From positions 1 to 36,855 of the forward strand of contig CAIXQW010000081.1 in NCBI GenBank assembly GCA_903921675.1: DNA of 36,855 nucleotides. Direction: 5' to 3'. The notes beneath the pieces were generated by a model that ran no database searches, had not been told where the DNA came from, and saw nothing but the letters and a program-made list of their open reading frames with translations. The position numbers and the translations under genes were made by a program. This stretch comes from an uncultured bacterium. Its GTDB lineage: Bacteria; Bacteroidota; Bacteroidia; Chitinophagales; Chitinophagaceae. How positions within the stretch are numbered: position 1 is the stretch's first letter; each line of letters opens with the position of its first letter. Positions 1-36,855 of the stretch are shown one piece after another.

Positions 1-14
1 ATTTTGTTTGTTAT

Positions 15-656
15 GTGTTAGATATAAATGCCAATGATAGATTAATGTTTTTTGCAAAATTATTGATAGTAGTAATTTCATTTATTTTACTAGATACATC
101 AAAAAAAGTAGTAATTATATTTTCGGTTTTTTACTTAACTATCCATTTAATTTTATTACAAATAGGTATTAAACAATATCAAGGTGCAAGCATTATATTG
201 AAAAATTTAACTAGTACTATTACTGTCAAACAAAATGAAAAAGTATTATTTCTTAACTTACCATATCAATTTAAGGGAGTTAACCTATGTAGGTATTCCT
301 ATAGCATAGCACATTATTTAAATGTGTTTAGAAATATTGATTTAAGTAATAATTATGTTTGCATTGCCAGGCAAGTAAGATTAAATGAGAGTCAAAATAC
401 AAAAATTATTAAAGTGAATGATAGTACTATTCGTGTAGAAAATATGCAGTTAGATGAATGGTATAATATGGATGGAACCCAACAAAAATCGAGTGTAGAT
501 TCTTTTTATAAAATAGCAACAACAGACGGTATAAATGGTTACCAATTGAGTATTTCTTCCAATCCTAAAAACTTAAGGTTGCTATACTTAAATGATATTG
601 GTTTTCAAGAGTTTCATCTTGCTACAGATTCGTTTGTACATATTTTTCACCGCTAA
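15..656 (+). CDS. hypothetical protein with N-terminal transmembrane segments; frame is open to the window edge so it is probably a truncated 3' part of a larger membrane protein
   Basis: ORF track; hydrophobic N-terminus (LLIVVISFILL, VVIIFSVFYLTIHLILL); GTG start at 15 with open frame upstream to base 1. Confidence 0.5.
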   Translation: MLDINANDRLMFFAKLLIVVISFILLDTSKKVVIIFSVFYLTIHLILLQIGIKQYQGASIILKNLTSTITVKQNEKVLFLNLPYQFKGVNLCRYSYSIAHYLNVFRNIDLSNNYVCIARQVRLNESQNTKIIKVNDSTIRVENMQLDEWYNMDGTQQKSSVDSFYKIATTDGINGYQLSISSNPKNLRLLYLNDIGFQEFHLATDSFVHIFHR

Positions 657-699
657 TCATTTATCATTTGCACTATAATTTAATTCATCTTCTACATCG

Positions 700-708
700 T
701 ATATTTGC
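700..708 (+). promoter_or_regulatory. Bacteroidetes-type -7 element TATATTTGC upstream of terC-like gene
   Basis: Matches TAnnTTTG consensus, 22 nt upstream of ATG at 730. Confidence 0.5.
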
Positions 709-729
709 AAGCCACAATTACTAAGGAAT

Positions 730-1509
730 ATGAATGAATTACTCACCACCGCAGGCATTACAGGCTTAATAGCACTAACCTTTATGGAAATAATGCTTGG
801 CATAGATAATGTAATTTTTGTATCTATTATATTAGATAAAATAAATGACCAAAAGCAAAAAAAACTAGCTTCTCGCATTTGGATGGCAGCAGGATTATTT
901 ATGCGTATTTTATTATTATATGTATTAAGTGTAGTTGTAAATGGCGAAATGCAATTGTTTAAAATTGGTAATCATGCTACAACGCTTAGCCAATTAATCA
1001 TGATAGGCGGTGGATTATTTTTACTAGTTAACACAACATTAGAAATTCATAATAAGCTAGAAGGCGATGATGAAGAAAAAATTACACTTAAAAAATCTTT
1101 TGCAGGTATTGTTCAAAAAATAATAATTCTAGATTTAGTGTTTTCTTTTGATAGTATTATTACTGCAATTGGAATGGCACAAAACCCAGTTGTGCAAATT
1201 ATAAGTGTAATGGTAGCTATGCTAGTAATGGCTATCTTTGCCAATAAAATTAGTAGCTTTATAGCAAATCATCCTACATTTAAAATATTAGCACTTTCAT
1301 TTTTAATATTAATTGGATTTACTTTAATAGTAGATGGCATTCATATAGATGCAGTACATGTGCCACATGGTTATATTTATTTTGCAATGGCATTTAGCTT
1401 TGGTGTAGAATTAATTAATTTACAAATTCGTAAAAAATCTACCAAAGTAGTAAAGCTACATGAGCCTACTGCAGCAGAAAAAACAGAAGAAATAATAGAA
1501 CAATTATAA
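730..1509 (+). CDS. TerC family integral membrane protein
   Basis: ORF of 259 aa; TerC-like ALTFMEIMLGIDNVIFVSII and FSFDSIITAIGM motifs, multiple TM segments. Confidence 0.9.
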   Translation: MNELLTTAGITGLIALTFMEIMLGIDNVIFVSIILDKINDQKQKKLASRIWMAAGLFMRILLLYVLSVVVNGEMQLFKIGNHATTLSQLIMIGGGLFLLVNTTLEIHNKLEGDDEEKITLKKSFAGIVQKIIILDLVFSFDSIITAIGMAQNPVVQIISVMVAMLVMAIFANKISSFIANHPTFKILALSFLILIGFTLIVDGIHIDAVHVPHGYIYFAMAFSFGVELINLQIRKKSTKVVKLHEPTAAEKTEEIIEQL

Positions 1510-1532
1510 ATAATAAAACTTTTTAAACACTT

Positions 1533-3005
1533 ATGTATATAATAGGTACAGAGCATTTATCTATTGCAAAAATTCCTGCAATCCTACAAACCCAAATAGA
1601 ATTATCTACAGAGGCAATTGCCAATATGCAAGCTTGCCGCGATTATTTAGATAAAAAAATGCAAGACCCCAATGCTGTGTATTATGGCATTAATACTGGT
1701 TTTGGTAGCCTATGCAATGTGCGCGTAGAAAATAAAGATTTAGAAAAACTACAAGAAAACTTGGTGCTTAGTCATGCATGTGGCGCAGGAGCAGAAGTGC
1801 CGCAAGTAATTGTAAAACTAATGCTATTATTAAAAATTAAAAACTTTGTATATGGCAATAGTGGAGTAAGTGTGCAAGTAGTACAACGCTTGGTAGATAT
1901 GTATAATGCAGATGTATTGCCTGTGGTGTATGAGCAAGGAAGCCTTGGTGCAAGTGGCGACTTAGCTCCATTGGCACATTTGTGTTTGCCATTGTTGGGC
2001 CAAGGAGAAGTGTATTACAATGGTAAAAAACAAGCTGCTGCTGCAGTAAATAAATTAATGAATTGGAGTAGTATTTCATTGCAAAGTAAAGAAGGATTGG
2101 CCTTGCTAAATGGTACACAATTCATGAGTAGCTTTGCGGTATACGCATGCTTACAAGGTATGCACTTGTACCATAGTGCCAATAAAATTGCCTGCATCAG
2201 CATAGATGGTTTTGATGCTACGCTCCAACCATTTGATGCTTTGATACATGCAGTGCGTGCCCATGAAGGACAAATCTTTACAGCCAATAATATTTTGGAA
2301 ACCCTTGCTGATAGCCAATTAGCAACACAAGCTAAATCACAAGTGCAAGACCCATATAGCTTTAGATGTATACCACAAGTGCATGGCGCAAGCTTCGATG
2401 TATTGCAAAATGCCATCACATTAGTTGAAATAGAAATTAATGCTGTTACAGATAATCCATTAATTTTTCCGAAAGAAGATAAAATATTTAGTGGTGGTAA
2501 TTTTCATGGGCAACCCTTGGCTTTACAATTAGATTTTTTAGCCATTGCCCTTGCAGAATTGGCCAATATTAGTGAGCGCCGCACTTATTTATTGATAAGT
2601 GGGCAAAGAAATTTACCAGCTTTTCTTACCAATAATGCAGGCTTGCAAAGTGGGTTGATGATAGCACAATATACCGCTGCTAGCATTGTAAGTGCTAATA
2701 AACAATTATGTACACCTGCTAGTGTAGATAGTATTGTAAGTAGCAATGGCCAAGAAGATCATGTAAGTATGGGAGCAAATGCTGCAACCAAATTGTGGCG
2801 TGTTTTAGATAATGTAGCTGCTGTATTGGGTATAGAATTATTAACTGCATCGCAAGCATTATCTTTTAGAGATGCTAATAAAACTTCTACTACTATACAA
2901 AATTATTTAGCATCCTTGCGCATTGTGTTGCCATTAAATACAGAAGACAGAATTTTAAGCACAGACATGAAAGTGTGTAAAGAATTTATTGGAACTGCTG
3001 TGTAA
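1533..3005 (+). CDS. hutH: histidine ammonia-lyase
   Basis: 490 aa ORF; MIO-forming Ala-Ser-Gly in GSLGASGDLAPLAHL; YGINTGFG; aromatic amino acid lyase family. Confidence 0.92.
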   Translation: MYIIGTEHLSIAKIPAILQTQIELSTEAIANMQACRDYLDKKMQDPNAVYYGINTGFGSLCNVRVENKDLEKLQENLVLSHACGAGAEVPQVIVKLMLLLKIKNFVYGNSGVSVQVVQRLVDMYNADVLPVVYEQGSLGASGDLAPLAHLCLPLLGQGEVYYNGKKQAAAAVNKLMNWSSISLQSKEGLALLNGTQFMSSFAVYACLQGMHLYHSANKIACISIDGFDATLQPFDALIHAVRAHEGQIFTANNILETLADSQLATQAKSQVQDPYSFRCIPQVHGASFDVLQNAITLVEIEINAVTDNPLIFPKEDKIFSGGNFHGQPLALQLDFLAIALAELANISERRTYLLISGQRNLPAFLTNNAGLQSGLMIAQYTAASIVSANKQLCTPASVDSIVSSNGQEDHVSMGANAATKLWRVLDNVAAVLGIELLTASQALSFRDANKTSTTIQNYLASLRIVLPLNTEDRILSTDMKVCKEFIGTAV

Positions 3006-3013
3006 AAAAGTTG

Positions 3014-3120
3014 GACACAAAGGACACCATGAACTACAAAGTCCACAATTTATTTTGGTCCTAAAAGGATACAATTCCATAGTGCCCTTTGTGCAAACCT
3101 TCGTGAGCCTTGTGACCAAA
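3014..3120. repeat. CACAAAG-type palindromic repeat, unit 1
   Basis: GACACAAAGGACACCATGAACTACAAAGTCCAC ... GTGCCCTTTGTGCAAACCTTCGTGAGCCTTGTGACCAAA; the 3' arm is approximately the reverse complement of the 5' arm; near-identical to unit 2. Confidence 0.85.
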
Positions 3121-3160
3121 TTCTTAGTTCAATCGGCTTGTTTTAGGTTTCTACAATTGA

Positions 3161-3266
3161 GACACAAAGGCCACCATGAGACACAAAGGCCACAATTTAT
3201 TTTGGTCATAGAAGATATAATAACCTAGTGCCCTTCGTGCAAACCTTCGTGAACCTTGTGTCCAAA
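3161..3266. repeat. CACAAAG-type palindromic repeat, unit 2 (tandem with unit 1)
   Basis: GACACAAAGGCCACCATGAGACACAAAGGCCACAATTTATTTTGGTC ... TAGTGCCCTTCGTGCAAACCTTCGTGAACCTTGTGTCCAAA; aligns end to end with unit 1. Confidence 0.85.
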
Positions 3267-3274
3267 TATTATTT

Positions 3275-3308
3275 GCAAAAAACCCCTCCAATACAGAAGG
3301 TTTTTTTA
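3275..3308. terminator. rho-independent-like terminator (imperfect stem)
   Basis: CAAAAAACCCCTCCAATACAGAAGGTTTTTTT; A-tract, short stem, T-tract; lies between convergent hutH and the 3348-6491 CDS. Confidence 0.55.
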
Positions 3309-3347
3309 TTATTCTAGAGTTATTAAGGTAAAAAAAATCTAATATAA

Positions 3348-6300
3348 TTAATTAGTCTTTACTATTTTTATAGTAGTTCTAATATTATTGGTGTTACAAA
3401 AAATTGCTGAATAAATACCATTTGGTAACAATTGAATATCTAAATGTTGGGTTCCAGGAAAAATTGTTGCTGTATATACAACTTGTCCTAAATTATTTAG
3501 AAGTTTTAGTTGTCCTTTTTCTAAAGACTCAATAATACAATTGCCATTTCCTGGGTTTGGATAAATTTGAATTTTGGTGTTTTTGCTATTCAAATCATTA
3601 ATATTTGTACATAATTGCACTTCTAATTGCACAGTATCTTTACCAACACATTTATAATTATTTGTATAGGCATACACTATGTTATAAGTACCTACCCCTG
3701 CAGAAGCAGGGTAAAATTTATTTGCAGAAACACCTGTGCCACTATATAAACCACCTGAAGGCACTCCAGTTAATGTCAATGGACCTTCATTCTCACAAAG
3801 TAAAGTTTTTGAAGTAGTTAAAGTAGTTATTGGTATTGGCTGTAAGGTAATATTAATAGAATCTTTAGCTTTACAACCTATAGAATTGGTTGTAGTTAAA
3901 AAATACAATCCTGTTGTATCTAATACATGTGTTGCGGTTGTTGACCCATCATTCCATAAATAGGAACTATGTATGCCTGGATTGATAAATAAATAATCTC
4001 CTGCACAAATATTGGTATCATTTCCGATAGAAATTGTGTAAGCAGCACTTACCTGCACACTTATTACAGATGTGCTACTACAGCCATTTAAATCGGTACC
4101 CGTAACAGTGTAGTTAGATGTACCTTGATTGATAGTTTTAAAAGGTATATTATTTTGCACTGTAGAGCTCCAAATATAAGTATTTGCGCCATTACCATTA
4201 AAAATTATGCTATCACCTTTACATACAGTAGAATCAGATGCTGTAGCTTGTACAATTGGTTTTGGATTTACAACAATACTTACAACTGAAGTTGTTGAAC
4301 ATGAACCTGTATTAGTGGCAGTAACTGTGTAAATAGTTGAACTAAGTGGAGTAAAATTAGCACCATTACTTATTCCTCCTGTCCATAAATAACTATTAGA
4401 GCCACTTGCAAGTATATTTACAGGTTTACCAACGCAAACAGTATCATCACTTATTACAAAATTAAGTATTGGGAAAGTGTCTTTTTTAACCAAAATACTA
4501 TCAAAGGCAGAAGGAATTGCAGTTCCTTCACCTCTTACAAAATAAGTAGTGGTTTGTGTAGGATTTACTGTTAAGCTAGGCCCATATCCAACTATAATTT
4601 TTGGACAAATAGATGTATACCAAACCCATTGGGTATTGCTATTTAATTTTGTAGAGGATGGTATTATTAGGTTTGTTGAATTTGCACCACATTGAATAAT
4701 ATTGGCTAAATTGGGCATATCTGCTGCTTTATAATACTTCAATAAAAATGCACCTTTATATGAAAATGGAACTGTTGCACTTAGGTTTAAATTATTTAAA
4801 AGTATAAAAAAGTCGCCATTATTATCCACCAATAAAGTACCTGGAGATCCATATGGCATTGCAGAAGAAATATAACCAATTGGAGTAAATGTGCTTCCAG
4901 AAGTTGCGAAAGCTGTGTAATTACCGTTTATATAACCATAAACTATTGGTAGATTATTAATATCATATTTTAAATATATAATATTTGTTACACTACTGCT
5001 TAAACTTAAAGTATTAGTATTTACCCAAGAAGTGGTATACTCTTTTAACTCTAAAGTATAGCTATTGCTTATTAACACATTTTTCTTATTGGTAATAGGG
5101 TTAATTTTAAAATCGAAAAAATTGTTTGAAACAATTGTGGAATTGCCATAACTTGTCCATAATCCAATTGTAAAATAGAGCGTTTTTATATTATAGGTAG
5201 TCCCAGATACTAAATCAGAAAACATAAAATTAGGAATACCAGTATTATCCATCTCTAAATTAACATTATTTACCGCGCCTATAGATAAAATGGAGTTTCC
5301 TACTGAATTCCAAGTAATTCCATCAAACTTTTTAACACCCGCTTTGTAGGCATATTGACTATCTGCAAATGCTACGAAAATAGTATCGTTATTGCCAATT
5401 GCTACATCGTAATAATTAGAATTACCACTATTATAAGTAGAACCTACTTGACCAATATACACCCAATTATTTGCAACTAGTTTATATGCTTTTAGCATGG
5501 TTGCTTCATGACAAATAACTATCAAATTATGACTGCTATCCATTGTAAGCTTTGATGAATATATAACACCATTACTAAATCCAGGCTGCCCTACATACAA
5601 TAAAGAATCTCCAACCTTGCGTAATACGCTACATTTATTTCCGCTAGAGTCATCTTTTATTGAAACGAGCATCTCGTTTAATTGATTATAAATAACCGAA
5701 GAAAAATTTAGTGTTGCAGATTTAGCCTTAAATAGATTCGGTGTAGGTGGCGACCAATAGCTTAATTGGCTAACAATATTTTTATATTTATTTGGAATGC
5801 TCACCCAGTTAGATGTTGCTCCATTTAGTGTAAATCCAAATAAAACACCATTGATATTATTGCCAGAACTATCAAAAGCAATAGTAGTAGTATTGTTGTT
5901 TCCTCCTGCTACACCTTGATCAAACTTTAAATTTAATAATAAATTTGGTTCTGCTCCTTGTATTCCACAATACATATTGTCATTGATTTGTGTTTCTGTT
6001 CTAGCATAATTCCAAACTCTAAACTCATCAATACTTCCATTAAAATTAGAAAGAACTGCAGAAGTGCTATTGCTAAAATTAGGCAATGACACATTTAATG
6101 GTATTCGTTTTGCGTAAGCAATCCCATCTATATAAATTGTAAATTCTTTACCAGCATTAAATACATAAGCTAAATGATGCCAACTATTATCTAAAACAAT
6201 ATTTGCTCCGTTTAATGCAAATGCAGTATGGTTATTCATATAAAATTGTAAGCTACTACTACTACTATTAAACCCAACATTAAATACATTTCCTGAAAAT

Positions 6301-6491
6301 GTCAATTGCCCTAAATTAACACCCTTAAACCAAAATTCTATTGTACAAGCAGTATCATTGGCCATTTGAGTTGGTAAAGTGCTGCCAAGATCTATATAAT
6401 CACCAGATTTAAAATTAATACAATTATTTTGTGCATTAATATTAACGGTGCCTATTAAAACAAATAATAAGAGAAAAAGAATAGATTTCAT
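3348..6491 (-). CDS. secreted LamG/concanavalin-like domain protein with Ig-like/PKD-type repeats and C-terminal T9SS type A sorting signal
   Basis: 1047 aa; N-terminal signal peptide; LamG-like N-terminus (CTIEFWFKG, WHHLAYVFNAGKEFTIYIDG, FNGSIDEFRVWNYARTETQI); C-terminal IYPNPGNG...LPNGIYSAIFCNTNNIRTTIKIVK. Confidence 0.85.
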   Translation of the reverse strand: MKSILFLLLFVLIGTVNINAQNNCINFKSGDYIDLGSTLPTQMANDTACTIEFWFKGVNLGQLTFSGNVFNVGFNSSSSSLQFYMNNHTAFALNGANIVLDNSWHHLAYVFNAGKEFTIYIDGIAYAKRIPLNVSLPNFSNSTSAVLSNFNGSIDEFRVWNYARTETQINDNMYCGIQGAEPNLLLNLKFDQGVAGGNNNTTTIAFDSSGNNINGVLFGFTLNGATSNWVSIPNKYKNIVSQLSYWSPPTPNLFKAKSATLNFSSVIYNQLNEMLVSIKDDSSGNKCSVLRKVGDSLLYVGQPGFSNGVIYSSKLTMDSSHNLIVICHEATMLKAYKLVANNWVYIGQVGSTYNSGNSNYYDVAIGNNDTIFVAFADSQYAYKAGVKKFDGITWNSVGNSILSIGAVNNVNLEMDNTGIPNFMFSDLVSGTTYNIKTLYFTIGLWTSYGNSTIVSNNFFDFKINPITNKKNVLISNSYTLELKEYTTSWVNTNTLSLSSSVTNIIYLKYDINNLPIVYGYINGNYTAFATSGSTFTPIGYISSAMPYGSPGTLLVDNNGDFFILLNNLNLSATVPFSYKGAFLLKYYKAADMPNLANIIQCGANSTNLIIPSSTKLNSNTQWVWYTSICPKIIVGYGPSLTVNPTQTTTYFVRGEGTAIPSAFDSILVKKDTFPILNFVISDDTVCVGKPVNILASGSNSYLWTGGISNGANFTPLSSTIYTVTATNTGSCSTTSVVSIVVNPKPIVQATASDSTVCKGDSIIFNGNGANTYIWSSTVQNNIPFKTINQGTSNYTVTGTDLNGCSSTSVISVQVSAAYTISIGNDTNICAGDYLFINPGIHSSYLWNDGSTTATHVLDTTGLYFLTTTNSIGCKAKDSINITLQPIPITTLTTSKTLLCENEGPLTLTGVPSGGLYSGTGVSANKFYPASAGVGTYNIVYAYTNNYKCVGKDTVQLEVQLCTNINDLNSKNTKIQIYPNPGNGNCIIESLEKGQLKLLNNLGQVVYTATIFPGTQHLDIQLLPNGIYSAIFCNTNNIRTTIKIVKTN

Positions 6492-6527
6492 AAAAAAAAT
6501 TTGACAAATGTAATAAAATTATTGTAT

Positions 6528-6555
6528 AAAAAACCTTCCATTACAGAAGGTATTT
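6528..6555. terminator. rho-independent-like terminator
   Basis: AAAAAACCTTCCATTACAGAAGGTATTT; CCTTC/GAAGG stem with CATTACA loop. Confidence 0.55.
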
Positions 6556-6588
6556 ACTATTATTCTAAAGTATAACTTTCTATTGAAG

Positions 6589-6696
6589 TGTGGCACAAAG
6601 GCCATTATGCAAACAAGGCCTGAAATTTAATCAATTTTAACTAATTAAATTTCTATTTTGCCCTTTGTGTAATTTTTTGTGAACCTTGTGGCCAAA
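6589..6696. repeat. CACAAAG-type palindromic repeat, unit 3
   Basis: TGTGGCACAAAGGCCATTATGCAAACAAGGCC ... TTGCCCTTTGTGTAATTTTTTGTGAACCTTGTGGCCAAA; same arm vocabulary and end sequence (ACCTTGTGkCCAAATATTA) as unit 2. Confidence 0.75.
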
Positions 6697-6707
6697 TATT
6701 AACCTAC

Positions 6708-6737
6708 AAAAAAACCCTTCCATTACAGAAGGGTTTT
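6708..6737 (-). terminator. rho-independent terminator downstream of yceI-like gene
   Basis: AAAAAAACCCTTCCATTACAGAAGGGTTTTC; perfect CCCTTC/GAAGGG stem, loop CATTACA. Confidence 0.7.
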
Positions 6738-6770
6738 CTAATTTTAAAAAGTCTAATAATCTATTATCTT

Positions 6771-7355
6771 CTATCCTTTTATCAATTCTAGGCTGCAAGC
6801 AATTCTAATTTTTTGACCAATAGCCATGCCACCAGCTTCCATCATACTGTTGTATTTAAGGCCAAATGCATATCTATCAATTTCACCATACACCATTACA
6901 CCAGCACGAGTATCGCCATAAGGGCTTTTAATCATGCCATTAAATTTAGCATCCAATGTTATAGTTTTTGTAATACCATTCATAGTAAAATCGCCAATTA
7001 ATTTATAAATTTTACCATTTACTTTCTTAAAAGATTTTGCAACAAAAGTAATATTTGGATTTTTTTCTGCATTAAAAAAGTCTGCGCTTTTTAAATGGTC
7101 ATCGCGTTTTTCATCTTCTGTATTAATGCTGTTGACATCTATATTTAATTTTACTTTTGCATCAGTAAAATCTGCTTTATCGCTTTTTACATCTACTGTA
7201 AAGTTTTTAAACTGACCCTTTGTTTCGCTAATCACCATGTGGTCTACCATAAAGTTGATGCTGCTATGGCTTTTATCTAATTTCCAAACTTGTGTTTGCG
7301 CTTGTGCCAAAAGGCAAACTGCGCTTAATGCTAATACGCTAAATATTTTTTTCAT
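6771..7355 (-). CDS. YceI family protein
   Basis: 194 aa with signal peptide; VWKLDKSHSSINFMVDHMVISETKGQFKNFTVD and GDFTMNGITKTITLDAKFNG typical of YceI lipocalin-like family. Confidence 0.9.
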   Translation of the reverse strand: MKKIFSVLALSAVCLLAQAQTQVWKLDKSHSSINFMVDHMVISETKGQFKNFTVDVKSDKADFTDAKVKLNIDVNSINTEDEKRDDHLKSADFFNAEKNPNITFVAKSFKKVNGKIYKLIGDFTMNGITKTITLDAKFNGMIKSPYGDTRAGVMVYGEIDRYAFGLKYNSMMEAGGMAIGQKIRIACSLELIKG

Positions 7356-7526
7356 ATTTCTATTTAATTTTCAGCAAAGAAAGCATATAGATGCTAGAGG
7401 AAAAATAATATAGATTAAGAAAAGGGTAAGCAGTAAAAGCCATAAACTAAATAAACAGCCAGATTAATCTGATATGTTTATCGTCAGGTTATAACAAAAA
7501 CAATACAGCAAATAGCTACGAATAAT

Positions 7527-7535
7527 TATATTTGC
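7527..7535 (+). promoter_or_regulatory. TATATTTGC -7 element upstream of adk
   Basis: TAnnTTTG consensus 27 nt before ATG 7563. Confidence 0.5.
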
Positions 7536-7562
7536 AGATAAGCAATCAATAATCAAACAACA

Positions 7563-8138
7563 ATGTTCAATTTAGTTTTGTTCGGCCCTCCAGGAAGCGG
7601 TAAAGGCACACAAAGTACCAGTATCATCAATCAATACAATTTAGTACACATCAGCACTGGCGATATTCTGCGTGTAGAAGTAGCCAATGCTACACCGCTT
7701 GGCCTAGAAGCAAAAAAGTTTATGGATGCAGGTGCCTTGGTGCCAGATGAAGTTGTGATAGGTATGATAGGTAGCAAACTAGACGAAAACAAAGAGGTAA
7801 ATGGCTTTATTTTTGATGGTTTCCCGCGTACTATAGCGCAAGCAGAGGCTTTGGATAAATTATTAGAATTCAAAAAAACACCAATTAACTTGGTATTAAG
7901 CTTGGCAGTGCCAGAAGAAGAATTGATAGCACGCCTTGTAAACCGTGGCAAAGAAAGCGGCAGAAGCGATGATAACGAAGAAACAGCTCGCAAACGCTAT
8001 CACGAATATTTAAATAAAACAGCTCCTGTAGCAGATTTTTATGCTAATCAAGAAAAATTGGTACTGGTGCAAGGTGTGGGTTCTGTAGACGAGATTTTCC
8101 ATAAAATTTGTTTGGAAATAGACGAAGTAAAAGATTAA
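7563..8138 (+). CDS. adk: adenylate kinase
   Basis: 191 aa; GPPGSGKGTQ P-loop, HISTGDILR, FDGFPRTIAQAEAL. Confidence 0.95.
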   Translation: MFNLVLFGPPGSGKGTQSTSIINQYNLVHISTGDILRVEVANATPLGLEAKKFMDAGALVPDEVVIGMIGSKLDENKEVNGFIFDGFPRTIAQAEALDKLLEFKKTPINLVLSLAVPEEELIARLVNRGKESGRSDDNEETARKRYHEYLNKTAPVADFYANQEKLVLVQGVGSVDEIFHKICLEIDEVKD

Positions 8139-8324
8139 AATAGAGTTAGGACGACGAAGGAGTCACGCAATACCAATTAGAAGTCTACAGTATTTCTATA
8201 GTTTAATTATTCAGAATATTATTTCAACTGCATTATACAACCCTTGGGTCTACTGCAACCACAGCTTGCTAAAAGTATAATTTGATGTGCCATTTTTGCA
8301 TTCTATCTAAAGCAGTAGGTTTTT

Positions 8325-11300
8325 CTACTCATCCACCCTTGCCAGCATATCCAACACATCTTGCGCCTCCCTTAAACTACCAATGCTTTCTACTGTAAGC
8401 AACAATTGTTTGCCTGTGTTTTTTACTCTAGCTAGTTTCAGGCTTTTTTGCACATGATGTAAGATGCGTTGGAAAGTTTCGCTTTCAAAATAGGGGCTTT
8501 CGGGGTTGTTGATAAAATACAATTTTAATTGTTTGTTTTTAAATACCAATCTTTCAAAACCTAATTCAACAGCGCGCCACCTGCATCGTAAGGCGTCAAA
8601 TAAATATTGTACTGGCTTAGGTATTTTACCAAAGCGGTCTTCTAGTTTTGTGCTAAATTCTTGTAGTTGTTCTTCTTTTTCGCAGTCGTCTAATTGTGCA
8701 TATAAGCTTAGTCTTTCTGTAATGTTTTCTACATAATCATCTGGTATCAAAATGCTTGCATCTGTATCCACCACGCAGTCTGTAACAAACAATTTTTGCT
8801 CATCTAGCTGCCCTTTAAATACATCCTTAAATTCTCCAGATTTTAATTCGCGGATGGCTTCGTTTAATATTTTTTGATACATTTCAAAACCAATATCCGT
8901 AATAAATCCGCTTTGCTCTCCGCCAAGCATATTGCCTGCGCCGCGTATATCCAAATCTTTCATAGCTATCTGAAAACCGCTACCCAATTCGCTAAATTGC
9001 TCTAAAGTTTGTAATCTTTTTCGGCTGTCGCTTGGTAGCAAACTCATTGGTGGCGCTACCAAATAGCAGAATGCCTTTTTATTGCTTCTGCCTACTCTAC
9101 CGCGTAATTGATGCAGGTCGCTAAGGCCAAACTGATGGGCATTATTGATAATGATAGTATTTACATTTGGAATATCTACTCCACTTTCTACAATATTTGT
9201 ACAAATTAATACATCATATTTCATAGCCATAAAATCTAAAATGGCTTCTTCTAATTCATCGCCAGGCATTTGCCCATGTGCATGATGTATGCTTAAATCT
9301 GGGCAAAGTTTTTGTATCAAGTCTTTCATTTCTGCAAGGCCTTGTATCCGATTATGAATAAAAAATACTTGCCCTCCTCTTTCTGTTTCGTGGTAGATAG
9401 CTTCGCGAATCATAAATTCGTCAAACACTAGCACCTCTGTATTTACAGGTTGCCTATTAGGCGGTGGCGTGTTCATAATGCTTAAATCTCTTGCACCCAT
9501 CAAACTAAATTGCAAGGTGCGCGGTATTGGTGTAGCTGTTAGTGTTAGCGTATCAATACTCGTTTTCATTTCTCTGATTTTTTCTTTTACCGCAACGCCA
9601 AATTTTTGTTCTTCATCTATTATTAGCAATCCTAAATCTTTAAATTTTACATCTTTACCAATGATAGAATGTGTGCCTACTAAAATATCTACTTTGCCAT
9701 CTTTTACGTTTTGAATGGTTTCCTTTTTTTGCTTTGTAGTTTTAAATCGATTAATGTAATCTACTGTGCAAGGAAAATCTTTCAAGCGTTCTTTAAATGT
9801 TTGATAATGCTGATAGGCAAGAATTGTTGTAGGTACAAGTATGGCTACCTGCTTGCTATCTGCTACACTTTTAAATGCAGCACGAATTGCTACTTCTGTT
9901 TTGCCAAATCCTACATCGCCACACACAAGCCTATCCATTGGGCTCATGCTTTCCATATCTTTTTTCACATCTGCTACAGCCTTGCTTTGGTCTGGTGTAT
10001 CTTCATACATAAAGCTAGCTTCTAACTCTGTTTGCAAATAGGTGTCATGCGTATGCGCAAAACCTTGCACTGATTTTCTTTCGGCATATAGCTTTATCAA
10101 ATCTATTGCTATTTCTTTTACTTGCTTTTTGGTTTTGTTTTTTAATTTTTCCCAAACATCACTACCTAGTTTATGCACCTTAGGTGGTGCGCCTTCTTTG
10201 CCTGTGTATTTCGTTATTTTATGCAAGCTATTGATGTTTACATACAGTACATCATTATCTCTATAAATAATTCTAATAGCTTCTTGCTTGGTGCCATTTA
10301 CATCTATCTTTTGTAAGCCGCTATACACGCCTATTCCATGGTCTATATGTGCGACAAAATCTCCTGGTTGTAACTCTTGCAGCACTCGCATAGTAATGGC
10401 TTTACCACGGGTATATGCTTGCTTTATTCTGTACTTATGATAGCGCTGAAATATTTGATGATCTGTATAGCATGCAACTTTTAAATTATCATCTATAAAG
10501 CCTTGGCTTATGCTGATGGGTATTGGTGTAAATGTAATATTGGCTTGCAGGTCTTCGAATATTTTATGCAAGCGCTCCAGCTGTTTTGGATTTTCGCTAA
10601 ATACATAAATACCATATTCATCAGCTTGTTTTTTCTGTAAATCTTTAATTAGTAAATCAAAGTTTCTATTAAAGCTAGGTTGCTCTTTTGTTTTGCATTT
10701 ATAAGTAGTAATATTATGGACAAGCAAAGTGGTTTCCATACTATTGCCAGCCCATTCTATCAATTTTTTTTGTTTGATAAAATGTAGCCAATCACCTATT
10801 TGCTCAAAGTCTTGTGGTTTTAGTTCTTTGATGGTTTGGTCTTCGTAGTCTACACTTACTTGTGTCAGCTGCATGGTTTCGCTTACGCCTTCTTGCAGTT
10901 TTATAAATCTATCTTTACAAAAAGCTAAGTCTTTAAACCAATAAATAGTATTACTTGGTAGATACTCTAACAAAGATACTTTTTCTTCTGTTATTGCATT
11001 GGTTTCTACATTTGGTACAATAGTTACTTGCAATAATTTTCTTTCACTTAGTTGCGTTTCAGGATCTATGATGCGGATGCTATCCACCTCGTTGCCAAAT
11101 AATTCTATCCGATACGGTTTGTCATTACCAAAACTATAAATATCTAAAATGCCACCACGCACTGCAAATTGTCCTGGTTCATACACAAAATCTTCTTTTG
11201 TAAAACCTAGTATCACCAAAAAATCTGCAATAAACGAAAGGTCTATTTCTAAGCCTACCTTAAAGTGAATAGTGTTTTCGTTAAACTTATTTTGGTTGAC

Positions 11301-11777
11301 TACTTTTTCAAAAATTGCTTCAGGGTAAGTAACTAATATTTTTTTTCTAATTTGTCCAGCAGTATCATCTACAATTATTGCATCTTCTACATCTGTAGTA
11401 TTTTGTTTTGCTTCTTTATTAAAATTATTTTCTGATACGCTAAACTTGCCTAATGCTTCGCCACGCAATGTTAGATGGCTGCTATTTAATTCTTTAAAAA
11501 TACCACTTCGTTTATAGCTGTCTGGGAAAAAACAAATGTCTAATGCGCCGGTAATATTTTCTAAATCGTTATGAAAATAGGCAGCTTCTTCTTTGGTGTT
11601 CAATACTATTACATGATTGTAGGTAGTGCTATTAAATACGGTAGACACAATCAATGGAAGACTAGCGCCTTGCGCATTTTGGATAGAAATATAAGGTGCA
11701 GACAAAAATTGTTCAGCCCCATTCGCAAAAAGCGTGGGGTGTTTTGTATACAATTCTTGTAGAAATTGTAAATTCAT
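8325..11777 (-). CDS. mfd: transcription-repair coupling factor
   Basis: 1150 aa; UvrB-like N-terminus, CarD-like RID (LQPGDFVAHIDHGIGVYSGL), helicase motifs DRLVCGDVGFGKTEVAIRAAF, DEEQKFGV, TATPIPRTL, QLRGRVGRS. Confidence 0.96.
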   Translation of the reverse strand: MNLQFLQELYTKHPTLFANGAEQFLSAPYISIQNAQGASLPLIVSTVFNSTTYNHVIVLNTKEEAAYFHNDLENITGALDICFFPDSYKRSGIFKELNSSHLTLRGEALGKFSVSENNFNKEAKQNTTDVEDAIIVDDTAGQIRKKILVTYPEAIFEKVVNQNKFNENTIHFKVGLEIDLSFIADFLVILGFTKEDFVYEPGQFAVRGGILDIYSFGNDKPYRIELFGNEVDSIRIIDPETQLSERKLLQVTIVPNVETNAITEEKVSLLEYLPSNTIYWFKDLAFCKDRFIKLQEGVSETMQLTQVSVDYEDQTIKELKPQDFEQIGDWLHFIKQKKLIEWAGNSMETTLLVHNITTYKCKTKEQPSFNRNFDLLIKDLQKKQADEYGIYVFSENPKQLERLHKIFEDLQANITFTPIPISISQGFIDDNLKVACYTDHQIFQRYHKYRIKQAYTRGKAITMRVLQELQPGDFVAHIDHGIGVYSGLQKIDVNGTKQEAIRIIYRDNDVLYVNINSLHKITKYTGKEGAPPKVHKLGSDVWEKLKNKTKKQVKEIAIDLIKLYAERKSVQGFAHTHDTYLQTELEASFMYEDTPDQSKAVADVKKDMESMSPMDRLVCGDVGFGKTEVAIRAAFKSVADSKQVAILVPTTILAYQHYQTFKERLKDFPCTVDYINRFKTTKQKKETIQNVKDGKVDILVGTHSIIGKDVKFKDLGLLIIDEEQKFGVAVKEKIREMKTSIDTLTLTATPIPRTLQFSLMGARDLSIMNTPPPNRQPVNTEVLVFDEFMIREAIYHETERGGQVFFIHNRIQGLAEMKDLIQKLCPDLSIHHAHGQMPGDELEEAILDFMAMKYDVLICTNIVESGVDIPNVNTIIINNAHQFGLSDLHQLRGRVGRSNKKAFCYLVAPPMSLLPSDSRKRLQTLEQFSELGSGFQIAMKDLDIRGAGNMLGGEQSGFITDIGFEMYQKILNEAIRELKSGEFKDVFKGQLDEQKLFVTDCVVDTDASILIPDDYVENITERLSLYAQLDDCEKEEQLQEFSTKLEDRFGKIPKPVQYLFDALRCRWRAVELGFERLVFKNKQLKLYFINNPESPYFESETFQRILHHVQKSLKLARVKNTGKQLLLTVESIGSLREAQDVLDMLARVDE

Positions 11778-11979
11778 AAAGTGTTGCGAAGGTAGGTAGA
11801 TTGAAGGAAATTATAAGATTGATATTAAGGTGATTCTTTTAGGATATACTATTTTTCAACTAGCGATTGCTATCATTTTCTAAGCCTAACATCATTCTCA
11901 TGTAATTTTTATGCTATTTACTATTCATTACATATTGATTAGAAATGAATCGACTATACTATTAGATTAGTATTGTTTG

Positions 11980-11988
11980 TACCTTTGC
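11980..11988 (+). promoter_or_regulatory. TACCTTTGC -7 element for the flavoprotein gene
   Basis: TAnnTTTG consensus inside the called 5' end of ORF 11973, implying the true start is downstream. Confidence 0.45.
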
Positions 11989-12065
11989 AATTAATGATTT
12001 GCCTTTGTTTGTGTCCATACAAACAAATCGTAAGCAGTAAACTACTAAACAATTTAAAAATTATC

Positions 12066-13313
12066 TTGAGCAAACTTATTATCATAGGTGCTGGCGCAGC
12101 AGGCATATTTTGTGCAGTAAATGTGGCGCGTATGTGCCCACAATTGCAGGTAATTGTTTTAGAAAAATCAAATCATCTTTTAGCTAAAGTGCGCATTAGT
12201 GGCGGAGGTAGATGCAATTTAACACATGCGCATGAAAGTATAAGCACAATGAGCAAATGCTATCCGCGAGGAGAGCAGTTTGTAAAAAAAACATTCCAAT
12301 CTTTTTTTACAAAAGATACTATAGAATGGTTTGCACAGCGCGGCGTAAAAACAAAAACAGAAGCAGATGGTAGAATGTTTCCAGAAAGTAATAGTAGTGA
12401 AAGTATCATCGAGTGTTTACTAAATGAAGCCAAAAAATATAATGTAGAAATAAAATTGCATTGTGGTGTAGATAAAATAATTCCACCTTTAGGCACCAAC
12501 AAACAATTTACATTAAACACCACCACGCAAGAAAAAATGCAATGCGATTTTGTACTAGTGGCAACAGGTGGTTTTCCAAAGGCAGAGCAGTTTCAATTTA
12601 TTACTGCATTAGGTCATAGCATTAGTAATCCTATTCCAAGTTTATTTACATTCAATGCTACTAAAAGTGCAAAAACACATTTACCAAAACTTACGGACCT
12701 AATGGGTGTGGTAGTGCAAGACACTCATTTAAAAATTAAAGGAACAAAATTAGAAGCCTCTGGTCCAACACTCATCACGCATTGGGGTTTAAGTGGCCCT
12801 GCGGTCTTAACGCTTAGTGCCTATGGTGCCAAAGTATTGTATGATGCAGATTATTTGTATGAAGTGCAAATCAATTGGTGCGCATTTTTTAATGAAACAA
12901 ATGCTTTAGAAAAAATTAGAGAAATGCGCAATATGCTTGGCGCACAAACTATAGCCTTGCGAAATCCATTTGGATTGCCAAATAGGTTGTGGGAATTTTT
13001 ATTACAATCTGCAGAGATACAACCAAAACAAAAGTGGAGTGAGTTGCAAGCCAAGCAACAAAATTTATTAGCTAAGCAATTATGTAGCTACAATTTTTTG
13101 GCAAATGGCAAAACTACTTATAAAGACGAATTTGTAACAGCTGGTGGAGTAACACTTGCCGAAGTAACACCGCATTCCTGCGAAAGTAAATTAATTCCTA
13201 ATTTATTTTTTGCAGGAGAGATTTTGGATGTAGATGGGAAGACAGGTGGTTTTAATTTTCAGCATGCATGGAGCAGTGGATGGGCTGTTGCAAAGGCTAT
13301 TGTAGCAAAATGA
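12066..13313 (+). CDS. NAD(P)/FAD-dependent oxidoreductase, BaiN/HI0933 family (start re-assigned from 11973)
   Basis: Homologous region begins at SKLIIIGAGAAGIFCAVNVA (GxGxxG); ISGGGRCNLTH; TAGGVTLAEV; GGFNFQHAWSSGWAVA; TTG start proposed at 12066 after promoter at 11980. Confidence 0.85.
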   Translation: MSKLIIIGAGAAGIFCAVNVARMCPQLQVIVLEKSNHLLAKVRISGGGRCNLTHAHESISTMSKCYPRGEQFVKKTFQSFFTKDTIEWFAQRGVKTKTEADGRMFPESNSSESIIECLLNEAKKYNVEIKLHCGVDKIIPPLGTNKQFTLNTTTQEKMQCDFVLVATGGFPKAEQFQFITALGHSISNPIPSLFTFNATKSAKTHLPKLTDLMGVVVQDTHLKIKGTKLEASGPTLITHWGLSGPAVLTLSAYGAKVLYDADYLYEVQINWCAFFNETNALEKIREMRNMLGAQTIALRNPFGLPNRLWEFLLQSAEIQPKQKWSELQAKQQNLLAKQLCSYNFLANGKTTYKDEFVTAGGVTLAEVTPHSCESKLIPNLFFAGEILDVDGKTGGFNFQHAWSSGWAVAKAIVAK

Positions 13314-13378
13314 TAAAATTATTTTCTGATACTGATAAAGGTCTATAGCCTACTTTCTTGTTCTTTATGCAATTCAAT

Positions 13379-13387
13379 TACCTTTGC
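13379..13387 (+). promoter_or_regulatory. TACCTTTGC -7 element upstream of PhnA-like gene
   Basis: TAnnTTTG consensus 17 nt before the ORF start. Confidence 0.45.
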
Positions 13388-13404
13388 AGCTTTAAAACTA
13401 ATCA

Positions 13405-13983
13405 ATGACTTTAGAGCAACAATTACAAGCACGCAGTAATAATATTTGTGAATTATGCGCATCTACCAACAAATTAAATGTATACGAAATTCCACCAAAC
13501 CCTGAGAAAAGGGAAACTACTTGCTTGTACATCTGCATTAAATGCACAGACCAATTAGATAAAAAAGAAGAGTTGGATGCTGCACGTTGGGCTTGCCTAA
13601 AAGATAGTATGTGGAGCGAAGTGGCAGCTGTGCAAGTAGTTACTTGGCGCTTATTGCATCGCTTAAAAAATGAGGCATGGGCTGCAGAAGCTATAGATAT
13701 GATGTACTTGGATGATGATAATATGGCTTGGGCAAAAGCAAGTGGCGACCATGAGAATGATAGCAATGTAGATTTGCATCGCGATTGCAATGGTGTGCAA
13801 TTAAAAAGCGGAGATAACATTGTATTAATAAAATCTTTGGATGTAAAAGGTAGCACTGTAAATGCAAGGCTTGGCACAGTAGTACATAATATTAAATTAG
13901 TAAGCGGTAATACAGAACAAATAGAAGGCCGCATAGAAGGCCAAATGATTGTAATACTAACCAAGTATGTTAGAAAAAATTAA
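13405..13983 (+). CDS. PhnA-like domain protein with N-terminal zinc ribbon
   Basis: CELC...CIKC pairs; C-terminal SGDNIVLIKSLDVKGSTVNARLGTVVHNIKLV..GNTEQIEGRIEGQMIVILTKYVRK typical of PhnA/YjdM C-terminus. Confidence 0.85.
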   Translation: MTLEQQLQARSNNICELCASTNKLNVYEIPPNPEKRETTCLYICIKCTDQLDKKEELDAARWACLKDSMWSEVAAVQVVTWRLLHRLKNEAWAAEAIDMMYLDDDNMAWAKASGDHENDSNVDLHRDCNGVQLKSGDNIVLIKSLDVKGSTVNARLGTVVHNIKLVSGNTEQIEGRIEGQMIVILTKYVRKN

Positions 13984-14099
13984 TTGATGCTACAATTGAA
14001 CTTTCATCATCTCCAATATATTTAAATAATAGTCAGTGTAAATCTGTACAATCAGATCACTTCTTTTTCCATCCTCAAAATTTGTGCAGCAAAATAAAT

Positions 14100-14705
14100 C
14101 TAAATTTTTAGCAATCTAAAAAATTCTTCTTCGTGCATTTCTTTTACTTCTCCAGAAGCTAAATTACCTAATTGCAAATCTTCTATAGATATTCTTATTA
14201 ATCTTTTGCATCTATGCCTAAGCGCAAAAACCATTTTACGTATCTGATGAAATTTTCCTTCTGTAAGTGTAATGCATAGCCAAGTATGTATGCCAATATT
14301 TTGCGTATTATTATTTATTTTATTAAAAATAATTGGCTCGTTTATAATTGTTACTTCGCATGGAGAACTTGTCCAATATACATCTCCTTTGATGCGAATA
14401 GAAACACCAGCTTGCAAATGTGCTATTGTTTCTTGGCTTACCGCATTAGCTACTTGCACTAAATAGCATCGCTTATGCAGTGTTTTACTTTCAAACAAAA
14501 GTTTAGTAATTTTTTTATTGGTAGTTAGCAATAGTAAACCTTCTGAATCATTATCCAATCTGCCAATAGCATGCGTACCTGTTGGAAAATTAAAATCTAT
14601 TTCGCCAAGCATAGTACCCACTTTTTCGCCTACAAATTGCGAAAGCATTTTATATGGTTTATGCAACACAAAATACCGATTCTTAGCTACTATCATTACC
14701 AGCAA
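14100..14705 (-). CDS. RsuA/RluB/E/F family pseudouridine synthase (RluE-like)
   Basis: 201 aa; FVLHKPYKMLSQF, GRLDNDSEGLLLLTTN catalytic motif, EGKFHQIRKMVFALRHRCKRLIRISI. Confidence 0.88.
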   Translation of the reverse strand: MLVMIVAKNRYFVLHKPYKMLSQFVGEKVGTMLGEIDFNFPTGTHAIGRLDNDSEGLLLLTTNKKITKLLFESKTLHKRCYLVQVANAVSQETIAHLQAGVSIRIKGDVYWTSSPCEVTIINEPIIFNKINNNTQNIGIHTWLCITLTEGKFHQIRKMVFALRHRCKRLIRISIEDLQLGNLASGEVKEMHEEEFFRLLKI

Positions 14706-14774
14706 GGTAACCTTTTTGTGAATTGTAAGTATTTTTATTTGTTTATCTTATATTTGACTATATTTTTTTATATA

Positions 14775-15344
14775 ATGACATCATTATTAGATAACATCAA
14801 AGACAATGCAGATCTATTAGAACAAATGTCTAAGGTAATGGTTACTAAAACTGTAAAGAAGGGGACATTATTACAAAAGAAATATGATGAAAACAGTAAA
14901 GTGTATTTCGTAAAAAAAGGTTGTTTGCGTAGCTATACAATTGATGATAAGGAAAAGGAGCACATCTTTATGTTTGCGCCTGAAGGGTGGATAATATCGG
15001 ATATAGAAAGCCAAGTAAATAATGCGCCTACAGAGTTGTATATTGATGCTATAGAAGATAGTGAAATAGAAATTATGCCAAGAGGAAATGCGGATGAATT
15101 ATTTTTTGCAAAAGAAATGGTTGATAATATTGGTATCTCTAGGTTGATGAAACGAATATCCGTATTACAACGCAGAGTGATAATGTTAATGAGCGCTACG
15201 GCCTTGCAGCGCTACAATGATTTTTTAGAAATGTATCCAAACATAGTGCAGCGTGTTCCACAGAAAATGATTGCATCTTACCTTGGTATTACACCAGAAG
15301 CACTAAGTAAGATAAGGGGGCAATTGGCTAAGCCTAAAAAATAA
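14775..15344 (+). CDS. Crp/Fnr family transcriptional regulator (start re-assigned from 14571)
   Basis: cNMP-binding-like domain followed by IASYLGITPEALSKIRGQLAK; ATG at 14775 in frame; the 14571 extension is antisense to the pseudouridine synthase. Confidence 0.8.
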   Translation: MTSLLDNIKDNADLLEQMSKVMVTKTVKKGTLLQKKYDENSKVYFVKKGCLRSYTIDDKEKEHIFMFAPEGWIISDIESQVNNAPTELYIDAIEDSEIEIMPRGNADELFFAKEMVDNIGISRLMKRISVLQRRVIMLMSATALQRYNDFLEMYPNIVQRVPQKMIASYLGITPEALSKIRGQLAKPKK

Positions 15345-15389
15345 AACATTTGGTACTTTTTGTTTGTCAGAATTTTATAATCATTTATC

Positions 15390-16213
15390 GTCCTAAAATA
15401 AGTTGACGGTTTACAAATACTATTTTAATTCCTCTCTTTTATAGGTTGCTATCCTTGTTCTTTAGTTTTTAATAGATAGTATTCATTAAATTAAAGTGTG
15501 TCATTGGTTTCATATCTGGTTTAAAAATAGTCTTATATATTTCGACTGACAGAAGCCCAAGCAGAGATAAGTTCCTTTTCATTTAAATTGTGCATTCATG
15601 CTAGCAAGGTAGATTTTTTACGATTGCATCTTCACTTTTAAATGCTCCTTTTGTTTTGATTACTTTCTTTTTGCTTTTTACCATTGATAATACTTTTGTT
15701 TCCTTATTTAACTTTGCAATATTTTTTTGTTTCATCTTAAAAATTATTGCCGACTATACCCTAAGCAAATAGCTATTCTACTAGTTTTTCGTCTTGTCCC
15801 TGTTGTTTTATACTATTCAACTCCAAGGGCAAATACTATTTTCTAATATCAGTCTTTAATAACTTATCCGCTACATCTATTGCTAGATTCAGAATTTCTT
15901 TCTCTTCTTCCAATTGCTTTATCTTAGCCTCTTGCTGAGAAATATATGTTTTTGGGGGGAGCCTTCTTTTCATGGTAACTTTATTTTGCCAGCCTAATTT
16001 TTTATGTTTTCTTAACCATACCAAAACTGTGCTTCTGCCTTGTATACTATACTTAAGTTGAGCTTGTTTGTATATTAAATGCCCTTTTTCAACTTCATCT
16101 ATTATTTGAAGTTTGAAGGCTAAACTGTAATCATTTTGAGTCCGTTTAAAAAAAAGTCGCTGTTGCTTGATTTTAGTATATAAGTTGCAGTTTAATTCAA
16201 CTTATTTTAGGAC
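15390..16213 (-). mobile_element. decayed/internally deleted IS3-family-like insertion sequence
   Basis: Perfect 17-bp terminal inverted repeats GTCCTAAAATAAGTTGA (15390-15406) and TCAACTTATTTTAGGAC (16197-16213) enclosing an orfA-like frame on the minus strand. Confidence 0.75.
15836..16201 (-). pseudogene. IS3-type transposase OrfA remnant (HTH), no canonical start codon
   Basis: Manual minus-strand translation: ...LFFKRTQNDYSLAFKLQIIDEVEKGHLIYKQAQLKYSIQGRSTVLVWLRKHKKLGWQNKVTMKRRLPPKTYISQQEAKIKQLEEEKEILNLAIDVADKLLKTDIRK*; downstream orfB region is stop-ridden. Confidence 0.75.
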
Positions 16214-16282
16214 TATAAATGGATAAACTAAATAAATACGTAGCCAAAATTTACAAAAAAATAGCAGTAAAATAATAATATC

Positions 16283-16291
16283 TATATTTGC
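16283..16291 (+). promoter_or_regulatory. TATATTTGC -7 element upstream of FkbM-like gene
   Basis: TAnnTTTG consensus 16 nt before ATG 16308. Confidence 0.45.
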
Positions 16292-16307
16292 TATCTAATA
16301 CAATTTT

Positions 16308-17159
16308 ATGTTTAAAAATTTTCTGAAAGATAAATTATTGATTGCAAAAATTAGAAATAGATTTATTCCTTCTGTGCAAATTGCCCAGCGCCAATTGTTT
16401 CATCAGTATCAATTGCAGGCAAGGCAAAATAGCTTGCCACCAATTGCGCAAACAGGTTTTAAAGTTTTTTCGCAGTTCGAGGAAGATGGAAAATTACTAT
16501 ACATTTTTTCTATCATTGGTATGGACAATAAAGTGTTTATAGAAATTGGTTCTGATGATGGTGTAAATAGTAATTCAGCAAATTTGTTTTTTAACTTTAG
16601 TTGGTATGGATTATTTATAGATGGCAATCCAAAAAGCATTGCAAGAGGTAGAAATTTTTATAGCAAGTATCCACACCCTTGGAATTACCAACCTACCTTT
16701 TTATGTGCAAAGGTTACCAAAGAAAATGTCAATCAGTTAATAGCAGATGCTGGATATAGTGGTGAAATTGGATTTTTATCTATAGATATAGATGGAAATG
16801 ATTATTGGATTTGGAACGCTTTAGAAGCAGTGCAACCCAAAGTAGTAATGATAGAAGTGCTAAATGAATTTGGTATGAATGATATTGTAGTGCCATATGA
16901 TGATAATTATGTTTTTCCTGGTAAGCATCCATTGTATCACAGTGCATCGCCAGTAGCTATGACCAAATTAGCCAATCGCAAAGGTTACAGATTGGTTGGT
17001 GCCAATGAATTAGGATTCAATTTTATTTATGTAAAAAACGGAATTGCAGATGATTTGATTCCAGAAGTAAGCGTAGAAAGTTTATTGCAACATCCATCCA
17101 ACAAAGATGGTTATCAAAAATTCCAAGAAATAAAAGATTGGGAATATGTAAAAGGGTGA
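16308..17159 (+). CDS. FkbM-like SAM-dependent methyltransferase-type protein
   Basis: 283 aa; VFIEIGSDDGVNSNSANLFFN (motif I-like) and GFLSIDIDGNDYWIWNAL. Confidence 0.6.
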   Translation: MFKNFLKDKLLIAKIRNRFIPSVQIAQRQLFHQYQLQARQNSLPPIAQTGFKVFSQFEEDGKLLYIFSIIGMDNKVFIEIGSDDGVNSNSANLFFNFSWYGLFIDGNPKSIARGRNFYSKYPHPWNYQPTFLCAKVTKENVNQLIADAGYSGEIGFLSIDIDGNDYWIWNALEAVQPKVVMIEVLNEFGMNDIVVPYDDNYVFPGKHPLYHSASPVAMTKLANRKGYRLVGANELGFNFIYVKNGIADDLIPEVSVESLLQHPSNKDGYQKFQEIKDWEYVKG

Positions 17160-17216
17160 ACTTATATGGCTAAGCAAGAAATATTTCTTGAAAAATAAGT
17201 AACATTGTAATTGAAG

Positions 17217-17897
17217 CTAATGGTTCACAACCAAAATGGCATCAGGAGAATATGTACCACTTTGGTTAGAAAATCCATTGACGTAAAGTGTATAAATAAC
17301 ACCTGGGTCTAAATAAACTAAAGCATTTTCAATAATAGTTGCATGATTGTAACTATTAGTTATGGATATTTTTTTTTCACCAGCTGAAAAATATTGATAA
17401 TTGGTGGCATGTTTGAATTTTATGTTATTAAAAAAATAAATATTTTCCGATGTTGCATTTATACATTCATTTGTGGACAAACAATTTACAATTCTTAATT
17501 GTGCCATATCTTTCTTAATTGGCAGGTGATTATCCTCTATAATAAAAGCATCAAAATTTCCTTGAGAATCACTTGCAAATAAAGAATAATGCGCATCTGG
17601 TTTAATCTCTTTGGTTTCTACAAATATTGATTCATCTGTTGTATATAGTTTGACTTCTATTTTTCGTTTACCTGGGTTGATATTAAGGTAATGAGAATTG
17701 CTTTTGAAATAATTGCCTACTTGCTGCTCTGTTGTATCATCTATCCAAATTCTTATACCTTTTACATTAGGTGAGGCATGCATAAGTTGCATCTGCGATA
17801 AATATTGATTTGTTGTTGGATAGGTTGTAACCAATTTAGTACAACTAATAAAACATAGTATGCAAATAAACAATGTATAATTGAAGATTATTTTCAT
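17217..17897 (-). CDS. lipoprotein with DUF4397-like domain
   Basis: Signal peptide with lipobox (ILCFISCTK); QLMHASPNVKGIRIWIDD...YLNINPGKRKIEVKLY typical of DUF4397. Confidence 0.75.
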   Translation of the reverse strand: MKIIFNYTLFICILCFISCTKLVTTYPTTNQYLSQMQLMHASPNVKGIRIWIDDTTEQQVGNYFKSNSHYLNINPGKRKIEVKLYTTDESIFVETKEIKPDAHYSLFASDSQGNFDAFIIEDNHLPIKKDMAQLRIVNCLSTNECINATSENIYFFNNIKFKHATNYQYFSAGEKKISITNSYNHATIIENALVYLDPGVIYTLYVNGFSNQSGTYSPDAILVVNH

Positions 17898-18004
17898 AAA
17901 GTAAAAATAATTGATTATTGAATAGAATAGATTTTATAATTATTATAGCCCTTCAATAATAAAGATATACGGGCTATGATTATTTTATCTTTTATTCAAG
18001 AGAA

Positions 18005-19843
18005 TTACCCCCATTTTTCCAAAACACCACCTTTCTTAAAATATGCATCTACCTTTTTTTCTACAGCAGCATCTTTTTCCAAAACTGGCGCATGATGCGG
18101 TTTAATTCTTGCATCTATTATTACAGGCCCCTTGCAGCCCCAATGTTTGTGATGTGTAAAAGCAGCAATGCCATATATATCATGGCTAGGATTACTTCTT
18201 GTAAATGTTATCCATAAAAAATTATTCATTTTATGTGCTACAAAACTAGCATCATCACACACTACAATTATAGCTACGTCTTGTAATGCATCCAAATGAT
18301 GTTCCAGCTGCTCATTTAAAATTATCATTTCTTTTGCAGCGCTTTCTGCAGTTGTATAGGCTTTGGTTTGCAAGGCAATTACACCAGGCATTGCCAATTG
18401 TGGATTTTCAAAATATTGCAAAGTTTTCAACGTATTAGGTATTGACGAAGCAAGATTTCTTATTTTATTGCCATAGGCAGCAAACACTACTTTGCTACCT
18501 GTGTTTAAGCCTGTACCGCTATAATCCAATGTATCAATACTTGTGTTTGTATAAAAGTGAATATCTCTATCTAAATGAATTCTTTCTAAAATATATCTCA
18601 GAAAGCCAAGTGGCTCTTGTGCATGCAATTGTTGCGTGTCATCTGCAGTTATAAATAAATATTTAGCTAAACTCAATTGGCCAGTACCTAATACATGATT
18701 TGCTATAGTAAGTATTTCTGCAGGCTGTTTGGTTTTATCATATGGTGTGTATCTTTCGCTTCCAATTGCAAATAGTAAAGGGTGCACACCAGCTGCATCT
18801 ACAGCATGCACTTCTTGCAAGCCAGGTATTTCTTGTTGTATAGCACTGCCTGTAATTTCATGAATCAATTGTCCAAAGCTAGTATCCTCTTGTGGTGGTC
18901 TGCCTACAACAGTAAATGGCCAAATGGCATCTTTTTTTGCAAATACTTTGTGTACATGCATCAATGGAAAATTATGTTGTAAGCTGTAATATCCTAAATG
19001 ATCTCCAAAGGGTCCTTCTGGTTTTGTAGCTGTACCATCCACGTATCCCGTAATGACGAAGTCGGCATCTGTACTAATGCAATAACCATCATCATACACA
19101 TACCTATATCGTCTAGCGCCTAGTAGTCCTGCAAAAGTCATTTCGCTAATGCCCTCTGGCAAAGGCATTACAGCACTTACAGCATGGCTTGGTGGACCAC
19201 CTACAAAGCAACTTACTTTGAGCGGCTGCCCCTTGTTGTTTGCTTTGGTTTGATGCACACCAATACCACGATGCAACTGATAATGCAAACCAATTTCTTG
19301 GTTAGTGGTATATTCATTGCCATTTAGCTGCACACGATACATACCCAAATTTGCTTTCATAATTCCGGGTGCATCTATATCTTCTGTATACACTTGAGGC
19401 AGTGTTACAAATGCGCCTCCATCTTTTGGCCAATGATGTATCAATGGTAAATCGCTAATAGCAATTTGCTGTTGCATCACAGGTTTGTTACTTGGGTTTT
19501 TGAGTGGTAATGCTTTTAATGCAGCTAGTGCCGATGAGAAATTTTTAATTGGATGTTTAATGGCTTTGATAGGGTCGGCTTTTAATTCTATAATTTGTTG
19601 CACCGCAGCCAATGTATCTCTAAAAATAAATTTGCTTCTGTCTAATGTGCCATAAATATTACTAGCTGCGCGAAATTTGCTACCCTTTACATTTTCAAAT
19701 AATATAGCTGGTCCTTGTGCTTCATACATGCGTAAATGTATAGATGCCATTTCTAAATAAGGATCTACTTCTTGCGAGATGCGCACCAATTGTTGGTGCT
19801 TCTCTAAATCTAATAAACACTGCTCTAAGGATGCATAAGCCAT
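18005..19843 (-). CDS. UbiD family decarboxylase (start re-assigned from 20095)
   Basis: MAYASLEQCLLDLEKHQQLVRISQEVDPYLEMASIHLR...; FVGGPPSHAVSAVMPLPEG, EGPFGDHLGYYS; the upstream extension overlaps the divergent gene. Confidence 0.9.
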   Translation of the reverse strand: MAYASLEQCLLDLEKHQQLVRISQEVDPYLEMASIHLRMYEAQGPAILFENVKGSKFRAASNIYGTLDRSKFIFRDTLAAVQQIIELKADPIKAIKHPIKNFSSALAALKALPLKNPSNKPVMQQQIAISDLPLIHHWPKDGGAFVTLPQVYTEDIDAPGIMKANLGMYRVQLNGNEYTTNQEIGLHYQLHRGIGVHQTKANNKGQPLKVSCFVGGPPSHAVSAVMPLPEGISEMTFAGLLGARRYRYVYDDGYCISTDADFVITGYVDGTATKPEGPFGDHLGYYSLQHNFPLMHVHKVFAKKDAIWPFTVVGRPPQEDTSFGQLIHEITGSAIQQEIPGLQEVHAVDAAGVHPLLFAIGSERYTPYDKTKQPAEILTIANHVLGTGQLSLAKYLFITADDTQQLHAQEPLGFLRYILERIHLDRDIHFYTNTSIDTLDYSGTGLNTGSKVVFAAYGNKIRNLASSIPNTLKTLQYFENPQLAMPGVIALQTKAYTTAESAAKEMIILNEQLEHHLDALQDVAIIVVCDDASFVAHKMNNFLWITFTRSNPSHDIYGIAAFTHHKHWGCKGPVIIDARIKPHHAPVLEKDAAVEKKVDAYFKKGGVLEKWG

Positions 19844-19956
19844 AGTGTAAAAGTAATAGATTGGGTAGTAAAATAGGTATGATAAAAAATAGAATAGATG
19901 TGGGATAGGGTTTGGTGATAGTATAATTCTAATACTTAAATAATCAATTTTCCCCT

Positions 19957-19964
19957 TACTTTTG
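19957..19964 (+). promoter_or_regulatory. TACTTTTG -7-like element, 3 nt gap to the ATG
   Basis: TAnnTTTG match ending at 19964, ATG at 19968. Confidence 0.35.
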
Positions 19965-19967
19965 TGA

Positions 19968-20771
19968 ATGCTTAAATTTGCTTTAATATCAATTTCATTC
20001 CTTTCAATTACCAATATTGTTAGTGCCAAAAAAACAAAGCATACCTCAATGTATTTTAGTTGGGGATATAACAGAGATATATATTCTCCAAGCAATGTAC
20101 ATTTTGTAAACCTAGAGAAATATGATTTTACTGTACATCAATTGAAGGCTACAGACAGGCCTAGTTTTAGTTGGAACGATTTAAAGCAAAATGTCAATTA
20201 TATTATAGAACCCACTATTCCGCAGTATCAATATCGCATTGGCTATTTTTTAAACAAACAAAAAACAAAAAGTATAGAAATTAATTTCGATCATACTAAA
20301 TACGTATCTGTAGATAACCAAATAGCTAGAGTTAGTGGCACTATTAATGGAGTTGCAATTGATAGAGAAATGATTCTACGACCCGATTCTTTTCTGCACT
20401 TTGAGCATACCAATGGTGCAAATTTTATGATGATAAATCATGCACAGCAATTTGCATTATTAAGTAAATATAAGTTTGCAAAAAATAAATTGAAGCTTGT
20501 GGCAAAAGCTGGTGTAGGTATTGTAATTCCTAAAACAGATGTAACTTTATTTGGAAAAAGGCTAGATAATAAATTTCATATTGCAGGTTATGTAACAGGT
20601 ATAGAAACAGGCTTAAGATATTTTTTTACAAAAAAGTTTTATTTAGAATATACTGGCAAAATTGCTTTTGCAAATTATGTAAATGCATTGACAATGGAAG
20701 GAGGTAGAGCCAACCACTCCTTTTTTGCTTTTGAAAGATTGGGTAGTATAGGCTATTGTTTTAATTTCTAA
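19968..20771 (+). CDS. outer-membrane beta-barrel-like hypothetical protein
   Basis: 267 aa with signal-like N-terminus and alternating amphipathic strands ending in aromatic residue (..GSIGYCFNF). Confidence 0.55.
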   Translation: MLKFALISISFLSITNIVSAKKTKHTSMYFSWGYNRDIYSPSNVHFVNLEKYDFTVHQLKATDRPSFSWNDLKQNVNYIIEPTIPQYQYRIGYFLNKQKTKSIEINFDHTKYVSVDNQIARVSGTINGVAIDREMILRPDSFLHFEHTNGANFMMINHAQQFALLSKYKFAKNKLKLVAKAGVGIVIPKTDVTLFGKRLDNKFHIAGYVTGIETGLRYFFTKKFYLEYTGKIAFANYVNALTMEGGRANHSFFAFERLGSIGYCFNF

Positions 20772-20783
20772 TCGTTTTACTTT

Positions 20784-22433
20784 TTACTCAAACACTACAT
20801 TCATTTCTAGTTCTTCTTTGGCACGCAATACTTTTACTTTTGTAGCATCTCCTTTTTTAAATTTGCTAAGGGCCACCATATAACTTTGCATATCTAATAT
20901 TTTATAATCACCAAGCTGTGTGATAATATCGCCTGCTTTCATGCCTGCTTTGCTACCTACTTTACCATCTGTAATACCATCTGCACGAACTCCATTGCCA
21001 CTAAAAGTATAGTCGGGCATAATGCCAAGTGTTACTTTAAAACCAACCCCATCCATTTTCTTTTCGCGAGTTTTAGTAAATGCTAATTTGTCTTTTTTAT
21101 TCAACTCGCCAATTAATTTATAGATGTAGCTTACCAATTTTTCTTCGCCTACAAAATTAATTTTATCTGCATCATCACTTGGTTTATGATAGTCGGAATG
21201 CAAGCCTGTAAAGAAAAATAATACAGGAATATTTTTCATATAAAAACTTGTATGGTCGCTTGGCCCAATACCAGCACTATCGTATTTAGGAGTAAAAAAT
21301 GGTTTGCTTTTTTCTATTATAGGTACAAAGCTAGGAGATGTTCCTACACCACCTACTGTGATGGATTTTTTTGTTTCATCATAGCGGCCAAGCATATCTA
21401 TGTTTACCATGTAGTTTGCCTTTTCTAGCAATTCGCTATTCATTTCTGTAAATTTTTTACTACCATATAATCCTAATTCTTCTCCACTAAAAGATAGCAA
21501 CATGTAGTTGTTGTTTTTAAAAGGTTTTGTTTTTAGCATTTCTGCCAAGGTTAGCATAGCAGCTACACCACTTGCATTATCATCGGCACCATTATGTATT
21601 TGTGGTTCTTTGCCTGCAAACAAGCTGTTGTGGTCTTCTCCATAACCAAGATGGTCGAAATGCGCACCAATAATCACTGTTGTAGGACTTCCATTATCTA
21701 TGAATCCTCCTACATTTCTACCTTCACGTATATTATCTTCTATTTGTATATTACCATAAAAGTCTATCCAATCTGCTTTTAATTTTGGTTGAATATATTT
21801 TTGCACAGCTTCGTAATTTACAAACACTACTATCTGTGAAAAACTTTGAGAAGATTTTGCTTTTGGGTCAAATGCATAATCGTGTTCTGCATCTATATCA
21901 TTATAATAAATAATTCCTTTTGCGCCATTCTCTATTAGTTCAGTTGTTTTTTTTTCATACTCGGCTAGTGCTTCGTCATGTGGGCTGCTTAATAATTTTT
22001 TTGTAACAGTACTAATTGGCACCAATGCAAAACTACCTTGTTCATTTACTTTCGGCAACACCAATTCACTCATTTGACCATTACCACTAAAAGGCATTGG
22101 TACAAATTGTTTGGTACCTAATGTATCTGTAAAAATTGCTAATATAGTATTATCACTTAATTGCTTGCCTGTAACTACTTTGTAAGTTTGTAAATAATTT
22201 TCTTTCCAAAGTGGAGTAATGCCTATTGCCTTCATTCTGTCTGCAATATATTGTGCAGCTATTTTTTCTCCCATACTACCTGTGCGACGACCTTCTAATT
22301 TGTCGCTTGCCAAAAACTCAATATCTGTTTTTATTTGTGCGACTCTTTTGGCAGTATTTTTTTTATTGTTTTTTGCAACAATTGGCGATGCTGTAATTAC
22401 AATTGCAAATGCAATTAATGATAGGTATTTCAC
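20784..22433 (-). CDS. M28 family metallopeptidase with C-terminal PDZ domain, secreted
   Basis: Zinc-ligand motifs GAHFDHLGYG, HNGADDNASGVAAML, SFSGEELGLYGS, GPSDHTSFYMKNIPVLFFFTGLHSDYHKPSDD; PDZ GSKAGMKAGDIITQLGDYKI. Confidence 0.93.
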   Translation of the reverse strand: MKYLSLIAFAIVITASPIVAKNNKKNTAKRVAQIKTDIEFLASDKLEGRRTGSMGEKIAAQYIADRMKAIGITPLWKENYLQTYKVVTGKQLSDNTILAIFTDTLGTKQFVPMPFSGNGQMSELVLPKVNEQGSFALVPISTVTKKLLSSPHDEALAEYEKKTTELIENGAKGIIYYNDIDAEHDYAFDPKAKSSQSFSQIVVFVNYEAVQKYIQPKLKADWIDFYGNIQIEDNIREGRNVGGFIDNGSPTTVIIGAHFDHLGYGEDHNSLFAGKEPQIHNGADDNASGVAAMLTLAEMLKTKPFKNNNYMLLSFSGEELGLYGSKKFTEMNSELLEKANYMVNIDMLGRYDETKKSITVGGVGTSPSFVPIIEKSKPFFTPKYDSAGIGPSDHTSFYMKNIPVLFFFTGLHSDYHKPSDDADKINFVGEEKLVSYIYKLIGELNKKDKLAFTKTREKKMDGVGFKVTLGIMPDYTFSGNGVRADGITDGKVGSKAGMKAGDIITQLGDYKILDMQSYMVALSKFKKGDATKVKVLRAKEELEMNVVFE

Positions 22434-22962
22434 GCAGAAAAATTATTTTAGCAAATATCTGATAATAAATTTAAAGATAATAGAATTAAAGTTTATTTAT
22501 CATAGTAAATTAAATATTAATGAATTAGGGTTATTAAGTAGGAGTGGTAGAAGTATCAAATATTTACATTTCGGCAAAAATAAATTGGATATTTAAATGT
22601 GAGTTGGTTTTAAGATGATTCACTATTCTGGTAGATTTCTATAAATTTCATCAAGAGGATAAAGACTTTTTGTAATATGTTCTGTAAAAAAAATTGAATG
22701 AATAAATTTTGAGGTTTTTGCAGCTATCGCATCTGTGATAATAGTTGTGCTTTATATATAGGATGCAATTTTTTCTCACAATTCAGTTATAAGAATATAC
22801 AACCGTTTACTAATAAATCTAATTTTTAATTCGCGTTTAAATTCGTTTTAGCTTTACCCCAAAAATTTTACTAAATGTAATTTAATGCAATGTCCTTAAT
22901 TTCTTCATCTTTAGAAAATAACACTCACTTAAAATCACCTATTTGTTTAGCCCAATCCACCT

Positions 22963-22971
22963 TATATTTGC
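22963..22971 (+). promoter_or_regulatory. TATATTTGC -7 element upstream of gcvT
   Basis: TAnnTTTG consensus 15 nt before ATG 22987. Confidence 0.5.
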
Positions 22972-22986
22972 GTAAATTTTACAATA

Positions 22987-24081
22987 ATGTTTAATACTCC
23001 TTTTACAAAACAACACATTGCCCTTGGTGCAAAAATGGCAGAATTTGCTGGCTACAATATGCCGATATCTTACACAGGCATTAACGACGAACATGCAGCG
23101 GTGCGCACCAAAGCTGGTTTATTTGATGTAAGCCATATGGGGGAATTTATTTTAAAAGGAGAACATGCTTTAGATTTAATCCAACGCATTACCAGCAATG
23201 ATGCTAGTAAATTAGTAGATGGTCAGGCACAATATTCTTGCTTTCCAAATGCTACAGGTGGTATAGTAGATGATTTGTTGGTATATTGTATAGCGCAAAA
23301 TAAAACTTATATGCTAGTAGTAAATGCAAGTAATATAGATAAAGATTGGAATTGGGTAAGTAGCCATAATACCAATAATGTAGAGATGCACAACATCAGT
23401 GAAAAAACTGGTTTATTAGCATTGCAAGGACCAAATGCAATTAAAATTGCACAACAGCTAACAGATATGGATTTAGTAAATTTAAAATACTACACATTCG
23501 TAAAAGGAAAATTTGCTGATGTAGAAAATGTATTGGTAAGTGCTACTGGCTATACTGGTGCTGGTGGTGTAGAAATTTATTTCGAAACTACAGATACTAG
23601 TGCTGCTGAAAAAATATGGAATGCAATATTTGCAGTTGGCGAGCCGCATGGCCTTAAACCTGCAGGACTTGGTTGCCGCGATACTTTGCGTTTAGAAATG
23701 GGTTTTTGCTTATTTGGTAATGATATAGATGATACTACTAGTCCATTAGAGGCTGGCCTAGGTTGGATAACAAAGTTTACTAAAGAGTTTACTAATAGCG
23801 AACATTTTGCAGCACAAAAAGCAGTAGGCTTGCAACGTAAATTGGTAGGTATAGAAATGATAGACAAAGGTATTCCACGCCATGGTTACAAAATGAAAAA
23901 TGCGGAAGGTGTAGAAATAGGTGTTGTAACTAGCGGTACACAAAGCCCCAGTTTGAATAAAGCAATTGGAATGGCTTATTTAGTAGCAGGTAGCAATGCT
24001 TTAGATACAGAAGTATTTGTGGAAGTACGCGATAAATTATTAAAAGCTAAAGTAGTTAAATTACCTTTTTACCAAGCATAA
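22987..24081 (+). CDS. gcvT: glycine cleavage system aminomethyltransferase (T protein)
   Basis: 364 aa; [57 protein letters not shown]. Confidence 0.95.
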
Positions 24082-24084
24082 TTT

Positions 24085-24906
24085 ATGAAAAAATATATTT
24101 GTAACGTTATTGTAGCAATTGTAGTAATGATAATTGCTTTTTCTTCTTGCGAAAGAAATAATATAGAAGAGCGCAAAGACTGGGCAGCTATTTATAAAAA
24201 GCATGGCGTAGATTCTGCTTGTTTTGAATTGGTAGAACATAGCAAAGAAAGAGTGTATTATTACAACAAGGCAAGAGGAAATACTCGCATGAGTCCTGCA
24301 AGTACATTTAAAATTATGGCTAGCTTAATAGCTCTTGAAACAAGTGTAGCACCTGACGAAGATTTAATAATAAAATGGGATGGAGTAAAAAGGCCACAAG
24401 AGCAATGGAATAAAGATATGAATATGCGCGAAGCTTTTAAAGTAAGCTGCGAGCCGTATTATAAAGAGTTGATGAAAAGAGTTGGCACCACAGAAATAAA
24501 GCGATGGTTGGATAGTACTGAATATGGTAATATGCAAATTGGCAATAATGTAGAAACATTTTGGACAGATAATAGCCTGCAAATTACTCCTGATGAGCAA
24601 TGTGGTTTTTTAAAAAAATTATATTTTGATGATTTGCCTTTTAGCAAGAGAACAATGCGTATTGCAAGAAGCCTTATGCTGCAAGAAGAAACTAAAGACT
24701 ATCGTTGGTATTATAAATCTGGCACTGCTGTAAGTGATACCATGCAAATGGCTTGGCTAGTAGGGTTCGTAGAAGATAGCACCAATCATCCATATTTCTT
24801 TGCCAATAATTTTTCTACAAAAGATACTGCTATCAATATCAAAGATTTAAGAATGCAGATTACAAGAGAAATTTTTCAAACAAAAGGTCTCTTGCGCGAT
24901 AAATAA
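24085..24906 (+). CDS. class D (OXA-type) beta-lactamase-like lipoprotein
   Basis: SxxK in PASTFKIMASLIALET, YGN in STEYGNMQIG, KSG in YYKSGTAVSD, AWLVGFVE; lipobox FSSC. Confidence 0.82.
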   Translation: MKKYICNVIVAIVVMIIAFSSCERNNIEERKDWAAIYKKHGVDSACFELVEHSKERVYYYNKARGNTRMSPASTFKIMASLIALETSVAPDEDLIIKWDGVKRPQEQWNKDMNMREAFKVSCEPYYKELMKRVGTTEIKRWLDSTEYGNMQIGNNVETFWTDNSLQITPDEQCGFLKKLYFDDLPFSKRTMRIARSLMLQEETKDYRWYYKSGTAVSDTMQMAWLVGFVEDSTNHPYFFANNFSTKDTAINIKDLRMQITREIFQTKGLLRDK

Positions 24907-25170
24907 AAATTGTTAAAAATGAAGCATAAATATTTTTTTGCTTTACCACTTTTTTAATGATAATGAACAAATATGCAGTTGCGTATACTTTATTATCTGC
25001 AGATACAAGTTTAAAGGTATTTCATACTTTCCCTGCTATTAAAATTGAATGTACTTTCTCTATTAATGATATTATTAATCGGACCCAAAAAAAGTAGCAT
25101 TTTTTTTACTTCTAGGAAATATAACGTTTAACATTCCATTCAATAAAATTATTTCTATCTTTACCTCACT

Positions 25171-25572
25171 ATGGCACAGCTCGATTTATTTGCGCAGTTG
25201 GAAGAAGAAATTCAAATCCAAAACCAAAAGGTAATTACACCAGAGGTAAGTGAGCGCTTGTACCATAGCATTACGCAGGTAGCAAGCATGTTTCAGGTAA
25301 ATACAAGTTTATTGCGTTTTTGGGAAAAAGAATTTCCTCAAATTAAATTGCGCAAAAATGGTAAAGGAGACAGATTGTACACAAAAGAAGATATTCAACT
25401 AATTGGTACTATTCATTACCTTACCAAACAACGAAAATTTACATTAGAAGGCACAAGAGAATATTTAAAAAAAGATAAAAAAACCGTAGAAAACGAAACC
25501 GAAATTGTGCAGAGCCTTTTACAAGTAAAACAATTTTTATTAGACATTAAAAAATCATTATCAGCATTATGA
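25171..25572 (+). CDS. MerR family transcriptional regulator
   Basis: 133 aa; YHSITQVASMFQVNTSLLRFWEKEFPQIKLRKNGKGDRLYTKEDIQLIGTIHYL. Confidence 0.88.
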   Translation: MAQLDLFAQLEEEIQIQNQKVITPEVSERLYHSITQVASMFQVNTSLLRFWEKEFPQIKLRKNGKGDRLYTKEDIQLIGTIHYLTKQRKFTLEGTREYLKKDKKTVENETEIVQSLLQVKQFLLDIKKSLSAL

Positions 25573-26102
25573 AAAATTTATTACTCCTATTATTGTTTAT
25601 TACTCCAATAATTATGCAAGCACAAGAAAAAGTATTCAAAATCATACTCGACCCAAAAGATGGTGGTAGCAATATGTTGGTAGGTCAAATTTCAATTAAA
25701 GATATTCAAGCGGATGGCACTTGCGGTTGGTATAACAAAGGATTTGAAAAATACAAATTAGATTCTGCAAAAATAAAAGCTTTGCAAGCACATATTAAAG
25801 ATTACAATTTTATTGTAATGCTTGGTACTTGGTGCGAGGACACCCAAAACCTTTTGCCACAATTTTATAAAACGATGATGGCTGGTAAATATCCTGTAGA
25901 AAAAATAGAATTGCTTGGTGTAGATAGAGAAAAACATGCACTAAATATTGAACATCTATTACTAAAGGTAGAGCATGTACCAACTATAATTATTAGCAAA
26001 GGTCCTCGCGAAATTGGTAGAATAGTTGAAACCATTCATAAAGAAAATATAGAAACAGAATTACTATATCTAATAGAAAAAGATATTGAAAATTGGAAAT
26101 AA
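25569..26102 (+). CDS. thioredoxin-fold protein, secreted, with CxxT in place of CxxC
   Basis: Signal peptide; LGTWCEDTQNLLPQFYK; cis-Pro region EHVPTIIISKGPREIGRI; starts within an ATGA overlap with the MerR gene. Confidence 0.75.
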   Translation: MKNLLLLLLFITPIIMQAQEKVFKIILDPKDGGSNMLVGQISIKDIQADGTCGWYNKGFEKYKLDSAKIKALQAHIKDYNFIVMLGTWCEDTQNLLPQFYKTMMAGKYPVEKIELLGVDREKHALNIEHLLLKVEHVPTIIISKGPREIGRIVETIHKENIETELLYLIEKDIENWK

Positions 26103-26218
26103 TTTTTTTTTATTTTTAATCCCCTAAATTTTATTTTCTGACTTTAGAAATCTCCATTTATCATTCTTATAAAGATGTACAATCTTTTTGGAATCAAACA
26201 CTACCAGCAAATCATTGT

Positions 26219-27283
26219 TTGCAATGGCAAGAGTTAGCTGTGGTAGAAGATGCAGCGATAGATTACATTAAGCCTATGTACATTGTTATTCAACAGAATA
26301 ATGTAATGTTGATGCAATTGTATGCACAGTGTTTAACATTTTCCCCATCATTTATTAGTCAAGCAAATCTTGCACATCCGTTTAGAGTACTAAGTAGATT
26401 TGCATTAAATTGTATGCAGTTGAAGCTTTTAGTAATTGGTCATTTATTTAGGCACGACGGTGTGTATTACCATTTTTCTGCAGAAGTAAAAAACAAGCAA
26501 CAGTTTTTTGCAAAAGCAATAGAGCAATTGCAAAAGAAAATAAAAAATAATGCAGTGTTTTTGAAAGATTTACCTGGCGAACTTTCCATGCCTTTTAAAA
26601 TGAATACGCGTTATCAAGCTTTTGATAATGATGTAAGTATGCAATTGGCAATTCCGCCTACTTGGACTTCTATCGTAGATTACGAGAATGCCTTGACCAA
26701 GAAATATGCAAAACGTTTTAGAACTACACAAAAGCAATTTGTAGGTGTCGAAATTAAAGAATTGCAAATTGCAGATGTGCAACAATATCAAGACAGAATT
26801 TATCAATTGTACTTGCAAGTAGCCAAAAACCAATCGATTACTTTTGGTTTGTTGAATGAAAATTATTTTCCATTATTTAAGCAGCAAATGGAAGATAGGC
26901 TTAAAATGTATGGCTATTTTGTTGGCGAAAAACTAATTGCATTTAGCTCTGCCATCATCAACCATGGTGCTTATGATATGAACTATATAGGCTTTGATTA
27001 TGACTACAACAATAAGTTAGGTCTTTATTTTAATATGCTTTTTTGTTGTGTAAATAATGCAATAATTGGTAAGTGCCATACTTTAGTCTTGGGAAGAACA
27101 GCATTAGAAGCAAAGGCCATATTGGGTTGTAAGCCTGTGCCAATTATGGGTTATTACAAAATCAATAATTTTTTATTTGCACAAATCACGAAACGATTTA
27201 CCAATCGTACCGCACGAGCACAAGGTGAATTATGGATGAATAGGCACCCATTTAAAAGCGAAAATGCTAGTGAATCTGTTTAA
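26219..27283 (+). CDS. GNAT-like/peptidogalycan biosynthesis-type acyltransferase protein; N-terminus probably upstream
   Basis: 354 aa; FSSAIINHGAYDMNYIGFDYDYNNKLGLYFNMLF; the frame is open upstream with a coding-like sequence TLEISIYHSYKDVQSFWNQTLPANHC. Confidence 0.55.
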   Translation: MQWQELAVVEDAAIDYIKPMYIVIQQNNVMLMQLYAQCLTFSPSFISQANLAHPFRVLSRFALNCMQLKLLVIGHLFRHDGVYYHFSAEVKNKQQFFAKAIEQLQKKIKNNAVFLKDLPGELSMPFKMNTRYQAFDNDVSMQLAIPPTWTSIVDYENALTKKYAKRFRTTQKQFVGVEIKELQIADVQQYQDRIYQLYLQVAKNQSITFGLLNENYFPLFKQQMEDRLKMYGYFVGEKLIAFSSAIINHGAYDMNYIGFDYDYNNKLGLYFNMLFCCVNNAIIGKCHTLVLGRTALEAKAILGCKPVPIMGYYKINNFLFAQITKRFTNRTARAQGELWMNRHPFKSENASESV

Positions 27284-27472
27284 TTAAAAAATCTACAATT
27301 AATATCTGGCTGGCATTTTCACAGAAAAGAGAACATTTCTGGGTGTAGTTTTTACGTCTTTTAATTTTGAAGCAATATTTATAGTTAGCGAAAGCACAAT
27401 ATTACTGATTGAAATGGCAATAAAATTATGCTTATACATTACATTTACAATCCCAATAATTATTAATACACA

Positions 27473-30316
27473 ATGGCGCAAAAACTTTTTTTATTAGATG
27501 CAATGGCATTAATTTATCGTGCTTATTTTGCTTTGGCTAAAAACCCACGCATTACCAGTGATGGCATAAATACCAATGCACAATATGGTTTTACAACTAC
27601 TTTGTTAGATATTTTAAATAAAGAAAAACCCACGCATATTGCAGTAGCATTCGATCACTATGCACCTACAGAGCGACACGCTGATTATGAGTTTTACAAA
27701 GCCAATCGCGAGGCTGCACCAGAAGATTTAATTGCAAGCTTACCAGATATTAAAGAAATTTTAAATGGCTTTAATATTCCAATATTAGAAGTACCTGGCT
27801 ATGAAGCAGATGATATTATTGGCACAGTTGCTCACATGGCTGCTGCTGAGGGCTTTGATGTATTTATGGTAACACCAGATAAAGATTATGGTCAATTAGT
27901 GACAGATAAAGTTTTTATTTGGAAACCACCTGCCTATGGCAATCCCTTTGAAATTATGGATGTAGAAAAAGTTTGCGCAAAATGGGGCATTCAAAGAGTA
28001 TCGCAAGTAATAGATTTATTAGGGCTGATGGGAGATGCTAGTGATAATATTCCTGGCATACCTGGTGTAGGCGAAAAAACCGCAGCTAAGTTATTAGAGC
28101 AATATGATACGTTAGAAAATGTTTTAGCAAATGCACACAATGTAAAAGGTAAAATGGGTGAAAAAATAGCAGCAGGTGCAGATAGTGCTATCATGAGTAA
28201 AAAGTTAGCTACAATTATTATGAATGTGCCTGTAATCTTTGATGCTACAGATTTTCAGCATGACCCTCCAAATATAGATGCTTTAACAGAAGTATTTAAT
28301 CGCTTAGAGTTTCGTACACTAGGCAAGCGTATTTTAGGCGATACTTTTCTGGTAAATACAGCTAGTAAAACAACCGTTGCGCCTGCTAATGCTATGCCAG
28401 ATTTGTTTGGATTGCAAGCAGCAGGTATTACTTCGGCAATGCCTAATACGGTAGTAGAGCAGTCACAAGATTTATTTTCTGCACCAGCTAATTTTAACAC
28501 AATTGCAGATGTTAGCCACGATTATGTTTGTGCAGATACAAGTGAAAAAATTAATGATTTACTTGCAATTTTAACAGCAAATCACACTATCTGTTTTGAT
28601 ACCGAAACTACCAATACAGATGCTAACCTTGCAGATATTGTAGGTATGAGTTTTAGTGTAGAACCTCACAAAGCGTATTATGTACCATTGGCAAAAGATG
28701 CGCAAGATGTTAAAAATATATTACAACAATTTGCAATTATTTTTAATGACGAAAGTAGAACTTGGATTGGTCATAATATTAAATACGATATTTTAATCTT
28801 AAAATGGTGTGGATTTTCTATAAAAGGAAAATTGGTAGACACTATGCTAGCGCATTATTTGGTAGAGCCAGAAGGCAGACGCAGCATGGACATATTAAGT
28901 GAGCAGTATTTAAATTACAAGCCTGTTTCTATTACAGATTTAATAGGCCCAAAAGGAAAATTTCAGGGCAATATGCGTGATGTAGAAATTGAAAAAGTAA
29001 CGGAATATGCAGCAGAAGATGCGGATGTAACTTTACAGCTTAATTCAATTTTACAAAAAGAATTAAAAGATAAAGATGTAGAAAAATTATTTAATAATAT
29101 AGAATGCCCACTGGTAAATGTGTTGGCAGATATGGAAATAGAAGGTGTGCGGATAGACAATGATTTTTTAAATAAATATAGCGTGGAGCTAGAGAAAGAA
29201 ATTAAATTGGCAGAAGAAAGTGTATTTAAACAAGCCGATTATCGTTTCAATTTAGCATCGCCAAAACAACTAGGCGAAGTGCTGTTTGATAAATTACAAC
29301 TAGACCCAAAAGCGAAAAAAACTGGCAAGAGCGGCCAATATGCTACTGGAGAGGAAGTACTTAGCAAGCTAGCTAGCAAGCATAAAATAGTAGATGATAT
29401 TTTAACTTTCCGCGAGTTGAGTAAATTAAAAAGTACTTATGTAGATAGTTTGCCATTACTTATCAATCCGCGAACCAATCGCATACATACGAGCTACAAC
29501 CAAGCTGTAGCTGTTACGGGTAGGCTTAGTAGTAATGCGCCAAACTTGCAAAATATTCCTATTCGTACAGATAAAGGAAAAGAAATTCGTAAGGCATTTA
29601 TACCACGCGATGCAGAGCATATTTTAATAAGTGCAGATTATAGCCAAATAGAATTACGCATTATTGCTGCTATGGCCAACGACGAAAATATGATTGCAGC
29701 ATTTAAAAATAATATAGATATTCACATAGCTACTGCTGCTAAGGTTTATGGCATAGATGCTAGCGAAGTAAGTAAAGAACAGCGTAGAAATGCCAAGGCT
29801 GTAAACTTTGGAATAATTTATGGACAAAGCGCATTTGGGCTTGCAGAAAATTTAAATATTTCTCGCACAGAAGCTAAAGATATTATAGATACATATTGGT
29901 TGCAATTTAGTAGCATAAAAACCTTTATGGATGCACAAGTAAATAGTGCAAGAGAGTTGGGTTATGTCCAAACTATTTTAGGTAGAAAGCGTTGGCTAAA
30001 AGATATTAATAGTAGCAATCACACAGTGCGTAGTTTTGCAGAACGAAATGCCATTAATATGCCAATACAAGGTAGCGCTGCCGATATGATAAAAATGGCG
30101 ATGATAAAAATTCAAGCCGAAATGAAGCGCAGAAATCTAAAAAGTAAAATGATTCTGCAAGTGCATGATGAGTTGGTTTTTGACGCACATAAATCCGAAG
30201 TAGAAGAACTGAAAGTGCTTATAAAGCAATTGATGGAAAGTGCAATGGCATTACCAAATGGCGTACCAACCACCGCAGAAGTAGGAGTTGGAGAAAACTG
30301 GTTAGCAGCACATTAG
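27473..30316 (+). CDS. polA: DNA polymerase I
   Basis: 947 aa; 5'-3' exonuclease N-terminus, 3'-5' exonuclease motif CFDTETTNTD, polymerase motifs ISADYSQIELRIIA, RRNAKAVNFGIIYG, QVHDELVFD. Confidence 0.97.
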   Translation: MAQKLFLLDAMALIYRAYFALAKNPRITSDGINTNAQYGFTTTLLDILNKEKPTHIAVAFDHYAPTERHADYEFYKANREAAPEDLIASLPDIKEILNGFNIPILEVPGYEADDIIGTVAHMAAAEGFDVFMVTPDKDYGQLVTDKVFIWKPPAYGNPFEIMDVEKVCAKWGIQRVSQVIDLLGLMGDASDNIPGIPGVGEKTAAKLLEQYDTLENVLANAHNVKGKMGEKIAAGADSAIMSKKLATIIMNVPVIFDATDFQHDPPNIDALTEVFNRLEFRTLGKRILGDTFLVNTASKTTVAPANAMPDLFGLQAAGITSAMPNTVVEQSQDLFSAPANFNTIADVSHDYVCADTSEKINDLLAILTANHTICFDTETTNTDANLADIVGMSFSVEPHKAYYVPLAKDAQDVKNILQQFAIIFNDESRTWIGHNIKYDILILKWCGFSIKGKLVDTMLAHYLVEPEGRRSMDILSEQYLNYKPVSITDLIGPKGKFQGNMRDVEIEKVTEYAAEDADVTLQLNSILQKELKDKDVEKLFNNIECPLVNVLADMEIEGVRIDNDFLNKYSVELEKEIKLAEESVFKQADYRFNLASPKQLGEVLFDKLQLDPKAKKTGKSGQYATGEEVLSKLASKHKIVDDILTFRELSKLKSTYVDSLPLLINPRTNRIHTSYNQAVAVTGRLSSNAPNLQNIPIRTDKGKEIRKAFIPRDAEHILISADYSQIELRIIAAMANDENMIAAFKNNIDIHIATAAKVYGIDASEVSKEQRRNAKAVNFGIIYGQSAFGLAENLNISRTEAKDIIDTYWLQFSSIKTFMDAQVNSARELGYVQTILGRKRWLKDINSSNHTVRSFAERNAINMPIQGSAADMIKMAMIKIQAEMKRRNLKSKMILQVHDELVFDAHKSEVEELKVLIKQLMESAMALPNGVPTTAEVGVGENWLAAH

Positions 30317-30525
30317 AATTTTTGTATAACAACCCTAGCATTAAAATTTCTGTAAAAAAAGAATACTCTATTTTTTAGCAATCAAACCATGCATTGCCTA
30401 GGTATCATTTTAAAAGAAGAGAAAATGTAATCTTATTGCAGAAAATATATTTTTTGGCATTAATTCTAAATTCTTGTGATGATAATCAATACCAAAACCA
30501 TGCTTCCAACAATTACCTTTGCCTT

Positions 30526-31176
30526 ATGAATAACACCGCTAAGTTTTTAATTGTTTTTTTTATTATACTGATTGTTGGATTTCTTACTTACTTTAAATAC
30601 CAGCAAGATCATCATTTGCATAACCTGCAAGTACTAGGAGAAGGTGGGCATGTGGTAGGTGCTTTTTCGTTCACAGACCAAGATGGTAAAACAATAACAG
30701 AAAAAGATGTAGATGGTAAAATAAGAATTGTAGAGTATTTTTTTACAACTTGTAAAGGCATCTGCCCAAAGATGAATGAAAACATGGCTAAGGTATATCA
30801 AGTGTTTAAAAACGATGCCGATGTGGTAATACTTAGTCATACTGTAGATCCTGAAACAGATACAGTAGCACAATTAAAAAGATATAGCCAAAAGTTTGAA
30901 GCAAACCCAAGCAAATGGCATTTTTTAACTGGTAAAAAAGAAGACTTGTATCGCAAAGCCATAGAAGATTATTTAGTGACTGCTGCCGATAGTACACAAA
31001 AGAAAATTATTCCATCATTTATTCATACAGAGAGATTTGTATTAATAGATAAATACAATAGAATTCGTGGAAGATTTTACGATGGTACCAATGAAGGCGA
31101 TGTGCAGCAATTAATTGGCGACATTAAGGAGTTAAAAAAAGAAACTGCAGATGCTGGTATGCAAACAAGCAATTAA
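30526..31176 (+). CDS. SCO1/SenC family copper-binding thioredoxin-fold protein (start re-assigned from 30394)
   Basis: MNNTAKFLIVFFIILIVGFLTYF anchor; FFTTCKGICPKMNENM CxxxC; SHTVDPETDT; KWHFLTG. Confidence 0.88.
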   Translation: MNNTAKFLIVFFIILIVGFLTYFKYQQDHHLHNLQVLGEGGHVVGAFSFTDQDGKTITEKDVDGKIRIVEYFFTTCKGICPKMNENMAKVYQVFKNDADVVILSHTVDPETDTVAQLKRYSQKFEANPSKWHFLTGKKEDLYRKAIEDYLVTAADSTQKKIIPSFIHTERFVLIDKYNRIRGRFYDGTNEGDVQQLIGDIKELKKETADAGMQTSN

Positions 31177-31269
31177 TCCAAGCGGTTTGCACTTTTGATT
31201 ATATCTATAAAAATATGGTTTTACTGCAAAATTTTACAAAGCTATGATACTTTAAGCCTAAAGCAGTAA

Positions 31270-31278
31270 TACCTTTGC
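31270..31278 (+). promoter_or_regulatory. TACCTTTGC -7 element upstream of TlpA-like gene
   Basis: TAnnTTTG consensus 27 nt before ATG 31306. Confidence 0.45.
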
Positions 31279-31305
31279 AATACTTAAAACACTTCAAAAT
31301 ATTTT

Positions 31306-32466
31306 ATGTACAAACATTTATTATTATTAGCCTGCGTAGTTAGTATTTTTGCATCTTGTGGAAATGGTAGTTTTTCTGTATCTGGAAAAATAAAAGATAT
31401 GCCAGAACAAAAATTTTATTTAGAAGAATTAGGTGCCAATGCAATAGCATCGTTAGATAGTGGAATGACCAAAGCCGATGGTAGTTTTAGCATAAAAGGA
31501 AAAGGAACAGAAGAAGCTTTATATAGAGTGCGTTTTGCAATGGGCAAATATATAATGCTTGTATTAAAAAATGAAGCTGCTACCATAGCTGGCGATTGGA
31601 ATAATTTAGAAGAGTATCACATAGATGGTAGCCAAGGGAGCCAAACTTTAAAAGTATTTTTAACTGCTTTGCGCGAGCATATTCGCGATGTAAATAGTCT
31701 GGATTATGTAACCAAGCAATTGAGCCAAAAAGGTGGCAATAAAGATAGCATGATGCAAGGTGTGCAAGATGATTTAAGTAGAATGAACAAAGAGTTTGTA
31801 AGCTATGTAAAACAATTTTCAGATACAACTTCTTTAGTGCCTAATGCAGTGTTTGCAGCTAATTTGCTAAATCCAAATATAGAAGGTTATTACTTAAAAA
31901 CATTTTATGATAAGCTACCAAAGCGTTTCCCAAATAGCCAACAAGCAAAAGCATTTGCAGATATTTATAGTAAAAAATTTGCAACTGCGGAAGCTCCAGT
32001 AAAAGATACTTATGTAAAAAAAGATGATGGCAAATACAACGTACGATCAAAGGATGCAGTAGTAGCTACAGAGTTTAGTGCACCTACGCCTGATGGAAAA
32101 ATAGTGGCACTAAGTAGCTTTAAAGGTAAATATGTATTGGTAGATTTTTGGGCAAGTTGGTGTGGCCCATGCCGCGCAGAAAACCCAAATGTATTGGCTG
32201 CTTACAGACAATTTAAAGAAAAAAATTTCGACATCCTGGGTGTAAGTTTAGATGATGATAAAGCCGCGTGGCAAAAAGCAATTGCCGCTGATGGATTGGT
32301 ATGGACACAAATAAGTGAGTTGAAAAAATGGCAAAGTGTAATTGGCAGACAATATAATATTGAATCTATACCGAGCAATGTATTGATAGACCCAGATGGA
32401 TATATCATTGCAAAAGATTTACATGGTGATGAACTAGAAAAAAAATTATTAGAAGTATTAAAGTAA
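31306..32466 (+). CDS. TlpA-like thiol-disulfide oxidoreductase lipoprotein with DUF4369-like N-terminus
   Basis: Lipobox FASCG; C-terminal VDFWASWCGPCRAENPNVLAAY. Confidence 0.9.
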   Translation: MYKHLLLLACVVSIFASCGNGSFSVSGKIKDMPEQKFYLEELGANAIASLDSGMTKADGSFSIKGKGTEEALYRVRFAMGKYIMLVLKNEAATIAGDWNNLEEYHIDGSQGSQTLKVFLTALREHIRDVNSLDYVTKQLSQKGGNKDSMMQGVQDDLSRMNKEFVSYVKQFSDTTSLVPNAVFAANLLNPNIEGYYLKTFYDKLPKRFPNSQQAKAFADIYSKKFATAEAPVKDTYVKKDDGKYNVRSKDAVVATEFSAPTPDGKIVALSSFKGKYVLVDFWASWCGPCRAENPNVLAAYRQFKEKNFDILGVSLDDDKAAWQKAIAADGLVWTQISELKKWQSVIGRQYNIESIPSNVLIDPDGYIIAKDLHGDELEKKLLEVLK

Positions 32467-32614
32467 ACGATAGTTTGCATTCTTAATAATTTTATTTGTG
32501 GTATAGCTTGCATCTGTTTAAATTCCTTTTACTACTATTAAGCCAAAGTTTGTGTCTCAACAAACCTAATCTAATACTAGAGTTCATTTATCAATTTTAA
32601 AAATTACAAAACCA

Positions 32615-33064
32615 ATGCTAAACAAAGCAGCTATACACAACTATTTTTTACAACAAATAGCATCTAAAATGGTAATGCTGCAAAGTAACCTCGACGACCT
32701 TACCATTGCTAGCCAAAACGAAAGCAAAAGCACTGCTGGCGATAAGCACGAAACTGCATTAGCAATGCTACAAATAGAGCAAGTAAATGTGCAGAACCAA
32801 TTAGATGAGTTTGAGTTAAGCAAAAATATTTTAGACAGATTGGATATTACATTGGTAAACGATTCCATTATTCCTGGTAGTTTAATAAAAACCAACAAAG
32901 GATATTTTTACCTAAGTGTAGCCGCTGGTAAAATGGTAGAGGATGGTATCACTATTTTTTCCATGTCGGCAAAGTCCCCATTGGGTAGTAAATTATTAGG
33001 CAAAAAAGTTGGAGAAAAAATTGTGCAGAATAATGTGGAGTATGCAGTGGAAAGGTTTGAGTAA
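32615..33064 (+). CDS. GreA/GreB-like C-terminal domain protein
   Basis: 149 aa; coiled-coil N-terminus with SKSTAGDKHETALAMLQIE, C-terminal FYLSVAAGKMVEDGITIFSMSAKSPLGSKLLGKKVGE resembling the GreA/B C-terminal fold. Confidence 0.7.
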   Translation: MLNKAAIHNYFLQQIASKMVMLQSNLDDLTIASQNESKSTAGDKHETALAMLQIEQVNVQNQLDEFELSKNILDRLDITLVNDSIIPGSLIKTNKGYFYLSVAAGKMVEDGITIFSMSAKSPLGSKLLGKKVGEKIVQNNVEYAVERFE

Positions 33065-33094
33065 TATTATTTCAACCAAAAGTTAGAAGCTTAT

Positions 33095-33105
33095 TAAATT
33101 CATTC
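33095..33105. repeat. left copy of 11-bp direct repeat TAAATTCATTC flanking repeat unit 4 (candidate target-site duplication)
   Basis: Exact match to 33204-33214. Confidence 0.5.
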
Positions 33106-33203
33106 TTTGTGCCTCTTTGTGAAAATTTTTGCGTCACTTTGTGGAATAGTTACACAAAAGCCACGAAGTAGTCACAAAAGCCACAAAAAGGAATAAGGCT
33201 AAA
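33106..33203. repeat. CACAAAG-type palindromic repeat, unit 4
   Basis: TTTGTGCCTCTTTGTGAAAATTTTTGCGTCACTTTGTGGAA ... ACACAAAAGCCACGAAGTAGTCACAAAAGCCACAAAAAGG; arms are imperfect reverse complements. Confidence 0.75.
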
Positions 33204-33214
33204 TAAATTCATTC
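33204..33214. repeat. right copy of 11-bp direct repeat TAAATTCATTC
   Basis: Exact match to 33095-33105. Confidence 0.5.
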
Positions 33215-33332
33215 ATAATTTATAAGAGTAATGCATTTTTAAATTCTTCCTTCTTGTATTCTCTTTGTGGAATAATTTTTCTATAGATAAATAATATTTT
33301 TGTTTCTTTGTTATACATATTTCTCAAAAAAC

Positions 33333-33709
33333 ATGAAACAAATGATTGAAAAAACGAAAACGAATTATCTAACATCATACTTGGTTGCGCCATAGAAGTT
33401 CATAAACAATTAGGTCCTGGATTACTAGAATCAGCTTATTAAGAGTGCTTGTATTATGAATTAATAAAAGCCGGTTTATCTGTAATAAAAGAAAAACCAA
33501 TGCTAATCATTTATAAGGATATCAAATTAGATCATGGTTACAGAATAGACTTACTTGTAAATAATAAAGTGGTCATAGAAATTAAAACTGTAGAAGCATT
33601 TACGGATGTTCATGTGGCACAAGTTCTCACCTATTTAAAACTCGGAAATTAGTTATTAAACTTTCATGTAACAACACTTAAATCTGGCATCAAAAGAATA
33701 ATTATTTAA
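33333..33709 (+). pseudogene. GxxExxY family protein (PD-(D/E)XK-like), degraded: N-terminal frameshift plus two in-frame stops
   Basis: Manual conceptual translation: [123 protein letters not shown]; signature GLLESAY and D..ExK (RIDLLVNNKVVIEIKT). Confidence 0.85.
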
Positions 33710-35115
33710 CACTCCTCTTTCAACTCCAATAGCGCCACACTCTCTACATGATGCGTATGCGGAAACATATCTACAGCTTGTACCTTTATTACTTTATATT
33801 TTTCGCTAAGTAGCGCAACATCTCTAGCTTGTGTAGCAGGGTTACAGCTTACATACACAATTCTTGGAGCTGCTATTTCTAATAGTTTATCTACCAAAGC
33901 CTGATGCATACCGGCTCTTGGAGGATCAGTAATCACCACATCAGGCTTGCCATGTGTAGCAAAAAATTCATCGTTACAAATTTTTATTACATCGCCTGCA
34001 TAGAAATGTGCATTCTCCAATTGATTCATGCGTGCATTTTCTTTCGCATCTTCTATGGCTTCTGGTACACTTTCTACTCCAACTATTTTACTTACTTCAT
34101 TGCTACAAAATATACCAATGCTACCAGTGCCGCAGTACAAATCATACAGCACTTCTTTGCCAGTAAATTGCGCAAATTCTCTAGTGATGCGATATAAGTT
34201 TTCTGCCTGCAAAGTATTGGTTTGAAAAAAACTTTTCGGGCTAATTTTAAAAGTAAAGTCTTCTAATTTTTCTGTAATATATCCAGGTCCTTTTACAGTT
34301 ATTACATCCAAATCGTAAATAGTATCATTCATTTTAGTATTGATGGTGTAATGCAACGATGTAATTTGCGGAAATGTATTTTCTAAAAATTGTATCACAT
34401 CGTTTACCACTTCTATATTTTTTTCACCAAATACAATGTTTACCAAAGTTTCGCCTGTAGCAGTGGTGCGTACCATCATATTACGCAATAAACCGTTATT
34501 GTTTTTTATATCGTAAAACGTATATTCTTTTGCTAATGCATAAGCTCGAATACCATTTCTAATTTCGTTTTGCGGCTCAGCCATCAAGTGGCATTTATCA
34601 ATGTCTATCACTTTATCAAACAAGCGTGGTGCATGAAAACCAAGCACATCACTAAGCGGCGAAGCAGTAGTATTTAGCTCCTCATGGCTTAAATATTTTT
34701 TATTGCTAAATGTAAATTCTAGTTTATTTCTGTATTGATATTTTTTTTCACTACCAAGTATTGGTAAATACTCAGTATCTTTTACTCTACCAATGCGCGA
34801 CAATACATCTTTTACTTGCTGCTGTTTATATTGCAGTTGCAGCTCGTAAGGCAGCATCTGCCATTTGCATCCGCCACACACTCCAAAGTGTTGGCAATCT
34901 GCGGCTATTCTGTTTGGGCTAAGGCTTACTATATTTTTCACTCCTGCCTCTGCCCAATCTTTTTTATTTTTTTTAAGATATACATCTACCACATCGCCAG
35001 GCACAACACCTTCTATAAATATTACTTTATTATCTACCCTCGCAATAGATTTTCCTTCAGCAGCATAGGTGTCTACTGTTATGCCAAATAATTCTTTGTT
35101 ACGTTTTTTGCTCAC
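33706..35115 (-). CDS. rlmD: 23S rRNA (uracil-C5)-methyltransferase, RlmD/RumA type
   Basis: 469 aa; TRAM domain N-terminus, CQHFGVCGGCKWQ Fe-S cysteines, FFQTNTLQAENLY, YDLYCGTGSIGIF, TDPPRAGMH, YVSCNPATQARD. Confidence 0.92.
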   Translation of the reverse strand: MSKKRNKELFGITVDTYAAEGKSIARVDNKVIFIEGVVPGDVVDVYLKKNKKDWAEAGVKNIVSLSPNRIAADCQHFGVCGGCKWQMLPYELQLQYKQQQVKDVLSRIGRVKDTEYLPILGSEKKYQYRNKLEFTFSNKKYLSHEELNTTASPLSDVLGFHAPRLFDKVIDIDKCHLMAEPQNEIRNGIRAYALAKEYTFYDIKNNNGLLRNMMVRTTATGETLVNIVFGEKNIEVVNDVIQFLENTFPQITSLHYTINTKMNDTIYDLDVITVKGPGYITEKLEDFTFKISPKSFFQTNTLQAENLYRITREFAQFTGKEVLYDLYCGTGSIGIFCSNEVSKIVGVESVPEAIEDAKENARMNQLENAHFYAGDVIKICNDEFFATHGKPDVVITDPPRAGMHQALVDKLLEIAAPRIVYVSCNPATQARDVALLSEKYKVIKVQAVDMFPHTHHVESVALLELKEEC

Positions 35116-35242
35116 TTTTTGATTTCGTTATTTGCTTGTAAAAGTTGTAAAGGTAACAAGCTATTTTCTTTTTCAACCACTTTGTATAATTATGTTTGTA
35201 TGGTAATTAAATAAATAAAAATAATTTTTAAATTAGTACACA

Positions 35243-36682
35243 ATGAAAAAAGTATTATTTACTATTTGTCTTAGCGTTTTAGTAATAGCAGGTTTAGCAA
35301 AAGATGGTTTTCATGTAAAAGGAACAATTCGCAACAATACGGATTCATTAGTATTTTTTTGCTACTACTTTGGCAGTGGCACCACGGTGCAAAAAATAGA
35401 TAGCGCAAAGCTTACACCAGGCACTGCTACTATAGATATGAAAGCGGATAGAAAAATCACCTCTGGTATTTATATGCTATTATTTGCAGATAAAAGCCCG
35501 CAGGTAGAAATGATTGTAGAAAATGGTAAAGAAATTGATTTTGATTTTGATAAAGCAGATTTTACCAATAGCATGAAGTTTGTAAACGACGAAAACAATA
35601 CTCGCTTCTATGATGATAAAAAATTCATTGCATCTCTAAACCCGCGCATTACAGAGCTTGGTAAAAAATTAGAAGGTGGCAAAAAGAAAGACACAACTTA
35701 TGTAAATGAGCAATACGAAATTATTAACCAAAGCATTTTTAAATACCGCGACGATTTAATAGCCAAAGACCCTGCAAGTATTTTATCTGTATTGTACACT
35801 GCAATGAAAGAACCTGTCATGCCAAAAAATATTACTGCTATGAAAGAAGGTAGAACCAAAGACAGTTTAAAGTTTGTGTACTACAAAAATAATTATTGGA
35901 ACAACTGGAATTTTGGCGATGATAGATTGATATATGCACCATTATTAGAAGCTAAATTGACCAACTACTTTAAGCTAGTACCAAGCATACCCGATAGCTT
36001 TAATGTAGAGGCAGATAGAATTATGAAGCAAGTAACATGCAATACCGATATGTATAAATTTTCGTTTTGGTGGATGACGCGTTATGCTGGTGTAAGCAAA
36101 GTAATGGGCATGGATGAAAGCTATGTGTATATGATAGAAAAATACGTAATGGGGCGCGATTATTGTGGGCATTTAGATAGTGCTACAAAAGCAGCTTATG
36201 TTACAGATGCACAAAAAATTGGTCCAAATACAATGGGGAAAAAAGGTAGAAATATAGAAATGCCAGATGATAAAGAAGTACCACAAACACTTTGGAACAC
36301 CTGCACCAAAGGCGACTTTACAGTACTTGCATTTTACGACCCTACCTGCCACCACTGCGAAAAAGAAGTACCAAGTATGGACAGCATGTTGAACATTGTA
36401 GAAAAAGAAGAAGGCATAAAAATTATGAGATTTGCTGTAGAAAACGCAGATGAAGATGTAAAATGGCACAAGTTTATAGAAGATAAAAAACTACACAACC
36501 ATTGGGTGCATGTACACAACCCTAGCCGCATAGGCAACTACCGCGCCGACTACAATGTATATAGCAATCCCATCTTTTATTTGTTAGATAAAGACGCCAT
36601 TATAATAGGCAAACGCATAGACCATAGTAATATTGGTGGTTTAATTAAGCATTTGAATGACGAGAAGAAGAAGGGGAAATAA
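35243..36682 (+). CDS. thioredoxin-like protein with DUF4369/DUF5106-like N-terminal region
   Basis: Signal peptide; FHVKGTIRNNTDSLVFFCYYF; redoxin active site FYDPTCHHCEKEVPSMDSM. Confidence 0.82.
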   Translation: MKKVLFTICLSVLVIAGLAKDGFHVKGTIRNNTDSLVFFCYYFGSGTTVQKIDSAKLTPGTATIDMKADRKITSGIYMLLFADKSPQVEMIVENGKEIDFDFDKADFTNSMKFVNDENNTRFYDDKKFIASLNPRITELGKKLEGGKKKDTTYVNEQYEIINQSIFKYRDDLIAKDPASILSVLYTAMKEPVMPKNITAMKEGRTKDSLKFVYYKNNYWNNWNFGDDRLIYAPLLEAKLTNYFKLVPSIPDSFNVEADRIMKQVTCNTDMYKFSFWWMTRYAGVSKVMGMDESYVYMIEKYVMGRDYCGHLDSATKAAYVTDAQKIGPNTMGKKGRNIEMPDDKEVPQTLWNTCTKGDFTVLAFYDPTCHHCEKEVPSMDSMLNIVEKEEGIKIMRFAVENADEDVKWHKFIEDKKLHNHWVHVHNPSRIGNYRADYNVYSNPIFYLLDKDAIIIGKRIDHSNIGGLIKHLNDEKKKGK

Positions 36683-36855
36683 GGATTAAAATATTTAATC
36701 TGGTCTTACAGAGTTATTCTCTTGTAAGTTTTGCTATATGGAATTAGCACATTTTTATTTAAATTAAATATTTCAGAATTAGAAAACTTATTGATACTTA
36801 AAAAAAGTAGTTATTTTTGAAAATATGATTTAAAAATAATTGTCCAAATAGTAAA

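Follow-up and report, generated by a model that had tools for sequence, protein, structure and literature searches.

In the window analysed here, a stretch of 36,855 nucleotides from an uncultured bacterium of the family Chitinophagaceae, a decayed gene of the GxxExxY family lies next to a palindrome made of CTTTGTG/CACAAAG words. Do gene and palindrome form a RAYT/REP-like pair, as a preliminary description of this DNA proposed, or do they belong together in some other way? In our analysis, the window proved to contain three low-copy solo hairpins and one decayed element that still bears its gene, all belonging to a widespread class in which the gene lies within the hairpin. In the literature searched, we found no earlier description of this gene-in-hairpin class, and no function or flanking element was found there for GxxExxY (TIGR04256/PF13366).

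The decayed gene is located at 33365-33709 on the forward strand. Its frame, which ends at 33709, matched TIGR04256 with 128 bits (cut-off 35) and PF13366 (PDDEXK_3) with 124 bits (cut-off 22), and it is interrupted by two in-frame stops, TAA at 33440-33442 and TAG at 33650-33652; the decayed GxxExxY gene suspected from the letters was thus confirmed. A second, badly decayed remnant at 22679-22846 on the reverse strand has three internal stops and a score below the cut-off, and no words around it were recognised by eye. The window's own genome gave five GxxExxY matches, four of them above the cut-off, and only C164 (locus L007) is full-length and intact. The words at L007 differ, with AACAAAGAGGNTAAGAG upstream and CTCTTANCCTCTTTGTT downstream.

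The palindrome near the gene (33105-33187) is also real. Its fold at RNA energies (-27 kcal/mol, z -3.3) is clearly better than those of shuffled sequences, and the window has 15 copies of CTTTGTG where 6.3 were expected, a count matched in 0 of 100 shuffles. The z values of the other palindromes were -2.6 (3155-3275), -1.8 (3006-3128), and -0.8 (6580-6700). A known RNA family was also considered, and no Rfam match was found in the window.

The PD-(D/E)XK core read in the decayed copy was supported by the family to which this pseudogene belongs. D67, E77, and K79 of the D...(D/E)xK triad, as well as Q91, are invariant in 65 GxxExxY sequences, and the AF2 model of the protein, a confident one (pLDDT 95.8), has a predicted fold like those of Cas4 and lambda exonuclease. 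The nearest PDB folds were Cas4 SSO0001, LHK-Exo, and lambda exonuclease, with modest E-values (best 2.6e-3) and a high rmsd, which counts against the element model proposed below. A sequence search of the PDB gave one insignificant match, and PADLOC gave only weak Cas4-like matches (best E-value 0.0006).

Flanking sequences were studied for 30 genes of the window's bacterial family and for 80 loci of many phyla; 168 GxxExxY genes had usable flanks, and the loci include Bacteroidota, Ignavibacteria, Acidobacteria, Planctomycetota, Verrucomicrobiota, Chloroflexota, and Treponema. Other ORFs of the same loci (216), mismatched partners, and S23 genes were used as controls. In these 168 genes, the usual position of the GxxExxY gene was inside a hairpin, with repeats of a CRCRRAG word upstream and their reverse complements downstream. 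In the expected polarity, the two sets had 1.77 and 2.03 such words per 150 nt, and the 216 control ORFs had 0.12. The proposed link between GxxExxY genes and palindromes therefore holds as an enrichment, but the gene is inside the hairpin and not beside it. The upstream words include CACAGAG, CGCAAAG, CACAAAG, and CACGGAG at a spacing of about 9-10 nt, and the outer end of the left arm often reads TTTAA-CCRCRRAG; CACAAAG, taken earlier as the hairpin word, is found at these loci but is merely one of many. Although the words vary from locus to locus, both ends of one locus match. The median score of the gene-spanning inverted repeat was 21 with the gene's own partner and 12 with mismatched partners (p=6e-12 and 1e-22 for the two sets), so that across loci the gene is seen to occupy the loop between terminal inverted repeats, the copy in the window not being intact. 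About one-quarter of the loci lacked an arm score of at least 18, which we count against the element model. The left arm starts at the stop codon of the host gene (median position of the outer end, +1 nt), the whole element is roughly 0.45-0.7 kb long, and the nuclease gene has about 125 codons.

When the palindrome in the window was compared with intact loci, its two halves (both on the forward strand) differed in polarity. The first half (33105-33147) consists of right-arm-type words (CTTTGTGCCTCTTTGTG..CTTTGTGGAATAGTTA), possibly the leftover end of a preceding element, and the second half (33148-33190), on the upstream side of the gene, of left-arm-type words (ACACAAAAGCCACGAAGTAGTCACAAAAGCCACAAAAAGG). 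Word search gave an extra right-arm-type word, CTCTTTGTGGAATAAT (at 33263, forward strand; 33261-33276), between palindrome and gene. The adjacency reported earlier is correct insofar as a palindrome lies upstream of the gene, but the words beside the gene mix both arm types. No right arm follows downstream, as the frame continues into the end of rlmD. The mixed polarity and the missing right arm thus identify the gene-bearing copy in the window as decayed and incomplete. The three solo hairpins, all on the forward strand, contain no gene. The hairpin at 3014-3121 has the canonical polarity (CACAAAG left, CTTTGTG right), that at 3161-3270 is 86% identical to it, and that at 6594-6700 folds no better than shuffled sequences and has a right arm 83% identical to the right arm of 3161-3270. 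The relatives of 3161-3270 in its own genome were the tandem copy (86%) at 3014-3121, a partial one at 6659-6700, and otherwise weak matches; the palindrome is therefore low-copy in this genome. In relation to the classical MITE (terminal inverted repeats, many near-identical copies, target duplications), the observation made was the low copy number of the window hairpins.

Occupied and empty sites, for which a search had been suggested, were present at the metH and hemN junctions. At the junction between the N and C parts of metH, about 10 of 27 readable genomes contain a gene-bearing element of 450-690 bp, and most others have 1-148 bp. At least five changes at this site were placed on a FastTree tree. 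Because the proteins found there fall into at least three groups (37-54% identity), the metH junction was filled more than once. The Flavobacterium hemN-cyclase junction was found in the gene-bearing state, with a decayed gene (L373), with gene-less hairpins, with a right-end stub (L350), and empty. The gene-less hairpin at L257 retains the words of its gene-bearing neighbours, and solo palindromes resemble relatives that lack the gene and occupy the same sites. The gene-bearing hemN proteins trace to one gain and look vertically inherited, which counts against the element model. Taken together, the metH and hemN junctions show filled and empty sites and repeated independent insertion, as in a mobile element. 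In the closest filled/empty pair, 240 nt upstream are 92.5% identical and the intergenic parts are not alignable. The arms of one site pair better with each other than with those of orthologous sites at nuoFG (p=0.008) and for the solo hairpins of hemN (p=5e-4), and metH shows a weak preference of this kind (p=0.04). Orthologous arms at nuoFG and in the hemN solos stay complementary while their words drift; at the gene-bearing hemN sites, own arms paired no better than swapped arms (p=0.15).

Some further observations were made at these junctions. Another small class of gene-less hairpins, with words of the AACGCTGAT / ATCCGCGTT type, occurs at the hemN junction (L255, L267, L349, L351, L352, L354, and L360). 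The metH junction of genome G017 (L309) has a right-arm-like remnant alone (CTTCGTGATCCTCTGTGCCTCTGTGGTTC). A contig binned as Rhizobium (L059) contains a Flavobacterium hemN junction with an element and is probably mis-binned.

The explanation we favour, with moderate confidence, is that small elements bounded by hairpins carry GxxExxY genes as their cargo, probably also as their enzyme, and enter or persist at stop-codon junctions. Such an element would consist of a left arm of short direct repeats, the nuclease gene, and, as its right arm, the left arm's reverse complement; located at the stop codon of a host gene and oriented with host transcription, it would probably be expressed from the host. 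The GxxExxY protein may recognise DNA, either as its own words or as the folded hairpin, and may cleave there, and this cleavage would let the element enter or persist at the junction. The spread would be by homing-like transfer and not by intragenomic bursts, and loss of the gene from an element would yield a solo hairpin. In the family studied, GxxExxY exceeded the cut-off in 95 of 150 genomes. Three results on distribution count against the element model: no match was found among 50,697 phages, only 8 of 72,556 plasmid records contained GxxExxY, and none of the same-genome pairs compared exceeded 80% identity, so that there was no recent intragenomic copying. The elements, if mobile, therefore move rarely.

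The near absence from phages and plasmids would also be expected if the hairpins were a domesticated, vertically inherited device of the operon that acts in RNA, like the S23 intervening sequence (IVS) in 23S rRNA, which has stem-loops with an ORF in the loop (PMC4990558). In this alternative, the transcript would fold through the words and undergo processing, by RNase III for instance; the protein of the GxxExxY gene would bind or trim the RNA and alter the expression of the neighbouring operon genes. Orientation is consistent with such a role: both neighbours were co-oriented with the gene in 124 loci and both opposed in 10 (107:6 for the GPG type, 17:4 for the GNGF type), and S23 genes gave 26:2. 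Purifying selection on the gene is also strong (dN/dS about 0.06, dS being close to saturation), and the single gain at hemN and the retained complementarity of the hemN solo hairpins fit as well. However, G-U pairs on the sense strand were not in excess over A-C mismatches (94 vs 117; 41 vs 52), so that wobble on this strand did not support selection for an RNA hairpin. Empty sites and decay are frequent, and the neighbours of the predicted fold are DNA exonucleases. We regard the RNA device as unlikely.

The favoured explanation, in which the protein recognises the ends of its own element, has a further competitor: the genes may be passengers of palindromes or MITEs that existed before them and are mobilised by unrelated transposases, the protein having no relation to the words. 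Multi-copy CTTTGTG families do exist. Those dispersed in G060 (L319-L331) and G031 (L332-L336) are MITEs of about 105-130 bp with terminal inverted repeats of 17-18 bp of their own (TCAATGTCGTTTAGTTAA; GGGCATCTCTAAAAACC) and one arm of the same words inside. No such terminal repeats were seen by eye at the gene-bearing loci read, and the words themselves argue against passengers. Among GxxExxY loci, arm similarity climbs with protein identity, and at equal protein identity, arms that share a genome resemble one another no more than those from different genomes do; words driven by the host are therefore rejected. The two subfamilies also have different ends: CRCRRAG pairs accompany 83 of 144 genes of the GPG type (GPGLLE) and 0 of 24 of the GNGF type, and GTCTGAA ends 2 of 144 and 16 of 24, respectively (p=2e-8 and 1e-14), a difference that holds where both subfamilies share one genome. 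As judged from these comparisons of sequences, the words belong to the protein and not to the host. As each of the two main nuclease types has its own hairpin words, it appears that nuclease and hairpin travel together or are kept together, and passengers are improbable. In three loci of the GNGF type (L222, L219, and L223), the host gene apparently takes its stop codon and final residues from the end of the element (TGTCTGAAC..); at L222, this host gene looks HsdS-type-like by eye.

A nuclease that, in the manner of REP/RAYT, mobilises many dispersed hairpins in trans from a single copy would account for solo hairpins and for the correlation between genomes (CTTTGTG pairs in 41 of 96 GxxExxY-positive and 7 of 54 negative genomes, p=2e-4, not corrected for phylogeny). 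RAYTs, too, have a low copy number and distinct repeats that are cognate to them (PMC3116915, PMC8266576). Such mobilisation is nevertheless very improbable: we found no solo family of high copy number that matched a GxxExxY resident in its genome, hairpins in the window's own genome are low-copy, the multi-copy families of G060 and G031 are MITEs, and G017 has 14 matches to the CTTTGTG pair pattern and no GxxExxY. As these MITEs carry the words and inflate the counts, genome-wide CTTTGTG counts are only supportive and were rejected as proof of mobilisation in trans.

If GxxExxY genes are the cargo of hairpin-bounded elements, one of the commoner uncharacterised nuclease families has, in its cognate hairpins at stop codons, a testable substrate, and the palindromes of short words dispersed over these genomes could be explained as having originated from the elements. 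There would also be technical interest in a protein able to read a simple word array specific to its lineage and to enter junctions at stop codons while leaving genes unbroken.

The elements may be compared with three known systems. In PD-(D/E)XK homing elements, too, the nuclease gene has a fixed site, alleles with and without the element exist, and one site is reached repeatedly. In contrast to them, GxxExxY elements have many unrelated sites and self-complementary word arms, and no intron or intein.

By its pairing of a nuclease with cognate palindromes, RAYT/REP (REPtron, REPIN) is the nearest known system. Both have a low-copy chromosomal nuclease gene near palindromes, distinct cognate repeats for each protein lineage, and gene-less palindromes, and to this extent the RAYT/REP-like pair first proposed is upheld. 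The GxxExxY elements are not members, however: the gene is within the hairpin, no HUH tyrosine (Y1) transposase was found (PDDEXK_3/GxxExxY being the sole Pfam/NCBIfam family above the cut-off), and no high-copy dispersed cognate palindromes were found, the hairpins being low-copy in the window's own genome and the word families of G060 and G031 being MITEs. Strict RAYT/REP identity was therefore ruled out.

By architecture, the nearest known system is the S23 IVS of 23S rRNA, described in Coxiella burnetii as stem-loops with the S23p ORF in the loop (PMC4990558). Shared features are a stem-loop whose loop contains the gene of a small protein, terminal inverted repeats, a scattered distribution, conserved sites, slight harm to the host, and suspected mobility (PMC4990558). 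Genes for the S23 four-helix protein outside rRNA also have gene-spanning inverted repeats (20 vs 12, p=9e-9), with words different from those of GxxExxY, such as RTAAGT arrays. In loci L129-L158, hairpins with words such as RTAAGT repeats, GGCAA repeats, or AGTCAAAAGT lie at operon junctions, which by eye are apparently those of argD, a leuB/idh-like gene, and atpC. We suggest only tentatively that there is an undescribed general class of bacterial gene-in-hairpin elements, in which unrelated small genes (PD-(D/E)XK GxxExxY, S23 four-helix) lie in family-specific word hairpins, insert at operon stop codons, spread by an encoded protein that would recognise the words as folded DNA, and leave solo hairpins. 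The 23S rRNA IVS would be one special case, and the old puzzle of rRNA intervening sequences may thereby be connected to a broader class. The GxxExxY elements themselves are not S23 IVS: they lie at operon junctions at stop codons, flanked by protein operons and not in a 23S rRNA helix, they encode a PD-(D/E)XK protein of another family in place of the S23 four-helix ORF, and their arms are arrays of 7-nt words.
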